Assembly: GCA_028281235.1 (NCBI GenBank)
Contig: JANQKG010000010.1
Span: 62,001-126,000 of the forward strand
Direction of reading: 5' to 3'
Source of the DNA: Afifellaceae bacterium
GTDB taxonomy: Bacteria; Pseudomonadota; Alphaproteobacteria; Rhizobiales; Afifellaceae
Length of the DNA: 64,000 bases
The notes beneath the pieces are model-generated. The model worked only from the letters and a program-made list of their open reading frames with translations, made no database searches and was not told where the DNA came from. Positions 1 to 64,000 of the stretch are shown here, piece by piece. How positions within the stretch are numbered: the stretch's first letter is position 1; every line of letters begins with the position of its first letter. Made by a program: the position numbers and the translations under genes.

Positions 1-117
1 GCGGAGCCGCCGGTCACCGCCGCACATGCGCGTGAGACGCTGCGCATTCTGCTGGCCATCAACAAAGCCATCGAAACCAGCGCGCCCGTTGCGCTTGAGA
101 CGTTCCGGCCGCAGTAG
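1..117 (+). CDS. C-terminal fragment of a Gfo/Idh/MocA-type oxidoreductase
   Basis: The window opens inside a reading frame that ends at a TAG at 115-117, leaving 38 residues. The tail contains ARETLRILLAINKAIETS followed by a short Pro/Leu-rich end. This resembles the last helix of Gfo/Idh/MocA-family NAD(P)-dependent oxidoreductases, where an 'A..al.illai..Si.tG.pV' pattern is common. The next gene starts 3 bases after the stop, so the two are probably co-transcribed. Only the tail is visible, so the substrate cannot be named and the family call is tentative. Confidence 0.5.
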   Translation, partial: AEPPVTAAHARETLRILLAINKAIETSAPVALETFRPQ

Positions 118-119
118 CC

Positions 120-953
120 ATGCAGATCATCGACGCTCACGCCCATGTCTGGAGCGACGATCTCCTCCGCTGGCCGTTGGCCGCAGGATTTCAGCGTAGC
201 GCGATGCGTCCGGCAAGATACGCCATTGAGGACCTGCAAAACGAGATGGCTGCTAACAATGTGGACCGCGCCGTGCTCGTGCAGGTGTCCTATTACGGTT
301 ACGACAACGCCTATCTGTTCGGTAGCGTCGATCGTTTTCCAGGGCAGTTCGCGGCCATCACCCTGATCGACCAGCACAGCCCGCACGTCACCGACCTCAT
401 GCTGGCGCACAAGACGCGCGGCGCCCGCGGCTTCCGCATCTATCCGCGAGAACGCCCGGCGAAAACGTGGCTGGATACGGAGCCGCTGCGCGAGATGTTC
501 GCGGCAGCGGCCGATCATAACCTCGTACTGTGCTGCCTCATCGATCCGGAAGCGCTGGACGCGCTTGGCCAGATATGCGCCCGGTTCAGCGACACAATTG
601 TCGTGGTCGATCATATGGGCCGGATCGGCATGCATCGTCCGGTCGCGCAAGATGACATCGACAGGCTCTGCGCCTTGGCGGCCTATCCCCACGTCTACGT
701 TAAAGTTTCTGCTTTCTATGCTCTCGGCGATAAACGCACGCCCTATAAGGATCTGATTCCGATGATCCGGCAGCTTCACAGCGTCTTCGGTGCGGATCGT
801 CTGATGTGGGCCAGCGACGTCCCGAACCAGATTCGCAACGGGCACTGCTATAGCGACTCCCTTTCGCTCGCTCGCGACGGGCTTGATTTCCTGACGCGGC
901 AGGAAAGGGCGGCTCTCCTCGGCTTGACGGCGCAGCGACTGTTCTTCGATTGA
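120..953 (+). CDS. Amidohydrolase-family (amidohydro_2) TIM-barrel hydrolase
   Basis: This 277-residue protein is a full-length member of the PF04909 amidohydrolases, which cover lactone hydrolases, decarboxylases and related metal-dependent enzymes. Metal-site motifs are visible: HAHVW at residues 6-10, a histidine in VVVDHMGR near residue 163, and the catalytic-type aspartate in MWASDVP near residue 237. There is no signal peptide, so it should be cytoplasmic. The ATG follows the preceding oxidoreductase stop by 3 bases, and that pairing is typical of sugar- or lactone-degradation operons. The substrate cannot be read from the sequence. A 2-pyrone-4,6-dicarboxylate-lactonase-like or sugar lactonase role is only one option. 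Confidence 0.75.
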   Translation: MQIIDAHAHVWSDDLLRWPLAAGFQRSAMRPARYAIEDLQNEMAANNVDRAVLVQVSYYGYDNAYLFGSVDRFPGQFAAITLIDQHSPHVTDLMLAHKTRGARGFRIYPRERPAKTWLDTEPLREMFAAAADHNLVLCCLIDPEALDALGQICARFSDTIVVVDHMGRIGMHRPVAQDDIDRLCALAAYPHVYVKVSAFYALGDKRTPYKDLIPMIRQLHSVFGADRLMWASDVPNQIRNGHCYSDSLSLARDGLDFLTRQERAALLGLTAQRLFFD

Positions 954-1040
954 GGGTGGCAGATCGCGTCGAAGGCTTTGTGAGCATCTTTGCCAATGAT
1001 ACCGAGTGACACCACCGCCGCTTGCCCGGAAGGCCTGACG

Positions 1041-1928
1041 CTACCTTAGAACCGGGTCACGATAGAAGGGCACCGTCTCGGCGCGGGGTGTCCAGAGACC
1101 CGCATCCGTCAGCCTCCAAACATGGTCAGCGATCTGGCCGAGCGTCGCAAACCACACGCCGCCCTTGGCCTGCATGTAGTCGATTAGCTTGGCAATGGCC
1201 CGCGCCTGCGCCGGTCTGCCGCTGACCGCCGGATGCCAGACGCCGACCCACATACCGCCATCTTCCCAAAGCGCGTCGAACTCGGCGCGAAACACGGCGG
1301 TCGCCGTATCAGGTGGCGAGATCGTCATCAGATGATCAAGGGCGCGACTGGAGACATATTGATTGTAGTCGTCGACCGATGCGGGAACCGGCAGCTCAAA
1401 CAGGCTGCCGTTGCCGGTCTTGAGAAGGATCGGTACATCGTCGGCAAAAAGCGACGAATCATAGGCGATGCCCGCTTCGACGAGGAGGTCGAAGGTGTTC
1501 AAGGAAAGCCCGTAATAGGGCGCGCGATATCCGCGGGGCGGGGCGCCTGTCAGCGCTCTTATCCGCTCGATGCCGGCCTCCAATGCGCCTTGCTCGTCGA
1601 TCCTTTCTTGTTGGCTTGGCCATTCGTGAAAGTGCCCGTGGTGGGCGATCTCGTTGCCGTTGCCGATGATGACGTCCATCTGCGGGCGATAGGTATCGAT
1701 GACCCAGCCGGGCACAAACCACGTGACCGGCACCTGGCGTTCGGCAAACATGCCGGCCAGGCGGGGCAGGGCGACAAACGGGTCATAACGCATGTGGGCG
1801 AGCGCGTGGATTTGCGCAGGCGCTTCGGCCCGATGGGCGGCATGAACAACGCTGTCCGCGTCGACATCAAACGAGAATGCGACGGCGCATCTGGCGCCCC
1901 CCGGCCAAGGCGGTGGATTGGCGATCAT
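1041..1928 (-). CDS. Polysaccharide deacetylase family (NodB-fold) hydrolase, PuuE-like
   Basis: This 295-residue protein has the NodB fold. FSFDVDADS near residue 17 supplies the catalytic and metal aspartates, AHHGHFHEW near residue 94 supplies the histidine pair, and RGYRAPYYG near residue 133 is the arginine motif. The overall layout is closer to the cytosolic PuuE/allantoinase-like branch, which acts on small amides, than to secreted chitin deacetylases, and no signal peptide is seen. Its ATG overlaps the TGA of the upstream ATPase gene in an ATGA junction, so it is translationally coupled as the last gene of the ABC importer operon. That suggests it acts on the imported compound, an amide or N-acyl solute by inference. 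Confidence 0.75.
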   Translation of the reverse strand: MIANPPPWPGGARCAVAFSFDVDADSVVHAAHRAEAPAQIHALAHMRYDPFVALPRLAGMFAERQVPVTWFVPGWVIDTYRPQMDVIIGNGNEIAHHGHFHEWPSQQERIDEQGALEAGIERIRALTGAPPRGYRAPYYGLSLNTFDLLVEAGIAYDSSLFADDVPILLKTGNGSLFELPVPASVDDYNQYVSSRALDHLMTISPPDTATAVFRAEFDALWEDGGMWVGVWHPAVSGRPAQARAIAKLIDYMQAKGGVWFATLGQIADHVWRLTDAGLWTPRAETVPFYRDPVLR

Positions 1929-2665
1929 CCTGCCTTACCCGGTTGTGCCGCGGCGCCCGCGCCGCCGTCGATGAAAAGCGTCTTGAGATGATCCACATCG
2001 ACGTCCTCGGCCGGGCACTCATGGGCGGTCCGTCCCCGCACGAGGACGTAAGTACGATGTGCCAGCTCCAAAGCCTTTGAGACATTCTGCTCCACCAGCA
2101 AGATCGGAATGCCGAGCTGGTGGTGTATCTCCTCGATCGCCTCAAAGACGGTGTCCACGACGTTCGGCGCCAGGTCCGCGCTTGGCTCATCGAGCAGAAG
2201 CAGCTTGGGCTGTAGAAGCAGCGCCTGAGCGATGGACAGCATGCGGCGCTCGCCTCCGCTGAGGTTCATGGCGGGCTGTTGCCGCCGCTGTGCCAACCGC
2301 GGAAAAAGGGTAAAGGCCTGATCACAGCCGGCCGCTTCGCGTTCCGGCTTCAAATATGCGCCCATCCGCAGATTCTCGTCGACCGTCAACTCGGTGAACA
2401 CGTTGTCTGTTTGAGGCACATAGGCCATGCCGAGAGCTGCGCGCTTGTTGGGAGGCAATGCCGTGATGTCTTGGTCGTTAAAGTGCACATTTCCGGAGAC
2501 CATCGTCGTCAAGCCGATCGCTGTCTTCAGCGCCGTCGACTTACCCGATCCGTTTGAGCCGAGTATCGCAACGATCTCGCCGGCGCCGACGTCGAGATCG
2601 AGCGCGTCAAGGATTTGCACTTGGCCGTAACCGGCCGTCACCGCCCGCATGTCAAGCAGGCTCAT
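1925..2665 (-). CDS. Branched-chain-type ABC transporter ATPase (LivF class)
   Basis: This 246-residue ATPase subunit carries a Walker A motif GSNGSGKST near residue 36, the signature LSGGERRMLS and Walker B LLLLDEPSADLAP. It is shorter than its partner and has the LivF-type switch region. It energises import through the two membrane subunits encoded upstream. Its ATG overlaps the TGA of the LivG-class gene (ATGA), and its own TGA overlaps the deacetylase start, so the three genes are tightly coupled. The LivF/G/M/H family moves branched-chain amino acids, amides, urea, polyamines and other solutes, and the substrate here is not evident. Confidence 0.9.
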   Translation of the reverse strand: MSLLDMRAVTAGYGQVQILDALDLDVGAGEIVAILGSNGSGKSTALKTAIGLTTMVSGNVHFNDQDITALPPNKRAALGMAYVPQTDNVFTELTVDENLRMGAYLKPEREAAGCDQAFTLFPRLAQRRQQPAMNLSGGERRMLSIAQALLLQPKLLLLDEPSADLAPNVVDTVFEAIEEIHHQLGIPILLVEQNVSKALELAHRTYVLVRGRTAHECPAEDVDVDHLKTLFIDGGAGAAAQPGKAG

Positions 2666-3435
2666 GACGCAACCTTCCGCTCATGTGTGCCGAGATAAGA
2701 CTGCATGACGGCCGGATCGCGTCGCACCTCGTCGGGGGTTCCGTACGCCAGCACCCGGCCGCCGTCGAGCACATAGACGTCGTCGCAAAGGCCGGTGATC
2801 ATGTCCATATTGTGCTCAATCAGCAAGATGGTGCGCCCCTCATCGCGCAACTGGCTCAAGAACACGATCTGCTGCTCGATCAGAACCGGATTGACGCCCG
2901 CCGCCGGTTCGTCGATCAGCAATATCTGAGGGTCCGACATCAGCAAGACGCCCATCGACAGCAATTTCTGCTGGCCGCCGGAAAGCTGCCCGGCGAGCTC
3001 GTTGATCTTGTCCTGCAGACCCAGACGCCGAACGATTGCGTAGGCGCGTTCCTGCATGCTGTGCTCATCGGTGCGCACGGCACCGATGCGTACGAAGAGG
3101 TTCCATAGGTTCTCGCCCCTGTGGCCCCTGCCGCCCACCAGCATATTCTGAAAGACCGTCAGCCGGCGTGCGAGCCTGGGGACCTGGAAGGTTCGTCCCA
3201 CACCCATCGTTGCAACAATATCCGGCTGGAACGCCGTAATACGGCGCCCGCCGACATGGACGGTGCCCGATTGCGGCGCGTAGATGCCGCTCACGACGTT
3301 AAGCAGTGTCGACTTGCCCGAACCGTTGGGGCCGATCAGCCCGACGATACGGCCTGGCTCGGCCGCGAGACTCAGGCCGTCGAGCGCCTGCAACTGACCG
3401 AAAGCGAGCGAGACCTCGTCAACTCTTAACGTCAT
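2662..3435 (-). CDS. Branched-chain-type ABC transporter ATPase (LivG class)
   Basis: This 257-residue ATPase has Walker A GPNGSGKST near residue 37, signature LSGGQQKLLS and Walker B ILLIDEPAAGVNP. The spacing between Walker A and the signature is longer than in the neighbouring LivF-class subunit, as expected for LivG, and the C-terminus carries the typical tail after the H-loop (IEHNMDM). The gene overlaps the preceding permease by 17 bases. It forms the second half of the nucleotide-binding heterodimer of this importer. Confidence 0.9.
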   Translation of the reverse strand: MTLRVDEVSLAFGQLQALDGLSLAAEPGRIVGLIGPNGSGKSTLLNVVSGIYAPQSGTVHVGGRRITAFQPDIVATMGVGRTFQVPRLARRLTVFQNMLVGGRGHRGENLWNLFVRIGAVRTDEHSMQERAYAIVRRLGLQDKINELAGQLSGGQQKLLSMGVLLMSDPQILLIDEPAAGVNPVLIEQQIVFLSQLRDEGRTILLIEHNMDMITGLCDDVYVLDGGRVLAYGTPDEVRRDPAVMQSYLGTHERKVAS

Positions 3436-4291
3436 AGTTCGGCTTCTTCTCTCGCAGAAAACCTTCGGGTCGATACATGATCATCACGACCAGCAGCAGG
3501 CCGACAAGGGCCAGGCGGAGGTTGGCGACCACGTCGGAGGGCAGGTCAGTCCACTGCGCAACAAAGCGGGTGGAAACGCTCATGGCCTGAATGATGATGG
3601 CACCGACCACGACGCCCAAATTGCGGCCGGGTCCGCCAACAATGACAGCCGTCCAGATGATGAACGTCTCGATCACCATGAAGCTGCCGTGGTCGACGAA
3701 GCCGGTTATATGCGCGTAAAGAACCCCGACCGCGCTCGCCATCGCCCACGCAACAGCCATCGCGACGACCTGGAAGCGGAATGGATTACGGCCCAGCGTT
3801 GCCGCGAGCGTCTCGTCTTCCCGGATAACTCTCAACAGGCGCCCGAGCGGCGCCTTGCTGATGCGCTCAGCGACGATGAAGGAAACGACCAGAGCCAAAA
3901 CCGATACCGCCATGGCGACCCGCGGATCGGACAGGCGCTCGACGATCGTTCCCTCAACGCCGCCGGCTATCCCACGGAAATTGAGCATGGTCAGCCTGAA
4001 CATCTCGGCGATGCCAAGCGATGCCAGCGCCCAATAATCCTGCGCCATCCGGCGCGTCGGGAAGATGACCAGGAATCCGATCAGCGGACCCATTATCAGC
4101 CCGGCCAGGACGCCGACCCAGATGGGCAATCCGTGGAAGGACGCAATTCCGGCCGAATAGGCGCCGATCGCGAAGGGCAGGATCTGGCCGAAATTGACCA
4201 GCCCCGTCAGGCCGAACTGGATGTTGAGGCTGATGGCCAGCACCGCCCAGATGCAGACGATCGTCGTCATGTAGATCGCAAAATCGATCAC
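3419..4291 (-). CDS. Branched-chain-type ABC permease (LivM class)
   Basis: The protein is about 290 residues, hydrophobic, with roughly 8-9 membrane segments and the conserved loop GLTGLVNFGQ near residue 27 seen in LivM/LivH permeases. I place the start at the GTG at 4289-4291, which overlaps the TGA of the upstream permease as GTGA. An in-frame extension to 4399 would overlap that gene by 112 bases, and its N-terminus is charged and Pro-rich rather than membrane-like. The C-terminus YRPEGFLREKK is the usual LivM ending. Confidence 0.88.
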   Translation of the reverse strand: MIDFAIYMTTIVCIWAVLAISLNIQFGLTGLVNFGQILPFAIGAYSAGIASFHGLPIWVGVLAGLIMGPLIGFLVIFPTRRMAQDYWALASLGIAEMFRLTMLNFRGIAGGVEGTIVERLSDPRVAMAVSVLALVVSFIVAERISKAPLGRLLRVIREDETLAATLGRNPFRFQVVAMAVAWAMASAVGVLYAHITGFVDHGSFMVIETFIIWTAVIVGGPGRNLGVVVGAIIIQAMSVSTRFVAQWTDLPSDVVANLRLALVGLLLVVMIMYRPEGFLREKKPNYDVKS

Positions 4292-5184
4292 GGCTTTGCG
4301 CCCCCCAGACCTTTCAGCAGGCCCTGCGGCCGGAACAGGAGCACAAGCACGAGCGCTGTAACCGCAACCGCGTCCCTGAACTGGGAGGGGACGTACCATT
4401 GCATCGCGCCGACCAGCGACCCGAAGTCGATGGAGATCAGGATGTTCTGCGCAAATGACAGGATCATCGCACCAACCACCGCGCCATATACGTTGCCCAG
4501 CCCGCCAATAGTGATGGCCGCAAAGACCGGCAGGAGGATGAGCAGATCGATGTTGGGCTTGAGCTGCGTCTCAATCGCGAACAGCGTCCCGCCCAGCCCG
4601 GCATAGGCGCCCGACAAGAACCACAGGAGCAGGATCATTCTCTCGCTGGGGATTCCCCGAACCTCAGCAAGCTCGAAATTGTTGGCCAGTGCCCGCAGAG
4701 CGACCCCGACGCGCGAATAGCGCAGCAACACATGCATTGCGAGCATGGCGCAGAGCGTGACCAAAACCACTGCAACGTCGAGGGTGGTGAAGATTGCACC
4801 GCCCACCCGGATTGTTGTGGTGTCAAGTTCAAAGAAAAGGGCCGAGCCACCGAATATCGCTGCAAGGATGCTGCGTAGAAACAGCGCAACACCCCAAGAG
4901 GCAATCATCTTCCCCTCAGGCGTCACATGCCGGATGGTCCGGAAGACGATACGGTCGATGAGAACGGCGAACGCTCCGGTGAACACCATGCTCATGGCGG
5001 TCGCCAAGACAATCGGCACGCTGAAGGCGGTGTGGAAGACGTAGGTCGCGTAGCCGCCGATCACGGCGTACTGGATGTGCGCGAAATTCGCAAAGCGCAG
5101 GACCGAGTAGGTCAGGGATATGCCGATCGCGATGATGGCGATCTGGCTTCCATAGATGATCGAGTTGACGAATATCTGGGTCAT
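4288..5184 (-). CDS. Branched-chain-type ABC permease (LivH class)
   Basis: This inner-membrane permease has 298 residues and about 8 hydrophobic segments. The N-terminal stretch GISLTYSVLRFANFAH carries the LivH-type 'G..L.y..l...N.aHg' signature. I chose the ATG at 5182-5184, one codon after a TTG. The C-terminus LFRPQGLLKG is diagnostic of the family. It pairs with the LivM-class permease downstream, with overlapping start and stop codons. It lies about 270 bases downstream of the binding-protein gene, separated by a hairpin, and the operon is probably transcribed from the binding-protein promoter. Confidence 0.9.
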   Translation of the reverse strand: MTQIFVNSIIYGSQIAIIAIGISLTYSVLRFANFAHIQYAVIGGYATYVFHTAFSVPIVLATAMSMVFTGAFAVLIDRIVFRTIRHVTPEGKMIASWGVALFLRSILAAIFGGSALFFELDTTTIRVGGAIFTTLDVAVVLVTLCAMLAMHVLLRYSRVGVALRALANNFELAEVRGIPSERMILLLWFLSGAYAGLGGTLFAIETQLKPNIDLLILLPVFAAITIGGLGNVYGAVVGAMILSFAQNILISIDFGSLVGAMQWYVPSQFRDAVAVTALVLVLLFRPQGLLKGLGGAKP

Positions 5185-5390
5185 CAAAGCCTGATTGTTC
5201 CAGATATCACAGCTCTCTACCGAAGCGAATGACGGCCGTCTTGGCGCCTGGCGTCACACAGATGGCGCTTCAAGTGCCAAGCTAGCCGCTTGCCGTCTGC
5301 TGTGGGGCCCGCAAATCAGCAGGATGGCCATCGGCACAAGGGGGTATCGGCCTGAAGACAGGGGCGGTCCGCGCTGTTGCCTGAAGGGTA

Positions 5391-5415
5391 GGAGGGCCAG
5401 CTGAGCCGGCCCTCC
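5391..5415 (-). terminator. Intercistronic hairpin after binding-protein gene
   Basis: A perfect 8-base inverted repeat (GGAGGGCC at 5391-5398 and GGCCCTCC at 5408-5415, 9-base loop) lies 45 bases past the stop of the periplasmic binding-protein gene and before the permease gene. There is no U-tract, so it is more likely a transcript-stabilising or partial-attenuation stem-loop than a full terminator. The same arrangement follows the three other binding-protein genes in this window. Confidence 0.5.
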
Positions 5416-5459
5416 ATAATCTCGACAAGCAAAGTACCACCTTGAAGGTCGCCGGGCGG

Positions 5460-6584
5460 TTACTCTCCGGTTCCCAGAATATGGAACGCGCCGTCCTTGA
5501 ACTCCACGAATTCGACCGGCGGATCGATGCGCTGACCACGGTCATCCCAGGTGATCTTGCCCGTTGCGCCCTCGTAAGACTTCACAACTTCCGGCAGGGA
5601 TGCGGCGATCTCAGAGGAAGACGTGCCGCCAAGCTCCATGGCTTTGGCCACGATCTGCATGGCGTCGTACCCATAGAAGACGTGCGACAGCGGCTCTTCT
5701 CCGTATTCGGCGCGATAGCGTTCGGCGAGTTCCATCGTGCTTTTGAGCGATGCGCCGCCATTGTCCACGCCGAAGAAGCGCTCGCTCATCCATTCTTCGT
5801 CATCGATCGCAAAGATGGTGGGATAGGCACCATACCAAGGTGCTGCAATATCGAGCTGTTGGGCGTTCTTGAAGATCGTCCTGGAATCATCACCATACCC
5901 GGCTGCGATGATGGCATCAGGTTCGACATTGGCCACGGTCTGCATATCCGCGCGATAGTTCGGATTTCCCTCCGTGTAAGCCACCTGCGCCAAAACCTCG
6001 CCACCGCTGGCAACAAACGCATCGGCGGCGGCGTTCATGAGGCCGGTTCCGAAGGTGTTGTTCGGCACGACGAAAGCCGCACTCTTGTGGCCGCGCTCGG
6101 CAACCCACTCGCCCAGCTTCTTGCCGATAATGTCGTCGAGCGGCAGCACGGAGAACAGCGTTCCCGGGTAATCGCCCAACTTGGATGAACTGGACGACGT
6201 GTTGATCAGCACGCGGCCCTTATCTTGTGCAAGATTGGCAACCGGGATCATCAGGCTGCTGCCGCCAAACATGATCGCGACTTCGACATTGTCGACGCCA
6301 TACAGCTTGTTGGCCGCGTTCATGGCCTCCTGCAGCCGGTACTCGGAATCCTCGGTGATCAACGTTATCGGGTTTCCGTCGATACCTCCCGCTTCGTTGA
6401 TATCCGCCACCGCCATCTCGATGCCGCGCGTCATGTTCACGCTTGTTCGGACATCCGTGCCGGTCAGGTTGGCTATGACGCCGACGGAAATCGGCTCCGC
6501 CGCCACCGGTGCTGCGGCCATGCTCGCCGAAGCCGTGGCGATCAAAGCCGCTGCGCACGTATTGAGGGCTGCTCTTCTGTTCAC
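5460..6584 (-). CDS. Periplasmic binding protein of branched-chain-type ABC importer (LivJ-like)
   Basis: This 374-residue secreted protein starts at GTG (6582-6584) with a purine-rich AAGGGGG upstream. The N-terminus has a Sec-type signal peptide, with a positive MNRR start, an Ala-rich core and a likely cleavage after VAA near residue 29. The mature part follows the Peripla_BP_6 fold: ISVGVIANLTG, GGIDGNPITLI near residue 68, and a C-terminal FYGYDAMQIVAKAME. It delivers the solute to the LivHMGF-type permease encoded downstream. The family binds amino acids, amides, urea or aromatic acids, and the ligand here is unknown. Confidence 0.9.
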   Translation of the reverse strand: MNRRAALNTCAAALIATASASMAAAPVAAEPISVGVIANLTGTDVRTSVNMTRGIEMAVADINEAGGIDGNPITLITEDSEYRLQEAMNAANKLYGVDNVEVAIMFGGSSLMIPVANLAQDKGRVLINTSSSSSKLGDYPGTLFSVLPLDDIIGKKLGEWVAERGHKSAAFVVPNNTFGTGLMNAAADAFVASGGEVLAQVAYTEGNPNYRADMQTVANVEPDAIIAAGYGDDSRTIFKNAQQLDIAAPWYGAYPTIFAIDDEEWMSERFFGVDNGGASLKSTMELAERYRAEYGEEPLSHVFYGYDAMQIVAKAMELGGTSSSEIAASLPEVVKSYEGATGKITWDDRGQRIDPPVEFVEFKDGAFHILGTGE

Positions 6585-6898
6585 TGTATCAATCCCCCTT
6601 GAGATCGGAGCCGCTACTACTTGACTCTAACACGGACCCAGATGCTGCGTTCGGCCCTTGAGACTGCCAGCACAGGCCAACCCGCAATCTAGGGTATTCA
6701 GTGCATCCATATGGAAAGAAGTATACGCATAGGGCATCGCCGAGACTCGCCGGAAACCGCGACGAAATCAGACGATCTTATCCAAAAAAGGATGGCGCGA
6801 TGGTCAAATTGCCCCCTGCGGCGAAACGAAAGCGTGCCGGCCGGGCAGGGGGTTAGCGGTCCTTTCCCGGCTTTCTTGCGTGAGAGGCGACTGCATGC
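6585..6898. other. Intergenic region upstream of the ABC importer operon
   Basis: This is 314 bases without a convincing gene. It must hold the promoter of the leftward importer operon and the 3' end of the leftward ectC transcript. A TATACT hexamer and a CCATATGG palindrome occur between about 6705 and 6735, but I could not find a matching -35 box, so I do not assign a promoter. Confidence 0.4.
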
Positions 6899-7276
6899 TC
6901 AGGCCGGATAGGCGCCGTCGCTATCGTGCGTCTCGTTGCCGGCCAGTGCCGGTCGAAACACACATATGAGCCGCATGCGGTCAATGGCGATGAAGCGATG
7001 CCGGTCGTGGCGGTCGAGCGCGTAGAAAGCGCCGGGGCGGATGGCGTGTCGACGGCCGGTCTCCAGTTCGACGATCTCGCCCGTGCCCTCAATGCAGTAA
7101 CAGGCTTCGATATGGTGCTTATACCATAGGACGTGATCGGTGCCCGCCGCTACCGTCGTCTCGGTCATTGTGTATCCCAGCCCATCGCCGGATAGGCCAA
7201 AGCGCAAACTGCGCCAGCCATCTCCTTGGACATCGGCGGGACCGTCGGCGATTTCGTCGACGTGGCTGATGATCAT
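6899..7276 (-). CDS. ectC: Ectoine synthase-like cupin (EctC), without ectA/ectB
   Basis: This 125-residue single-cupin protein matches L-ectoine synthase in length and along its whole sequence. YKHHIEACYCIEGTGEIVE at residues 52-70 is the family hallmark. The iron ligands described for characterised EctC (a Glu, a Tyr and a His) are present as E57, Y85 and H93, so the active site looks intact. EctC normally cyclises N-gamma-acetyl-2,4-diaminobutyrate to ectoine and water. Here it lies beside ectoine-degradation genes with no ectA or ectB. Its ATG overlaps the TGA of the Lrp-type regulator gene (ATGA), so the two are translated together. A role in making a signal or in running the reaction backwards is inference. 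Confidence 0.85.
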   Translation of the reverse strand: MIISHVDEIADGPADVQGDGWRSLRFGLSGDGLGYTMTETTVAAGTDHVLWYKHHIEACYCIEGTGEIVELETGRRHAIRPGAFYALDRHDRHRFIAIDRMRLICVFRPALAGNETHDSDGAYPA

Positions 7277-7836
7277 TCTGCATCATTCCTTGGCAGTGGG
7301 CTTGGCGGTCTGGCTTCCGCTTTTTGGGCGGCACCTCGGAGTTGCTCCTGTATGCGCGCGCTGAGATCGCGGTCACTGTCATGCTTGATCTTTTTTGTGA
7401 CGATGTAGGAGTAGTATCGGTTAATGCTGAAGCTCCTGCCAAGATTGCCGTCCATGATCTCCTGAAAGGCTTCGATGCTCGGCACGTCGAAGCGGATGAG
7501 ATAGTCGATGCCGCCGCCGACGGCCCAGCATTCCACCATTTCAGGAACCCGTCGGACGGCCGCCTCGAAGTGCGCGAAGTCCTCGTATCTGTGGCTCCTG
7601 AGAACGATCTCCGTCCAGACGATGATCTGCGGGGCGAAGACCTCGGGCGCGATCTCGGCCCTGTAGCCCCGTATGATGCCGGCCTCCTCCATGCGCTTGA
7701 CGCGCGCGTAGCAAGGCGTCGGCGACAGGCCGACTTCGTCGGCCAGCGCGAGCTTTGTTATGCGACCATTGCGCTGCAGCACCGACAGGATCTTCAAGTC
7801 CATTTTGTCTAATCGGGGCCGGTTCGCGTTGCCCAT
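7273..7836 (-). CDS. doeX: Lrp/AsnC-family regulator, probable ectoine-catabolism regulator (DoeX-like)
   Basis: This 187-residue regulator has an N-terminal winged helix (MDLKILSVLQRNGRITKLAL, then LSPTPCYARVKRMEEAGII near residues 37-55) and a C-terminal RAM/AsnC effector domain with GGIDYLIRFDV near residue 107. DoeX is the AsnC-type regulator found in known ectoine-degradation loci, and the neighbours here (doeA, DoeC-like and DoeD-like genes) support that role. It is the first gene of a two-gene unit with ectC, joined by an ATGA overlap. A C-terminal extension of about 30 residues beyond the usual Lrp length is rich in Ala, Pro and Arg. The ligand is unproven; N-acetyl-diaminobutyrate is a reasonable guess from other systems. 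Confidence 0.75.
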   Translation of the reverse strand: MGNANRPRLDKMDLKILSVLQRNGRITKLALADEVGLSPTPCYARVKRMEEAGIIRGYRAEIAPEVFAPQIIVWTEIVLRSHRYEDFAHFEAAVRRVPEMVECWAVGGGIDYLIRFDVPSIEAFQEIMDGNLGRSFSINRYYSYIVTKKIKHDSDRDLSARIQEQLRGAAQKAEARPPSPLPRNDAE

Positions 7837-8168
7837 GACCTTGCCTATGCTGGGTATCGCCGCACGGTCGCCAATGCGGCGGCTCCGGTTCGAGCTTGCA
7901 GGCGAAACTGGTTTGCCATTTAGCGATATTGACTACTCCATTGCAACAATATGGGGAGTTTGAGCGCCTGGCACATGTGATTTGGTCTTCATTGAGCGAT
8001 CCGCTGCCCTGATGCGGGCCGGGACAAGCCGGCGGCACGGGTCAGCTTGTCGACATCGTCATTGGCCCGAAGCAGCGCGGCGGGACGGAGCCGGCGGAGC
8101 GGCACCTATCGAGCCCGTGGTGAACACGCCTTTGAGGCGCCCAACACGTCCGTTGCGTGAGGCCCGGC
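7837..8168. other. Intergenic region between regulator gene and doeA
   Basis: These 332 bases hold no gene I can support. The part next to the regulator start (about 7910-7960) is AT-richer than its surroundings. It carries a TTGCAA at 7941-7946 and a CTAAAT on the minus strand 17 bases further, a weak possible promoter for the regulator-ectC unit. The rest, up to the doeA stop, is GC-rich and featureless. Confidence 0.35.
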
Positions 8169-9344
8169 TCAGTCCTTGACCAGCAATTGCCGCGGACAAT
8201 CCGTGAGCAGTTCCGGTGGGCCGGCATCATCTATTCGGATCGTTTCGCTGACCGAATAGCCGCCCTGGTTGTCCCACATGCCCAATATGACATGGAAGCA
8301 CATGTTCTCCACGAGCACCGTGCGGTCTTTCGGCCGCAGGCTGGCGCTTCGTTCGCCCCAGTCGGGCGGGTATCCCAACCCGACCGAATAGCCGATGCGC
8401 GACTGCTTCTGGTAGCCGGCGCGAGCGATCGTCTTCCGCCATGCTGCTTCGACACCCTCACAGGTGTTGCCGGGCCGGGCAGCTTCGAGCGCGGCCTGCA
8501 TTCCATCCTCCACGACCGGCGCCAGATGCGCCAGTGGCGCCGTCACGGGCCCAAGACAGACAGTGCGGGCAAGGGGGGCGTGATATCTGTGATGACACCC
8601 CGCCAGCTCGATGCAGACTACGGTGTTGGTGTCATATGTCGCGTTGGTCCAGGTCAGATGCGGAGCCGCCGAACGTCTGCCGGCCGGAGCCTGTACAAGC
8701 GCAGCCGGATAGTCGCCGAAATCCTTCTCTGTCCCGCGGAACTGCGCCGCGGTGATCTCCGCGGCGACGTCGCATTCTCTTTTGCCCGGTATGATGCTGG
8801 CAAAGCCGACCTCCATCGCCAGGCCGGCGATGCGGCCCGCAATGCGCATCATGGCGATTTCCGCAGGTGACTTTACAAGGCGAACACGGTTGACGAGCCC
8901 GAATGCGTCGACGAACACCGCGTCGGGGAGGGCGGTGCGGAGCACCTCTGCAGCGCGTGCGGTAAAGTACCAGCTGTCGGTTTCCAGGCCTATTCGCGCA
9001 CGGTGCTGCCCCGCGCGGCGGAGCGTCTCAGCGACGACCTCCATCGGATGCCGATCAGGATTGTCGACATAGTCTTCCTCATAGGATTCGATATCGGACG
9101 GTTCGAGCCACGTGGTGAGCGCAGCACCCGGCGCGTCCATCAATCGTCCTATCCAGACGGGTCGCGGCCTGTCGGCCAGCACCGCGACCAGTTGATGCAC
9201 GTAGAACGACCAGCCGTCATAGCCGGAAAGGTAGTTCATGTTGGCCGGATCGGTGCAAAGGAGCGCATCGATCCCGGCGTCATCCATAGCCGAACGGACC
9301 CGCTGCATGCGGGCCTCATATTCGGCCTTGGCGAATGCGGCCAT
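8169..9344 (-). CDS. doeA: Ectoine hydrolase (M24-family, DoeA/EutD)
   Basis: This 391-residue protein belongs to the creatinase/prolidase-fold M24 family. It has an N-terminal creatinase-like domain (about residues 1-150, including TDPANMNYLSGYDGWSFYV) and a C-terminal pita-bread domain. The segment SVGLGYPPDWGERSASL followed by MCFHVILGMWDNQGGYSVSETI is characteristic of the DoeA/EutD ectoine-hydrolase branch. DoeA opens the ectoine ring to N-acetyl-2,4-diaminobutyrate. The gene is 5 bases downstream of the flavin-enzyme gene and certainly co-transcribed with it. The partner deacetylase gene (doeB/eutE), with which this enzyme normally works, is absent from the window. Confidence 0.88.
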   Translation of the reverse strand: MAAFAKAEYEARMQRVRSAMDDAGIDALLCTDPANMNYLSGYDGWSFYVHQLVAVLADRPRPVWIGRLMDAPGAALTTWLEPSDIESYEEDYVDNPDRHPMEVVAETLRRAGQHRARIGLETDSWYFTARAAEVLRTALPDAVFVDAFGLVNRVRLVKSPAEIAMMRIAGRIAGLAMEVGFASIIPGKRECDVAAEITAAQFRGTEKDFGDYPAALVQAPAGRRSAAPHLTWTNATYDTNTVVCIELAGCHHRYHAPLARTVCLGPVTAPLAHLAPVVEDGMQAALEAARPGNTCEGVEAAWRKTIARAGYQKQSRIGYSVGLGYPPDWGERSASLRPKDRTVLVENMCFHVILGMWDNQGGYSVSETIRIDDAGPPELLTDCPRQLLVKD

Positions 9345-9349
9345 TTGAG

Positions 9350-10279
9350 TCAGGCGCCGCTGCCGAACAAGTGCGGGAGGTCTTCCTTGAACTTGCGGAT
9401 GGCGTCGATGTGCTTCTGCGGGTCGCCCAGGGCGCTGGCGGAGGACTTGTTCCAGCGCTGTTCAGCTTCGATCCAGCGCTCCGGGAGCGTGCTGACGGAA
9501 ACGTGCGTCGCTCCCATATCGCGCCAGGCTTCAATCTCTTCGGTAAGCTGATCCGGATTTCTGTCGATGATGGTCACGGTCGCCTCAATCCCGATCGATT
9601 TCGGATCACGACCGTATTGCTCCGCTTTCTCCCACATCTGTTCGATGCAGCGGCGGCCAAAATCGTCAGCCTGAAAGTTCGGCAGCCACCCATCGCCGAG
9701 TTGGGCGGTCCGCCGGATCGCCGCTTTTGATATCCCGCCGATCCAAATCGGGATGGGTCTTTGAATCGGAAGCGGATTGAGGCCACCTTTTTCCACGGTG
9801 TGGAATTCGCCCTGATAATCAATGATGTCGCTTTGCCAGAGCTTGCGCATGAAATCGATCTGTTCGTCGACGCGCTTGCCGCGGTTATGGAAGTCGAAGC
9901 CGCAGGCCTCGAACTCCGCAGGTTTGACGCCAACGCCCACACCTAGACGCATGCGCCCCCCGCTCAGGACATCGACCTCGGCCGCCTGCTTGGCGATCAG
10001 GGCCGTGCCCCGCATCGGGGCCACCAGGATGCCTGTGGTCAGTTCGATCCGGCTGGTGACGGCGGCCAGATAGCCGAACATGACAAACACCTCATGAAAC
10101 ATATCTTCGGCGTCATGCACGTAAGGCCAGTCGGGGCGGCTATGGCGGTCCAGCCCGATGATCTGATCAAAACTCGTCAGATGCTGGTAACCCAGGTCTT
10201 CTGCCGCCTGGGCGAAATCGCGGATATTGGTCGCTTCAAGTCCGATCTCGAATTGCGGAAATACAATCCCGATGCGCAT
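9350..10279 (-). CDS. Luciferase-like (LLM class) flavin or F420-dependent oxidoreductase
   Basis: This 309-residue TIM-barrel protein belongs to the bacterial luciferase-like family. It opens MRIGIVFPQFE, has the RIELTTGILV strand near residue 76 and an LSGGRMRLGVGVGVKPAEF motif around residues 104-122 typical of LLM class enzymes, and ends with a DPQKHIDAIRKFKE helix. It is the first gene of the unit that includes doeA, with only 5 bases between them. Such an enzyme is not part of the textbook ectoine pathway. Its cofactor (FMN or F420) and substrate cannot be told from sequence. Confidence 0.8.
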   Translation of the reverse strand: MRIGIVFPQFEIGLEATNIRDFAQAAEDLGYQHLTSFDQIIGLDRHSRPDWPYVHDAEDMFHEVFVMFGYLAAVTSRIELTTGILVAPMRGTALIAKQAAEVDVLSGGRMRLGVGVGVKPAEFEACGFDFHNRGKRVDEQIDFMRKLWQSDIIDYQGEFHTVEKGGLNPLPIQRPIPIWIGGISKAAIRRTAQLGDGWLPNFQADDFGRRCIEQMWEKAEQYGRDPKSIGIEATVTIIDRNPDQLTEEIEAWRDMGATHVSVSTLPERWIEAEQRWNKSSASALGDPQKHIDAIRKFKEDLPHLFGSGA

Positions 10280-10715
10280 TGTCGCCCCGATATTTCAAAC
10301 ACATCATCCAGGCTGCAATCCGCCCGGCCGCGCGCCTCTTGGATACGTCCGTTGCTCATAATGGCATCGAGCGACCAAAAAGAACCGCTTCTTCGACGGA
10401 TATGACAGGCCATTGTCGCCAATCTTCCGTTGAATGGGAAACAAACCGTCTCATGCCGTGTGCACTGCGCCGTCCGGCAAAGTGGGGTAGTTGCGCGCCG
10501 ATCAGCGCGAGACAAGGCCTGAGGGTCGAGATTCCATCATAGTCGGAAGGAGACAAGGCTGGCGGCGGGCCGACCGAGGACATGCCGCGCCAGAGAGGGA
10601 ATGATCTGCCGGACGGCCTTTTGAAAGGCAGATCAGCCGCCAGAGCCCACCGAAAAAGTCTCTCCCTTTGGCGAAGGGGTGGCACTGTGCGGCAAAACCA
10701 CCAGTGAAGCGAACC
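10280..10715. other. Divergent intergenic region of the ectoine locus
   Basis: These 436 bases separate the leftward flavin-enzyme/doeA unit from the rightward aldehyde dehydrogenase/transaminase unit and must carry both promoters. I see no convincing gene on either strand, no perfect operator-like palindrome and no strong sigma-70 pair. Confidence 0.4.
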
Positions 10716-12191
10716 ATGGCCGACCAGCCACGCGCCAGCCCTCCACAGCTGTCCGACGGACGGCTCTTTCGCGGCCTCTCCTATATCGGCGGCAAGTGGT
10801 CTGCGGCGGCCGACGGTGCGACGTTCTCCGTCCTTGACCCGGCAAGTGGCCACACGGTCGGCGAGGTGGCGCAACTCTCCGCCGAAGAAAGCCACGCAGC
10901 GGTCGATGCGGCCGCGGCGGCATTTCCCGCCTGGTCCGGCTCTCTGCCTCAAGACCGATCAGGCGTGTTACGTCGATGGTTCGAGCTCATCGGAGCAAAT
11001 CGCGAAGATCTGGCCCGGATCATGGTGGCCGAACAAGGCAAACCGCTGTCGGAGGCGCGCGGCGAGATCGATTATGCGGCGAGCTTCGTCGAGTTCTATG
11101 CCGAAGAGGCCAAACGCCCGAACATCGAAGGTGTGACCAGCCACCTGCCCGATGCCGAGGTCGAGGTCTGGCTTGAGCCGATCGGTCCTGTTGCCCTGAT
11201 CACGCCTTGGAACTTCCCTTCGGCCATGCTGACCCGCAAGGCCGCCGCCGCGCTCGCCGCCGGCTGCACGATTGTCGCGCACCCCTCGTCACAAACGCCG
11301 TTCTCAGCCTTGGCGCTGGCTGAGCTCGGCGAACGCGCGGGGCTCCCGGCGGGGGTTTTCAACGTGGTCACCGGCCGCGCCTCCACCGTGGTGCCGCCAT
11401 GGACCGAAGATGCGCGCGTGCACGCTCTTTCCTTCACCGGGTCGACTGAAGTCGGACACCTGCTTTACCGGAATTCCGCCAAAACAATGAAGAAGCTGGT
11501 CATGGAGCTCGGCGGGCATGCGCCGGTTATCGTCTTCAAGGACGCCGACCTGGACCGCGCCGTCGAGGAGACAATCAAGGCCAAGTTCGCAACCTCCGGT
11601 CAGGACTGTCTTGGCGCGAACCGCATTTACGTGGAACGGCCGATCTACAGCGCGTTCTGCGCCCGGTTTACCGAAGCGGCAAAGGCGTTGACGCTTGGAC
11701 CGGGGCTCGATGACTGCGACCTGGGGCCTTTGATGAACGAGGCCGCTGTGGCGAAGCAGGAAGACCTGGTCGCCGACGCTCTGGCAAAGGGGGCCAATCT
11801 CGCCTGCGGCGGCAAGCGCTCTCCTCTTGGGCCGCTATTCTATGAAGCGACCGTGCTGACCGACGTGCCGCCCGATGCTCGGATCATGCATGTGGAGGTC
11901 TTCGGGCCGGTTGCCCCGATCGCACCCTTCGATTCGGAGGATGAGGTGATCGCCAAGGCGAACGACACCCCATACGGGCTGGTCGCCTATCTGCACAGTC
12001 AGGACCCGCGCCGCATCTACCGTGTCAGCCGTGCTCTGCAATTCGGGATGGTCGCGGTGAATAGAACCAAGGTAACCGGCGCGCCGATTCCCTTCGGCGG
12101 AACAAAGCAATCGGGCCTCGGCCGCGAAGGCGCGCGTCGTGGCATGGAGGAATTCATGGAGATCAAATATGTCTGCCGGGATTGGGCGTAA
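10716..12191 (+). CDS. doeC: NAD(P)-dependent aldehyde dehydrogenase, DoeC-like
   Basis: The product is a 491-residue aldehyde dehydrogenase with the full fold. It has the cofactor-binding [14 protein letters not shown] segment, the catalytic-base glutamate in VMELGGH and the catalytic cysteine in [10 protein letters not shown]. It lies nearest the succinate-semialdehyde dehydrogenase branch. In ectoine degradation DoeC oxidises aspartate-semialdehyde to aspartate, and the immediately following DoeD-like transaminase (14-base gap) supports that role. I prefer the ATG at 10716; a TTG at 10668 is possible in frame but lacks a good ribosome site. A general succinate-semialdehyde dehydrogenase is the main alternative. 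Confidence 0.8.
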
Positions 12192-12205
12192 GCGAGAGAT
12201 CGAAC

Positions 12206-13576
12206 ATGCTGACGAATGACCAACTGGGTGCGTGGGACCGCGAGAGCTTCTTCCATCCGTCGACCCACCTTGCTCAGCATGCGCGGGGCGAATCTCATGC
12301 CCGGATCATAACCGGCGCCGACGGCTGCTACATTGAGGATCGCGACGGCAATCGCTTTCTGGACGCCTTCGCGGGTCTTTATTGCGTCAATGTCGGCTAT
12401 GGCCGGCAGCAGATCGCCGAGGCCATCGCCGCCCAAGCAAAGCAACTGGCCTATTATCACGCCTATGTCGGCCACGGCACCGAGGTTTCGATCACGCTCT
12501 CCAAGATGATCCTGGATCGTGCGCCTGAGACCATGTCGAAGGTCTATTTCGGGCTGGGCGGATCCGACGCCAACGAGACCGCCGTGAAACTGGTCTGGTA
12601 CGTGAACAACATCCTGGGGCGACCTGAGAAGAAGAAGATCATCTCGCGCTGGCGCGGCTATCACGGATCCGGGCTGATGACAGGCTCGCTGACGGGGCTT
12701 GAGCTGTTTCACAAGAATTTCGACCTGCCGCTCGATCGCGTCCTGCACACAGTGGCGCCCTATTATTATCGCCGTGCGGACCTCGATCAGTCGGAGGCGG
12801 AGTTCGTCGCGCATTGCGTTGCTGAACTGGAAGCGCTCATCCATCGCGAGGGCGCACACACCATCGCAGCTTTCATCGCAGAGCCGGTTCTCGGCACGGG
12901 CGGCATCGTGCCGCCGCCCGAAGGCTACTGGGCGGCGATCCAGGAGGTTTTGGAGCGTCACGATATTCTGCTCATCGCCGACGAGGTCGTGACCGGCTTC
13001 GGGCGCCTCGGGAGCATGTTCGGCTCCGCGCATTACGGCCTGAGGCCGGACATCATCACTATCGCCAAGGGCCTGACCTCGGCCTACGCACCGCTGTCCG
13101 GCTCAATCGTCAGCGATAAGGTCTGGACGGTGCTGGAACAGGGCACGGACGAAAACGGTGCGATCGGGCATGGCTGGACCTATTCCGCGCATCCGATCTG
13201 CGCGGCCGCCGGCGTCGCCAACCTGAAGCTGATCGACGAACTGGATCTGGTGGCGAATGCCGGCGACGTCGGCGCTTATCTGACATCCTCTATGGCCGAA
13301 GCATTGGCGGATCACCCCCATGTCGGCGAGGTGCGCGGCGAAGGCATGCTGTGCGCCGTGGAGTTTGTTCGCGACAAGAAGAGCCGCACCTTCTTCGACG
13401 CCGGTGAGACGATCGGACCGCAGATCGCTGCTGCTCTGCTGGCGCAGGGTGTCATCGGCCGGGCGATGCCGCAGGGCGACATCCTCGGGTTCGCGCCGCC
13501 CCTTTGCCTGAGCCGCCAAGAGGCTGAGCAGGTCGTGTCGGCAACCGTACGGGCCGTGGAGTCCGTGTTGGGATAG
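12206..13576 (+). CDS. doeD: Class III aminotransferase, probable diaminobutyrate transaminase (DoeD)
   Basis: This 456-residue class III PLP transaminase matches DoeD closely in length and sequence texture. It has [15 protein letters not shown] near the N-terminus, [19 protein letters not shown] in the middle, the PLP aspartate in [13 protein letters not shown] and the Schiff-base lysine in [15 protein letters not shown]. DoeD moves the amino group of 2,4-diaminobutyrate to give aspartate-semialdehyde, which DoeC then oxidises. The ATG at 12206 follows the dehydrogenase stop by 14 bases. A UUCG-capped hairpin lies right after the stop codon. Confidence 0.88.
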
Positions 13577-13594
13577 GGTTGAGTTCGCTCAACC
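13577..13594 (+). terminator. UUCG tetraloop hairpin after doeD
   Basis: GGTTGAG (13577-13583), TTCG and CTCAACC (13588-13594) form a 7-bp stem with a stable UUCG loop immediately after the TAG of the transaminase gene. There is no following T-tract. The neighbouring gene converges from the other strand, so the hairpin probably marks the transcript end or protects it from 3' decay. Confidence 0.5.
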
Positions 13595-13687
13595 ATCACG
13601 ATCGCCAGAGGGCTTGCCGCCGTTCGCCGCGGCTTGGGGCAGGAGGCTGGCTGCTGTTGATACGGGCGCCAAGGTCAGCCCGTTGTG

Positions 13688-14431
13688 TCAGGAAATCTCC
13701 GCCGGATTCGATGAAAACATGCTTCCCCATCCCGCGACGCGGCCGGGCGCAATGCCCACCATGGCGAGGGCCTTCCACACCACGGCTGCGGCGGAATCGT
13801 AGACCGGAATGCCCAGTTCCGCCTCTAGGTCTGAAGCCAGCTCCGCCCCGCGCATGTTGGTGCACATAATGACAATGGCGCTGGGCTTGGCTTTCGCGAC
13901 ATTGCGACAGAGTTCCGCCACCGCCTCAGCCGAAACATCGGCGAACGCATAATTGTTCGATATTCCGACATGTGCTTCTGAGACGACATCGTAGCCGGCG
14001 CGGCGATAATTGGCGGTGATGCGCTCCTGCACATCCGCCGTATAAGGCGTGACCAAGCCCAACCGCCGCTCAGGGCAGCACGCCAGCAATTCGTTCAGGG
14101 CAAGCACCGACGTGCAGGCGGCGATGCCGGTTCCCTCATGAATCTCTTTACACAATGCCTCATCTCGACCGAAGCCAAGCCAGCTGGCGGATGTGCCGCT
14201 CCAACTAATGACGCCGACATGCGCATCCGCCAGGAGCCGTGCAGCGGACAGCATCGGGCCGGAGTCAAACTGAGCGTCAGCCTTGTCGGACAGCGCGATC
14301 TCCGTGACGGGAAAGCGCGAGAAATGCGCAGACACGCCTTCGATTCCCGCGAGGATGGCCGCGGTGACCGGCTCTAGGACGGTATTGGAGGACGGCGTCA
14401 AGATACCGATCAGCGCTTGCTTACGCGACAT
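13688..14431 (-). CDS. Maleate isomerase / arylmalonate decarboxylase family protein
   Basis: This 247-residue protein belongs to the Asp/Glu-racemase superfamily branch with maleate cis-trans isomerases. IGILTPSSNTVLEPVT at the N-terminus matches the substrate-binding loop. Cysteines occur in IAACTSVL near residue 101 and VIMCTNMRG near residue 190, the two positions expected for catalytic Cys. It is the last gene of TRAP operon 1, 13 bases after the amidohydrolase gene. The ectoine-utilisation protein EutA belongs to the same broad superfamily, but this sequence looks more like generic maleate isomerases. Substrate unknown. Confidence 0.75.
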   Translation of the reverse strand: MSRKQALIGILTPSSNTVLEPVTAAILAGIEGVSAHFSRFPVTEIALSDKADAQFDSGPMLSAARLLADAHVGVISWSGTSASWLGFGRDEALCKEIHEGTGIAACTSVLALNELLACCPERRLGLVTPYTADVQERITANYRRAGYDVVSEAHVGISNNYAFADVSAEAVAELCRNVAKAKPSAIVIMCTNMRGAELASDLEAELGIPVYDSAAAVVWKALAMVGIAPGRVAGWGSMFSSNPAEIS

Positions 14432-14444
14432 GAAGGTGGCCCCG

Positions 14445-15887
14445 TCACCGCTTGATCGGCAGGGCGCGGGGCGCGATCAACTCGAGGTCGGGCGCGGTGC
14501 CAGCGATGCGCGCCTGCTCTTGCTCCAGCGCTTCTGCGGCGGCCGGCCAGTCGATGGTCAGCACGCGATGGTCGGCGACCACGCATTGGCCATCGACCCA
14601 GACATCGCGCACCGCGCGCTCTGCGGCCCCATAGATCAAGCTCCGCAACGGATCGCGCACCGGCCGCGCACTCGGCTCGGAGAGGTCGCACACGACCAGG
14701 TCCGCTTTGGCGCCGGCCGACAGGCGGCCGATATCCGTGCGGCCGAGGATGCGTGCGGCTTCGATTGTCGCAGCGTGAAACAGCCGTGCCGTGTCGATCG
14801 TATGCCGTGTGCCTGCTGCAACGCGCGCCAGAGTCTCCGCCATGCGGATTTCCTCAAACAGGTTCTGTGGGTGCGTATCGGTGCCGATGGCAATGCGCAC
14901 GCCGGCGTCCAGGTAGGCGCTCAGATGGTGCAGCACCGTGCCGTCGCGGGCGAACACGGTGGGGCAGTGGGCGACAGCCGTACCGGTTTCCGCCAGGAGC
15001 TCAACATCGCGATGGTTCGGCCATTGCATCCAGGGATGGGCGTCGGTGAAGACGGCATGGCCCAGAACAGTCCTCTCGCCCAAAAAGCCGAGCGAATGGA
15101 GCCATGCGATGGAGGTCATGTCGTTGCGGCGGGCCATGCCGTTGAACTCCGCGTAGCTCTGCGCGGCATGGACATGCAGCGGCCGGTCTGTCTCGCGCGC
15201 CAGCCTCGCGCCGGCGACCAGCAGATCCGCGGTGCAGGTGTCCACCTGGGCCGGCGAGACCATCGAGGCGAGGCGGCCGCACGGATGGCGGTCGGCCTCG
15301 TCCATAAGCGAAACGGCCTCTTTGAAGGCGTCTTCACCCAGGTCCGGCGCCCAGTCGTAGTGGATTTCCTGGCCGGTGTCGGTCCACCAGCGGGCGGAAC
15401 GGAACATCGGCGCCGCCCAAACACGAAGGCCGCTTTCGGCCAGAAGGTCGAGCCATCCGTCATAGGTATGGCTCAGGTCGACGATGCTGGTGGTGCCGGC
15501 GGCAAGCATCTCCGCCAGTCCGTAGCGAGCCGAAGCACGCTGAGCTGCAACGTCAGGCAGAAACCCCTGCCGGAACGCCTGCCGGCCGCTGTAGAAGAGA
15601 CGCGGATTGCCGAACTCCTCCACAAAGCCGCGAAAGATCGGCGTCTGCGAGGGGTGGCAATGGATGTTGATGAGCCCCGGCATGACAAGCCGATCGGCGC
15701 CGTCGATCTCTGTTTCTACAGCGCCTTCAAAGCGTCCGCCGACCTGTATCAGCCGGTCGCCCGCCCAGGCCACATCGCCATCGCGAAGATAGATGTGGCT
15801 GTGCGCCGTCTCGTCCCAGCCGATGATCCAGGACGCGTCGCGAATGCAGGTGGCCGCACCGCTCAGTAAAGGGTCTTCGGAAGCCAT
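14445..15887 (-). CDS. Amidohydrolase (AtzA/TrzN/SsnA-like deaminase family)
   Basis: This 480-residue metal-dependent hydrolase has a composite beta domain at both ends and a TIM barrel between. The metal motif is INIHCHPSQTPIFRG (H-x-H near residue 72). Further ligands appear in LHVHAAQS, LGHAVFTD and IAIGTDTHPQN, in the order expected for the cytosine/guanine/chlorotriazine deaminase family. The ATG at 15887 overlaps the end of the TRAP large-permease gene by 25 bases. The frame stays open further upstream, but that part lies inside the permease gene and is not protein-like. It probably deaminates or dechlorinates the imported heterocycle, or hydrolyses a related compound; that is inference. 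Confidence 0.85.
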   Translation of the reverse strand: MASEDPLLSGAATCIRDASWIIGWDETAHSHIYLRDGDVAWAGDRLIQVGGRFEGAVETEIDGADRLVMPGLINIHCHPSQTPIFRGFVEEFGNPRLFYSGRQAFRQGFLPDVAAQRASARYGLAEMLAAGTTSIVDLSHTYDGWLDLLAESGLRVWAAPMFRSARWWTDTGQEIHYDWAPDLGEDAFKEAVSLMDEADRHPCGRLASMVSPAQVDTCTADLLVAGARLARETDRPLHVHAAQSYAEFNGMARRNDMTSIAWLHSLGFLGERTVLGHAVFTDAHPWMQWPNHRDVELLAETGTAVAHCPTVFARDGTVLHHLSAYLDAGVRIAIGTDTHPQNLFEEIRMAETLARVAAGTRHTIDTARLFHAATIEAARILGRTDIGRLSAGAKADLVVCDLSEPSARPVRDPLRSLIYGAAERAVRDVWVDGQCVVADHRVLTIDWPAAAEALEQEQARIAGTAPDLELIAPRALPIKR

Positions 15888-17164
15888 GTGACCAGATCGG
15901 GGAACAATGTCAGCAGGAAGATCAAGACCGCAAAGCAACCGATGAACGGTAGGACACCGCGCACCACATCCGAAACGGAGCCCCTGCCGCGCACCGCCTG
16001 AACTACGTAGAGGTTCATACCCACCGGTGGCGTTATCAACGCGATCTCGCACATGATCACCAGAAACACGCCAAACCAGAGCGGGTCGAAGCCGAGCGCC
16101 ATCACCACCGGAAACACGATGGGAATGGACGAGATCATCATGGCAAGCGAATCCATGAAGCAGCCCAGCAACACATAAAAAACCACCAGGACGAACACCA
16201 TCTGCCACGCCGGCACGTCGAGCGACGCCATGGCGGACGACACCTGCTGCGGGATGCCAAGCACGCCAACCACAAAGTTCAGATAGAAGGCGGCGATGAG
16301 GATGAGCAGCGTCATCGCGGTGACGCGCACCGTGGAGAGAATCGAGTCGACCAGAAGCTTGGACGACATCTGGCCGCTGGCCGTCACCAGCACGAACGCG
16401 GCCACCACGCCGAGACCTGCCGCCTCGGTGGGCGTGGCCCAGCCGCTGTAGATGCTGCCCATGACAACGATGAAGATGAACAAGGGCGGCAGGAGATCCT
16501 TCAGACGCCCGACCTTTACCGACCAGGGCACCGGTTCGGCCCGTTCCGCCACACCCGGATAGAGCACCGCGACGGTGATGATGATCCCCATCAGCAATGA
16601 GCCCAGCAGCAGGCCCGGCACGACGCCGGCCAGGAACAATTGCCCGACCGAAGTATTGGTCAGCGCGCCATAGATGATGAGGTTGATGCTGGGCGGGATG
16701 AGGATGCCAAGGGTCGCGCCGCTCGCCACGGTGCCCAGCACCCAGCGCTCGGCATATTGCTTGGTGCGAAAGGCGGGAAACGCCACCGTGCCGATCGTGC
16801 CGGCGGTCGCCACGGAGGAGCCGGAAATGGAGGCGAAGACCGCCGAGGCGGCGATGTTGGTGTGCAACAGGCCGCCGGGCAGGCGGCGCAGCCAGTCGTC
16901 GATCGCTACATACATGCGCGTCGTCACGCCGCCTCGCACCAGGATCTCGCCCATCAGCACATAGAGCGGTATCGCCACCAGCAGGAAGTTGTTGAGCGTG
17001 CCCCACATGAGGGTGCCGAAGGGGCGGAACATGGTGTCGCCGAAGAACCACCACGCTCCGGCGGCGGCCGTGAGGAACAAAGCCGTCGCGATGTGCAGCC
17101 CTATGAAGAGCATCAGAAGCATCAGCAAAAAGCCGATAACGATCACCTCCAGGCCGACCATCAC
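15863..17164 (-). CDS. TRAP transporter large permease (DctM class), system 1
   Basis: The protein has 433 residues and around 12-13 hydrophobic segments. It has the DctM/DedA-like start LLMLFIGLHIATALFLTAAA, the motif ISGSSVATAGTIGTVAFP near residue 104 and the conserved ITPPVGMNLYVVQAV near residue 374. It is the sodium- or proton-coupled translocation subunit of a tripartite periplasmic transporter, together with the small permease and binding protein encoded upstream. Confidence 0.92.
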   Translation of the reverse strand: MMVGLEVIVIGFLLMLLMLFIGLHIATALFLTAAAGAWWFFGDTMFRPFGTLMWGTLNNFLLVAIPLYVLMGEILVRGGVTTRMYVAIDDWLRRLPGGLLHTNIAASAVFASISGSSVATAGTIGTVAFPAFRTKQYAERWVLGTVASGATLGILIPPSINLIIYGALTNTSVGQLFLAGVVPGLLLGSLLMGIIITVAVLYPGVAERAEPVPWSVKVGRLKDLLPPLFIFIVVMGSIYSGWATPTEAAGLGVVAAFVLVTASGQMSSKLLVDSILSTVRVTAMTLLILIAAFYLNFVVGVLGIPQQVSSAMASLDVPAWQMVFVLVVFYVLLGCFMDSLAMMISSIPIVFPVVMALGFDPLWFGVFLVIMCEIALITPPVGMNLYVVQAVRGRGSVSDVVRGVLPFIGCFAVLIFLLTLFPDLVTWLPKTLY

Positions 17165-17204
17165 GCGTCCTTGTTCATGATGTCATGGGGCAGGGGCATG
17201 CGAT

Positions 17205-17822
17205 CTAGACGGCGCCCGGTGGCGTGCCGGTGGGCGAGGACCGGCGGTAATCCTTGAGCTCGTCTTCGATCTGCAGGAGTCCGTATTCCGCCTCCACCTG
17301 CGCCGGCGTCGTGAAGAGCATGAGCAAGGCACGCAGCGCCTGGATCAAGGCTGACAGCGCAAACACCAGCATGCCGATCGCCCAAAGCCCTTGCGGAATC
17401 CACAAGGGGGTCTGCAGCGGCGTATTGGCGTGCGCGTCGAAGAGCCATGTCTCGTGCCATTCAGACGCGGCCTTCCACGCAAAGAAGGCCGCCAAGCCGG
17501 CCAGCGTCACGTATGCCAAAACGTGCAATGCCGCGCGCACCATAGGCGGCAGCACCCGAAACATCACGTCGATACGCGTAAAGCCGCGGACCAGCAGCAC
17601 ATAAGCCAAGCCCAGCGATCCCACCATGGCCAACACGTAACCGCCCAACTCATCCGTCCCCTGCAACGAGAAGCGGAATACGCGACGCGCCACGATGTCG
17701 GTGACGATCAAGAAAGCCAGAATGAAAACCGCCGACCCTGCCAGGAAGGCGAGGGCGACCGAAAGCGCGTCCAGTGCTCGACTGAGCCGACGGGCGATGC
17801 CGGGCATGGCGGGGATAGGCAT
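17205..17822 (-). CDS. TRAP transporter small permease (DctQ class), system 1
   Basis: This 205-residue membrane protein has four hydrophobic segments in the DctQ arrangement. The second helix region VFRFSLQGTDELGGYVLA carries the acidic/aromatic pattern of the family, and the cytoplasmic C-terminus is long and charged. It lies 40 bases upstream of the DctM-class gene and downstream of the binding-protein gene, the usual PQM order. Confidence 0.85.
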   Translation of the reverse strand: MPIPAMPGIARRLSRALDALSVALAFLAGSAVFILAFLIVTDIVARRVFRFSLQGTDELGGYVLAMVGSLGLAYVLLVRGFTRIDVMFRVLPPMVRAALHVLAYVTLAGLAAFFAWKAASEWHETWLFDAHANTPLQTPLWIPQGLWAIGMLVFALSALIQALRALLMLFTTPAQVEAEYGLLQIEDELKDYRRSSPTGTPPGAV

Positions 17823-17885
17823 CAGTTCAACATGCCTGCCAAACGAACGTTATGCCCGCCGATCCGAAGGCGAACAGGTGGGCGC

Positions 17886-17919
17886 CTGGCGCGGCAGCCT
17901 GGTGGGGCGGCCGCGCCAG
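17886..17919 (-). terminator. Intercistronic hairpin after TRAP binding-protein gene 1
   Basis: CTGGCGCGGC (17886-17895) and GCCGCGCCAG (17910-17919) form a perfect 10-bp GC-rich stem with a 14-base loop, 6 bases past the stop of the binding-protein gene and before the small-permease gene. With no U-tract it should act as an RNA-stabilising or partly terminating element. Confidence 0.55.
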
Positions 17920-17925
17920 CCACGA

Positions 17926-18963
17926 TCAATCTACGGAGATGCCGCGGATCGCACCAACTGTTTCGTTCCACACGCCGGCGCATTCGGGAAATGTGCGGCT
18001 GCACCGCTCGGCCCAGTCGCTAACGATGGCCTCAGCGGCGATGGCACGCAGCTTGGCCAGGTCGTCTTCGCTGATCTCAACGAGGGTCAGATCGTATTGG
18101 CCATAAACGTCGCTGTCGCATGCGCTCCCCGTCGTGCAGGCCACGGCCGCCTCGTTGGTGGTCTGTGCCAGTGTCCAAAGCTCGCCTTCCAGCGCCTTGA
18201 ACGCCTCGACGAGCGCCGCCTGGCCGTCTTCACTTTGCTTGTTCCACCAATCCAGATTGACCACATGGGCCTGCACCGCACCGGAGACGGACAACGGCAG
18301 CACGTGGCTCGTCACTTCCGGCCATTTGCCCGTGTTCGCCGATGTCGGTGAGGTGATGCCGCACGAGGCGACGCCGCGCTGAAGCGCCGGGTAGACTTCC
18401 GGGAAGGCCAGGGTCACCGGCGTGGCGCCCAGGCTTTCCAGAAGCGTCGACATGGAGGCGGTATAGGAACGCACCTTCATGCCCTTCAGATCGTCGAGCG
18501 CGGTGATTGGCTCATTGCAGAAGAAGATCTGCGTGCCGAACGGCCAAATCGCCAGCGCCTTGACGCCGAAGCGCTCCTCTAGCCGCGTGTTAAATGCCTC
18601 CCGATAGGCGTTCACCGCACCGCGCAGATCGTCCATGCTGGTGGAGACGCCGATCAGATCGATTCCCTCCAGGAACGGATCGTCGGAGGCGACAAGACCG
18701 ACGGTGATGGAGGCGATATCGAACGTGCCGGCACGCGCGAGGCGCAGACCATCGCTCATGCTCAGACCAAGCGCCTGAAACTCGCTGCGCTCCACATCAA
18801 AGGCGGCATCGGCCGACAGCGCATCCATCGTCGCCGTTTCGATCGGGTACTGCGCGCTTGTCACTTGCGACTGGCTCAGCCAGCGGATCTGGGTTTCAGC
18901 CGCCGCGCCCAGCGGCGCGCAGATGATTGCGGCGGCCAGTGCGGGAAGAGCAAAGCGTTGCAT
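17926..18963 (-). CDS. TRAP transporter periplasmic binding protein (DctP class), system 1
   Basis: This 345-residue secreted protein starts at the ATG at 18961-18963 with GGGAGA upstream. A signal peptide spans about residues 1-23 (MQRFALPALAAAIICAPLGAAAE). The mature chain has the DctP pattern: the ligand-arginine region LKGMKVRSY near residue 175, then LAFPEVYPALQRGV near residue 200. The C-terminus is Cys-rich for this family, with CTTGSAC and CSRTFPEC possibly forming disulfides. It captures the solute for the permease pair downstream. Confidence 0.88.
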   Translation of the reverse strand: MQRFALPALAAAIICAPLGAAAETQIRWLSQSQVTSAQYPIETATMDALSADAAFDVERSEFQALGLSMSDGLRLARAGTFDIASITVGLVASDDPFLEGIDLIGVSTSMDDLRGAVNAYREAFNTRLEERFGVKALAIWPFGTQIFFCNEPITALDDLKGMKVRSYTASMSTLLESLGATPVTLAFPEVYPALQRGVASCGITSPTSANTGKWPEVTSHVLPLSVSGAVQAHVVNLDWWNKQSEDGQAALVEAFKALEGELWTLAQTTNEAAVACTTGSACDSDVYGQYDLTLVEISEDDLAKLRAIAAEAIVSDWAERCSRTFPECAGVWNETVGAIRGISVD

Positions 18964-19297
18964 CACGGTCTCCCTCGTGTTGTCGGTTCTGTTGCCTTCT
19001 CTGCTCAATTCAATGTTAGAAAACGACCATATGTCAATAGAGATGTCGCATATTGTGAGAGAAAGAGATCATGGGCATCATCTTGAGGGTTTCTTCTCAC
19101 AAATATGCACGCCCTGGGTGGTCAGCGAGCGGGTACTATCCGCGCTGGTTGTCGGGCCGGAGGTCGTGCTGATCCGGCGTTCGCCGGATGTGTTTCTGGG
19201 AGCGTTTCAAGCTGGGCCGGGGCGAGCCGTCGCCGCCGTCGGGGATCACCCTAAAGGTAAGCAGCGGCCGCGAGGCGAGGGCGGGTTCCGGCTGCCT
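18964..19297. promoter_or_regulatory. Promoter region of TRAP operon 1 with a repeated 15-base motif
   Basis: These 334 bases hold no supported gene. The AT-rich part at 19010-19070 contains TTGACA on the minus strand (19037-19032), a fair -35 box, though its -10 partner is weak (TAACAT or ATTGAA). Next to it, TCGCATATTGTGAGA at 19046-19060 matches 14 of 15 bases of a sequence in front of the ThDP-enzyme gene at 36561-36575. A rightward open frame across this region overlaps the next gene and has no protein-like features. Confidence 0.45.
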
Positions 19298-20104
19298 TTA
19301 GCGGAGTGCGTCGACGACGTCCATGAAGCGCTTCACGCGGATCGGATCGACCGGATTCCAGGTATCGCCATCGACCTTGAAATGCGTTCCGACGATGCAG
19401 CCCTCTGCGACCTTTAGAATGTCCGAAACGTTGTCGATGTTGACACCGGTATTGGCAAAAACCGGCACATCGCCGACGGCTTCCGCCACAGCCCGCAAAT
19501 CTGAGCCGTCGACAGGTTGACCGGTAATTGGGCCGGACACGAGGATGGCATCCGCCAGCGACGAAAAAACCGCGCTTTTGGCGCGCAGCGCAATCGGACG
19601 CTGATCAAGCGAATGGGCGAACTCTGCGTTGATATTGAACAGGAGTTTCATGTCCGATCGGCCGAGATTGCGCCGTAGCCGGGCCGGGGTCGCGCAGTCC
19701 GGCGCCCACACACCCATGTCGGACGCAAAGACGCCGGTGAAGATCTCGCGGACAAAGGCCGCACCGGTCGCGGCAGCGATTGCGACCGACGCGCTCGGAT
19801 CCCACAAATAATTGACTCCAAAGGGATTTTTTACATCCGGCTTGAGTGCGGTGACCAATGCGGTCATCGCCGCCAGGCTCTCCGGCGTGGCCTTCAGCAA
19901 ATAGGGACGGTCGTTTTCGTTGCCGAACATGATTGCGTCGACGCCCGCCGTCTGCAGGCTTTCCAAGTCGCGCGCGGCGTCCTCAATCAACCGGTTCATG
20001 CCGCCATCCGCATCGTAAAGCGGCGAGCCCGGCAGCGCGCCAATATGGACCATGCCGATGATGGTCTTGCTCTTGCCGGCCAGGAAGTCAAACGTCATGG
20101 GCAC
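19298..20104 (-). CDS. BtpA/SgcQ-family TIM-barrel protein
   Basis: This 268-residue protein has the BtpA/SgcQ hallmarks: IGMVHIGALPGSPLYD near residue 16, GNENDRPYLLKATPE near residue 61, LFNINAEFAHS near residue 159 and a C-terminal phosphate-type loop VFANTGVNIDNV then GTHFKVDGDTWNPVD. In cyanobacteria BtpA affects photosystem I assembly, while in enterics SgcQ lies in a sugar PTS cluster, so the activity is not defined. It lies 54 bases after the DeoR-type regulator gene and is probably co-transcribed with it, which favours a sugar- or nucleoside-like catabolic role. Confidence 0.82.
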   Translation of the reverse strand: MPMTFDFLAGKSKTIIGMVHIGALPGSPLYDADGGMNRLIEDAARDLESLQTAGVDAIMFGNENDRPYLLKATPESLAAMTALVTALKPDVKNPFGVNYLWDPSASVAIAAATGAAFVREIFTGVFASDMGVWAPDCATPARLRRNLGRSDMKLLFNINAEFAHSLDQRPIALRAKSAVFSSLADAILVSGPITGQPVDGSDLRAVAEAVGDVPVFANTGVNIDNVSDILKVAEGCIVGTHFKVDGDTWNPVDPIRVKRFMDVVDALR

Positions 20105-20158
20105 GCCCTCTTTAGCTGCTGCATGAGGTAGTCGTCGGCTTGATCGGATTGAGGGGAG

Positions 20159-20965
20159 CTAGTCAGCCACCTGCAGCTCAACACCGGACGCCGCCAACCG
20201 TTCAACCAGCACATCGTCCGGCGTCTGATCGGTGATCAACAGATCGATGGCGCCGAGGTTGCAGATCTTGACGACAGACAGATGGTTGAATTTCGAGCTG
20301 TCGAGCAGGGCGACCACACGCTCGGCACGGTCGGCAAAGGCGCGTTTGATCTCCGTGTCATCGAGCGAATAGTCGTAAAGGCCGTCCGATGCGATGCCGG
20401 AAGCGCCGAGAAAAGCCCAATCGAAATGAAAACTCTCCAATTGTCGCCGGGCCAGGTCGCCGACCAAGGACGGCTCGGTGCCGCGAATCTCGCCGCCCGG
20501 CATATAGACCCTTGGTGCGGCGGTGGAGAGCATCAGTCCGATCTTCACACTGTTTGTGAAAACGCGCACATCCATGTCCTGAATCGCATGCGCCAGGCTC
20601 AAGGTTGTCGAGCCGATGTCGACCGCAACCGTCTGCTTCGGTGTGATGAGGCTGGCGGCCGCCCGGCCGATTCTGGCCTTGGCTTCACTGTTCTCACGCA
20701 TCCTCAGATGGAGAGCCGGCTCAAAGATATCGAGGTGAATGTCCTGGTTGGTTCTGCGCGCAATCGCGCCGCCATGCGCGCGCTCCGCCACGCCGCGCGC
20801 CACCAGCACGTCCAAATCGCGCCGCACGGTCATTTCCGAAACGCGGAGGCGTTTGGCCATGTCCCCAATGGAAACGTAGCTGGATTGGGCAAGCGTCAAC
20901 GCGATGCTGTCCCGCCGTTCCGATGCGGAAAGCCGCTTGCTGGCCCGCTGGCTCTCGACGTTCAT
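20159..20965 (-). CDS. DeoR-family transcriptional regulator
   Basis: The product has 268 residues. The N-terminal winged helix carries the DeoR signature SYVSIGDMAKRLRVSEMTVRR followed by DLDVLVARGVAERAHGGA. The C-terminal sugar-phosphate-binding (DeoRC) domain shows VAVDIGSTTLSLAHA near residue 105 and FLGASGI near residue 189. I prefer the ATG at 20965, which has AGGG six bases before it; a GTG at 20989 is also in frame. The regulator probably senses a phosphorylated sugar and controls the downstream BtpA-like gene and itself. Confidence 0.85.
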   Translation of the reverse strand: MNVESQRASKRLSASERRDSIALTLAQSSYVSIGDMAKRLRVSEMTVRRDLDVLVARGVAERAHGGAIARRTNQDIHLDIFEPALHLRMRENSEAKARIGRAAASLITPKQTVAVDIGSTTLSLAHAIQDMDVRVFTNSVKIGLMLSTAAPRVYMPGGEIRGTEPSLVGDLARRQLESFHFDWAFLGASGIASDGLYDYSLDDTEIKRAFADRAERVVALLDSSKFNHLSVVKICNLGAIDLLITDQTPDDVLVERLAASGVELQVAD

Positions 20966-20989
20966 GATCAACCCTGGAGCGTTCAACAC

Positions 20990-21343
20990 GGAGCTAAGGT
21001 AGAAATGTCACACCGTATGTTACATTTCAACCGAAATCATCGCAGGGATCACAAGATGCAAACTGCCGGCGCCTGGGTGTGGAGGTGGCGGCCATTTGGC
21101 TTTCAGCTTGGCCGCCATGAGCCGAAACAATGCGCCGCTTTCTGCAAGGAGCATGGCGGCCATCCGCATGACCGGACGCCGGCAACTCAGTGCGCGTTCT
21201 GAGAGCCCGTTTGAGAATGCCGGCCGCACGCCTTATCGATAGCTGATCAGACGGCCGCCTGCCAGGACAAGGCCGGTTGGGGGCTCTTGTTCTATAATCT
21301 TTAGAGCCAGGACCGACCATGTCGGCGCGAGCGAACGTCTGAT
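20990..21343. promoter_or_regulatory. Operator region of the DeoR-family gene and gene-free stretch
   Basis: Just upstream of the DeoR-type gene are three related half-sites: GAAATGT (21002-21008), ACATTTC (21022-21028, its exact reverse complement) and GAAAT (21033-21037). The last two form ATTTC-N4-GAAAT. TTTC/GAAA half-sites are common for DeoR-type repressors, so this is a likely autoregulatory operator. The remaining 300 bases up to the amidase stop contain no gene I can support. Confidence 0.45.
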
Positions 21344-22780
21344 TTATCCGGCCGCGCGCCGTGAGGTTGATTTTTCAAACAGGCTCTGAGGCCTTGCTTC
21401 GATCGGTGTCTCTGCTCGCCCGAGGACTTGCTCGCACGCCCGCATTGCGCCCATAAGCCGATCCTCTCGGAGGAGTGGCACAACAAGCTGAAGCCCGACC
21501 GGCAGGCCGTCCGCCGTCATGCCACAGGGAAGAGAGGCAGCCGGCTGACCTGAAAGGTTGAAAGGATAGGTGAAGTAGGACCAGACCTTGGCCGCCTCGT
21601 GTCCGGCCGGAAGGCCGCTGTCGATGTCCCATGCCACACATGGTGTCGTCGGTGTCAGGAGCAGGTCATAGCGCTGGAAGAAGTCACGCAAGGTTTCGCG
21701 GTGGCTGAGGCGACTGCGAAGAAGGCGCGTGAAATGGTCCGACGTCATGGAACGAAAGTCGTGGATCGCCTCAAGCAGTGGCGGATCGACGAGATGTGGC
21801 GCGTTGTCGACCGTGTCGCCAAGGCGCGCGTTGCAGCCTCCGATAAACTCCGCCGCCAAGATGTCCGCCGGGTCGGGGCAAACCTCCTTCACCTCTTCGA
21901 TGTTCGGAAACAGGGAGGAGAACTTGGCCACAGCAGCCGCGACGGCGTCAGCCACCGGCCTGTCGACTTTGGCGTAGCCCAGCGTCGGTGAGAACGCGAC
22001 CCGAAGATCGCGAAGGTCTCCGGCCGGGGTCTCCGTGCCGATCGGGGGATAGAGCGAGAAGGGGTCGCGCGCGTCGGCGCCGGCGATGACGTGAAGCAGC
22101 AGACCCGCATCCGACACGCAACGCGCGATCGGACCGACATGCGCCAATGTCGGCGTGGCGCTGGCCGGCCACACCGGCACGCGGCCGAAATTGGCCTTGA
22201 TGCCGACGAGGCCGGTAAAGGAACACGGCGCGCGAACCGAGCCGCCGCCGTCGGTGCCAAGCGCCAGCGCCGTCACCCCGACGGCGACTGACGCTACCGC
22301 TCCGCCCGATGATCCGCCGGGCGTCGTGCCGAGGTTCCAGGGGTTTCGCGTGTTTCCGTGAACGAGGCTCTTTGTATAGCCGCGATAGCCGAACTCGGAC
22401 GTTGTGGTCTTGCCAAGCACGATCGCGCCGGCAGATCGCAGCCGCTCCACAGCAGGCGCGTCGTGTTTCGCGATATTGTCCTTCAGGGTGAGAGAGCCGT
22501 AACGCGCCGGCAGGTTGGCGACGTCGATCAGGTCCTTGATCGAGACGGGGATGCCGTGCAGCGGCCCTAAATCATCGCCGCGGCGAATTGCGGCCTCGGC
22601 CTCGTTGGCCGCTTGACGCGCACCGTCGGCGTCCGCGGCAACGAAAGCGTTGAGGTCGCCTTCCGTCTCCTCAAGACGCGCCAGCGCCGCTGCGACGAGC
22701 TCCACCGGCGAGACCTCGCCCTTAGCAATGCGCGGCGCCAGGTACGTCGCGTCGAGGGCAAGCTGCGGATCAATGGTCAT
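21344..22780 (-). CDS. Amidase (amidase-signature family)
   Basis: This 478-residue amidase-signature enzyme has the Ser-cisSer-Lys triad visible: the lysine in GIPVSIKDLIDV near residue 77, the cis-serine in TTPGGSSGGAVASV near residue 150, and the nucleophile in LGTDGGGSVRAPCSF near residue 176. The start is the ATG at 22780. The frame is open for another 54 codons, but that stretch is Arg-rich and overlaps the cyclase gene. It is the last gene of TRAP operon 2, 14 bases after the cyclase-family gene, and should hydrolyse an amide in the cytoplasm. GatA is unlikely because gatC/gatB are absent. Confidence 0.88.
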   Translation of the reverse strand: MTIDPQLALDATYLAPRIAKGEVSPVELVAAALARLEETEGDLNAFVAADADGARQAANEAEAAIRRGDDLGPLHGIPVSIKDLIDVANLPARYGSLTLKDNIAKHDAPAVERLRSAGAIVLGKTTTSEFGYRGYTKSLVHGNTRNPWNLGTTPGGSSGGAVASVAVGVTALALGTDGGGSVRAPCSFTGLVGIKANFGRVPVWPASATPTLAHVGPIARCVSDAGLLLHVIAGADARDPFSLYPPIGTETPAGDLRDLRVAFSPTLGYAKVDRPVADAVAAAVAKFSSLFPNIEEVKEVCPDPADILAAEFIGGCNARLGDTVDNAPHLVDPPLLEAIHDFRSMTSDHFTRLLRSRLSHRETLRDFFQRYDLLLTPTTPCVAWDIDSGLPAGHEAAKVWSYFTYPFNLSGQPAASLPCGMTADGLPVGLQLVVPLLREDRLMGAMRACEQVLGRAETPIEARPQSLFEKSTSRRAAG

Positions 22781-22794
22781 AGGTCTTCCACGGC

Positions 22795-23490
22795 TTAGTC
22801 GAGCGTGGCGAAGGCGCGCACGGGGGAGCCGGAGCCCTTGCCGAGCCGAAGCGGCACCGCCTGAAACTGAAACTCGCCTTTGCCCACCAATTGCTCGAGG
22901 TTGCACAGCCACTCCACGTGCGTGATGCCGCGATCGCGGCAAACCCGATGACTTGGGAACTCCGGGCTGTTCGGCCGGTCGGTGGAGGGACCCTCAACGC
23001 CGTGCAGGAGCGAGCCACGATCAGCCAGCCAATGGGTCGCCGCAGCGGTCAATCCGGGATTGGAATGCATGCATGAATCGTTGGGAAAGTGCCGCGCATG
23101 AAGGCCGGTGTTGAGAAGCACGATATGCCCGTCCACCTTTACACCGGCCGCCGCTTCAGCGGCGTTCATGTCGTCCACGTCGATGTCGCCGAGGTCGGGG
23201 ATGTGGGTGAGGTCGAAGCAGACGGCCTTGCCCATGAAGAAATCGATCGGCATCTCATCTACGGTCGCGCCATCAGGGTTGGTGTGGAAGAAGGCGTCCA
23301 CATGCGTCCCCACATGATTGAGCATGCCGAGATACTCAATCGCTGACGTGAAGGGGTCGTCGGGCGTGCCGAGCTTAAGTGCGAGGCTTCCTTCGTGCGT
23401 GAGGTAAGGGATGTAGACCGGCTTCGGCATCGTCTGATGCGCCGGCATGAAGTTCTCCACTGTGACGGATAGATCGATGATGCGTGACAT
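22795..23490 (-). CDS. Cyclase-family hydrolase (kynurenine formamidase / isatin hydrolase-like)
   Basis: This 231-residue protein starts at the ATG at 23488-23490. It carries the family metal motif HVGTHVDAFFH near residue 58, followed by the LNTGLH region and the C-terminal GITHVEWLCNLEQL. The family hydrolyses N-formylkynurenine, isatin and related cyclic imides or amides. Its partner in the operon is an amidase, so a two-step opening of a cyclic amide is plausible but unproven. Twenty-five bases separate it from the TRAP large-permease gene. Confidence 0.82.
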   Translation of the reverse strand: MSRIIDLSVTVENFMPAHQTMPKPVYIPYLTHEGSLALKLGTPDDPFTSAIEYLGMLNHVGTHVDAFFHTNPDGATVDEMPIDFFMGKAVCFDLTHIPDLGDIDVDDMNAAEAAAGVKVDGHIVLLNTGLHARHFPNDSCMHSNPGLTAAATHWLADRGSLLHGVEGPSTDRPNSPEFPSHRVCRDRGITHVEWLCNLEQLVGKGEFQFQAVPLRLGKGSGSPVRAFATLD

Positions 23491-23515
23491 GATGCTGTCC
23501 TTCTTCTCCGCGCCC

Positions 23516-24793
23516 TCACTCGCCAAACAGGAGATCCGGAATCGTGAGTGTTAGCGGTGGGAAAATGGTGATGAGAAAGAGAACGGTCAGGAGCGGGACC
23601 ATGAATGGCAGGCACGCCCGTATGACGGTGACCAAGCTCACGTCGGCCACCCGGGCCATGACAAAGAGAAGCAGCCCGATCGGCGGCGTTATCAGGCCGA
23701 TCATCAGATTGAGCACCATGATGACGCCAAACTGAACCGGGTCGATTGCGAACGCGACGAGCACCGGCACGATGATGGGAGTCAGGATCAAAATGATCGC
23801 AACCGTCTCCATGAACATGCCGGCGACGAGCAGAATAAGGTTGAGCAAGAGCAGCGCTTGCCACGGTTCCGACGCCAGCGATAAGATGGCGGCAGAGAAC
23901 ACCGCTGCGATGTTCTCGCGGACCAGGATCCAGCCGAAAGCGGCCGATGCGCTGACCATCAGCATAACGACAGCCGTGGTCTCGAAAGTCTCGAGCAGAC
24001 CGCGAAGGATGGAGCCCGCGCCAAGCGCGCGGTACCAAAACGCCCCGATGACCAGCGCGTAGAGCACCGCCACGACAGCCGCCTCCGTCGGCGTGACGAT
24101 GCCGCTCATGATGCCCCCGATAATGATGATCGGGGTGAGCAAGGCCGGGAAGCTCGACCGCAAGGACGCCAGTATCGCGGAAAGACTTGCCCGCTTTTCG
24201 CGCGGATAGCGGTGGCGGAGCGACAAGTTCCACACCATGGCGTGCAAGGCGAGCGCCATCAAAAGGCCGGGAACGATTCCCGCCGCGAAGAGGCGCCCGA
24301 TCGATTCATTGGCGACAACGCCATACACAATCATCGACAGGCTTGGCGGAATGATCGGTCCGATCGTGCTCGACGCTGCGGTGATGCCGACCGCGAACTT
24401 GGCTGGGTAGCCTTGGTCGCGCATCGCTTTGATCTCAACCGTCCCAAGCCCGCCGGCATCGGCGACGGCCGTGCCGCTCATGCCGGAGAAGATGAGGCTT
24501 GCGGTGATGTTGACGTGACCAAGGCCGCCGGGGAGGTGGCCGACAAGCGCGCGTGCAAAGCCGAACAGCTCGTCGGTTATCCGGGCGGAGTTCATCAAGA
24601 TGCCGGCCAATATGAAGAACGGAACGGCAAGCAACGCGAACTGGTCGATGCCGTTGAACATCTGCTGGACGACGATCAGGGGCGGAATGCCGGCGATGAT
24701 GATGTAGAGCAGCGACGATATCCCCAGCGCCGCGAAGACCGGGACGCCGAGCAGCAAAAGGACGAGCAACGAGCCGAGCAGGAGCGCAAGCAT
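23516..24793 (-). CDS. TRAP transporter large permease (DctM class), system 2
   Basis: This 425-residue, highly hydrophobic protein has the DctM motifs FSGMSGTAVADAGGLGTVEI near residue 108 and LITPPIGLLLFVMARVAD near residue 364. Its ATG shares one base with the TAA of the small-permease gene (TAATG), so the two are coupled. It forms the transport core of the second TRAP system. Confidence 0.92.
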   Translation of the reverse strand: MLALLLGSLLVLLLLGVPVFAALGISSLLYIIIAGIPPLIVVQQMFNGIDQFALLAVPFFILAGILMNSARITDELFGFARALVGHLPGGLGHVNITASLIFSGMSGTAVADAGGLGTVEIKAMRDQGYPAKFAVGITAASSTIGPIIPPSLSMIVYGVVANESIGRLFAAGIVPGLLMALALHAMVWNLSLRHRYPREKRASLSAILASLRSSFPALLTPIIIIGGIMSGIVTPTEAAVVAVLYALVIGAFWYRALGAGSILRGLLETFETTAVVMLMVSASAAFGWILVRENIAAVFSAAILSLASEPWQALLLLNLILLVAGMFMETVAIILILTPIIVPVLVAFAIDPVQFGVIMVLNLMIGLITPPIGLLLFVMARVADVSLVTVIRACLPFMVPLLTVLFLITIFPPLTLTIPDLLFGE

Positions 24794-25290
24794 TAGCTGC
24801 GTAATCTATGCGCCAGCCTGATCGACAGCCTTATGGCGGCGAGGGTGAAGCCAATGGCGATCGCAGCATAGACGTAGCTCATCGGCAGCAGCATGGCGGC
24901 GCTTTTCGTTCCATGCAGGACCGCAATTATGCGGATTGCGAAGTAAGCGAGGGCAATAAGGAGGGCGAGGGTGATGACATCCTGAAGGATGATCAGCCGG
25001 CGGCTCCATTTGGCGGGAAGAAACTCGTCGAGAACGGCTACGCGAATATGCGTGCCACGACGACAGGCAAAGGCCGCGCCGATAAACGTGGCGTAGATCA
25101 AACCATAGCGTGACAGTTCTTCTGACCAGCTCAGGCTGTTGTTGAGAACGTAACGGAAGAAGACCCCCAGCGACATGATTGCCAAGATGGCGATCATCAG
25201 GATGATGCCGAGATTGCCTTCCGGCCCCGCCTCACGCAGGACAGCACCGACCTCGGTCCGTGCGCCACGGCCCTGAGATTCCGTCATCAC
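24793..25290 (-). CDS. TRAP transporter small permease (DctQ class), system 2
   Basis: This 165-residue protein has four hydrophobic segments, the family's NNSLSWSEELSRYGL motif near residue 50 and the charged linker RRGTHIRVAVLDE. The gene can start at the GTG at 25290 or the ATG one codon later. It lies between the binding-protein gene and the large permease, with a strong hairpin upstream. Confidence 0.87.
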   Translation of the reverse strand: MMTESQGRGARTEVGAVLREAGPEGNLGIILMIAILAIMSLGVFFRYVLNNSLSWSEELSRYGLIYATFIGAAFACRRGTHIRVAVLDEFLPAKWSRRLIILQDVITLALLIALAYFAIRIIAVLHGTKSAAMLLPMSYVYAAIAIGFTLAAIRLSIRLAHRLRS

Positions 25291-25303
25291 CGGGTCCCCC
25301 GCG

Positions 25304-25329
25304 CTTCGGAGCGGCGACCCGCTCCGAAG
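25304..25329 (-). terminator. Intercistronic hairpin after TRAP binding-protein gene 2
   Basis: CTTCGGAGCGG (25304-25314) and CCGCTCCGAAG (25319-25329) form a perfect 11-bp stem with a 4-base loop, 13 bases after the stop of the binding-protein gene. It fills most of the 52-base gap to the small-permease gene. No T-tract follows, so partial termination or RNA protection is more likely than full termination. Confidence 0.6.
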
Positions 25330-25342
25330 GCGTTCGTGCCTG

Positions 25343-26332
25343 TTACTCGATCGCGCGAATGCGGTCGACGGTCTCCCGTGTCCAAGTTCCGTCGGCCACG
25401 CCTTGATCGACGATCGATGCCGTCATCTCAATAAAGGGTGCCGGGTCGGGGCTGGTGAATTCAAGCCAGCCATTGTCCGTCATCAATTGCTGCAGGCTGT
25501 CCTCCTGCGCAACGACTTCCGCGGTCGCCGCCGCGCCGAATTCATCAGCGGCGGTCTGCAGGCAACCTTGCTCCGCTTCCGACAGGGCCGACCACACATG
25601 CCCGCCCGTCACCCACAGCACGTACTCCACGAGGTGATTGGTCAGCGCGACGTAGTCCAACACTTCGTAGAACTTCTTTGCATGGATGACCGGCACCGGA
25701 TTGACGGTCGCCGAGACCACGCCCTGCTGCAGAGCCAGATAGACCTCAGCAAAGGCGACGGGCGTCGGGTTGGCGCCGACAGCCTCCGGGAATGCCTTGT
25801 AGAACGGCGAGTCGGGAACACGGATCTTCAGGCCCGTCATATCGGCTGGCCCGTTCACCGGCGTGTCCTGACTGCCGACCTGAAAGGCGCCGAAATAAGC
25901 GGCGCCCATCATCCGCTGGCCCGTGGCTTCACTCCATCCGGCCCATAGATCGCTGAACACGTCGCTCGTGCGATAGGCGAGCGCCTGGTCGCGATCGCGG
26001 AAGATGTACGGCGCTGCACCGATTGCCAGCGCCGGATAAGCGGCAGATGCAAAGATTTGCCCGGTGAAGATGATGTCGACACCGCCAAACTGAATCTGCT
26101 CGTTGAGTGCGGTCTCCTTGCCGAGCTGCGATGCGGGGAAGACAGCGATTGAATGGGCTCCATTGGTGCAGGCTTTGAAGCCCTCAGCAGCGGCCAGCGC
26201 CGCAGTGTGGATCGGGTGTCCCGTTTCATAGACATGCCCGAGCTTGAACTCCGTCGCACTCGCGGTAGCGCCAGCGGCAATGACGAAGCTTGCGGCTAGG
26301 CCCGCGACCGTAATCCGATTGGAAAGGCTCAT
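25343..26332 (-). CDS. TRAP transporter periplasmic binding protein (DctP class), system 2
   Basis: The 329-residue product has a signal peptide of about 26 residues (IAAGATASATEF marks the cleavage area) and the DctP core: LGKETALNEQIQFGGVDI near residue 71, LKIRVPDSPFYKAF near residue 174 with the carboxylate-binding arginine, and AFAEVYLALQQGVV near residue 199. The ATG has GGGAGG at good spacing. It heads TRAP operon 2 and is divergent from the IclR gene, with a perfect palindrome between them. Confidence 0.9.
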   Translation of the reverse strand: MSLSNRITVAGLAASFVIAAGATASATEFKLGHVYETGHPIHTAALAAAEGFKACTNGAHSIAVFPASQLGKETALNEQIQFGGVDIIFTGQIFASAAYPALAIGAAPYIFRDRDQALAYRTSDVFSDLWAGWSEATGQRMMGAAYFGAFQVGSQDTPVNGPADMTGLKIRVPDSPFYKAFPEAVGANPTPVAFAEVYLALQQGVVSATVNPVPVIHAKKFYEVLDYVALTNHLVEYVLWVTGGHVWSALSEAEQGCLQTAADEFGAAATAEVVAQEDSLQQLMTDNGWLEFTSPDPAPFIEMTASIVDQGVADGTWTRETVDRIRAIE

Positions 26333-26371
26333 TGATTCCTCCCTTCGATCTTCCGGTTGACTGGCTCCGTT

Positions 26372-26387
26372 ATTCTCTATAGAGAAT
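26372..26387. promoter_or_regulatory. 16-bp perfect palindrome, likely IclR-family operator
   Basis: ATTCTCTATAGAGAAT reads identically on both strands. It lies in the short gap between the divergent TRAP operon 2 and the IclR-type regulator gene, and a further TTCTCT half-site follows at 26392. A TATACT hexamer at 26404-26409 could be the regulator's -10 box. The position fits a shared operator that controls both directions. Confidence 0.6.
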
Positions 26388-26448
26388 GACGTTCTCTGAA
26401 AGATATACTGCCGTTGCTCGGCGGGCGCGTCAACATGGGAGTTTCGTT

Positions 26449-27306
26449 TTGGGGGAAGCAGGGCGCTTACAGGCCGGAAAGGCCGCGTTCGATGACGGGC
26501 CGACTGCAGGCGGCCTCTCCGGCTCGGCCGCAGCGAAACAGGTTCCGGCGGTCGCCAAGGCCATAGCGATTATTCGCCACCTGAATGGCGGTCCCAGCAC
26601 CGGGCGATCGCTGGTGGAGATTGCTGCGGACCTGAACATCACCAAGAGCCACTGCCACAACGTTTTAAAGACACTCGTCGCGCAGGGCTGGGCGGTGTTT
26701 GATGCAAGCCGGCGGCGCTACACGCTGGCGCCGGGCCTTCTTGCCGACGTGTCGCGACTTATCAGCCGCGGTACTCGGCCGTTGCTGATCCACGAGGAAC
26801 TCGTGAAGCTGTCGCTCGCAGCAGGCGTGCCTTGCGTGCTGACGCGAGTTGATTCCGACAACAGCTTCGTCGCCATCGACAAGGCTGAGGAGGCGGCCGA
26901 GCTTCTTGTGTCAGTGCCGATCGGCCATCGTTTTCCCGCTGATGCGCCCGCCCAGATGAAGGCACGACTCGCCTGCGTCGATGATGCGGCCGTGGCTTCG
27001 GAGCTTGCCCGCTGGAGGCCTGTCGCGCGGACTCCGACGACAATCACCGATCGACAGGAACTCAAACGCGACATCGAGGCGTGCAGACAGCGCGGCTACT
27101 CCACCAGCCGCGGGGAATACACGACCGGTGTCATGAGCTTGGCGGTAGCGGTGCGGGACAAGGACGGGATTGCGCGACTGATCGTGCAATGTCCGGGCGT
27201 CCAAGCCGATATGGAGGAACGGGAAGCAAAGATTGCGGCGCTTCTTATAAAGACCGGGTGGCGTATCGGAGAACTCGTCAGCGGGCACAACATGGGCGAA
27301 CCATAG
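26449..27306 (+). CDS. IclR-family transcriptional regulator of TRAP operon 2
   Basis: The protein has a winged helix (VPAVAKAIAIIRHLNGG, then TKSHCHNVLKTL) and a C-terminal effector domain of the IclR type. I prefer the TTG at 26449, giving 285 residues, because GGGAG lies seven bases before it. An ATG at 26386 is in frame but overlaps the operator palindrome and has no ribosome site. The divergent position next to the binding-protein gene suggests it controls uptake and breakdown of that solute. Confidence 0.85.
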   Translation: MGEAGRLQAGKAAFDDGPTAGGLSGSAAAKQVPAVAKAIAIIRHLNGGPSTGRSLVEIAADLNITKSHCHNVLKTLVAQGWAVFDASRRRYTLAPGLLADVSRLISRGTRPLLIHEELVKLSLAAGVPCVLTRVDSDNSFVAIDKAEEAAELLVSVPIGHRFPADAPAQMKARLACVDDAAVASELARWRPVARTPTTITDRQELKRDIEACRQRGYSTSRGEYTTGVMSLAVAVRDKDGIARLIVQCPGVQADMEEREAKIAALLIKTGWRIGELVSGHNMGEP

Positions 27307-27401
27307 CCTGGGCCTGGCCTGTCTTCAGAACTGCACCAGCAATCCGTGTCCACCGCGCTTGCCGCTTCCTCGATGTCAGCGCTCAGTGCATGCCGCAGCC
27401 G

Positions 27402-28313
27402 TCAGTCGAGCGGCATCGGGGATTTGCCCTGCTTTCGCTCCCGGTGGGCGATGTAGATTGTGCTGGCGAAAATCACTGTTCCGCCGATCCAGGTCCAAAG
27501 GTCGGGAACCTCGGCAAATAGCAGGAACCCTGCAAGGCTTGCCCACGTAAGCTTCAAGAAATCGAAGGGCAGGACGACGGTCGTGTCCGCCAGCGAAAAC
27601 GCGGCGGCAATGCAATATTGCATGGCGCTCCCAAGGACACCCACAAGGATCAGCAGAAGCCATTGCTCGCCGGTCGGCCATTGCCAGACAAGGATGGCCG
27701 GAATCAACGCAAACAGGCCGACGGAAATGGCTGCCCAGGCGGTGATCGACAACACGCTTTCCGTCCTTGTCAGCTGCTTGATCGTGATCATCGCACCGGC
27801 CCAGGCCACGCTTGACCCGACAGCCAGCAAGGCGCCGAAATCCATGCCCTCCATCCCCGGCCGCAATATGATGATCGTGCCAAGGAAGCCGACAAGAAGG
27901 CCGGACGCGCGTCGGAGGCCGACGGTCTCGCCGAGGATCAGCATCGCCAGCAGCGTGGCGAAGAGCGGTGCGGTGAAACTGAGTGCCGAAACGGTCGCCA
28001 GAGGCGTCAGACCCAGCGCGACGAAGAACGCCAGCATGCCGGCAGCATTCAATGCGCCGCGAAGAGCATGGAGCCCCAGGCGGTTGGTGCGCAGGACGCG
28101 TATCCCACCGCCTCGCCAGAGGAGCGGCATCAGAACGAACAGGCCGACAAGGCATCTGAAGAAGCCGATCTCGAAAGGGTGCAGGTCATCCGACAGCTGC
28201 TTGATGACCGAGATCATGGCCGTGTTGAGGATGCCGGTGGCGACCATGAACATGATCGCCCTGACAGGATCAGCGCCTGGCTTGGCCGCACCGACCTCAG
28301 GAACTGCCGGCAC
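27402..28313 (-). CDS. EamA/DMT-family transporter
   Basis: This 303-residue inner-membrane protein has ten hydrophobic segments forming two EamA repeats, each starting with an 'N..m....k.l....' pattern. Examples are LNTAMISVIKQLSDDLHPFE in the first half and AVGSSVAWAGAMITIKQL in the second. I place the start at the GTG at 28313, because GGAGAG lies eight bases before it; an ATG at 28253 is an alternative. Members export amino acids or metabolites. It is divergent from the isomerase gene and its substrate is unknown. Confidence 0.8.
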   Translation of the reverse strand: MPAVPEVGAAKPGADPVRAIMFMVATGILNTAMISVIKQLSDDLHPFEIGFFRCLVGLFVLMPLLWRGGGIRVLRTNRLGLHALRGALNAAGMLAFFVALGLTPLATVSALSFTAPLFATLLAMLILGETVGLRRASGLLVGFLGTIIILRPGMEGMDFGALLAVGSSVAWAGAMITIKQLTRTESVLSITAWAAISVGLFALIPAILVWQWPTGEQWLLLILVGVLGSAMQYCIAAAFSLADTTVVLPFDFLKLTWASLAGFLLFAEVPDLWTWIGGTVIFASTIYIAHRERKQGKSPMPLD

Positions 28314-28465
28314 CGGTTCCGCTCTCCGGCTGAGGCCCTCGCCACGCCGCCGCCCGCAGGGGGCTCCAGTTCTGGAGCGTGCCGTTACGTTTCGGTGCGA
28401 TGACCAAGAACCTTGTGCCTTTTCGGGTTGTCCGGCTGCCGGCGCTTGTGGGTGCACCAACAGCA

Positions 28466-28494
28466 TTCAAAATTGAGAAATGGGATGTTATAAT
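28466..28494 (+). promoter_or_regulatory. Putative sigma-70 promoter of the TIM-barrel isomerase gene
   Basis: TTCAAA (28466-28471) and a consensus TATAAT (28489-28494) are 17 bases apart. The ATG lies 31 bases past the -10 box with AAGGGGG in between. The -35 box matches 4 of 6 bases. Confidence 0.5.
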
Positions 28495-28524
28495 GTGATA
28501 CGAAGACAACAAAAGGGGGCAGAC

Positions 28525-29358
28525 ATGGCCAATGCGCGCGAGATTTTCGCCATCAACACCTATTCGTACACGTTCGACATGAGCGCGGAGGCCTGCCTGG
28601 CCCATCTTGCCGACCGCGGCTACCGGGCGTTCGAAATCATGCTCTATCCCGGCCATCTATGGCCGAGCGAACTCGACGCGGCAGCCAGGAAATCGATCCG
28701 TACCTTGGTCGAGAGTCGTGACCTGCGGATCATCACTCTGAACATGCCGAATGTTGACCTCAATATCGCCGGAGCCACGCAGGAGATGCGTGATTATTCC
28801 ATAGGCGTTCTCAGCCGCGGTGCGGAACTGGCCGGTGACATCGGCGCGGAGAACATGATCATGGGGCCGGGCAAGCCGAATCCGCTTTTTCCGGCGCCGA
28901 AGGAACGGTTGTCCGGCTACTTCTTCTCTGCGCTCGACACAATTCTGCCGATCGCCGAAAAGGCCGGCGTCAGCATCCTCGGGGAGAACATGACAGTTGC
29001 CTACGCGCCCGATGCGGACAGCCTGATGGAGGAGCTTGCCCGCTACGGCAATGACGACATTGGTGTCTGCTACGACATCGCAAACGGGCATTTCATCGGT
29101 GAGAATCCGGTCGACGGCCTTCGTCGCGTCAAGGATCGGCTGAAGCTCGTGCACATCTCCGATACGAACCAAAAAGTCTACAAGCACGATCCGGTCGGCT
29201 ATGGCGACGTCCCCTTTGCCGAGATACCGCCTGTGCTGAAGGAAATCGGCTATCAGGAGATGCCGATGCTTGAGGTGATCTTCGCCGCGGATGACCCCGA
29301 TCCCGTCGACAGCGCACAAAAGCTGATTGATATGGGTTGGACCTACCCCGCTGCATAG
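28525..29358 (+). CDS. Sugar-phosphate isomerase/epimerase family TIM-barrel protein
   Basis: This 277-residue AP-endonuclease-2-like TIM-barrel protein starts at the ATG at 28525, with AAGGGGG upstream. Metal-binding acidic residues sit in ILGENMTVA, VCYDIANGHF and MLEVIFA, as in hydroxypyruvate isomerase and inosose dehydratase relatives, with the histidine in LVHISDTNQ. It is a single gene with its own promoter. The neighbouring leftward genes encode an aldolase and dehydrogenases, so a role in sugar-acid or polyol turnover is possible. Confidence 0.8.
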   Translation: MANAREIFAINTYSYTFDMSAEACLAHLADRGYRAFEIMLYPGHLWPSELDAAARKSIRTLVESRDLRIITLNMPNVDLNIAGATQEMRDYSIGVLSRGAELAGDIGAENMIMGPGKPNPLFPAPKERLSGYFFSALDTILPIAEKAGVSILGENMTVAYAPDADSLMEELARYGNDDIGVCYDIANGHFIGENPVDGLRRVKDRLKLVHISDTNQKVYKHDPVGYGDVPFAEIPPVLKEIGYQEMPMLEVIFAADDPDPVDSAQKLIDMGWTYPAA

Positions 29359-29384
29359 GCGCGGGGTGCCATGTTGGAGCATGC

Positions 29385-29431
29385 TGGAGCGTCGGGCGAA
29401 AAGGTGGAATCGGTTTTCGCCCGACGCTCCA
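29385..29431. repeat. 18-bp inverted repeat, dispersed intergenic element
   Basis: An 18-base arm at 29385-29402 (starting TGGAGCGTCGGG) is perfectly complementary to 29414-29431 with an 11-base loop. The core, read on the minus strand as CGAAAACCGATTCCACC, resembles CGAAAAACCGGTTCCCAC at about 41092-41109, so it looks like a dispersed intergenic repeat family. It lies 27 bases past the stop of the isomerase gene and could also end that transcript. Confidence 0.6.
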
Positions 29432-29463
29432 ACGTCACGCGCACATGAGGCCAGCACGGCCCA

Positions 29464-29486
29464 CACCTCCCCGCAAGGGGGAGGTG
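29464..29486. repeat. GC-rich hairpin (CACCTCCCC / GGGGAGGTG)
   Basis: A 9-base stem with a GCAA loop and one extra G lies between two convergent genes. This 'cctcccc..ggggagg' hairpin is a frequent extragenic element in alphaproteobacteria; a degenerate version is present near 41030-41063. It may serve as a transcript end for either neighbour. Confidence 0.5.
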
Positions 29487-29558
29487 AGGCGCTGCGGCGA
29501 GCCGCTTGCCGATCTTCGCTCCATAACATCAGGCGATCGGGATGAATCGCCCGGCGCT

Positions 29559-30362
29559 TTAGGGAGCCGGAGCCGCCGTCTTGCGAACCTCGGCAGCTTG
29601 CTGATCGTACGCGCGAAATCCGATCATACTTGACAGCGTGACCATGTTGACACCGCGCTGAACCCAATCGTTCGCCATTTCGATGGAAACGGCCACCGAC
29701 CCGACCGGTATGTCGTGCTTGGCGGCCGTGGCAACGACTTTATCAACCGCCTTCATGACGTCGGGATGGCTGACCTGCCCGGGAAGTCCCATCGATGTCG
29801 ACAGGTCATTCGTGCCGATAAACGCCACGTCGAACACGCCATGCGCGAGGAGAGCCTCCACATTTTCGACCGCACGCACGGTCTCGATCTGGCCGATCAT
29901 CACAGTGTCCTCGTTGCCCCAAGCCATGAAGTCGGCCATTGGCAGGAAACCGTAGGCGCCGGCCCGGGTGTTGGGGGCGACGCCGCGCCGTCCGGTTGGT
30001 GCAAAGCGCATGGCGTCGCGAACGATGTCGAGCTGCTCGACCGTCTCGACCATCGGCACCATGACTCCCGCCGCGCCACAATCGAGCATCGCCGAAATCA
30101 TGTCCGGCCGGTTCGCCGGCACGCGCACGAAGCTGTTGGTGCCGGCTGCGTCGGCGGCGCGCAACAGGGTCTCGGCTGTCTCGATGCTCGCCGGCCCGTG
30201 CTCGGTATCGATGATGATGAAGTCCAATGTCGAATGCCCTAGCGCTTCCACGAAGCCGGGCGACGGCAGCGCGGAGAAACAGCCGAGCTGCGGACGTCCC
30301 GCCTTGAGCTGGTCGCGGAACGCCTTCAGGCGCTGGCGTTTCTGCTGGATGGTTTCGCTCAC
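29559..30362 (-). CDS. HpcH/HpaI-family class II aldolase
   Basis: This 267-residue protein starts at GTG with AGGAGGGG just upstream. It has family motifs FIIIDTEHGPASIET near residue 48, the metal glutamate in VMVPMVETVEQLD, RRGVAPNTRAGAYG and FIGTNDLSTSMG. Members cleave 2-keto-3-deoxy or 4-hydroxy-2-oxo acids to pyruvate plus an aldehyde, using a divalent metal. It is the last gene of the leftward amino-acid importer/SDR operon, 36 bases after the first SDR, so it may perform the carbon-carbon cleavage of that pathway. Confidence 0.85.
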   Translation of the reverse strand: MSETIQQKRQRLKAFRDQLKAGRPQLGCFSALPSPGFVEALGHSTLDFIIIDTEHGPASIETAETLLRAADAAGTNSFVRVPANRPDMISAMLDCGAAGVMVPMVETVEQLDIVRDAMRFAPTGRRGVAPNTRAGAYGFLPMADFMAWGNEDTVMIGQIETVRAVENVEALLAHGVFDVAFIGTNDLSTSMGLPGQVSHPDVMKAVDKVVATAAKHDIPVGSVAVSIEMANDWVQRGVNMVTLSSMIGFRAYDQQAAEVRKTAAPAP

Positions 30363-30398
30363 GACACCCCTCCTAGGTCTTGATCGCGTATTGTCGTC

Positions 30399-31169
30399 TC
30401 AAGCAATGCGTGCACCGCCGCTGACATCAATGCTCGCCCCGGTGATAAAGCCGGCCTGATCGCTGGCCAGAAATCCGACTGCAGCCGCTACGTCCTCCGG
30501 CCGGCCCATCCGACCGATCGGAATGGCGCTTGTGCGGGCCGCGCGCTGCTCCTCGCTCAGCGTGGCGTCGAGCCGTTCGGTCAAGATGGTTGCCGGGGCG
30601 ACGTCATTGACCGTGATCCCGAAAGGCGAAAGCTGGCGGGTGAGGCCGCGCGTCAGTCCTTGCAACGCCGCCTTGCTGGCGGAGAAATGGACGCCTGAGA
30701 CCTTGCCGCCGCGCTTGCCGCAATCGGACGACACGTTGATGATGCGTCCATAGCGGCGATCGCGCATCGTTGATGCCACGGCGCGCGCGCACAGAAATGC
30801 CCCGGTCGTGTTGACCCGAACGAGGCGATCGAGATCGGCTTCGGTGGTCTCGAAGATCGGGACGAAGTGGTTGATGCCGGCATTGTTGACCAGGATGTCG
30901 ACCGGGCCGAAGGCGTCAGTCAGCTCCGAAACGAAGCGTTCGACATCGTTCTCATCGCCGACATCACCCTGCAGGACGCGCGCCCGACCGCCGGACGCTT
31001 CGATGGTCGCGACAACCTCTTCAGCGGCACTGACGGATTTGTGGCAATGCACGCCCACGGCAGCGCCTTGAGCCCCGAACAGGGTCGCAATCGCCCGCCC
31101 GATGCCGCGTGAACCGCCGGTTACCAGCGCCGTCTTTCCGGCCAGTGGTTTGTGTGTGCCTGAGTTCAT
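30399..31169 (-). CDS. Short-chain dehydrogenase/reductase with catalytic Tyr replaced by Phe
   Basis: This 256-residue SDR has an intact NAD(P) motif TGGSRGIGRA near residue 17, the NNAG motif and the active-site serine in INVSSDCG. The YxxxK motif reads FSASK (HFSASKAAL near residue 166): the codon is TTC, so the catalytic Tyr is Phe. The neighbouring paralogue keeps YSASK. Either this protein has lost classical oxidoreductase activity or it uses another residue. The C-terminus GASIDVSGGARIA is normal. It lies between the second SDR and the aldolase gene in one operon. Confidence 0.88.
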   Translation of the reverse strand: MNSGTHKPLAGKTALVTGGSRGIGRAIATLFGAQGAAVGVHCHKSVSAAEEVVATIEASGGRARVLQGDVGDENDVERFVSELTDAFGPVDILVNNAGINHFVPIFETTEADLDRLVRVNTTGAFLCARAVASTMRDRRYGRIINVSSDCGKRGGKVSGVHFSASKAALQGLTRGLTRQLSPFGITVNDVAPATILTERLDATLSEEQRAARTSAIPIGRMGRPEDVAAAVGFLASDQAGFITGASIDVSGGARIA

Positions 31170-31194
31170 GATTGCTCTCCTGGCCTAGGCGCGT

Positions 31195-31959
31195 TCAAAG
31201 CAGGATCGCCCCGCCGCTGACATCGATGCTTGCGCCGTTGACATGGGCGGCCTCATCGGAGGCAAGAAATGCGATGGCTGCGCCGATATCGGCCGGGGAG
31301 CCGAAGCGGCCGCGCGGCACGCCGGCGAGGATCGAGTCAAGGCGCTCTTGGCTGCGGCCTTCCCACCGCTCGACCGGGATGTCCATCGGACACACGTCGT
31401 TGACCGTGATGTTCATCGATGCGAGCTGTCTTGCGAGGCCCATCATCAGACCAAGAACGCCGGCCTTGGAGGCGCTGTAATGCGGTCCTGTTGCTTGGCC
31501 GCCCTTTTTGCCGGCGTCCGACGAGATCGTGATGATCCGTCCCCACCCGGCATCCAGCATGTGCGGAATGGCTGCCTTGGCGCAGAGGAAGGTGCCCTTG
31601 ATCACCACATCGAACATGCGGTTCCACTGCTCAAGCGTCAGGTCGAACAGGGTCGCGTTCTCAGAATATGCGGCATTGGCGACGACGATATGGCAGCCGC
31701 CGAGCTCAGCCACCACGTTGGTGACCATGGCATCCACCGCGGCCTTGTCGGCAACGTCGGCGCGAAGAGCAACCGCACGTCCGCCCATGTCGGTGATCAT
31801 CTCAGCGACGGCCTCGGCGCCGGTCTGGTTGCGCGAGTAGTTGACGGCGACTGCGGCACCTGATTGGGCAAGCCTCAGCGCGGTCGCCTTGCCAAGCCCG
31901 CTCGCGGCACCCGTGACCAGCGCCACGCGGCCGCTCAGCGTGCTGTCGATCCTGTCCAT
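31195..31959 (-). CDS. Short-chain dehydrogenase/reductase (intact active site)
   Basis: This 254-residue classical SDR has TGAASGLGKA near residue 16, Ser in ITISSDAG and the Tyr/Lys pair in HYSASKAGV. It is a clear paralogue of the next gene, from which it is separated by 25 bases. The SDD/SSDAGKKGG loop after the active Ser is shared by both, so they may have arisen by local duplication and could form a heteromer. The likely role is oxidation of a hydroxy acid or reduction of a keto group made by the aminotransferase or aldolase of the same operon. Confidence 0.88.
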   Translation of the reverse strand: MDRIDSTLSGRVALVTGAASGLGKATALRLAQSGAAVAVNYSRNQTGAEAVAEMITDMGGRAVALRADVADKAAVDAMVTNVVAELGGCHIVVANAAYSENATLFDLTLEQWNRMFDVVIKGTFLCAKAAIPHMLDAGWGRIITISSDAGKKGGQATGPHYSASKAGVLGLMMGLARQLASMNITVNDVCPMDIPVERWEGRSQERLDSILAGVPRGRFGSPADIGAAIAFLASDEAAHVNGASIDVSGGAILL

Positions 31960-31982
31960 ATCGGCTCTCCCGATGGCTGCAC

Positions 31983-32654
31983 TTAATAGGCGGTGCCGCG
32001 TCTGAGGCGCTTGTCGAAATAGTTGGTCAGATAGACCAGTGGCAGGCAGATTACGGCGTAGATCACCGACACGACGAGAAACGCCGACATGAAGTCATAC
32101 GTCATGGTGCCGATAAGCTGCGCCGTTCGGAACAATTCGGCGAAGGCTACGGTCCCCGCCATCGCCGTGCTCTTCAGAATATCGGTGAACTGGTTCATCG
32201 TCGGCGGTAGCACGATGCGAACGATCTGCCGCATGACGATACGGCGGAAAACCTGGGCAGGTCGCATTCCGAGCGAGCGGGCCGCCTCCTTCTGCCCCGC
32301 ATCGATGGCTATGATGCCGGCGCGAAAGATCTCGGTCTGATACGTCGTGTAGGAGAGGGTGAAGGCGATGAACACGGCCGCCGCAGGGGTCACGAGGATC
32401 GGGTATCCGGGGAGCGTCGGCAGGCCGAAATAAACGAGCCACAACAGAACCAGCAAAGGAATGCTGCGGAACACATCGACATAGATGGCAATCGCGCCAC
32501 GCAGCAGCTTCAAATGGGACGTGCTGGCGACTCCAAGCAGCAACCCAAAGACCACGCTCGACACCATGCACGCCGCCGTCGCCAGCAGCGTGTTGCGAAG
32601 TCCGAGAAGCAGATCGTCTCTGAACTCCCAAGTAAGACTGAGTGTGTCGAACAC
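31983..32654 (-). CDS. Polar amino acid ABC transporter permease (HisM/GlnP type), first copy
   Basis: This 223-residue permease has 4-5 membrane segments, starts at GTG, and has the family's EAA loop region QKEAARSLGMRPAQVFRRIV near residue 140. The segment FRSIPLLVLLWLVYFG is typical of the HEQRo-type permeases. It pairs with the second permease encoded 1.7 kb upstream in the same operon, so the importer is a heteromer. It follows the binding-protein gene after a 121-base gap with a strong hairpin. Confidence 0.9.
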   Translation of the reverse strand: MFDTLSLTWEFRDDLLLGLRNTLLATAACMVSSVVFGLLLGVASTSHLKLLRGAIAIYVDVFRSIPLLVLLWLVYFGLPTLPGYPILVTPAAAVFIAFTLSYTTYQTEIFRAGIIAIDAGQKEAARSLGMRPAQVFRRIVMRQIVRIVLPPTMNQFTDILKSTAMAGTVAFAELFRTAQLIGTMTYDFMSAFLVVSVIYAVICLPLVYLTNYFDKRLRRGTAY

Positions 32655-32721
32655 GTGGCGGTCCCGTTTCTGAACGCGTCCCCAGGCACTTCACTTCTCA
32701 ATAACCGCGTCCGCGCGTTTG

Positions 32722-32761
32722 GGCCCCCGCGCTGAGCAATGGACGATCCAGCGCGGAGGCC
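32722..32761 (-). terminator. Intercistronic hairpin after amino-acid binding-protein gene
   Basis: The 13-base arms 32722-32734 and 32749-32761 pair at 12 of 13 positions (perfect 8-bp CCGCGCTG/CAGCGCGG core) around a 14-base loop. The element begins 14 bases after the stop of the binding-protein gene. There is no T-tract. It matches the position of the hairpins behind the other binding-protein genes in this window. Confidence 0.5.
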
Positions 32762-32775
32762 AAGCTTTCAGCCTG

Positions 32776-33615
32776 CTAGTTGGTTTGCAGAATCTCCGGA
32801 TCGACGCCGAAGCTCTTGGCGATTTCCGCCATGCTACCGTCGGCTTTCATCCGGCCGAGAATACCGTTCACGAACTCAAGTAGCTCTGTGTCCTCGAAGC
32901 GGATCGGGTAGCCATTGTCGAGGCGCGGCGAATCGAAGTTCTGGTGAATATTGATCTTCTCGGCGACGTCCGGGTTCAGGTGGGCAAAGAACTCCACAAT
33001 CGGCTTGTCCCAGAACGTCACGTCGATGCGGCCGAGCGCCAGGTCACGGATCGCGTCCTGCTTGTTCTCGTAGAACTGGATCTCCGTGGTCGGAATGCCG
33101 GCATCGCGGATGATCTTGACAAAGGCCGCGTTGGTCTGTTCGCCGACCTTGATGTTACCGGCCTTGAAGTCTTCCACCACTTCCTCGACGTTCTTGTAGT
33201 CGCGCCCGTCGCCGGCCCGCGAAATCGCGGTGAAGCCGAACGAGTAGGTGACGTCGGAGAAATTGAACTTCTCTAGTCGCTCCGGCCGGATCAGCGTCGC
33301 GGTCATGACGATATCGGAGCGTCCGGACAAGAGATGCTCGAACGTTGCGGAGAACGGCATCTGGATGAGCTCAAGCTCAACACCGAGCTCTTTGGCAAAG
33401 ATACGGGCCATCTCGACGTTGATGCCGATTAGCTCATTCGTTTCCGGATGTTTGTAGTTGAAGCCGAGCGCCGTCGGTGTGAGCGCAACGTTGAGCACGC
33501 CTGCATCCTTGATGCGCTGGACGGCATCGTCTTCGGCATGGGCCGGCGCAGCGACCACGCCTATGGCAAGTGCCGCCGAGAAAAGTAGTGAGAGACAGTG
33601 CTTCTTGATAGTCAT
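32776..33615 (-). CDS. Polar amino acid ABC periplasmic binding protein
   Basis: This 279-residue SBP family 3 protein has a signal peptide to about residue 27 (cut after AHA). The fold markers are VLNVALTPTALGFNYKHPE near residue 40, GINVEMARIFAKELGVELEL and MTATLIRPERLEKFNFSD near residue 100. The usual ligand-arginine motif is present in TATLIRPER. It probably binds a polar amino acid or opine-like solute, to be processed by the aminotransferase heading the operon. Confidence 0.9.
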   Translation of the reverse strand: MTIKKHCLSLLFSAALAIGVVAAPAHAEDDAVQRIKDAGVLNVALTPTALGFNYKHPETNELIGINVEMARIFAKELGVELELIQMPFSATFEHLLSGRSDIVMTATLIRPERLEKFNFSDVTYSFGFTAISRAGDGRDYKNVEEVVEDFKAGNIKVGEQTNAAFVKIIRDAGIPTTEIQFYENKQDAIRDLALGRIDVTFWDKPIVEFFAHLNPDVAEKINIHQNFDSPRLDNGYPIRFEDTELLEFVNGILGRMKADGSMAEIAKSFGVDPEILQTN

Positions 33616-33647
33616 GTTCCATCCTCCATTTGATTGTTAGCACGACG

Positions 33648-34370
33648 TTACAGAATCTTGCTAAGAAAAGCAGAAGTTCGTGCTGTTTTCGGGCTGTCGA
33701 ATATCTCGTTTGACCTCCCTTCTTCTACAATCTCGCCATCATCCATCATAATGACGCGGTCGGCGGCTTCGCGTGCGAAGCCCATCTCATGCGTCACCAC
33801 GACCATCGTCGTGCCGGAACGGGCGAGTTCCTTCATGACCTCCAGCACCTCGCCGACCATTTCGGGGTCGAGAGCCGAGGTCACCTCGTCGAACAGCATC
33901 ACCTTCGGATCCATCGCCAGGGCACGGGCGATCGCCACGCGCTGCTGCTGACCGCCGGACAATTCGTGCGGGTAGGAATTGGCCTTTGCTTCAAGGCCGA
34001 CGCGGTCCAGCAATTCCTCAGCGCGCTTGATGGCTTCGGCCTTCGGCTGTCCGCGCACCAGGCACGGCGCCTCGATGATGTTTTCAAGCGCGGTCAGATG
34101 GGTGAACAGGTTGATGCGCTGGAATACGAAACCGATCGATTGGCGGATCTTGTAGATGTTCTCCTTGGGGTCCTTGAGGTCGCGGCCATCGATCTCGACG
34201 CTTCCTTCGTCGTATTCTTCGAGCCGGTTGAGACAGCGCAGGAAGGTTGTCTTCCCCGAACCGCTTGGGCCGATGACCACCAGACATTCGCCGCGCGGGA
34301 CATCGAGCGTGACGTCGCGCAGCACGGCATGGCTGCCGAAGCGCTTGGTGAGGTTGCGCACATGGATCAT
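33648..34370 (-). CDS. Polar amino acid ABC transporter ATPase (GlnQ/HisP type)
   Basis: The 240-residue product has Walker [14 protein letters not shown] near residue 33, a Q-loop, the signature [15 protein letters not shown] and Walker [15 protein letters not shown], the exact GlnQ/HisP layout. Its ATG overlaps the stop of the upstream permease (ATGA). It powers the two-permease importer. Confidence 0.93.
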
Positions 34371-35008
34371 TGCGGGCTCACCCGGTGCTCAAGCGCCCGC
34401 GCGGCGCGAGAAATCGGATAGGTCATGCACAGATAGATCAGAGCGATGAGGCCGTAGATGATGAAGAACTCGCCGCTCGACAGCGCCAAGTTAGCGCCGG
34501 TCCTGAGAAGCTCAGGCAGGGCGATAACGGCGACCTGCGCTGTGCCCTTGAGTGTGCTGGCGAACAAGCTGGTGGTGGGCGGAAGGATCACCTTAAGCGC
34601 CTGGCGGATGGTGATCCGCCGCAGGACGGTGACCGGCGGCATTCCGAGCGCAACGCCTGCCTCAACTTGGCCGCGATCAATCGACTGCAGGCCGCCGCGT
34701 ATGATCTCTGCCTCGTAAGCCGCATAGTGCAGCACAAGGCCGAGCACGCCAGCCCAGAACACCGGCAGGCTGATGCCGAAATGCGGCAGCGAGTAGTAGA
34801 TCAGGAAGAGCTGGACGAGCAGCGGGATAGCGCGGGCAAGATCAATATAGATCGACGCGATGAACCGAACGATCCACCAGGGCGAGACCTTGCCCAGGCT
34901 CGCCAGAAGTCCCACCGCGAGAATCCCGATGACGCACGCCGCCATCAATTGCAGCGTGACGAGGGCGCCGTTCAAGAGATGCGGCAGAATGACGAACACG
35001 TAGTCCAT
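34367..35008 (-). CDS. Polar amino acid ABC transporter permease, second copy
   Basis: This 213-residue membrane protein has the EAA loop [19 protein letters not shown] near residue 124 and the [20 protein letters not shown] region typical of HisQ/GlnP permeases. It lies 3 bases after the aminotransferase gene, so the two are coupled. Confidence 0.9.
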
Positions 35009-35011
35009 CGC

Positions 35012-36205
35012 TCAATGGACCCCTTTGAACTCGCCATTGAGCAGTTCGGCGACACGGCGCGCGCCTTCTTCGACGTCTTCCAGCGACGAGCAGAACGACA
35101 TTCTCATATGCCGCTCGTAGCCTGTGCCGAACACCTTGCCTGGAACCGCTGCAACATGAGCCTCACGCAAAAGCCGCAGCGAGATTTCGTCGGAGTCTGG
35201 ACCGTCCTCAGGCAACGCCGGAAAGGAGTAGAACGTGCCCTGCGGTCGCATCACGGTTAGCTTGTCGGTTTGCGCCAAGCCGGCACAGAGCGCATCGCGC
35301 CGCTGAGTATATTGAGCGACCATCTCAGCTACGCTGTTACCCGGATTGACAAGCGCTTCGCGGGCGCCGGCCTGGGCGAAGGCGCAGGCGGAGGCAACGA
35401 GGTTCTGGTGTACCCGCAACAAAGCCTTGATGGCCTCAGCGGGGCCGGCCATGTATCCCACGCGCCAGCCGGTCATCGAGAATGCCTTGCCGAGCCCGTT
35501 GATCGACAGGGTGCGCTCAGCCATGCCCGGCAGCGTCGCGAAGGAAACGCTGTACGCGGAATCGTAGACAATCTGCTCATAGATTTCGTCAGACACGACC
35601 GCTAGGTCCGCGTCCTCGGCGATCCGCGCGATCTCCTGAAGAAGCTCCCTCGGATAAACGGCTCCTGTCGGATTGTTCGGCGAATTGAGGACGATCACCC
35701 GCGTACGCGGCGTCAACGCCTTGCGGATGTCGTCGGGGTCGGGTTGGAAGTCGTTCTCAATCCGAGTCGGTATCTCGACTGGAACAGCGCCGGCCAACTC
35801 AGCGGCGGCCGCGTAGGTTGTCCATGCCGGGGTGAAATAGATCATCTCGTCACCCGGCTCCAGGAGGCCGAGGCAAGCGACGCATACCGCCTCGCAGGCG
35901 CCCGCCGTGGCCATGATCTCCGTCATCGGGTCATAATGAAGATCGTTCTGCGCCTTGAGCTTCTCAGCGATTGCTTCGCGGAGCGGGATCGTCCCGGCGT
36001 TCAGCGTGTAGTGGACTTGGCCGTCGTCGAGCGCGCGCTTGGCGGCCTCCTTGATATGCGGCGGTGTGTCGAAGTCCGGCCGGCCTATCGCGAAGTTGAT
36101 GACTCGCGTTCCCTCGCGCCCGAGCCGCTCCACCTCATCCAACAGCAAACGAATACCGGAGGGCTTGATGCGTTCCACGCGCGAGGCCAACCGGAGCGCA
36201 CTCAT
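35012..36205 (-). CDS. Class I/II PLP aminotransferase (AspC-like)
   Basis: This 397-residue fold-type I aminotransferase has NSPNNPTGAVYPRE near residue 173, the PLP aspartate and tyrosine in VVSDEIYEQIVY, the Schiff-base lysine in INGLGKAFSMTGWRVGYM near residue 235 and the carboxylate-binding arginine in HMRMSFCSS near the C-terminus. It is the first gene of the importer operon and the only cytoplasmic enzyme upstream of the transport genes. By inference it deaminates the imported amino acid to a 2-oxo acid, which the SDRs and aldolase then handle. Confidence 0.9.
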   Translation of the reverse strand: MSALRLASRVERIKPSGIRLLLDEVERLGREGTRVINFAIGRPDFDTPPHIKEAAKRALDDGQVHYTLNAGTIPLREAIAEKLKAQNDLHYDPMTEIMATAGACEAVCVACLGLLEPGDEMIYFTPAWTTYAAAAELAGAVPVEIPTRIENDFQPDPDDIRKALTPRTRVIVLNSPNNPTGAVYPRELLQEIARIAEDADLAVVSDEIYEQIVYDSAYSVSFATLPGMAERTLSINGLGKAFSMTGWRVGYMAGPAEAIKALLRVHQNLVASACAFAQAGAREALVNPGNSVAEMVAQYTQRRDALCAGLAQTDKLTVMRPQGTFYSFPALPEDGPDSDEISLRLLREAHVAAVPGKVFGTGYERHMRMSFCSSLEDVEEGARRVAELLNGEFKGVH

Positions 36206-36662
36206 CGTACCAATCCGCCCAATACGCCGAAACGAAACGGCCCGCCTGCATATCCGTGACGCCCCACATCGGTTCGCCTCGTACCGCCATGACCGTTGCG
36301 CGGTGAACGCTCCAACCTCCGAAGCAGATTGCCCACCATCAAATCACCCGTCCCCCCGAATTCGCGACGATTGCGTATTGAACAGAATGGTCCAGCATAG
36401 CTGTCCATCATGGCGATATTGAGTTTTGCAATGACAGATCGGATTGTCAATCGCGCCTCCCGTGCGGCGGATTATGATCAACAGCCTCGGGGTCAAGGCG
36501 CTTTGGTTGGTGGGAGTAGGGCGTCACGCGGATTCTATGGGCGGACCGAGTGTTGACCAATCGCATATCGTGAGAATAGATATTATAATGCTGTATCCGC
36601 TTGCAAGCGGCCGGGGGCGTAGATCGGTGATGCCCAACCAGCAGTAGCTAGGGAGGACGTGC
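36206..36662. promoter_or_regulatory. Divergent control region of the amino-acid catabolic island
   Basis: These 457 bases separate the leftward aminotransferase/ABC operon from the rightward ThDP-enzyme unit. There is no supported gene. The AT-rich part at 36550-36590 holds TTGACC (36553), the 15-base motif TCGCATATCGTGAGA (36561-36575) shared with the front of TRAP operon 1, and a TATAAT (36584-36589) whose spacing to TTGACC is too long for a standard promoter. A 14-bp perfect palindrome follows at 36597-36610. Confidence 0.5.
36597..36610. promoter_or_regulatory. 14-bp perfect palindrome CCGCTTGCAAGCGG, candidate operator
   Basis: The sequence is its own reverse complement and lies just downstream of a TATAAT hexamer and 55 bases before the ThDP-enzyme start, a position where a bound repressor would block transcription. 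The nearest regulator gene is the IclR type at 39975. Confidence 0.45.
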
Positions 36663-36665
36663 TTG

Positions 36666-38471
36666 ATGAACGCGAATGCGCATGAACGTCTCACGGGCGC
36701 AGAGATCATTGTCGAGTATCTATGCCGCGAAGACATCACCCATCTGTTCGGTGTCTGCGGCCACGGCAATGTTGGTTTTCTCGATGCCGCCTATCAGGCG
36801 TCGAACCGCATCAAGACGGTCTCTCTGCATCACGAGCAGTCTGCGGGCTATATGGCGGACGCCTACTTCAAGGTGAAGCATGCGCCGGCGGCGACGTTCA
36901 CCTCCTGCGGGCCGGGCTCAGCCAATCTCGTGATCTCACTCGCGGCGGCGATGATGGATTCGTCAGCCTTCCTGGCCATCACCGCAAATGTACCCACGAG
37001 CCAATTCAATCGCGGCCCTTTCCAGGAGACCGGCATTCTGCACCAGGGCGACTTTCCCTCGGTGATCCGGCCCTACGTGAAGCGCAGCTTTCAGCCGACT
37101 CGCGTCGACATGGTGCCATTGGCGATGCGTCAGGCCTGCCAATTCATGCGCGATGGCCGTCCCGGCCCCGTCAACGTCGATGTGCCGCTTAATCTGTTCG
37201 TCGAGAAAGAGGACGTAACGCTGGCGCCGCTGCAGCACAGGCTCCGACCGTGTGCGCCGGGATCGCCCCAAGAGGTGCAGGCCGCAGTCGACATGCTCTT
37301 GTCCGCCGAGCGACCGGTGATTGTCGCCGGCCAGGGCGCCATCCTCAGCGAGGCCTCCGCCGCGCTCGCCGCCTTCGCCGAAAAGACCGGGATACCGGTG
37401 GTCACTAGTCCCAACGGCAAGGGGTCGATCAATGAACGCCACCCTCTCGCCTATGGCGTCATTGGGCGCAACGGAACATACGCCGCCAACGATGCCAGCT
37501 GCCATGCCGACGTCATCCTGGCGCTTGGGTTTTCGTTCGATGACCGTGCCACAAGCGGTTGGCTGCAGGGCTATACGTTTTCCATTCCACCCTCGAAGCT
37601 GATCCATGTCGACATCGACATTCGCGAGATTGGCCGCAACTATCCCTCCGATCTGGGGATCGTCGCCGACGCACGCGCCTTCCTGGAGGCGGCGGCTGAA
37701 CGGGTTGGCCAGGTGGGTGGCCGCGATGTTGCGCGCATCGCAGGCTGGATTGATCGGCTCAACCACGGTCGCACCACCTGGAAGTCGTTTCAGGAGCGCT
37801 TCGTGAATTCCGACCAGGTACCACTTCGGCCGGAACGGTTGATGCACGCCTTGTCGCGTGCGCTGCCGGAAGACGCGATCATCGCGTCCGATGTCGGGGT
37901 CCATCATAACTGGGTTATCCAGCTATGGGAGACGCTGCGCCCACGGCAATTGCTGCAAAGCTGGGGCTTCGCGGCCATGGGCTATGCGACGTCAGGCATC
38001 CTTGGGGCTAAACTCGCAGCACCGGACCGCCCGTGTGTTGCGGTGGCTGGCGATGGCTCGTTCCTGATGACGCCACATATCCTTGCGACGGCCAAGGAGT
38101 ACGAAATTCCGGCTGTCTGGGTGGTGTGGAACAATTTCGGCTACGGCTCGATCCGCGATCTGCAGCACGGCTTGTTCGATGGCCGGGAGCTGGCCACAAG
38201 CTTCATGAATGACCGGACCGGTGAGCTCTACAGCCCCGACTTCTGCACGTTGGCCAAGGCGTTCGGCGTCGATTCCACGAAGATCACCGCCGCCGACCAA
38301 GTCGAGGATGCGCTGAAAGAGGCGCTTGACGCGAACCGTCCCTATCTTATCGAGGTGCCGGTCGACCGCGATATCCGTCCGGTCGGGACCGGAAGCTGGG
38401 AGTTGCCTCCGATTCCTCATTCAGAGCCCAACTATCTTGAGGCGCTCGCTGCAGAGGGGTTCAAACTCTGA
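36666..38471 (+). CDS. Thiamine-diphosphate-dependent enzyme (acetolactate synthase-like)
   Basis: This 601-residue ThDP enzyme has all three domains. The catalytic glutamate is in LHHEQSAGYMAD near residue 56, a central FAD-site-like domain spans about residues 190-340, and the diphosphate/Mg motif GDGSFLMTPH runs to the closing asparagines of VVWNNFGYG near residue 490. The ATG at 36666 has GGGAGG nine bases before it; a TTG at 36663 is also possible. The N-terminal GVCGHGNVGFLDA motif places it outside the biosynthetic acetolactate synthases and outside Xsc. It probably ligates or decarboxylates a 2-oxo acid produced in this island. Confidence 0.85.
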   Translation: MNANAHERLTGAEIIVEYLCREDITHLFGVCGHGNVGFLDAAYQASNRIKTVSLHHEQSAGYMADAYFKVKHAPAATFTSCGPGSANLVISLAAAMMDSSAFLAITANVPTSQFNRGPFQETGILHQGDFPSVIRPYVKRSFQPTRVDMVPLAMRQACQFMRDGRPGPVNVDVPLNLFVEKEDVTLAPLQHRLRPCAPGSPQEVQAAVDMLLSAERPVIVAGQGAILSEASAALAAFAEKTGIPVVTSPNGKGSINERHPLAYGVIGRNGTYAANDASCHADVILALGFSFDDRATSGWLQGYTFSIPPSKLIHVDIDIREIGRNYPSDLGIVADARAFLEAAAERVGQVGGRDVARIAGWIDRLNHGRTTWKSFQERFVNSDQVPLRPERLMHALSRALPEDAIIASDVGVHHNWVIQLWETLRPRQLLQSWGFAAMGYATSGILGAKLAAPDRPCVAVAGDGSFLMTPHILATAKEYEIPAVWVVWNNFGYGSIRDLQHGLFDGRELATSFMNDRTGELYSPDFCTLAKAFGVDSTKITAADQVEDALKEALDANRPYLIEVPVDRDIRPVGTGSWELPPIPHSEPNYLEALAAEGFKL

Positions 38472-39850
38472 CTGGAGAGGGCAACGAATCTCAGTCGGCG
38501 CTAAGCACACACGCCGGCCGCTCGTCACGCCCCGGCACCGACGCGCCGGCCTATCCCGCCACCACCTTTGTGCCAAGTGCTGGCGAGCCATTGGCCCTGG
38601 AGCCGTTCGACGGCGAGGCGAGGGCCGACCTCGCGATCGTCGGCGGCGGGATCTGCGGCTCCTCCCTTGCGCTCCATGCTGCGGAAGCGGGACTGAACGT
38701 CGTTTTGCTTGAAGCAAAAACGATCGGCTGGGGCGCTTCGGGTCGTAACTCGGGGCACTTGCCGGCGGCCTCCAAGCACACGCCACAGAAGATGGTGGAA
38801 ATGTACGGCGCGGAGCGCGGTGAGCGGCTCAACGCGTTGATTGCTCGCGGGCCGGCCATCGTATTCGATTTGGCCGCGCGCCACGACATGAACGCCTCCG
38901 CCGAGCCAACAGGAACATTGAGCGCCGCCCACACGCCCCGTGCGCTGCGGGAGTTGGAGGAGCAGGCCGCGTTCTTGGCCGAGCATCAGTTTCCCGTCGA
39001 GCTGCTCGACAGAAAGTCGGCCGCTGAGGCCATCGGCAGCGACTTCTACTTTGGTGCCCTCTTGGATCGTCGCGGCGGCGCAATCAATCCGCTCGCCTAT
39101 GTCCGCGGCCTCGCCCGAGCAGCCCAGCGCGCTGGCGCAAGGGTTCACGAGTGGTCGCGTGCAACGAGGCTTGAACGCGACAACGAATCTTGGCTGGTCG
39201 GCACGGAGCGTGGCCGGCTCCGCGCGGAGGCCGTGGCGCTGTGCACGAACGCCTACACGGATGCCCTGTGGCCGGGGCTTACCCAAAGCATCATTCCCGT
39301 CAGGCTTCAGCAATATGTGACGTCGCCTTTGCCCGAGCCGCTTCGTCGGAAAATCCTGCCTGGGCGCCAAGCGTTCACCGACAGTCGGCGGATGATCATC
39401 GGCGCGCGAGTGCACAAGGACGGCCGATTTCAATTCAACGGGCGTGGGCCCGGCTTCGGCGCGGAGGGAGATCTCGCCTGGCGGGAGGCGCTGGCCCGCA
39501 TGACCGAAATCTGGCCGGAGCTGGCCGGCGCCAAGCAGGAAAGCGCCTGGACGGGCTGGGTCGCGATGAACCGGGAAAAGTCCTGGAAGGTCCACAATCC
39601 CGTGCCGGGGCTCTACGCCGCGCTTGGCTGCAACGGAAGGGGGATCGTTATCGCCACGTTGATCGGGCAGGAGCTCGCCCGACTTCTGAGTGGCACGGAC
39701 GCAGCGGAGGTCGCGTTGCCGTTGGCTGACCTTAAACCGATTCCGCTGCACGCCGTGCATCGGCCTATCGTTCGCTCCATCGTCGGCTACTATAAGCTGC
39801 GGGATGCCGTCGAACTAAAGGCCACCGCACGGCCGCGGGCAGGTGTCTGA
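38468..39850 (+). CDS. DAO-family FAD oxidoreductase (gamma-glutamylputrescine oxidase-like)
   Basis: The core shows a Rossmann FAD motif ADLAIVGGGICGSSLALHAAEA, then IGWGASGRNSGHL, the usual PuuB/DadA-type order. The C-terminal FAD motif GLYAALGCNGRGIVIATLIG is present. It oxidises a primary or secondary amine to an imine or aldehyde with hydrogen peroxide. No ATG lies between the upstream stop and a GTG at 38570. The homologous N-terminus (AYPATTF, matching SYYAATA-type starts) lies upstream of that GTG. A CTG at 38468, overlapping the TGA of the ThDP gene and preceded by GAGGGG at 8 bases, is the best-supported start (460 residues). Starting at GTG would give 426. Confidence 0.85.
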   Translation: MTGEGNESQSALSTHAGRSSRPGTDAPAYPATTFVPSAGEPLALEPFDGEARADLAIVGGGICGSSLALHAAEAGLNVVLLEAKTIGWGASGRNSGHLPAASKHTPQKMVEMYGAERGERLNALIARGPAIVFDLAARHDMNASAEPTGTLSAAHTPRALRELEEQAAFLAEHQFPVELLDRKSAAEAIGSDFYFGALLDRRGGAINPLAYVRGLARAAQRAGARVHEWSRATRLERDNESWLVGTERGRLRAEAVALCTNAYTDALWPGLTQSIIPVRLQQYVTSPLPEPLRRKILPGRQAFTDSRRMIIGARVHKDGRFQFNGRGPGFGAEGDLAWREALARMTEIWPELAGAKQESAWTGWVAMNREKSWKVHNPVPGLYAALGCNGRGIVIATLIGQELARLLSGTDAAEVALPLADLKPIPLHAVHRPIVRSIVGYYKLRDAVELKATARPRAGV

Positions 39851-39974
39851 GGACCGCGCAGACAACATGGCCACCGCATCCGGCGCCGCAATGACGTCGC
39901 GGTTGCTCCGGCAGCCAGAAACGCCGATAAATCGTGGGTTATGCGGCGCGAAGGCGCATTGGAAGGGAAGCACT

Positions 39975-40799
39975 ATGGATGGGACCGAGCCGATGGCGGC
40001 TGACCGGGCGCCGCAATCCCAGGACAAGAGGGCGCGCGCAGGTGTGCAGTCGTTGGATCGCGCCTTTTCGATTCTTGAGGTGGTTGCGTCGCATCCTGCG
40101 GGAATCTCGCTGGGGCAGCTCAGCACCGAGGTGGCGCTGCACAACTCCACCGCCCACCACCTGGCGCGTACGATGGTCGGTCTCGGCTATCTCCGTCAGC
40201 GCGCCGACAACAAGCGTTATCAGATCGGCCGCAAGATTTTCGCGCTGGCTGCCGGACTTCGCAATGATATCGACTTTGTTGAGATCGCCGAGCCGATTCT
40301 CGCCGACCTGTCGGCGAAGACCGGCGAGAGCAGCCATCTCGCCATCTACGCAGGCAACGAGGTGGTCGTCGTCGCGCGATCGGCCGGGACTGGCGCTTTC
40401 CAACTTCGCGAGGCCCCGGGGGGTATTCGGCCCGGCCACGCGACCGCCCTCGGCAAAGTGTTGCTCGCCGGTGTCGATGAGGAGACGCGCCGCGCCTATC
40501 TCGACAGCCACGGGCTTGCCTCACTGACCGACCGCACGATCGTCGACCGCGACCGACTCTTGGCGGAGATCGACGAGATCCAGCGCACACGCATCGCCTA
40601 CGATGACGGCGAGTTCAATGCGGAGGTTCGCTGTGTTGCCGTCCCGGTTCTGGATTTTACCGGGCGAACGGTCGCCGCTCTCGGCCTGTCAGGTCCCGCG
40701 TGGCGGTTGACGCTGCAGGCATTGCATCGGATCACGGAGACCGTCCAGGCGGCGGCCACGGATCTGTCGAACGAACTCGGTGGCACTTTGAGCGATTGA
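39975..40799 (+). CDS. IclR-family transcriptional regulator of the amino-acid island
   Basis: The 274-residue product starts at the ATG at 39975, with GGAAGGGAAG upstream; the open frame before it is not protein-like. The winged helix reads VQSLDRAFSILEVVASHPAGIS, then NSTAHHLARTMVGLGYL, and the effector domain ends with LSGPAWRL. It is 125 bases after the FAD enzyme gene and reads the same way, so it may be part of that unit and control the divergent promoters at 36.2-36.6 kb. Confidence 0.88.
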   Translation: MDGTEPMAADRAPQSQDKRARAGVQSLDRAFSILEVVASHPAGISLGQLSTEVALHNSTAHHLARTMVGLGYLRQRADNKRYQIGRKIFALAAGLRNDIDFVEIAEPILADLSAKTGESSHLAIYAGNEVVVVARSAGTGAFQLREAPGGIRPGHATALGKVLLAGVDEETRRAYLDSHGLASLTDRTIVDRDRLLAEIDEIQRTRIAYDDGEFNAEVRCVAVPVLDFTGRTVAALGLSGPAWRLTLQALHRITETVQAAATDLSNELGGTLSD

Positions 40800-41125
40800 C
40801 CGGCAGCGACATCGCAGCGTTTGCCGCCGCCCGCAGCGAAAAGCCATATCGTTTGTCATCCCGGAAAGCGCGTCAGCGCTTGTCCGGGATCCATGGCCAC
40901 CGGAGCGAGCGGGGGAGGACCGCGCTCTGCTTCATCTCTTGTGAGGGTGTCCATGGGTCCCGGTCTCGGCCTTCGGCTGAACCGGGATGACAATAGCTGA
41001 GGCCGTGCACCAAGGCACGAGAGGCTTAACCTCCACCTCGCGGGACCCCACGGGGAGAGGTGAGGCATGCCGCTGGCCGCGGCAGCTAAAGCGAAAAACC
41101 GGTTCCCACTTCTTTGACCTGCATT
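40800..41125. repeat. Gene-free stretch with extragenic inverted repeats
   Basis: TTGTCATCCCGG (40853-40864) and CCGGGATGACAA (40982-40993) are perfect 12-base inverted arms about 117 bases apart, enclosing shorter repeats (gcgcgtcagcgc, gtccgggatccatgg, gtccatgggtcccgg). This is the layout of a common alphaproteobacterial extragenic repeat. Downstream, CGAAAAACCGGTTCCCAC at 41092-41109 belongs to the repeat family also seen at 29385-29431. No gene is visible. Confidence 0.6.
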
Positions 41126-41494
41126 CTACTCATCCGTTGGCGGCGCGGTGATCACCAGAAAGACGAGTTCGCCGAGCCCGGTATTGTAGAAGGCATGCTC
41201 GATTCCGGGCTGGATGAAGATCACATCATGACGGCGCACGACCCGCGTTTCGTCGCCGTATTCGAACAAGCCTTCCCCGTCGAGCACGTGATAGATTTGC
41301 TCCTGCACAGCGTGCACATGCCGCTCGACATAGGCCTTCGGCTCATATGACGAGATTCGGTAGTCGATATGGCGAGCACCAAGCTCGTCAGCATCGACCA
41401 GGGGCTTTGAGAGGGCCCCGCCGTGGTGGCCGGGATATTCCTTCCAGTGCACCTCGGTAATGTTTCGGATCGTCGCTTTCGGGCCGCCGGCCAT
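41126..41494 (-). CDS. Small cupin-domain protein
   Basis: This 122-residue single-domain cupin has a metal-binding motif ERHVHAVQEQIYHVLDGEG near residue 57 (H-x-H plus E) and the second motif VRRHDVIFIQPGIEHAFYN with the closing histidine. There is no signal peptide. Such proteins can be isomerases, dioxygenase-like enzymes or sugar-binding proteins. It lies 96 bases downstream of the leftward aldehyde dehydrogenase gene and probably shares its transcript. Confidence 0.8.
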   Translation of the reverse strand: MAGGPKATIRNITEVHWKEYPGHHGGALSKPLVDADELGARHIDYRISSYEPKAYVERHVHAVQEQIYHVLDGEGLFEYGDETRVVRRHDVIFIQPGIEHAFYNTGLGELVFLVITAPPTDE

Positions 41495-41590
41495 GGTATC
41501 TCCCCTCGGTTTCTGGTGTCGGCCCCGGTACCGTAGCGCTACGATACCAATGTCATCGCTTCCCGGCCGTCGTCACGAACGCCTATCGTG

Positions 41591-43048
41591 CTAGAGGTTG
41601 AACAGCACAAGGCGCTCCTCGGTCATGTCCCGGATGGCGTAGCGCGGCCCCTCGCGGCCGATTCCGCTATTCTTGACACCGCCATAGGCGAGTTGATCGG
41701 TACGCCAGGTCGACGTCCCGTTGATGATGACGCCGCCGGTCCTGATCGTGCGCGCCGCGTGGATGGCGGTCGCCAAAGATCGTGTGAAGATACCGGTCTG
41801 CAGCCCGTAGGGACTGTCGCTGATCATGCGGAACACGGCTTCGAGATCGTCAAAGGGCTGCACGGACACGAGCGGTCCGAAAACCTCTTCGCAAACGACA
41901 CGCATGTCTCCCGTGACATCGCCGAGCACGGCCGGCGTCACTTGCGCGCCCGTGCGATCGCCGCCCGTGCGAAGGCTCGCCCCGGCGCTTACGGCGTCCT
42001 GAATCCAGGACTCAACCCGTCGCGCGGCGGCCTCGTCGATGAGCGTTCCCACATCCGTTTCCGGATCAAGCGGGTCGCCCACCTTAAGCGCTTTGACCTC
42101 TGCAACGAGGCGGTCGGCGAAGCGCTCAGCGACCGTTCGGTGGGCATAAACGTTCTGCACGGAAATACAGCTCTGGCCGGCGAGGCGCATGGCATTGCGC
42201 GCGCAGATGGGGGCGGCGGCCTCGATATCGGCGTCATCGCACAGGATCGTCGCGCCGGTGCCGCCAAGCTCAAGCGCGACGCGCTTCAGCCCTGACGCGG
42301 CCTTGATCTCCGCGCCGACCTTTGTAGAGCCGGTGAACGTGACGAAATCGACACGAGGGTCGCGAACGAGCGCCGGACCGACCTTGGTGCCGTAGACGGC
42401 GTTCAGCACGCCAGGCGGCGTTCCGGCGTCGACGAACAGTTCAATGAGCTTGTGCACCGTTGCCGGCGTCTGCGGCGGCGGTTTGAGCACGATTGCGTTG
42501 CCTGCCGCGATTGCCGGAGCGATCTTGTGAGCGGCCAGATTGAAAGGCGCGTTGAACGGTGTGATTGCGCCAACAACGCCAACCGGAAAGCGCAGCATCA
42601 TCGCGATCTTGCCGGCACCCATCGCTGTCCCGTCAAGCGGCACGTGCTCACCCTCGATGCGGATTGCCTCCTCCGCCGAAAGCGAAATCGTGTCCTGCGA
42701 GCGGAGGATCTCCGCGCGGGAATCCTTGATGACCTTCCCCGATTCGCGCGTCATGATTTCAGCGATCGCATCGGCGCGCTCCAGCAGCAGCACGTTGACG
42801 CGGCGCAGAAGCGCGGCGCGCTCATAGGCCGGCATCGCCGCGATCACGCTCTTGGCAGCGACGGCGGCATCGAGCGCGTCGTTGAGGTCGGTCAGCGAAG
42901 ATTCCGGCGCCTGCGCGACGACGTCGCCGCGATAGGGGTCGACAACGTCGAACGTCTCCGCAGCCTGTCGCCACTGCCCGCCGATCAACATCGGCACTTT
43001 GGTCTGCAAGACCTCAGAGGGCGCTTGAACTAGGGTGCTGCCCGACAC
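41591..43048 (-). CDS. Aldehyde dehydrogenase (benzaldehyde/succinate-semialdehyde type)
   Basis: The 485-residue enzyme starts at GTG behind a strong GGAGG. It shows GAITPFNAPFNLAAHKIAPA near residue 158, the general-base Glu in VALELGGTGAT and the nucleophile Cys in LAGQSCISVQN. The SISVQN-type context is common in the lactaldehyde/phosphonoacetaldehyde and benzaldehyde branches. It may oxidise the aldehyde formed by the amine oxidase or by another step nearby. The exact substrate is not readable. Confidence 0.87.
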   Translation of the reverse strand: MSGSTLVQAPSEVLQTKVPMLIGGQWRQAAETFDVVDPYRGDVVAQAPESSLTDLNDALDAAVAAKSVIAAMPAYERAALLRRVNVLLLERADAIAEIMTRESGKVIKDSRAEILRSQDTISLSAEEAIRIEGEHVPLDGTAMGAGKIAMMLRFPVGVVGAITPFNAPFNLAAHKIAPAIAAGNAIVLKPPPQTPATVHKLIELFVDAGTPPGVLNAVYGTKVGPALVRDPRVDFVTFTGSTKVGAEIKAASGLKRVALELGGTGATILCDDADIEAAAPICARNAMRLAGQSCISVQNVYAHRTVAERFADRLVAEVKALKVGDPLDPETDVGTLIDEAAARRVESWIQDAVSAGASLRTGGDRTGAQVTPAVLGDVTGDMRVVCEEVFGPLVSVQPFDDLEAVFRMISDSPYGLQTGIFTRSLATAIHAARTIRTGGVIINGTSTWRTDQLAYGGVKNSGIGREGPRYAIRDMTEERLVLFNL

Positions 43049-43230
43049 AGCCTGACCTCCTTGGTCTCTGTCGTTGTGTGCAATCGTTCAGTCCGAACGG
43101 ACGCGCCGCCAACCGTCGCCGGAACGCGCAATGGACCAACATCCATGGACAGGCTAGTTTCCGAGATTGTAGGATGTCAATTGACAATGTGGATTATCGG
43201 GGCCGGCGTTCCAGCGTGGAGGCAAACAGG

Positions 43231-43905
43231 ATGCACCGGGACGCGAAGGCGGTGTTGGCGATCTGGCATGATTTGGTGCCGGAAGAACGGGAGGGTTCGC
43301 TCGACTGGTACGACCGCGAGCATCATGCCGAGAGGATCGATCTACCGGGGTTTTTAAGCGCCCGGCGCTACATGGCGGTGGATGCGGCGCCGGAGCTCTT
43401 CAACCGCTACGAAGTGACGGATGTCGGCGTACTGGCCTCTGAAACCTATCTCGCCTGCGTCAATACGCCGACGGAATGGAGCCGGCATTGCCAGCGAACA
43501 ATCATCAACAATGTCCGCACGGTTTGTCGAATCGCCGCGCGCGCGGGCCGCTGTGAGGGCGGCGCTGTGGCGTCCATTCGGTTCGGAACCGATCACGCGA
43601 AAACGGGCCGGGCGCTTGGCAAGACGATGGTGTCGGACGAATTCATCGCGCGAAGTGGCCTTCTCTCAGCCGAGCTCTGGATCGCCGACGACGCGCGCAC
43701 AACAATACCGACGGAAGAGAAGATTCTGCGAAAGGTCGAGGACCGGATCGCCGCGGTGACAATTGTCATCCATGCCTCACGCATGCCCGCGCTGCGGCAG
43801 GCTGTTGAGGCGGCGCTGTCGGCTTCACCTGAAGCAGGGCGACATGGGGAGGTGGGCTATTACGCGCTCGCCTTTGCCATGAATGCGACGGCGCCGCGTG
43901 AATAG
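43231..43905 (+). CDS. Unknown protein, dimeric alpha/beta-barrel (DUF4286-like)
   Basis: This 224-residue protein starts at the ATG at 43231, with GGAGG 11 bases upstream. I do not recognise a named function. The N-terminal half reads LAIWHDLVPEEREGSLDWYD followed by EHHAERIDLPGFLSARRYM, the pattern of EthD/DUF4286-type ferredoxin-like folds, and the second half could be a second copy. Such folds bind or stabilise small reactive molecules. It is divergent from the aldehyde dehydrogenase. Confidence 0.65.
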   Translation: MHRDAKAVLAIWHDLVPEEREGSLDWYDREHHAERIDLPGFLSARRYMAVDAAPELFNRYEVTDVGVLASETYLACVNTPTEWSRHCQRTIINNVRTVCRIAARAGRCEGGAVASIRFGTDHAKTGRALGKTMVSDEFIARSGLLSAELWIADDARTTIPTEEKILRKVEDRIAAVTIVIHASRMPALRQAVEAALSASPEAGRHGEVGYYALAFAMNATAPRE

Positions 43906-44061
43906 CACCGCCCGACTCCGGAACTGGTTCTTTCAGCCAGAGCACCTTGGAGACGGTCGGAGCCGCTGAGGACATGTGCATCTTCGGGAGATTGATATGC
44001 CGGTAGCAAGTCTCGGGCGCGTTCTTAATGGGCCCAAGCTAAGTGCCAAGGGGCGGTCCTG

Positions 44062-44895
44062 ATGCGCCTGGCTCTCTGCAACGAGGTGGTGCGCGAGCTT
44101 CCGATAGAAGCGCAGTGCGCCATGGCGGCAAAGGTTGGATATGACGGACTTGAGCTCGCGCCGTTCACGCTCGGTCCTGACCCGGAGCACCTGCCGAGAG
44201 AGACGATCATTGCAACCCGGCGGGCCGCGGCGAATGAAGGCATTGTGATCACCGGCCTTCATTCGCTGCTGTTTGTTCCGGCCGGGCTTTCGATCACCAG
44301 CGCCGATCCGGATGTGCGCGCACGCACGACTTCCGAGATTTTGTCGCTCGTCAGATTGTGTGCCGACCTCGGTGGAACGTACCTCGTCCACGGGTCGCCC
44401 GACCAGCGCATGCTCACGCCCGGCGACGAATCTGAAGGGCGCAAGCGTGCTCTTGAGATGTTCGCCGTCGCGGCCCGGGCGGCGGAGGAAGCGGGCCTCG
44501 TCTATTGCCTCGAAGTGCTCTCACCGGAATTGACCAACTTCGTCAATTCGCTGGAAGACGCGGTCTCCATAATATCGGAGATCGGCTCGCCCGCCTTCCG
44601 CACCATGATCGATTGCACTGCTGCGGGTGCAAGCGAGACGGAGCCGATTCCGACGCTGCTCCTGCGCCACGTGCCGACGGGGATGGTCCGGCACATCCAC
44701 TTCAATGACCCGAACCGGCGCGGCCCGGGCGAAGGTGCGTTACGCTTCTCACCGATCGTCAAGACTCTGGCCGCCTTGCAATATGACGGCTGGGTCGCCG
44801 TGGAGCCGTTCATCTACGAACCCGACGGGCCGAGCTGCGCTGCGCGCGCCGCCGGCTTCGTGCGTGGGCTTGAGGAGGCCCTTTCAGAGGAATGA
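44062..44895 (+). CDS. Sugar-phosphate isomerase/epimerase family TIM-barrel protein (second)
   Basis: This 277-residue AP-endonuclease-2-like barrel has YDGLELAPFTL near residue 30, the metal ligands in YCLEVLSPE, MIDCTAAGASE and WVAVEPF, and a histidine in VRHIHFND. It is a distant relative of the gene at 28525 but clearly a different subfamily. It lies 156 bases after the DUF4286-like gene. Function unassigned; epimerase or isomerase on a keto sugar is the family default. Confidence 0.78.
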   Translation: MRLALCNEVVRELPIEAQCAMAAKVGYDGLELAPFTLGPDPEHLPRETIIATRRAAANEGIVITGLHSLLFVPAGLSITSADPDVRARTTSEILSLVRLCADLGGTYLVHGSPDQRMLTPGDESEGRKRALEMFAVAARAAEEAGLVYCLEVLSPELTNFVNSLEDAVSIISEIGSPAFRTMIDCTAAGASETEPIPTLLLRHVPTGMVRHIHFNDPNRRGPGEGALRFSPIVKTLAALQYDGWVAVEPFIYEPDGPSCAARAAGFVRGLEEALSEE

Positions 44896-45070
44896 ACGTA
44901 CGGGCTGGTCGGTTAAAGGCACGGCTGGTTTGATCGTCGTAGCGCATTGCCGACACTCGGTGGGGAACGACGCGGCGTGTCTCCGACTTCTCGGCATCGC
45001 AACCGAGTTCCGCGCTATGAAGAAGTAATGCCGGGCATCCCCTGTCGCGCCGGCTCGCTGGTGCTGATTC

Positions 45071-45132
45071 GTTTATTGTCATACTTGACAGCTTATTCTT
45101 CCAGATCTATTTACTGTCGTACATGACAGTAA
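45071..45132. promoter_or_regulatory. Tandem TetR-type operators TGTC-N6-GACA
   Basis: Two related palindromes precede the TetR gene. The first is TGTC-ATACTT-GACA (45077-45090). The second is TGTC-GTACAT-GACA (45115-45128), extended to 11-base perfect arms (TATTTACTGTC and its complement, 45108-45135). Their centres are 38 bases apart. Both arms and spacing fit a dimeric repressor binding its own promoter. Confidence 0.65.
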
Positions 45133-45176
45133 ATATCGGGCGGCCCTGCAGCCGTTCGCGCATCAGACGGTGAGAC

Positions 45177-45785
45177 ATGGCGGAAATGAGATCGAGTGGA
45201 GTTGGGCGCCCGTCGAACAAGGACGAACGCTACGACCAGGTGATGCTGGCGTTGGTTCGGTGTGTCGCCAGATTTGGCCTCGAAGGTACAACGCTCACCA
45301 AAGTGGCGGAGGAGGCGGGCCTGACCAGACCGTTGATCCGGCATCATTTGGGCAACCGCGCCGATGTGATCTCTGCGCTACAGGATTTTGTGCTGGCGCG
45401 CTTTGATACGGATATCGATGCTCTGATCGAGGCCCTGCCTGACCAGAACACCGGCGCTTCTCTGAACGATCTGCTGTTTTCCGACAGGGGCGCCAGCGAC
45501 CCCGCCATGACGATGGCCTTTGCCGCGCTCACCGCGCATGCGCGTTCCGACAAGAGCCTGCGCAAACGGTGTCGCGCCTGCATCCTGCGATTGGAAACGG
45601 AAGTCGCCCGGGTTCTGGCGGCCGAAATACCCGATGAGAGTGCGGCCCGTACAACTGCCCACGGCATCGTGGCGCTTTACTTCAACGTAACGGCCTTCGA
45701 GGCTCTGGACATGCCCAGGGTCTGGCGGAAGCGGGCAAGGACTGTAGCGCACAGCTTGCTGCCCCATGATGGAGCTTCACAATGA
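45177..45785 (+). CDS. TetR-family transcriptional regulator
   Basis: The 202-residue regulator has the N-terminal HTH VARFGLEGTTLTKVAEEAGL followed by TRPLIRHHLGNRADVI, the TetR recognition helix and the usual HxxGxR feature. The C-terminal ligand domain is all-helical. Its promoter carries two matched palindromes, so it probably represses itself and the genes after it, which encode a small membrane protein and the VOC protein. Confidence 0.88.
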   Translation: MAEMRSSGVGRPSNKDERYDQVMLALVRCVARFGLEGTTLTKVAEEAGLTRPLIRHHLGNRADVISALQDFVLARFDTDIDALIEALPDQNTGASLNDLLFSDRGASDPAMTMAFAALTAHARSDKSLRKRCRACILRLETEVARVLAAEIPDESAARTTAHGIVALYFNVTAFEALDMPRVWRKRARTVAHSLLPHDGASQ

Positions 45786-46033
45786 CCCTAAGCCGTTTCC
45801 TCAATTACCTCGCTTTCGCGCTGCTGATGATTTCACTCGCTCTTGGGTTCCAGTCGCTCTGGGGCGCGCTGTTTCTGTATTGGTCGGCCCGCAGCATCGG
45901 CACAGGTCATGTCTTTTTGTTGTCAGCCGTCATCCGCGACGAGGATCCGATCCTGTTCTGGCTGATTCAGTTCGCCTGGGTGGCGTTTGGACTCTGGATG
46001 ATCGCCGCAGATGTCCTGCCGGCGTTTGCCTGA
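45782..46033 (+). CDS. Small two-helix membrane protein, unknown
   Basis: This 83-residue protein overlaps the TetR stop by 4 bases (ATGA), so it is coupled. It has two or three hydrophobic stretches (LAFALLMISLALGFQSLWGA and FWLIQFAWVAFGLWMIAADV) joined by a short loop. I do not recognise the family. Its place between regulator and VOC enzyme suggests a helper or sensor role, which is inference. Confidence 0.65.
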   Translation: MTLSRFLNYLAFALLMISLALGFQSLWGALFLYWSARSIGTGHVFLLSAVIRDEDPILFWLIQFAWVAFGLWMIAADVLPAFA

Positions 46034-46060
46034 ACCTTCCCAACATTAAGGAGTGTGCCG

Positions 46061-46909
46061 ATGGGCACGAGCCGCAAAACGGACTCCAACTTCGTGTGGA
46101 CCGATCTTTCATCCTACGACGTTGCGGCGTCGCGGACGTTCTACGAAGCCATCTTCGGCTGGAAGACCTACGATATGGGCCGGATGGAGGCCGGTCCGGA
46201 TGACCGTTTCGGCATGGATCAGGTCACTTATTGTATTGCGACGCTCGGCGATCGTCCTGCGGCGGGCATCTTCGACATGCCGCCCTTTTTCCAGGAGATC
46301 AAAATGCCGCCCTTCTGGATGTCATATCTTGCGGTCGACGATATCGAAGCCGTCGTAGCGCGGGCGAAGGCCATTGAAGGCGTTGTCGTCGATGTTGAGC
46401 CGACGCCCTTCGGCGAAGGAACCATGGCGCTGATCCGAGACCCTTTGGGTGCCGGATTCACTTGCTATGACGGCCCCGACATCGACAGCAAAGGGGACGG
46501 CACCGAGTACGGTCGCATGGTCTGGAACGAGTTGATCACCGACTCAATCGCGGCAGTAGACCATTTCTACCGCGAGGTTCTCGGCCTCAACGTCATCCGG
46601 GACGACGAATATGCCGACAACCGGGTCAAGTTGATCAACGGAGAGGGCGAAGAGATTGCCGGCATTCAGGCGGTCGATGAGAGCATTCGCTCAAAGAAGG
46701 TCTATTGGATGCCGTTTTTCAGTGTCGATGCGTTGGCCGACTTCGCGACGCGTTTGGACAAGGCCGGTGGCAGGCTGATGTCCAGAACCGATTTCGGCAG
46801 CGGCACCGATTCCGCCATTTGCTACGACAATACCGGGGCGGCGTTTGGCGTTGCCGAAACGGGCGCTCAATACCAGGATGTCAAGCCCTGGTACCGGGCA
46901 TTGTTCTAG
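46061..46909 (+). CDS. Two-domain VOC (glyoxalase/bleomycin-resistance) family protein
   Basis: The 282-residue product starts at the ATG at 46061 behind AAGGAG. It contains two tandem VOC domains, each opening with an 'F.W.dL...D...s..FY..iFGW' pattern: NFVWTDLSSYDVAASRTFYE and later MVWNELITDSIAAVDHFYRE. The layout matches the two-domain proteins often called 27-kDa-antigen/Cfp30B-like. The substrate is unknown; dioxygenase, isomerase or resistance roles are possible. Confidence 0.8.
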   Translation: MGTSRKTDSNFVWTDLSSYDVAASRTFYEAIFGWKTYDMGRMEAGPDDRFGMDQVTYCIATLGDRPAAGIFDMPPFFQEIKMPPFWMSYLAVDDIEAVVARAKAIEGVVVDVEPTPFGEGTMALIRDPLGAGFTCYDGPDIDSKGDGTEYGRMVWNELITDSIAAVDHFYREVLGLNVIRDDEYADNRVKLINGEGEEIAGIQAVDESIRSKKVYWMPFFSVDALADFATRLDKAGGRLMSRTDFGSGTDSAICYDNTGAAFGVAETGAQYQDVKPWYRALF

Positions 46910-46965
46910 CGCCCTCATCGATTTCGCCCTCGTATCGATAGTTCCAATCAGGGAGAAGACGCTCG

Positions 46966-48144
46966 TTGTCCAAAAACGTCACGCGGCGGGAGATACTCGC
47001 GCTTCTGGGTGTGAGCGCGGCGGCACTGACGGCCACAATCAACCGTGTCGGCGCTCAAAGCAGTAGCGTGGATGATGTGTTGGATGTGGCCGTCATCGGC
47101 GCGGGCGCTGCCGGGCTGACGGCGGGGTTCCTGCTCGACCGGGCCGGAGCGCGTTTTCGGATTCTGGAAGCAGCGGACATTCACGGCGGGCGTGCAAGAA
47201 AGGACACGAGCCTCGCCGACTTTCCTCTCGAGATGGGAGGGGAGTGGATCCACACAACCAACCAAGTTTTGAACACACTCTCCCAAAGCGACAATGCCGC
47301 CGACCGCGCGACAGAGTGGCGACCCGTCACCTGCGATGTCTTAAGTGGCGGGCGGCTTTATCGGGAAAATCGCTACGCGCTTGATTGGCGTGGCGAGCAC
47401 CGGTTCATCTCCACCACCTGGTTCGACTTCTTCAATGATTTTATGGCCCGCGACATACGCGACCGCATTGACCTCAACACGCAGGTCACGCGCGTCGACT
47501 ATTCCGACGATCCCATAAGGCTAGGTCTGGCGGACGGTGAAACCATCCGCGCGCAGCATGTGATCGTGACCGTGCCGCTTAACGTTCTGAAAGATGGTGA
47601 CATTCACTTTGAACCGGGGCTGCCCCCTTCAAAGAAGCGGGCGCTTTCCGGTGTGATCATGCCGGACGGCTTCAAGCTGTTCATGCGCTTCGAAGAGCGA
47701 TTCTATCCGGACATGGTTCTATTCGATCACGGCCACCAGACACCAGAAGCCGAGATCATGTTCTACAACGTCTCCCTCGACAAACCGACACGACAGAACA
47801 TCCTCGGCTTATTCGCACACGGGGTCGTCGCCACGCCATACGTCAACATGGAGGACGGTCAGTTGGTGCGTGCAGCACTTGATCAGCTGGACCGGCTCTA
47901 TGATGGCGCAGCGTCGCGCGCGTTCCAGGGTCACGTCTTGCAGAACTGGAGCAAGAGCCCATTCCATCGCGGCACGTATTCCTACTTCCATCGGTCCAGG
48001 CCGGCGAAACTTGGGGCCTCTATCGATGGCCGGGTCCACTTTGCCGGGGAAGCCTATAACAGACGGTCCGACGGCGAATGGGGCTATATGCACGTGGCCG
48101 CCCGTTCAGCCTATGACGCCGTGGACGAGATCAGCAGGAGCTGA
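46966..48144 (+). CDS. Flavin amine oxidase-family protein with a Tat-type signal
   Basis: The 392-residue product starts at TTG (46966) with GGGAGAAG seven bases before it. The N-terminus TRREILALLGVSAAALTATI carries a twin-arginine motif followed by a hydrophobic core, so export of a folded flavoprotein is likely. The FAD motif is DVAVIGAGAAGLTAGFLLDRAG near residue 41, followed by the GGRA motif, and the C-terminal VHFAGEAYNRRSDGEWGYMH motif marks the monoamine-oxidase/CrtI-like superfamily. It could oxidise an amine outside the cytoplasm. It is 54 bases before the B12-regulator gene, which converges from the other strand. Confidence 0.82.
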   Translation: MSKNVTRREILALLGVSAAALTATINRVGAQSSSVDDVLDVAVIGAGAAGLTAGFLLDRAGARFRILEAADIHGGRARKDTSLADFPLEMGGEWIHTTNQVLNTLSQSDNAADRATEWRPVTCDVLSGGRLYRENRYALDWRGEHRFISTTWFDFFNDFMARDIRDRIDLNTQVTRVDYSDDPIRLGLADGETIRAQHVIVTVPLNVLKDGDIHFEPGLPPSKKRALSGVIMPDGFKLFMRFEERFYPDMVLFDHGHQTPEAEIMFYNVSLDKPTRQNILGLFAHGVVATPYVNMEDGQLVRAALDQLDRLYDGAASRAFQGHVLQNWSKSPFHRGTYSYFHRSRPAKLGASIDGRVHFAGEAYNRRSDGEWGYMHVAARSAYDAVDEISRS

Positions 48145-48198
48145 CAATAGGAGCGGCCGATCTGTCCGTGGACCACTCTGCGATGACTACGCCGCGAT

Positions 48199-49101
48199 CT
48201 AAGCGACCAGAGACTCCGCTTTCTCGATCGCTTCGTTGGCATCCTGCGCGGCAAAGTCGGCACCGATGCGCTCGTAAAGCGATGCGTCCGCACGGATCGC
48301 AGCGCCGCCGACGGCGATCTTGATCCGCCGGTTCTTTGACGATCTGCGCGCGTCCTTGATGATGCAGCCGAGCTCTCCGATGTTGGCCTGCGAGCCGACC
48401 GAAAGACCCAAGACCCCATAATCGTGATCGCGGAGCTCCTTATAAAGCGACTCGCCGGCCTCAACGTCGCTGCCGCCGGCGACATCCCAACCGGCGCTGT
48501 CGAAATAGAGGCCGAGGATGACCAGGCCGAAGACGTGATCCTCGCCCGGCGCGCGCGCCAGCATGATGCGGCGATCCGGCGTGGTGCGCGACGCCGATGT
48601 GGCGCGCCGCGCGGCAAAATCCTGGACCATGGATTGCAGGCATGACAGCGCCAGCGTGACCTCAACGAAGTTCATGCGGTCGTCGCGCCACATTGTTCCA
48701 AGCGACTCAGCGACCGGAATGAAAATCTGCTGACAGGCCTCAATCAGCGACAGCTCAGTGCTTTCCACTAATGTGGCAAAGCCGCGCACGCCGGCCCAGT
48801 CGCCCTTCAGAAGCAGGGCGATCAGAGCATCCGCCGTCACGCCACGTGCCTTGGCTGTCTCCGTTGGCGACAGCTCATCGGCCTCATTGTCTGAAAGGTT
48901 TACAACCAGCCGTGGCGCCACCTCGTGCACGACGGCGTGCTCAATTACATCCTGCTTGCACGGTGTACTCTGACGCCGCTTTCCGTTCTGGCCGCTTCGG
49001 CCGTCACTGCCGCTGCTCAGAGTATCGCCATGTACGGCGCTTCCCTGATCGTCCATCTGACACCTCGAACGCTGCCGCGTCCGCCCCTCCAAGAATGCCA
49101 T
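48199..49101 (-). CDS. B12-binding regulator of the PpaA/AerR type
   Basis: This 300-residue protein has a C-terminal cobalamin-binding domain with PGEDHVFGLVILGLYFDSAG near residue 187 (the E-x-H-x-x-G variant used by AerR/PpaA and LitR-like proteins) and a helical cap domain with LGTMWRDDRMNFVEVTLALS near residue 138. AerR/PpaA are antirepressors of PpsR/CrtJ that respond to light-sensitive cobalamin. Its place at the edge of the photosynthesis cluster, divergent from bchI and next to a PpsR-type box, supports that role. An internal ATG at 49056 gives a second possible start, echoing the long and short forms reported for AerR. ppsR itself is not in the window. Confidence 0.72.
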   Translation of the reverse strand: MAFLEGRTRQRSRCQMDDQGSAVHGDTLSSGSDGRSGQNGKRRQSTPCKQDVIEHAVVHEVAPRLVVNLSDNEADELSPTETAKARGVTADALIALLLKGDWAGVRGFATLVESTELSLIEACQQIFIPVAESLGTMWRDDRMNFVEVTLALSCLQSMVQDFAARRATSASRTTPDRRIMLARAPGEDHVFGLVILGLYFDSAGWDVAGGSDVEAGESLYKELRDHDYGVLGLSVGSQANIGELGCIIKDARRSSKNRRIKIAVGGAAIRADASLYERIGADFAAQDANEAIEKAESLVA

Positions 49102-49533
49102 TCACGGTTTTAAGTTGGCGCTCCTCGTCGAGCCGCCCAGTGGATAAGTCGTGGAGAATCTGTCGGGCCGGCAGGCTGTTTGAGCCGCCGAGCGGTTGCT
49201 CGCGCGCGAAGGCCTGCGCTCGCTTCAAACGCGCCGCCGAGCGTACTGGGGGTCACCCTGTCCGCCAACACATTGACCCTCCGTCATTATTCTGGCTGGC
49301 GTTGCCAGCCATGTCGCCGTTGCCGTTCTTTTCAGCACTCCGGCGCTCATTTCTTGACAGCTATATTCAATCGCTTCTCGCCCGATGTAAACTTCTTTTT
49401 ACACACGCTGGAATCGGTGCTTTTGGAAGGGTCCGCAGTCGCCGCCTGGCCATTTGCTTTTGAGGGGCGGCTGCACCAATCTGATGACGCGCGTCGTCAA
49501 CGCCCGTAGACAGCGTCGACGCGTAGAGGAACG
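49102..49533. promoter_or_regulatory. Divergent promoter region bchI / B12-regulator
   Basis: These 432 bases hold no supported gene. A TTGACA at 49354-49359 and one PpsR/CrtJ-type box at 49386-49403 lie in the AT-richer middle. The TTTACA on each strand of the box could serve as a -35 element in either direction, but neither -10 is strong. Confidence 0.5.
49386..49403. promoter_or_regulatory. PpsR/CrtJ-type box in front of bchI
   Basis: TGT-N12-ACA (TGTAAACTTCTTTTTACA). The outer six bases are palindromic (TGTAAA/TTTACA). PpsR/CrtJ binds TGT-N12-ACA and represses bch/crt genes under oxygen. The box is 130 bases before the bchI start and could also serve the divergent B12-regulator gene. Confidence 0.7.
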
Positions 49534-50580
49534 ATGACGGCGCCTTTTCCCTTCTCTGCAATCGTTGGCCAGGACGAGATGAAGTCGGCATTGCTGATGT
49601 CGGCGGTCGACCCCAATCTCGGCGGCGTTCTGGTGTTCGGAGACCGGGGCACCGGCAAGTCGACAGCCGTGCGCGCAATGCCGGGGCTCCTGCCCAAGAT
49701 CACCACGATCAAGGGATGTCGCTACAATTGCGATCCACGATCGAGCGAAGTGCTGTGCGCCGATTGCCCTGCGTTGAGTAAGACAGGCAGAGCGAAGACG
49801 CAGACCGTGCCGATACCGGTGGTCGACCTGCCGCTCGGCGCGACGGAGGATCGCGTGGTCGGCGCGCTCGACTTGGAGAAAGCGCTCGTCGCCGGCGAGA
49901 AGGCTTTTGAGCCGGGCCTGCTCGCCCGCGCTCATCGCGGGTTCCTCTATATCGACGAGGTCAACCTTCTGGAGGACCATCTGGTCGACCTCTTGCTCGA
50001 TGTCGCCGCCTCCGGCGTGAACGTCGTGGAGCGCGAGGGGCTGAGCGTTCGTCACCCGGCGCGTTTCGTGCTGATCGGCAGTGGCAATCCGGAGGAGGGG
50101 GAGCTGCGCCCGCAGCTCCTGGACCGCTTCGGGCTGTCAGTCGAGGTGCGCTCGCCGCGTGACCTGAAGGACCGCGTAGAGGTCGTTCGCCGCCGCGATG
50201 CCTACGATTCCGACCCGGCGGGCTTTGCCAAGACGTGGAGCGCGCGCGAAGGCCGCCTGCGTAGTCGCATCAAACGCGGCCGAGATCACCTGCCCGATGT
50301 CGCGACGCCCGACGACGCGATGGAGTTCGCCGCAGCTCTTTGCCTCAAGCTCGGTGTCGACGGGCTGCGCGGAGAGCTGACGCTGACCCGTGCGGCGCGG
50401 GCGCGCGCGGCCCTTGCCGGCCACGACGCCGTCAGCCGAGCCGATGTCATAGCGGTCGCGCCGACGGCGCTGCGCCACCGGTTGCGGCGCGATCCGCTTG
50501 ACGAAGCCGGCTCCACTGTGCGCGTGGAGCGTGCGCTGGCGGAGCTATGCGGCGGCTCGGCGGGAGGCCCCGGTGAATGA
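49534..50580 (+). CDS. bchI: Magnesium chelatase ATPase subunit BchI
   Basis: This 348-residue AAA+ protein has Walker A GDRGTGKSTAVRAMPGLLP near residue 36, Walker B FLYIDEVNLLEDHLVDLLLD near residue 139, the ATP-sensing GNPEEGELRPQLLDRFGL, and the RYNCDPRSSEVLCADC insert typical of BchI/ChlI. With BchD and BchH it inserts Mg into protoporphyrin IX, the entry to bacteriochlorophyll synthesis. Its stop overlaps the GTG of bchD. Confidence 0.96.
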   Translation: MTAPFPFSAIVGQDEMKSALLMSAVDPNLGGVLVFGDRGTGKSTAVRAMPGLLPKITTIKGCRYNCDPRSSEVLCADCPALSKTGRAKTQTVPIPVVDLPLGATEDRVVGALDLEKALVAGEKAFEPGLLARAHRGFLYIDEVNLLEDHLVDLLLDVAASGVNVVEREGLSVRHPARFVLIGSGNPEEGELRPQLLDRFGLSVEVRSPRDLKDRVEVVRRRDAYDSDPAGFAKTWSAREGRLRSRIKRGRDHLPDVATPDDAMEFAAALCLKLGVDGLRGELTLTRAARARAALAGHDAVSRADVIAVAPTALRHRLRRDPLDEAGSTVRVERALAELCGGSAGGPGE

Positions 50581-52312
50581 GCAGCCGACGCCCTGGTCGG
50601 ACGCATGCCTTGCGGCGCGCGTCCTGGCGGCCGGCGGCAATCTTGGCGGAATCCATGTCCGCGCCCGCGCTGGCCCCGTGCTTGATCTCTGGCTTGAGCA
50701 TCTCTGCGCCGCTCTCGACCCATCGCTGCCCTATTTGAGGATATCGGCGGCAACGCCTGAAAGCCGGCTGGTCGGCGGGCTCGATGTCGCAGCCTCGCTG
50801 CAACGCGGTGCGCCGGTCGGCGATCCGGGCCTGCTCGCAAAAGCACATGGCGGAATCCTTGTCTTGTCGATGGCAGAGCGCGCGACCCCGACATGTGCCG
50901 GCATCATCGGCGCTGCGCTGGACAGCGGCGTCGTCCTGTCGGAAGGGCACGGCGTATCGCGACGCGACGCGGCGCGCTTTCAACTGATCGCGCTCGACGA
51001 GGGCGTCGACGACGAGTGCATTCCGCCGGCTTTGGCGGATCGCCTGGGGCTCCGCATCGATCTCTCCGCCGTCCCGTACTCCTATGCGAGAAGCGCCACC
51101 ATCGAGACGTCGAGTCCGTCTGGAACAATCGGCCAGGTCGAGATCAGCGAAGCCATGCTGGAAGCCATCGCGGCCGCTTCGCTTCAGGCCGGCGCAACAT
51201 CAATGCGCGCTGCCATCTGGTTGACTCGCGCTGCGCGCGCCTTGGCGGCGCTCAATGGCGTGCAATCGGTGGAGGCACCTCACGTCGCCACCGCCATGCG
51301 TCTTGTTCTCGGCGCCGGCGTGACGCAGCCGGCTGAGGCGGAGCCGTCCGAGGAGAGGGACGGGTCAGCCGCGTCGCGCCCCGACGAAGCACCTGCGGCC
51401 GAGCCCGCCGACGCCGATGCCGCGACGCTTGATCCGGAAACGCTGCGCGACATGCTGATTGAGCCGACATCAACGCCCGGCGCGCATGTGACCGGACTGC
51501 CGGTGCCAGGCGCGGAGCGGGCCCGCGGTGCGGCGGCGGCGGGCAAGTCCGGAGCCGTTCGTGACAAAAGCCGTCGCGGCCGCCCGGCCGGGCTGACGGC
51601 CCGTCCGCCATTCCCTGACGCGCGCCCCAACGTCGTCGCGACATTGCGTGCCGCAGCACCTTGGCAGAAGCTGCGGCGTCGCGAACGGGCGGTGCAGCCC
51701 GGCCGCGTTGCCGTGCGCAAATCCGACTTCCGCTACATCCGCTATCGACACCAGGTTCGCTCCACCGCGATCTTCGTGGTCGACGCATCGGGATCGACGG
51801 CGGTGGAGCGGCTCGGCGAGGCCAAGGGCGCGGTCGAGCTTCTGCTTGCCGATTGTTATGTGCGCCGCGACAGCGTCGCGGTGGTCGCGTTTCGTGGGCT
51901 TGAGGCGGACGTGATCGTTGAGCCCACAAGGTCCTTGGTTCGTGCCAAACGTTTGTTGACCGGATTGCCCGGTGGTGGGCCGACGCCGCTGGCATCCGGA
52001 TTGGCGAAGGGCATCGAACTGGCGGCTCATGTTCGCCGCGCCGATCAATCGCCGCTGCTGGTCCTTCTGACCGACGGTAACGGCAATGTCGCGCTCGACG
52101 GCAGCGTGGACCGTCAGGCCGCACGCCACGACGCTGATGTCCTGGCGCGCCACGCCGCAACGCTGAACGTGCCTGCGCTTCTCATCGACATTGCGCGGCG
52201 GCCGCGCGACACCGCCCGCGATCTGGCGACCACGATGCGCGCCGATTATCAGCAGCTTCCGCGCGCTGACGCGGTCGCCGTTTCGGGCCTCGTCGCAGGA
52301 TATATGCGGTAA
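50573..52312 (+). CDS. bchD: Magnesium chelatase subunit BchD
   Basis: The 579-residue product starts at the GTG at 50573, with GGGAGG five bases before; the GTG lies inside the end of bchI. The N-terminal third is a degenerate AAA+ domain without a usable Walker A. The middle (about residues 260-360) is an Ala/Glu/Asp/Pro-rich linker. The C-terminal third is a von Willebrand A domain with the MIDAS motif VVDASGST. BchD is the platform that holds BchI rings and couples ATP use to BchH. Confidence 0.94.
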   Translation: MNEQPTPWSDACLAARVLAAGGNLGGIHVRARAGPVLDLWLEHLCAALDPSLPYLRISAATPESRLVGGLDVAASLQRGAPVGDPGLLAKAHGGILVLSMAERATPTCAGIIGAALDSGVVLSEGHGVSRRDAARFQLIALDEGVDDECIPPALADRLGLRIDLSAVPYSYARSATIETSSPSGTIGQVEISEAMLEAIAAASLQAGATSMRAAIWLTRAARALAALNGVQSVEAPHVATAMRLVLGAGVTQPAEAEPSEERDGSAASRPDEAPAAEPADADAATLDPETLRDMLIEPTSTPGAHVTGLPVPGAERARGAAAAGKSGAVRDKSRRGRPAGLTARPPFPDARPNVVATLRAAAPWQKLRRRERAVQPGRVAVRKSDFRYIRYRHQVRSTAIFVVDASGSTAVERLGEAKGAVELLLADCYVRRDSVAVVAFRGLEADVIVEPTRSLVRAKRLLTGLPGGGPTPLASGLAKGIELAAHVRRADQSPLLVLLTDGNGNVALDGSVDRQAARHDADVLARHAATLNVPALLIDIARRPRDTARDLATTMRADYQQLPRADAVAVSGLVAGYMR

Positions 52313-52317
52313 GGCCG

Positions 52318-53196
52318 GTGTCGGGAGAGGGCGGAAGCCGGCTGAATTGGGCGCGGGACGGCGAGGACTGGCCGAACCGGGAGGCCAGCCAATTCGTGAC
52401 GTGCGGCACGACGCGCTGGCATGTCCAGACCATGGGCGGAGAATCCGCACCGGTCCTGCTGCTCGTGCACGGCACAGGTGCTGCGACTCATTCGTTCCGC
52501 GATCTGATGCCCTTGCTGGCGGCCGAGTTTCGTGTCGTGACCTTCGACTTGCCGGGCCACGGCTTCACGCGCGTCACCAACAGCGACGCACTGTCTCTGC
52601 AGGGCATGGCGGCGGAGATATCGATCCTTCTGAAGAAGCTGGAGGTCGCACCGGATGTTGCAATCGGCCATTCCGCCGGCGCCGCCATCCTGCTTCAGCT
52701 CGCGTTGAAAGACTACATCGCGCCGCAGCGCATCATCGGCATCAACAGCGCGCTTCGGCCGATGCACGGCCACGCGTTTTTCTCGCCGATGGCGAAGCTC
52801 CTTTATCTCAACCCGCTGGTGCCGCGCCTGATGTCGTTGCGTGCACGCTATGGCGACGCCGCATCCAACGTCCTCTCCATGACCGGGTCGCGCATCGACG
52901 CGGATGGCGCGCGTTTCTATCGCCGCCTGTTCGAATCACCCAGCCACGTCTCCGGAGCGCTGGGCATGATGGCCAACTGGGATCTGGATGCGCTTCAGGA
53001 GCAGATGCCCACCTTGCAGATTCCGCTGAGTCTTGTGGTCGCCGAAGACGATCCGATGGTGTCGCCATCCGTGTCGCGCCACGCAGCCGAGCTGGTGCCC
53101 GGTGCGGAGATCATCGCAGTAGAAAAGGGCGGGCACCTTCTCCATGAGGTCGACCCGCAGAAGCTGGTGGACATCATCCGCGAGCGGATGCCTTAG
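52318..53196 (+). CDS. bchO: Alpha/beta hydrolase BchO, photosynthesis-cluster accessory
   Basis: This 292-residue protein starts at GTG, 5 bases after bchD. It has an alpha/beta-hydrolase fold with the oxyanion motif HGTGAATHSF near residue 50, the nucleophile elbow AIGHSAGAAI near residue 119, an acid in VVAEDDPMVSP near residue 240 and a histidine in KGGHLLHEVDP. BchO is found right after bchID in most purple bacteria. It is implicated in magnesium chelation but its chemistry is not settled. Confidence 0.9.
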   Translation: MSGEGGSRLNWARDGEDWPNREASQFVTCGTTRWHVQTMGGESAPVLLLVHGTGAATHSFRDLMPLLAAEFRVVTFDLPGHGFTRVTNSDALSLQGMAAEISILLKKLEVAPDVAIGHSAGAAILLQLALKDYIAPQRIIGINSALRPMHGHAFFSPMAKLLYLNPLVPRLMSLRARYGDAASNVLSMTGSRIDADGARFYRRLFESPSHVSGALGMMANWDLDALQEQMPTLQIPLSLVVAEDDPMVSPSVSRHAAELVPGAEIIAVEKGGHLLHEVDPQKLVDIIRERMP

Positions 53197-53256
53197 CGAC
53201 GTGCGATTGCTTTCTTCGCGTGACGCCGTTGCGCAAACAGGGCTGACGGGTTTAAC

Positions 53257-53274
53257 TGTCAACCAAAGATGACA
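53257..53274. promoter_or_regulatory. PpsR/CrtJ-type box at the crtI start
   Basis: TGT-N12-ACA (TGTCAACCAAAGATGACA, with TGTCA/TGACA palindromic ends). The box runs across the first possible ATG of crtI (53269), so bound PpsR would block either transcription or the first start. It suggests that crtI has its own promoter in addition to read-through from bchIDO. Confidence 0.65.
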
Positions 53275-54798
53275 GTGCATATGCCGCCGCCCGCTGCCGG
53301 TCCACTGACCGACACCAAGCCCGCCGCGATCGTGATCGGCGCCGGCTTTGGCGGATTGGCGGCAGCCATCCGCCTCGGCGCGCGCGGCTATCGCGTCACA
53401 CTCCTGGAGCGCAACGATCAGCCGGGCGGCCGCGCCGCGGTCTTCCATCAGGACGGCTTCGCCTTCGACGCCGGCCCGACAATCATCACACTGCCGTTTC
53501 TGTTTGAGGAGCTTTGGGACCTGTGCGGCCGGCGCATGGCGGACGACGTGACGCTGACGCCGCTCGACCCGTGCTACGCCGTCCGCTTCGCCGATGGCGA
53601 GATCTTTCGCTGTTTTGTCGACGACGCTGCGATCCGCGCTGAGATCGCCCGCTTCAACCCGTCCGATGTAGCCGGCTTTGAGAAGCTCCTCGCTGAAAGC
53701 GAAGCCTGTTTCCGCACCGGCTTTGAAGGGATGGTGGATCAGCCGTTCCTCAGCCTGTGGGACATGGCAAAGGCGCTCCCAGATCTCATCCGCCGCCGCG
53801 CCGACCGATCCGTCTACGCTTTGGTTGCACGGCACATTCGCGACGAGCGTCTGCGCATGGCGCTCAGTTTTCACCCGCTCTTCATCGGCGGCAATCCTCT
53901 GCGCACCAGCGCTATCCTCAGCCTGATCTCATACTTGGAACGGCAATGGGGCGTTCATTACGTCATGGGCGGCACCGGCGCCCTGGTGAAGGGCCTCGTT
54001 GACCTGATCGAAGGGCAGGGCGGTGTGGTGCGCCTCAACAGCGATGTTGCAGAGATCCTCGTGGAGGATGGCGCCGCTACGGGTGTGAGGCTCGCCGACG
54101 GCGAGACCCTGCGCGCCGGTGTCGTTGTCTCCAACGCCGACACCGCCTGGACCTACCGCGAGTTGCTTCCCGCCCATTGCCGCAAGCGCTGGACGGATCG
54201 CCGGCTGGCGCGCGCTGCCTATTCGATGGGTCTTTTCGTCTGGTACTTCGGCACCAAGCGGCAATATCCGGACGTCGACCACCATACGATCATCATGGGG
54301 CCGCGCTATCGCGGTCTCTTGGAGGACATATTTGAGCGCAAGGTGCTGGCCGACGATTTCAGCCTCTACCTGCACCGGCCGACGGCCACCGATCCAAGCA
54401 TGGCGCCTGAAGGCCGCGACGCATTTTATGTGCTCTCGCCGGTGCCCAACCTGGACGCCGGCATCGACTGGGACGAGGCGGCGGAGCCTTACCGGCGCAA
54501 GATCGCGGCCTTTCTGGAAGCGACGCTGCTTCCCGACCTTGACGCGCAGCTCGTCACGTCACGGGTGGTGACGCCGTTCGATTTCCGCGACCGGCTGAAC
54601 GCCGTCAAAGGTGCCGCTTTCGGCTTGGAGCCGCGAATAACGCAGATCGCCTGGTTCCGGCCCCACAACGCCAGCGAGGACGTCAAGAACCTCTACGTCG
54701 TCGGCGCCGGCACGCATCCGGGCGCTGGTGTTCCCGGCGTCGTCTCTTCAGCGCGCATACTCGACAGGATTGTGCCCCATGGCGAACTGGCCGCTTGA
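53269..54798 (+). CDS. crtI: Phytoene desaturase CrtI
   Basis: This 509-residue enzyme has an N-terminal FAD/NAD site AIVIGAGFGGLAAAIRLGARG near residue 17 followed by ERNDQPGGRAAVF, and the C-terminal FAD motif VVGAGTHPGAGVPGVVSSARI. It is the bacterial-type CrtI that takes phytoene to neurosporene or lycopene. Starts at 53269 or 53281 are possible; the first is covered by the PpsR box. Its end overlaps the crtB start by 20 bases. Confidence 0.95.
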   Translation: MTVHMPPPAAGPLTDTKPAAIVIGAGFGGLAAAIRLGARGYRVTLLERNDQPGGRAAVFHQDGFAFDAGPTIITLPFLFEELWDLCGRRMADDVTLTPLDPCYAVRFADGEIFRCFVDDAAIRAEIARFNPSDVAGFEKLLAESEACFRTGFEGMVDQPFLSLWDMAKALPDLIRRRADRSVYALVARHIRDERLRMALSFHPLFIGGNPLRTSAILSLISYLERQWGVHYVMGGTGALVKGLVDLIEGQGGVVRLNSDVAEILVEDGAATGVRLADGETLRAGVVVSNADTAWTYRELLPAHCRKRWTDRRLARAAYSMGLFVWYFGTKRQYPDVDHHTIIMGPRYRGLLEDIFERKVLADDFSLYLHRPTATDPSMAPEGRDAFYVLSPVPNLDAGIDWDEAAEPYRRKIAAFLEATLLPDLDAQLVTSRVVTPFDFRDRLNAVKGAAFGLEPRITQIAWFRPHNASEDVKNLYVVGAGTHPGAGVPGVVSSARILDRIVPHGELAA

Positions 54799-55831
54799 TC
54801 CCTTCAGATTGTCGGTTGAGGAGCGCGCGCATTGCGTCGCCGCAATGCGGCGTGGCTCGACATCGTTCCATGCCGCCTCGCTGCTTCTGCCGGCCCGTAT
54901 CCGGTTGCCCGCGCGCGCGCTTTATGCGTTCTGCCGCGCCGGCGACGACACGGTCGATCTGAACACAGATGGCGATTGCGCCGCCGACCGCCTCATGGCG
55001 CGCCTGGACGATATCTATGCCGGTCAGCCGGGCGACATCACGTCCGACAGAGCCTTCGCCGCATTGGTTCGCGCATGGGCCATTCCGCACGCACTACCCG
55101 CCGCCATGATCGAAGGCTTTCAGTGGGACGAAGCGGGCCGGAATTATCGGACACTCGACGCGCTCCTGGATTATTGCGCCCGGGTGGCGGGTACTGTCGG
55201 CGTGATGATGGCGATCCTGATGGGCCGGCGCGATCCTGTTGTTCTGGCGCGCGCTGCTGATCTTGGCCTCGCCATGCAGCTCACGAACATCGCCCGCGAC
55301 GTCGGCGAGGATGCGCGGCAGGGCCGGGTCTATCTGCCGCTCGATTGGCTGGAGGTGGAGGGCCTGAGCGCGGATCGGCTTGTCGACCGGCCGTACTACA
55401 CTGCCGCGCTCGGCAATGTTGTGGCGCGGCTGTTGACGGTGGCCGACGGCTACTACGCGCGTGCCGTGACCGGCTTGGCGTCACTGCCCGCCGATTGCCG
55501 TCCGGCCATCCTGGCGGCGGCTTTGGTGTATCGGGAGATCGGCCGCGGCGTTGCGGCAAACGGCTTCAACAGTGTCGACGACCGCGCCTATACGACGGGC
55601 GCGACCAAGCTGCGGCTTGCGGCGCGTGCGGTCGGCGGCTGGGCCTTCTCCGGGCCGATCGACGAGACGCCGGCGCATGCCAGCACACTCTTTCTTGTCG
55701 AGGCCGCGGCGATGCCGACCCGCAAGCCGCTCCGCGGCTTCGACGCGAAGGTCGACCGCGCCATGGAACTGCTGACGCTGCTCGGCACGCGCGAACGCGA
55801 ATGGACAGCAGAAGCGCGAAGCGGATCGTGA
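54779..55831 (+). CDS. crtB: Phytoene synthase CrtB
   Basis: The 350-residue protein starts at the ATG at 54779, inside the end of crtI. Both Asp-rich substrate motifs are present: CRAGDDTVDLN near residue 53 and TNIARDVGEDARQGRVYLP near residue 173. It joins two geranylgeranyl diphosphates to phytoene, the first committed carotenoid step. The stop is followed after one base by the start of a small membrane ORF. Confidence 0.95.
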   Translation: MANWPLDPFRLSVEERAHCVAAMRRGSTSFHAASLLLPARIRLPARALYAFCRAGDDTVDLNTDGDCAADRLMARLDDIYAGQPGDITSDRAFAALVRAWAIPHALPAAMIEGFQWDEAGRNYRTLDALLDYCARVAGTVGVMMAILMGRRDPVVLARAADLGLAMQLTNIARDVGEDARQGRVYLPLDWLEVEGLSADRLVDRPYYTAALGNVVARLLTVADGYYARAVTGLASLPADCRPAILAAALVYREIGRGVAANGFNSVDDRAYTTGATKLRLAARAVGGWAFSGPIDETPAHASTLFLVEAAAMPTRKPLRGFDAKVDRAMELLTLLGTREREWTAEARSGS

Positions 55832-55832
55832 G

Positions 55833-55991
55833 ATGCCTGAGGCTTATTTCGGGCTGGTCGAGGTCGCATTGTTCTACGCAGCGGCGCTTGGCTTTTGCGC
55901 CTGGCAGCTGGTGCAGCTGAGACGCGACACCGGCCATGACAAAGAGAAGCCGGGTAGGGAGGAGCGCGGCCCGACTCCGTCAAGACGCTGA
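55833..55991 (+). CDS. 52-residue single-helix membrane protein after crtB
   Basis: The ATG lies one base after the crtB stop (TGAGATG), and the ORF of 53 codons ends 6 bases before the convergent crtC stop. It encodes one membrane helix (VEVALFYAAALGFCAWQLVQL, broken here only by naming) followed by a charged Arg/Lys/Glu tail. Small membrane ORFs at this place occur in other alphaproteobacterial photosynthesis clusters to my knowledge, but I know no assigned function. The coupling to crtB and fit into a tight convergent gap argue that it is real. Confidence 0.6.
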   Translation: MPEAYFGLVEVALFYAAALGFCAWQLVQLRRDTGHDKEKPGREERGPTPSRR

Positions 55992-55997
55992 ACAAGC

Positions 55998-56945
55998 TCA
56001 GCGGCCCGTCCAGCGCGGCATGCGAAACGGCAGCATCATCTTCACGATCGGCGATGCGAAGCGGCGACCGGAGAAGCTCTCATGCATGAAGCGCGCCGTT
56101 TCGCCCAAGATGTGCGTTTCAATGATTGAGCGATTGTAGAACGGGCTGTCCTCCAGTGTCCGCACGAGGACCGGTTTATGGCCGGCAGCGCAGGGCACGC
56201 CACGCGCCACGCCCCAGAACCCTGGCGTCATGCTCATGGAGTCCGGCGGCGTGAACCGTTCGTCGCTGCCCTCTGCACCAAAGCGCAGGCCAAGCCGCTG
56301 TCGCGATCCATCGCGGCGCTGGCTGTCATAGACGATCGCCGCGGAGCCGTCGGCAAGCCGTGCGCGCGCCCAATCCCAATGCACGAACCCGTCCTCAAGC
56401 GGCTCGGTTCCCCAATTGCTGTCGAAATAGCCGTGGCCGGACCACTGAAACCCGCTGGGCTCGGTGAAGGATGCTTGGATCCGCGCAAGCGGCGCGATCG
56501 GATACCAGATGTGACGATCACCGGTCCCGATCGCCGTGACGGCATCGGTGATGATCTCCGGCGTCAACCGCACGGTGCCGCGCAGCCGCCGCGGCAGCCA
56601 TTCGGCGGGCGGGCGCGGCACGGCGATCTCGTCGATTTTGATCGCAAGATTGTCGCCGTCCCATTCCATCGCGCTGTCGCCAATACGCACGAATCGCGGA
56701 CTGCGGCGGAGCGTACGTCTGCCGCGCTCCGTCATGGCCCAGCGATTGCCGCGCGGCGCGTAGAGCGCGACGTTCATCACCACATGGTTTTCAGGATCGC
56801 GCCGACCGGACCAGGCGTAATAGGGGGAGAAGACGGAGCCGACGAAGGCGATGATCGACAGGCCGAACTGCCCGCAATCGCTCAGGCCGTCGACATACCA
56901 CCAACGATAGCCGCCGGGCGGAACCGTGGCTTCGAAGTCCGGTCC
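55998..56945 (-). CDS. crtC: Carotenoid 1,2-hydratase CrtC (start uncertain)
   Basis: The region with CrtC similarity runs from about 56945 (GPDFEATVPPGGYRWWYVDG) to the stop and holds the conserved AFVGSVFSPYYAW, GTGDRHIWYPIAPLARI, GHGYFDSNWG and SIIETHILGETARFMHES. CrtC hydrates the ends of acyclic carotenoids on the way to spirilloxanthin. The frame has no ATG, GTG or TTG within 95 codons upstream of the conserved part; the first Met (57230) would overlap crtD by 349 bases and gives an unlikely Gly/Arg-rich leader, and a CTG lies at 57083. The coordinate given is the start of homology, not a start codon. Confidence 0.85.
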   Translation of the reverse strand, partial: GPDFEATVPPGGYRWWYVDGLSDCGQFGLSIIAFVGSVFSPYYAWSGRRDPENHVVMNVALYAPRGNRWAMTERGRRTLRRSPRFVRIGDSAMEWDGDNLAIKIDEIAVPRPPAEWLPRRLRGTVRLTPEIITDAVTAIGTGDRHIWYPIAPLARIQASFTEPSGFQWSGHGYFDSNWGTEPLEDGFVHWDWARARLADGSAAIVYDSQRRDGSRQRLGLRFGAEGSDERFTPPDSMSMTPGFWGVARGVPCAAGHKPVLVRTLEDSPFYNRSIIETHILGETARFMHESFSGRRFASPIVKMMLPFRMPRWTGR

Positions 56946-58441
56946 GCTATGAGCGCCGCCGCCGCCAGTCGGCCCGACATCGCCGCCATCGGCACGCCGG
57001 GGCCGGGGTGGACGCTGCCCCCCGCCAGGTAAAGGCCGGGCACCTTTGTCCGCGCTCCCGGTCGGCGGAACGTCGCCGCCCAGCCGTGTGAGGCCCGCCC
57101 GTAAAGCGCGCCGCCGGTGCCGGGATAGAGGCGGCTGAAATCGCCGGGCGTGGTCGCCACCGCGTCCATCCTCTCCGCGTCGAGCATCAGCCCGCAGCTT
57201 TTCAGTTGCGCGATGGTCTTCTCCATCCATTGCTTCGTCTCACCGGTTGAATAGCGCCTTTCGTCGCCGTCGGCGGGCGCGTTGATCAGGATCAGCAATC
57301 GTTCGCGGCCGTCGCTTGCAGCTTTGTGATTGAGACGGCCGGCATCGTCGCGGTCTTGCGCACAGACGTAGACCGTCGGCTTCTCCGGGGCCCGCCTGTC
57401 TTTGAATATGGCGTCGAACTCCGCAGGATAGTCGTCGGAGAAGAAGACATTGTGCCGGGTCAACGCCACCCCGCTCGTCCTCGCCACGGCCGACCAGGTC
57501 AGCGCCGAGAGTGAACGCTCAGGCGCCGGAACCTCGGAGACGCCGACATCGAGGCTGCCGAAACCGCCGGAAGCGAGCGCCGAGACGTCACCGCAATAGA
57601 TGACGGCATCTGCGTCGATGGTTTCGCCTGAGCTGAGCGTTACGCCACGAACACCTGACCCATCGCCAAGGATGTCCGCAACGTCCGCGCCGTAGCGCAT
57701 TTCGACCGCGCGTGCAGCGGCAAGATCGGCCAGCGCGCATGCCAAGGCGTGCATGCCGCCTTCGACCAGCCACACGCCGGCCTGCTCGACATGGGCGACC
57801 AGCATCAGCGTTGCCGGCGCGTCAAACGGCGACGAGCCGCAATAGGTCGCGTAGCGACCGAAGAGCTGCCGCAGGCGCGGATCGGAAAAATAGTCGCCGA
57901 GCGCCGCCCACAACGTGGAGAACGGCCTGAGCTGCGACATGCGATCGAAGCGCCATGGCCCGATCCGACGTGCGAGCGAGATCGGATTGGGCCGCTCCGC
58001 GGCAATAAACGTCGATTGCAACGTCTCAAACATTGCCGCGCTGTCGACGCAGAACCGCCGGTAGCCGTCGGCATTCTGCCGGTCTGAAAATGACTCAATA
58101 GCCTCAGCGCTTGCTTCGATATCGGCGAAAAGGTCGAGCGCTGCGCCGTCCGGCCAGAGATGGCGGGCGAGGCAGCTCGCACGGCTGAGTTGCACAAGAT
58201 CGTCGAGCCGAGCGCCGATCGGCGCCAGTAATGCGTCGAACACGTCGCGCATGGTGAAAACGGTCGGGCCGGAATCGATCGGCAGGCCGGCCACGCTGAT
58301 CTGCCTCACCTTACCGCCCGGCGCCTCGGCCTTGTCCAGGAGGACGATGTCGCCGCCGGCGGCGCTCAGAGCAATCGCGGCGCTGAGCCCCGCCATCCCG
58401 GCGCCGACAATGACGACCCGGCCATGCGCGGCCTCAATCAA
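56882..58441 (-). CDS. crtD: Methoxyneurosporene (hydroxyneurosporene) desaturase CrtD
   Basis: The 519-residue FAD-dependent desaturase/oxidase of the CrtI superfamily has an N-terminal VVIVGAGMAGLSAAIALSAA near residue 9, the GGKVRQI motif and C-terminal LYLAGGSVHPGPGVPMAAMSG. CrtD adds the 3,4-double bond after CrtC hydration and is required for spirilloxanthin or spheroidene. The only start codon available is TTG at 58441; an 11-codon mini-ORF with a good GGAGG overlaps it in a TTGA junction. Its end overlaps crtC. Confidence 0.92.
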   Translation of the reverse strand: MIEAAHGRVVIVGAGMAGLSAAIALSAAGGDIVLLDKAEAPGGKVRQISVAGLPIDSGPTVFTMRDVFDALLAPIGARLDDLVQLSRASCLARHLWPDGAALDLFADIEASAEAIESFSDRQNADGYRRFCVDSAAMFETLQSTFIAAERPNPISLARRIGPWRFDRMSQLRPFSTLWAALGDYFSDPRLRQLFGRYATYCGSSPFDAPATLMLVAHVEQAGVWLVEGGMHALACALADLAAARAVEMRYGADVADILGDGSGVRGVTLSSGETIDADAVIYCGDVSALASGGFGSLDVGVSEVPAPERSLSALTWSAVARTSGVALTRHNVFFSDDYPAEFDAIFKDRRAPEKPTVYVCAQDRDDAGRLNHKAASDGRERLLILINAPADGDERRYSTGETKQWMEKTIAQLKSCGLMLDAERMDAVATTPGDFSRLYPGTGGALYGRASHGWAATFRRPGARTKVPGLYLAGGSVHPGPGVPMAAMSGRLAAAALIADRTSKPRFRPAAIVGGMSTA

Positions 58442-58473
58442 GGCCGGATTTGCCCCGGCTGCCCCGGCCGCAT
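58438..58473 (-). other. Possible 11-residue leader ORF coupled to crtD
   Basis: On the minus strand, GGAGG (58484-58480) is followed after 6 bases by ATG (58473-58471) and an 11-residue frame, MRPGQPGQIRP, that ends in TGA (58440-58438), overlapping the crtD TTG by two bases. A second ATG two codons earlier is in frame. It could deliver ribosomes to the weak TTG start, or a frameshift in the data could have split the true crtD start. Confidence 0.35.
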
Positions 58474-58491
58474 TGACATCCTCCGAAAATA

Positions 58492-58509
58492 TGTCAAATT
58501 TGCTTTACA
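58492..58509. promoter_or_regulatory. PpsR/CrtJ-type box 1 between crtD and crtE
   Basis: TGT-N12-ACA (TGTCAAATTTGCTTTACA). It is the left member of a pair in the 110-base divergent gap and overlaps the -10 side (TATAGT, minus strand 58514-58509) of the candidate crtD promoter. Confidence 0.7.
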
Positions 58510-58517
58510 CTATATCG

Positions 58518-58535
58518 TGTCGCTATAAATTGACA
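58518..58535. promoter_or_regulatory. PpsR/CrtJ-type box 2 between crtD and crtE
   Basis: TGT-N12-ACA (TGTCGCTATAAATTGACA), 8 bases right of box 1. It covers the -35 (TTGTCA, minus strand 58536-58531) of the crtD promoter with a 16-base spacer to TATAGT, and a TATAAA (58524-58529) that may be the crtE -10. Cooperative binding to the pair would silence both directions. Confidence 0.7.
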
Positions 58536-58551
58536 AACGGAGGCGAGCGAG

Positions 58552-59421
58552 ATGGACCCCCTGCATCGCATCGAACGGGGATTGGATCGCGCTCTGACGT
58601 TTGCCACAGCGACCAAGCGGCCACCCCTTCTGTGCAAGGCTGTCCGCCATGCGGTTTTCGCCGGCGGCGCGCGGGTGCGGCCGCGGCTCTGTCTGGCCGT
58701 CGCGGGAGCCTGCGGCGACAAATATCCCGCCGCGTCTGACGCCGCCGCAACGGCGATTGAGCTTCTGCATTGCGCGTCGCTCGTGCATGACGATCTGCCC
58801 TGTTTCGACGATGCCGGATTACGCCGCGGCAAGCCGACCGTTCACGTCACCTTCGGCGAGCCGATCGCCGTGCTGGTCGGCGACGCGCTGATCGTTCTGG
58901 CGTTTGAGACGATCGCGCGCGAATGCGCACTGACTCCGGACCGCATCGCCCCGTTGATCGCCACGATTGGGCGCGCAGTCGGCATGCCGCACGGGATCGT
59001 GTCCGGGCAAGCCTTTGAAAGCGAACCGGAAATTCTGCTCGCCGAATATCATCGCACCAAGACTGCGGCACTGTTCACCGGCGCAACCGCCTCCGGTGCC
59101 ATCGCCGCGGGCGCCGATCCGCAGCCTTGGCTTGCCGTAGGCGAGGGGCTCGGCGCGGCCTATCAGGTGGCCGACGATCTGCGCGACAAGCTGGCCGATC
59201 TTGAGGAGACCGGGAAGCCCTGTCAGCAGGACCAGGCGAACGGCCGACCCAACGCGGTCGACGAGCTCGGCGTCGCCGGAACGATCGCTCAGCTGCGCCA
59301 GTTGGTGGACGAAGCCGTCGCCACCGTGCCCGACTGCCCTGGCGGGGACGCCTTGAAGGCGCTGATCAAAGGCGAGGCCAAACGCCTCGTTCCAAAACGG
59401 GTGGCGCAGCTGGCTGCGTAA
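58552..59421 (+). CDS. crtE: Geranylgeranyl diphosphate synthase CrtE
   Basis: This 289-residue trans-prenyltransferase has the first Asp-rich motif HDDLPCFDDAGLRRGKPTVH near residue 82 and a second, DDLRDKLADLEETGKP, with VADD near residue 207. It makes GGPP for both carotenoids and the bacteriochlorophyll tail. GGAGG lies eight bases before the ATG. It reads divergently from crtD with two PpsR boxes between, and crtF follows after 6 bases. Confidence 0.94.
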   Translation: MDPLHRIERGLDRALTFATATKRPPLLCKAVRHAVFAGGARVRPRLCLAVAGACGDKYPAASDAAATAIELLHCASLVHDDLPCFDDAGLRRGKPTVHVTFGEPIAVLVGDALIVLAFETIARECALTPDRIAPLIATIGRAVGMPHGIVSGQAFESEPEILLAEYHRTKTAALFTGATASGAIAAGADPQPWLAVGEGLGAAYQVADDLRDKLADLEETGKPCQQDQANGRPNAVDELGVAGTIAQLRQLVDEAVATVPDCPGGDALKALIKGEAKRLVPKRVAQLAA

Positions 59422-59427
59422 TCATTT

Positions 59428-60585
59428 ATGGCGCGCACTGCCGGCTCGCTGCAGATCGAGGACGACACGCAAACGCCTGCGCGGCCAAGCCTTTACGAGC
59501 AATACCGAAGCCGGCGCAATCGGCTCGTCGCGCATCCGACCTTCCAGCGCTGGGCCATCGCCTTTCCGCTCACGCGATGGGTCGCCCGCCTCCAGGCCAA
59601 CGACCTGTTCCGCCTCACGACGGGCTTTGTTCATTCCCAGATTCTCTATGCCTGCGTTGAACTTGGCGTGTTCGCCCATCTTGCGGATGCGCCCGGCACC
59701 GTCGACGAGATTGCGGCGCGCATCGGCGTGCCGGAGGAGGGGACAGCGCGGCTCCTGGAGGCGGCGGCCGCGCTCCGCCTGATCCGCTGCGACGCTGGCG
59801 GCACATGGCGGTTGGACGATCTCGGCGCGGTTGTGGCCGGCAATCCCGGCATCCGCGCGATGATCCGCCATCACGCCATGCTCTACCGCGATCTCAGCGA
59901 TCCCGTTTCGCTGCTGCGCGAGGGCGGCGGCGAAACCCATACCGAGCAGTTCTGGGCCTATGGCCGCGACGATTCCTTATCGGGTGAGCGCGCCGCCGCC
60001 TACTCGGACTTGATGGCCGCGAGCAATGACCTCATCGCCGCAGAAGTCCTTCAAAACTATGACTTTTCCAAGCACAAGATCATTCTCGACATCGGCGGGG
60101 GCAACGGGGCGTTTCTGGCCGCCATCGCGAAAGAGGTTCGCGACGCTGAATTGTGGCTGCTCGACCTTCCAGGCGTCGCGGAGCTGGCAAAGCGACGTTT
60201 TGAGGCTGATGGAATCGCTGACCGCGCCACATGCATCGGCGGCGACTTCTTCGCAGATGCGATTCCGACCGGCGCCGACTGCATCACGCTGGTTCGCGTG
60301 CTCTGCGACCACGACGATAGAGCCGCATTGGCGCTTTTGGAGAACATCCGCCGCGCCATGCGAAACGGCGACACCCTGCTCGTCGCCGAGCCGATGGCCG
60401 GCCACGACGCCGACGGCTCCGCGATTGCCGCTTATTTCAGCATGTACTTCCTGGCCATGCGGTCCGGCCGCAGCCGAACCCCGCAGCAACTCTGCGGTCT
60501 CTTGAGGACGGCCGGCTTCCGCTCATGCCGGCCCAAGCCGACCCGAATGCCGCTCTTTAGCGGGCTCATTTTAGCCCACAAGTGA
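59428..60585 (+). CDS. crtF: Carotenoid O-methyltransferase CrtF
   Basis: The 385-residue SAM-dependent O-methyltransferase has an N-terminal dimerisation domain with LTTGFVHSQILYACVELGVF and a Rossmann domain with the SAM motif IILDIGGGNGAFLAAIAKE near residue 214. VRVLCDHDD holds the catalytic-type histidine. CrtF methylates the C1 hydroxyl made by CrtC, giving the methoxy groups of spirilloxanthin or spheroidene. It lies 6 bases after crtE. Confidence 0.93.
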   Translation: MARTAGSLQIEDDTQTPARPSLYEQYRSRRNRLVAHPTFQRWAIAFPLTRWVARLQANDLFRLTTGFVHSQILYACVELGVFAHLADAPGTVDEIAARIGVPEEGTARLLEAAAALRLIRCDAGGTWRLDDLGAVVAGNPGIRAMIRHHAMLYRDLSDPVSLLREGGGETHTEQFWAYGRDDSLSGERAAAYSDLMAASNDLIAAEVLQNYDFSKHKIILDIGGGNGAFLAAIAKEVRDAELWLLDLPGVAELAKRRFEADGIADRATCIGGDFFADAIPTGADCITLVRVLCDHDDRAALALLENIRRAMRNGDTLLVAEPMAGHDADGSAIAAYFSMYFLAMRSGRSRTPQQLCGLLRTAGFRSCRPKPTRMPLFSGLILAHK

Positions 60586-60595
60586 CCGGACAATC

Positions 60596-60613
60596 TGTAA
60601 AAAAATATTGACA
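60596..60613. promoter_or_regulatory. PpsR/CrtJ-type box 1 in front of bchC
   Basis: TGT-N12-ACA (TGTAAAAAAATATTGACA). Its right end contains the TTGACA (60608-60613) -35 hexamer of the bchC promoter. Confidence 0.72.
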
Positions 60614-60635
60614 GTCTGCATTGTCAATTTACAAT
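60608..60635 (+). promoter_or_regulatory. Sigma-70-type promoter of bchCXY
   Basis: TTGACA (60608-60613), 16 bases, TACAAT (60630-60635). Both hexamers lie inside PpsR-type boxes, so bound repressor would exclude RNA polymerase. The bchC ATG is 55 bases further on. Confidence 0.68.
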
Positions 60636-60639
60636 GACA
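60622..60639. promoter_or_regulatory. PpsR/CrtJ-type box 2 in front of bchC
   Basis: TGT-N12-ACA (TGTCAATTTACAATGACA, TGTCA/TGACA ends). Exactly 8 bases separate it from box 1, the spacing reported for the paired CrtJ sites at bchC in Rhodobacter capsulatus. It covers the -10 hexamer. Confidence 0.75.
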
Positions 60640-60690
60640 TTGGGGAGAAAGCCCTAGCGGACGCGGGCCGTTAAGGGGCGCAAACAGAAG

Positions 60691-61632
60691 ATGGAAACCA
60701 CGGCAGTCGTTCTCGACAAACCGGCCAGTTTAGCGCTGGCGGAACTCGACCTGACGCCGCCCGGTGAGGCGGATGTCGTCGTGGACGTGCTGTGGAGCGG
60801 AATCAGCAGCGGCACCGAAAAACTGTTGTGGGACGGCACCATGCCGCCGTTTCCTGGCATGGGCTATCCGCTCGTTCCTGGCTACGAAGCCGTCGGCCGG
60901 ATTAGCGCGGCGGGCGATGCCGCCGACCGCGCCGTCGGGGAGACGGTGTTTGTTCCCGGCGCCCGCTGTTTTGAGGGCGTCAACGGGCTCTTCGGCGCCG
61001 CCGCCTCCAAGCTTGTGGTTGCGGCCGGCCGCGTGGTGCCGCTGCCTGAGTCGATGGGCGAGGCCGGGACATTGCTGGCGCTCGCAGCGACCGCTCATCA
61101 TGCGCTCGTGCTGCCGGGCACCCAGCCGCCCGACCTGATCGTGGGGCACGGCGTGCTCGGTCGGCTTCTTGCCCGTATCGCCATCGCCAAGGGCTGGCGC
61201 GCGCCGGTCGTTTGGGAGCGAAGCGCGGAGCGCCGCAGCGGCGATCACGACTACCCGGTGATCGACTCAACTGGCGATATCAACACCCAATACGCCGCCG
61301 TCATCGACGCAAGCGGCGACCCAGGTATCCTCGATATTGCGATCGCGCGCCTGGCGAAGCGCGGCGTTATCACGCTCGCCGGCTTCTATCACGAGCCCCT
61401 CAGCTTCGCCTTTCCCCCCGCTTTCATGCGCGAAGCGACGATCCGAATCGCCGCGGAGTTCGAGCCTTCCGATGTCGAGGCCGTGCTGTCGCTGGTCGCC
61501 GCCGACCGGCTGTCGCTGAGCGGCCTGATCACCCATCGCGCCCCCGCTTCCGATGCGCCCGCCGCCTACGAGACGGCGTTCGGCGACCCGCAATGCCTGA
61601 AGATGGTTCTGGATTGGAGAACGGCCGCATGA
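60691..61632 (+). CDS. bchC: 3-hydroxyethyl bacteriochlorophyllide a dehydrogenase BchC
   Basis: This 313-residue protein of the medium-chain dehydrogenase fold has VVLDKPASLALAELDLTPP at the start, PFPGMGYPLVPGYEAVGRI near residue 52 and a Rossmann part with IVGHGVLGRLLARIAIAKG near residue 150. BchC oxidises the C3 hydroxyethyl group to acetyl, late in bacteriochlorophyll a synthesis. It starts the bchCXYZ operon; its TGA overlaps the bchX ATG (ATGA). Confidence 0.94.
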   Translation: METTAVVLDKPASLALAELDLTPPGEADVVVDVLWSGISSGTEKLLWDGTMPPFPGMGYPLVPGYEAVGRISAAGDAADRAVGETVFVPGARCFEGVNGLFGAAASKLVVAAGRVVPLPESMGEAGTLLALAATAHHALVLPGTQPPDLIVGHGVLGRLLARIAIAKGWRAPVVWERSAERRSGDHDYPVIDSTGDINTQYAAVIDASGDPGILDIAIARLAKRGVITLAGFYHEPLSFAFPPAFMREATIRIAAEFEPSDVEAVLSLVAADRLSLSGLITHRAPASDAPAAYETAFGDPQCLKMVLDWRTAA

Positions 61633-62636
61633 CCGAGGATCTCGGCACCCACGGTGAACTGTCCATGCACGACTTCCTCCGCGAGGAAGCCGCCATCGAT
61701 CCTGATCCCGTGGCGACCGGGCCGGTGACCAAGGAAACGCAGATCATTGCCATCTACGGCAAGGGCGGCATCGGCAAGAGTTTTACGCTCGCCAACCTCT
61801 CCTACATGCTCGCGCAGCTCGGCAAGAAGGTGCTTCTAATCGGCTGCGACCCGAAGAGCGACACAACCTCGCTGCTCTTCGGCGGCCGCGCTTGCCCCAC
61901 GATCATCGAGACGTCGTCGAAGAAGAAGGAAGCCGGCGACGAGGTCGCCATTGGCGATGTCTGCTTCAAGCGCGATGGCGTCTTCGCCATGGAGCTCGGC
62001 GGGCCGGAGGTCGGGCGCGGCTGCGGCGGGCGCGGCATCATCCACGGCTTCGAGCTTCTGGAGAAGCTCGGCTTCCACGATTGGGACTTCGACTACGTCC
62101 TGCTGGACTTCCTTGGCGACGTGGTATGCGGCGGCTTCGGCCTGCCGATCGCCCGCGACATGTGCCAGAAGGTCGTGGTCGTCGGCTCCAACGACCTGCA
62201 GTCGCTCTACGTCGCCAATAACGTCTGCTCGGCGGTTCAATATTTCCGCAAGCTCGGCGGCAATGTCGGCGTCGCCGGCATGCTCATCAACAAGGACGAC
62301 GGCACCGGCGAGGCACAGGCCTTTGCCGCGGCCGCGCAGATCCCCGTCCTCGGCTCCATTCCCCAGCATGAGGACATCCGCCGCAAGAGCGCCAACTACC
62401 AGATCATCGGCATCCCCGACGGCGAGTGGGGCGGCCTCTTCACGACGCTTGCGGAGAACCTTGAGGCGGCACCGCCGACGCTGCCGACCCCGCTTTCCCA
62501 GGACGAGCTGATCGGCCTCTTCGACACGGAAGAGACCGGCGGCGACTTCCTGCTGGAGCCTGCTGCTCCTGAAGACATGTGCGCGGCTTCAACGCTGAAC
62601 AAGCCGTCGCTCGAAGTGATCTACGACACGGTGTGA
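61629..62636 (+). CDS. bchX: Chlorophyllide a reductase iron protein BchX
   Basis: This 335-residue NifH/BchL-like ATPase has the P-loop IYGKGGIGKSFTLANLSYML near residue 42, then CDPKSDTT, and the two [4Fe-4S] cysteines in GRGCGGRGI and GDVVCGGFGLP. It passes electrons with ATP to BchYZ, reducing ring B of chlorophyllide a. The true start is the ATG overlapping the bchC stop; the open frame upstream is inside bchC. Confidence 0.96.
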   Translation: MTEDLGTHGELSMHDFLREEAAIDPDPVATGPVTKETQIIAIYGKGGIGKSFTLANLSYMLAQLGKKVLLIGCDPKSDTTSLLFGGRACPTIIETSSKKKEAGDEVAIGDVCFKRDGVFAMELGGPEVGRGCGGRGIIHGFELLEKLGFHDWDFDYVLLDFLGDVVCGGFGLPIARDMCQKVVVVGSNDLQSLYVANNVCSAVQYFRKLGGNVGVAGMLINKDDGTGEAQAFAAAAQIPVLGSIPQHEDIRRKSANYQIIGIPDGEWGGLFTTLAENLEAAPPTLPTPLSQDELIGLFDTEETGGDFLLEPAAPEDMCAASTLNKPSLEVIYDTV

Positions 62637-62640
62637 ACGG

Positions 62641-64000
62641 ATGAACCAGCACGCTCCGGTCCTGGACGCAGACGCCGCGCCGGTTGAGAAACCGGACGAG
62701 GCGGCAGGCGTTGACGGGCTGGGCTGTCATGCCGGTGCCGAGAAGCTGAAGGCATCGGCGAATGCCAGCGGCAATGCGGAGCTGATGCAGCGCCTTGAGG
62801 CCGACTACCCGAAGGGCCCGCACGATCAGCCGCAATCGATGTGCCCGGCCTTCGGCTCACTGCGCGTTGGCTTGCGCATGCGCCGCGTGGCGACGATCCT
62901 CTCTGGCTCCGCGTGCTGCGTCTATGGCCTGACCTTCACCTCACACTTCTACGGCGCCCGACGCACGGTCGGCTATGTGCCGTTCAATTCCGAGACGCTC
63001 GTCACCGGAAAGCTCTATGAGGATATCCGCGACGCCGTCCACGAGATGGCCGACCCGGACCATTACGACGCAATCGTCGTGACCAATCTGTGCGTGCCCA
63101 CGGCGTCGGGTGTGCCGCTGCAGATGCTCCCCAAGGCGATCGACGGTGTCAGGATCGTCGGCATCGACGTTCCCGGATTCGGCGTGCCGACACACGCCGA
63201 GGCCAAGGACGTGCTGTCTGGCGCGATGCTGAAATACGCTCGCGAAGAGGCGAGCGCCGGCCCTGTGCAGGCGCCGCGCGACGGGATTGAGGAGCGCCCC
63301 ACGGTGACCCTCGTCGGTGAGATGTTCCCCGCCGATCCCGTAATGATCGGCGCCATGCTGGAGCCGCTCGGTCTGGCTGCCGGTCCGGTGGTGCCGGTGC
63401 GCGAGTGGCGTGAACTCTATGCCGCGCTCGATTGCGCGGCTGTCGCCGCCATCCACCCCTTCTACACGGCTTCGTACCGCGAGTTCCAAGCGGCCGGACG
63501 CGACATCGTCGGGTCCGCGCCGGTGGGCGTCGACGGCACCGATGCCTGGCTCGGTGCGATCGGTGAAGCCTGCAATGTGGTGCCGGACAAGATCGCGGCG
63601 GCGCGAAACGCCTTCCTCCCCGCCATCCGCGCAGCGATCGCCGACAATCCGATCAAAGGCCGGATCACGCTGTCGGGCTACGAGGGATCGGAGCTCCTGG
63701 TCGGGCGTCTCCTCGTCGAATGCGGCGCCGACCTGCGCTATGTCGGAAGCGCGTGCCCGCGCACGCCATATTCCGCAGCCGACGCGGCGTGGTTGGAGGA
63801 GCACGGCGTCGTCGTGCGCTTCCGCGCGTCGCTTGAGCAGGACCTGGCGGCGTTCCACGAGTTCCAGCCGGACCTCGCCATCGGCACCACGCCGGTCGTG
63901 CAGAAGGTAAAGGAAGCGGCGACGCCGGGGCTCTACTTCACCAATCTGATCTCGGCGCGCCCGCTGATGGGGCCGGCGGGGCCGGGATCGCTGGCGCAGA
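62641..64000 (+). CDS. bchY: Chlorophyllide a reductase subunit BchY (3' end outside window)
   Basis: The first 453 codons are present; the gene runs off the window. It resembles NifD/BchN-type subunits. Cluster-ligand cysteines lie in MCPAFGSLRVGLRM near residue 62, GSACCVYGLTFTSHFYGARR near residue 87 and NLCVPTASGVPLQML near residue 145. It forms the BchY/BchZ catalytic component that BchX reduces. It starts 4 bases after bchX. bchZ and probably the puf genes are expected just outside. Confidence 0.95.
   Translation, partial: MNQHAPVLDADAAPVEKPDEAAGVDGLGCHAGAEKLKASANASGNAELMQRLEADYPKGPHDQPQSMCPAFGSLRVGLRMRRVATILSGSACCVYGLTFTSHFYGARRTVGYVPFNSETLVTGKLYEDIRDAVHEMADPDHYDAIVVTNLCVPTASGVPLQMLPKAIDGVRIVGIDVPGFGVPTHAEAKDVLSGAMLKYAREEASAGPVQAPRDGIEERPTVTLVGEMFPADPVMIGAMLEPLGLAAGPVVPVREWRELYAALDCAAVAAIHPFYTASYREFQAAGRDIVGSAPVGVDGTDAWLGAIGEACNVVPDKIAAARNAFLPAIRAAIADNPIKGRITLSGYEGSELLVGRLLVECGADLRYVGSACPRTPYSAADAAWLEEHGVVVRFRASLEQDLAAFHEFQPDLAIGTTPVVQKVKEAATPGLYFTNLISARPLMGPAGPGSLAQ

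Follow-up and report, generated by a model that had tools for sequence, protein, structure and literature searches.

The carotenoid 1,2-hydratase gene crtC of the Afifellaceae genome described here is in all probability (roughly 0.92) translated from its own ATG at position 57230, located inside the gene crtD. Comparison with related loci supports this ATG, which is in the −1 frame of crtD and behind an internal Shine-Dalgarno (SD) sequence, with the two genes overlapping over 349 nt. All positions refer to the window, the 64,000-nucleotide stretch of DNA that was analysed.

Arrangement of crtD and crtC

The features of the region are collected in Table 1. The crtC frame, on the minus strand, has no stop codon from position 57239 until the one ending at 55998. 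The ATG at 57230 is followed by no further ATG, GTG or TTG in this frame until GTG 56783, which corresponds to residue 150 and lies well within the enzyme. The conserved core starts with the Phe of FEATVPPGGYRWWYVDG, encoded at 56936, 98 codons past the ATG. The end of crtD thus runs into codons of the CrtC core and the two genes are interlocked. The product of crtD matches the NCBIfam model NF045637 (E = 6.3e-197) with 654.9 bits, above the cut-off of 580. No second copy of crtC was found in the same genome, where the search at E 0.001 gave a single match.

Table 1. Features of the crtD-crtC region, in window coordinates
Feature	Position	Strand	Remarks
crtD (1-hydroxycarotenoid 3,4-desaturase)	56882..58441	(-)	first in-frame TTG to TGA 56884-56882; 5' end uncertain
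crtC (carotenoid 1,2-hydratase, predicted), 410 aa	55998..57230	(-)	from ATG 57230
crtC ATG start codon (proposed)	57228..57230	(-)	A at the wobble position of a CAA codon in crtD
SD-like GGTGAG	57239..57244	(-)	8 nt 5' of crtC ATG
Overlap of crtD end and crtC beginning, 349 nt	56882..57230	(-)	same strand, two frames
CrtC N-terminal extension, 98 codons	56937..57230	(-)	wholly within crtD; mostly disordered by prediction
CrtC conserved core (FEATVPPGGYRWWYVDG...), residues 99-410	56001..56936	(-)
Heptamer G GGG GGC, slippery-looking	57017..57023	(-)	crtD frame (LAGG codons); rejected as usual route to CrtC

The preliminary description of this DNA had placed the conserved N terminus of CrtC inside the end of crtD and in its −1 frame, and both statements agree with the present analysis: the core starts at 56936, ahead of the crtD stop codon, and the codons of crtC begin at the third bases of crtD codons. 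Its count of about 95 codons without ATG, GTG or TTG before the core is right within a few codons. The conclusion that crtC has no standard start codon does not stand, as 57230 is an ordinary ATG, conserved at one column of crtD among the relatives.

The 5' end of crtD differs from that of the sister locus (L021), in which an ATG in frame with crtD follows GGAGG. In the window, an SD sequence and an ATG like those of the sister are found at 58465-58480 (minus strand), followed by a one-base length difference, and this ATG is out of the crtD frame; the length difference makes TTG 58441 the first in-frame start of crtD. It is either a real variant or a sequencing slip.

Loci compared

Loci with a CrtC match were taken from the genome itself and 60 of its relatives (20 of these 61 with a match), from a scan of species genomes (the best 80 of 118 matches), from a sample of the class (26 of 385 genomes, this one among them) and from all 11 matching plasmid records. 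A locus was counted as overlapping if its crtD is shifted by one base relative to the crtC frame and terminates inside the CrtC core. Among the 135 of 137 loci with a CrtC match (L019 and L020 gave none in a later BLAST search and were left out), 110 overlap, 10 have a same-strand crtD without such an overlap (L067 and L097 being doubtful) and 15 have no crtD match. By record title, the overlap loci belong mainly to Alphaproteobacteria, with some from Beta- and Gammaproteobacteria.

Because some genomes occur twice, the tests use 84 overlap loci below 85% identity in the CrtC core. Redundant loci above that identity were left out, as were those too near to contig ends (L058, L059) and those with a crtD fragment too short for codon alignment (L024, L071). 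The probabilities given below overstate the independence of the loci, which are linked by common descent and by gene transfer. In a Sandarakinorhabdus MAG (L067), the crtD match ends early and in a different frame, immediately ahead of crtC, which may be due to an assembly slip; in a Thiodictyon plasmid (L103), a tandem pair annotated as crtD (1-592 and 729-2216) precedes crtC, with only the second member overlapping it.

Start codon of crtC

In the codon alignment of crtD, a single column carries the crtC start in almost all relatives, with ATG in 81 and GTG in two (L016, L096) of the 84 non-redundant overlap loci; the sole exception, L123, has ATA there and an ATG 11 columns later. Across all 110 overlap loci, ATG (106) or GTG (two) is found at accepted offsets, 86-110 codons before the core, and the remaining two loci are cut by contig ends. 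The length of the overlap varies between 304 and 391 nt, with a median of 349 nt (84 loci). The A of the start codon occupies the third position of a codon of crtD (CAA, CGA, GCA, ACA, AGA and others), mostly preceding a Cys or Trp codon. Such a wobble A is present at this column in 82 of the 84 loci, L123 included; in a set of 49 loci it was observed 47 times, compared to 9.7 expected from the codon usage of each individual gene. The five alignable crtD genes without overlap have no start codon at that column (CGC, GCC, CGG, GCC, GCT), although they constitute a small control of about three lineages, with L064, L088 and L089 only 37-40% identical to the window crtD and L083 having its crtC in another frame. 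Around the SD sequence and the ATG, the window and the sister locus do not differ over 71 nt. An ATG within 40 codons of the core is found in six of the 84 overlap loci, and GTG or TTG in 13 more, so that some of these may use a second start.

Shine-Dalgarno sequence

Upstream of the start column, the third codon is GAG in 66 of the 84 loci and the fourth ends in G in 69, which places a GGAG 8 nt ahead of the ATG. At these two positions, sequences that share a residue have a codon identity of 0.84-0.87, compared to an expected 0.45-0.51. Pairing predicted with a 16S rRNA tail that includes GAUCACC, complementary to GGTGA, is stronger than the mean of resampled sequences in 73 of 84 loci (Wilcoxon 3.5e-12). 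In the window, GGTGAG takes the place of the common GGAG and pairs with this tail in a different register; the duplex is predicted at −7.6 kcal/mol, with −5.7 as the mean after resampling, and pairing at least this strong occurs in 10.6% of the background windows taken from crtD genes. With a shorter 16S tail, the window sequence is weaker than the resampled mean (−3.6 and −4.4, respectively), and 63 of the 84 loci are stronger than their own median. Of the 84 loci, 12 lack all six SD motifs that were looked for.

Open frame and dual coding

Between start and core, the crtC frame contains no stop codon in any of 83 loci, whereas 102.1 would be expected from resampling. In 49 loci, this stretch has no stops in 4767 codons, compared to 173 in 12,250 codons when this frame is followed upstream from the start, with a stop located within the 12 codons preceding the start in 18 of the 49; the third frame of the same stretch has 125 stops. 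For the window alone, 37% of synonymous resamplings of crtD leave the crtC frame open, so that an open frame in a single gene is not improbable, but its conservation over the relatives, as judged from these counts, is beyond chance.

The constraint is also seen in crtD itself. Fourfold degenerate sites of crtD have changed at 178 of 956 positions (0.186) in the extension, compared to 1025 of 3281 (0.312) upstream, and at 4.4% under the core. The change is lower in the extension in 15 of 16 close pairs (p = 6e-5), with L007/L008 running counter to the trend. Originally there were 17 pairs, of which L005/L011 was removed as apparently the same genomes as L039/L044. The 16 are not fully independent, since L007 is identical to L035 and L043 and L046 are 97.4% alike; two of the pairs have an identical sequence in common, and omitting one or the other leaves 14 of 15 or 15 of 15 (p = 1.2e-4 or 6e-5). 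Compared to resampled sequences, the extension has more Gly, Asp and Ala and fewer Tyr, Cys, Trp and His, a bias indicating that something beyond the avoidance of stops acts on it. Both frames encode conserved families, as seen from the crtD score above its NCBIfam cut-off and from the conservation of the CrtC core in 61 sequences. By the shared start column, the reduced number of synonymous changes in crtD and the conservation of both families, crtD-crtC is a conserved co-directional overlap.

Proposed expression of crtC

Ribosomes on crtD and ribosomes on crtC would read the same bases in two frames. Initiation at crtC would be internal, rather than proceed by termination and reinitiation, with the crtD stop located about 346 nt downstream; a start at the crtD stop codon or within a few nucleotides of it, the arrangement expected for reinitiation, is not present (57230 for the start, 56884-56882 for the stop). 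Translation of crtD may assist that of crtC by keeping the start site unfolded. The product would consist of approximately 92-98 disordered residues rich in Gly, Arg, Ala, Pro and Asp, their sequence largely dictated by the C terminus of crtD, followed by the hydratase fold, and this tail could be mainly a passenger.

Alternative origins of CrtC

The most serious alternative, although a very improbable one, is programmed −1 frameshifting that joins CrtC to CrtD in a single fusion protein, with the G GGG GGC of the LAGG codons as one conceivable slip site. It was named in the title of the preliminary description, and the position of crtC in the −1 frame of crtD, with the heptamer of the window in the right frame, is in keeping with it. 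Heptamers of the type X XXY YYZ are denser from the start column on (93 in 9824 codons) than upstream (74 in 32,112), and at least one is present in 61 of the 84 loci when the count begins 30 columns ahead of the start. However, the LAGG column, the richest in heptamers, has one in only 36 loci and none in 48, and the sister reads C GGG GGC where the window has G GGG GGC, its other heptamers (GGGCCCG and CCCGGGC) being located six and seven codons further on. Such sites shift among loci and are an expected product of GC-rich Gly and Pro codons. In column 544 of the crtD codon alignment (57022-57020), 47 of the 84 overlap loci use GGG for the first Gly of LAGG and all five crtD genes without overlap use GGC, although dual coding would account for this preference equally well, since GGG places Gly rather than Arg in the CrtC frame. 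Frameshifting would also leave unexplained the conserved ATG, the SD sequence and a frame free of stops from about 70 codons upstream of the heptamer, and a shift at LAGG would presumably leave the fusion without the HPGPG segment of CrtD. Programmed −1 frameshifting was thus rejected as the usual route to CrtC, as the zero-frame slippery heptamer is not conserved; a low level of frameshifting may occur.

Slightly less probable still is a start of CrtC near the core, at a non-standard codon (CTG, ATC, etc.) or at one of the late annotated starts. The N-terminal residues are dispensable in vitro according to the parts of PMC4717167 that were available, the start calls in RefSeq adjoin the core or fall inside it, and in lineages without the overlap, 24 of 25 loci have ATG or GTG no more than 40 codons from the core, the remaining one (L097) being cut by a contig end. 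In 65 of the 84 overlap loci, however, no ATG, GTG or TTG is found in the 40 codons preceding the core, and the conserved upstream ATG and SD sequence would have no explanation. The rare near start considered in the preliminary description finds no candidate in the window, where the crtC frame has no CTG or ATT/ATC/ATA after residue 50 until residue 116 (that is, none at residues 51-115), the next such codons, from CTG 56885 on, being located within the first strand of the fold or past it.

A sequencing or assembly error in the window, suggested by the draft state of the genome (62 contigs) and by the one-base difference from the sister near the 5' end of crtD, can hardly be entertained as the reason for a missing start, and for the overlap itself it is ruled out by the relatives, since the same arrangement is found in the sister and in 110 of the 135 CrtC loci (not all independent genomes), including complete plasmids.

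The far-upstream ATG at 57230, also listed in the preliminary description, is in turn favored by the comparison of the overlap in close relatives that had been proposed there: the start and the SD-like sequence are conserved at positions synonymous in crtD, and the frame that follows is free of stops.

The CrtC protein and its extension

In the AlphaFold2 model, calculated with 61 aligned long CrtC sequences, almost every position of residues 1-92 has a pLDDT below 50, and 279 residues reach 90 or more. The predicted fold starts near residues 93-100, with residues 108-117 forming the first strand. A Foldseek search matched it to 2ich (putative AttH, E = 2.5e-12), and it also resembles the pericyclases Fsa2, Phm7 and CghA, as well as kievitone hydratase. 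Residues His240, Trp242, Tyr268 and Asp270 are invariant in the 61 sequences and correspond by motif, without an alignment including RgCrtC, to His239, Trp241, Tyr266 and Asp268, shown to be essential in the Rubrivivax gelatinosus enzyme (RgCrtC) by mutants described in the consulted parts of PMC4717167. Gly107, Tyr108, Trp110, Tyr112 and Asp114 are also invariant in this alignment, whereas the same portion of PMC4717167 reports no conserved residues within 1-125; short database entries in the sequence set of that work may account for the mismatch.

The crtC product scores 288.6 bits with NCBIfam NF045922 (carotenoid 1,2-hydratase equivalog), below the cut-off of 400, and this model is narrow, since only one of the 26 matching genomes of the class sample passes it. 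On the basis of its sequence, the protein is placed in the CrtC family, not in the NF045922 equivalog, and its role as a hydratase is predicted. The match to the NCBIfam CrtC model begins 27 residues into the core, and no Pfam family was found for the crtC frame at E 0.001.

Counted from ATG 57230, Trp110, Ser132, Val133 and Phe134 of the window CrtC have the same numbers as the residues of RgCrtC named in the available part of PMC12402844, with later residues off by one or two; the coincidence indicates N-terminal parts of equal length in the two proteins. According to the text of PMC4717167 at hand, recombinant RgCrtC and the Thiocapsa roseopersicina enzyme (TrCrtC) were obtained as 44-kDa proteins, TrCrtC was cleaved between Ser57 and Ser58, and variants lacking the first 45 or 57 residues were still active and better expressed. 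The 44-kDa size gives indirect support to translation of both frames. A membrane anchor is described as misfolded in the model of PMC12402844. The extension is poorly conserved as a protein and lineages without the overlap manage without it; conservation of the frame is thus no proof that the tail is used. The crtC frame of one locus (L108) encodes a protein of 643 residues, and the other 81 long CrtC proteins listed have 387-421.

Evolution of the overlap

A quick tree, unrooted and made with no outgroup and no bootstrap, from which L067 and L097 were omitted (broken crtD frame and contig end), places 23 rows without the overlap scattered among 84 rows with it, requiring nine changes, at least two of which are forced by starred branches. 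Lineages without the overlap include Roseomonas-like and Luminiphilus-like bacteria, Woeseiaceae, Methyloversatilis, a pair of Burkholderiales and others. On this unrooted tree, the scatter of the sequences suggests repeated loss of the overlap, and we infer from it that the interlocked state is probably old and has been undone several times. To undo it, the stop codon of crtD would have to move back and a start and an SD sequence would have to arise anew, all together. We can speculate further, although we regard it as rather unlikely, that this old interlocked overlap has been kept by selection across phototrophic Proteobacteria, that it is among the longest conserved same-strand, out-of-frame overlaps of bacteria, and that its dual-coded disordered tail has a role of its own, in turnover, localisation or the CrtC:CrtD ratio, instead of being a passenger.

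Annotated starts of CrtC

In all ten annotated plasmid records (L102-L106, L133-L137; the eleventh has no annotation at crtC), the RefSeq start of CrtC misses the conserved ATG, which is present 97 or 98 codons upstream of the core in each of them. Relative to the first core residue, the annotated starts are located at −1, +2, +17 (five records), +23, +28 and +48 codons. Nine of the ten are thus inside the core, and the eight at +17 codons or more would drop the residue called Trp110 in Rubrivivax. Deposited CrtC sequences, family models and constructs based on such starts may therefore lack part of the fold.

Comparison with known systems

The CrtC proteins of R. gelatinosus and T. roseopersicina (PMC4717167, PMC12402844) belong to the same enzyme family, and in these, according to the parts of the two papers that were available, the N-terminal part is dispensable for activity. 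Those parts make no mention of its being encoded inside crtD, and the word "overlap" does not occur in the available text of PMC4717167. No description of a crtD-crtC overlap was found in the literature consulted, including the accessible portions of PMC4717167, PMC10604819, PMC4331045 and PMC5989583, although the original papers on Rubrivivax crtD and crtC might hold an earlier remark. The long form of CrtC was thus already known, and what appears new, with no earlier report found in these partial sources, is the conserved coding of its tail inside crtD.

Long overlaps on the same strand tend to be treated as annotation errors. In the consulted part of a survey of 338 genomes, none of 715 co-directional overlaps of at least 60 nt was real, and a rule for flagging them was proposed (PMC2478687). 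The crtD-crtC pair, which occurs in organisms that include culturable phototrophs, is a counter-example with strong comparative support. The holD/rimI overlap of Enterobacteria, described in the same source, is likewise real, conserved and co-directional, with two frames in use, but is at most 56 nt long, compared to 304-391 nt for crtD-crtC. Consecutive same-strand genes are also linked by ATGA or TGATG start-stop overlaps with termination-reinitiation, as seen in the available parts of PMC6728339 and PMC10666635, but these comprise only a few nucleotides, and with the crtC start about 346 nt before the crtD stop, reinitiation after termination of crtD is an unlikely route. Two same-strand proteins are encoded out of frame over a long stretch in the nested rnpA/rpmH genes of Thermus as well, where, according to the accessible text of PMC9841429, the starts are at one shared site and one gene is fully nested in the other. 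The crtC gene differs from these in having its own putative SD sequence deep in crtD, with only the ends of the two genes overlapping.
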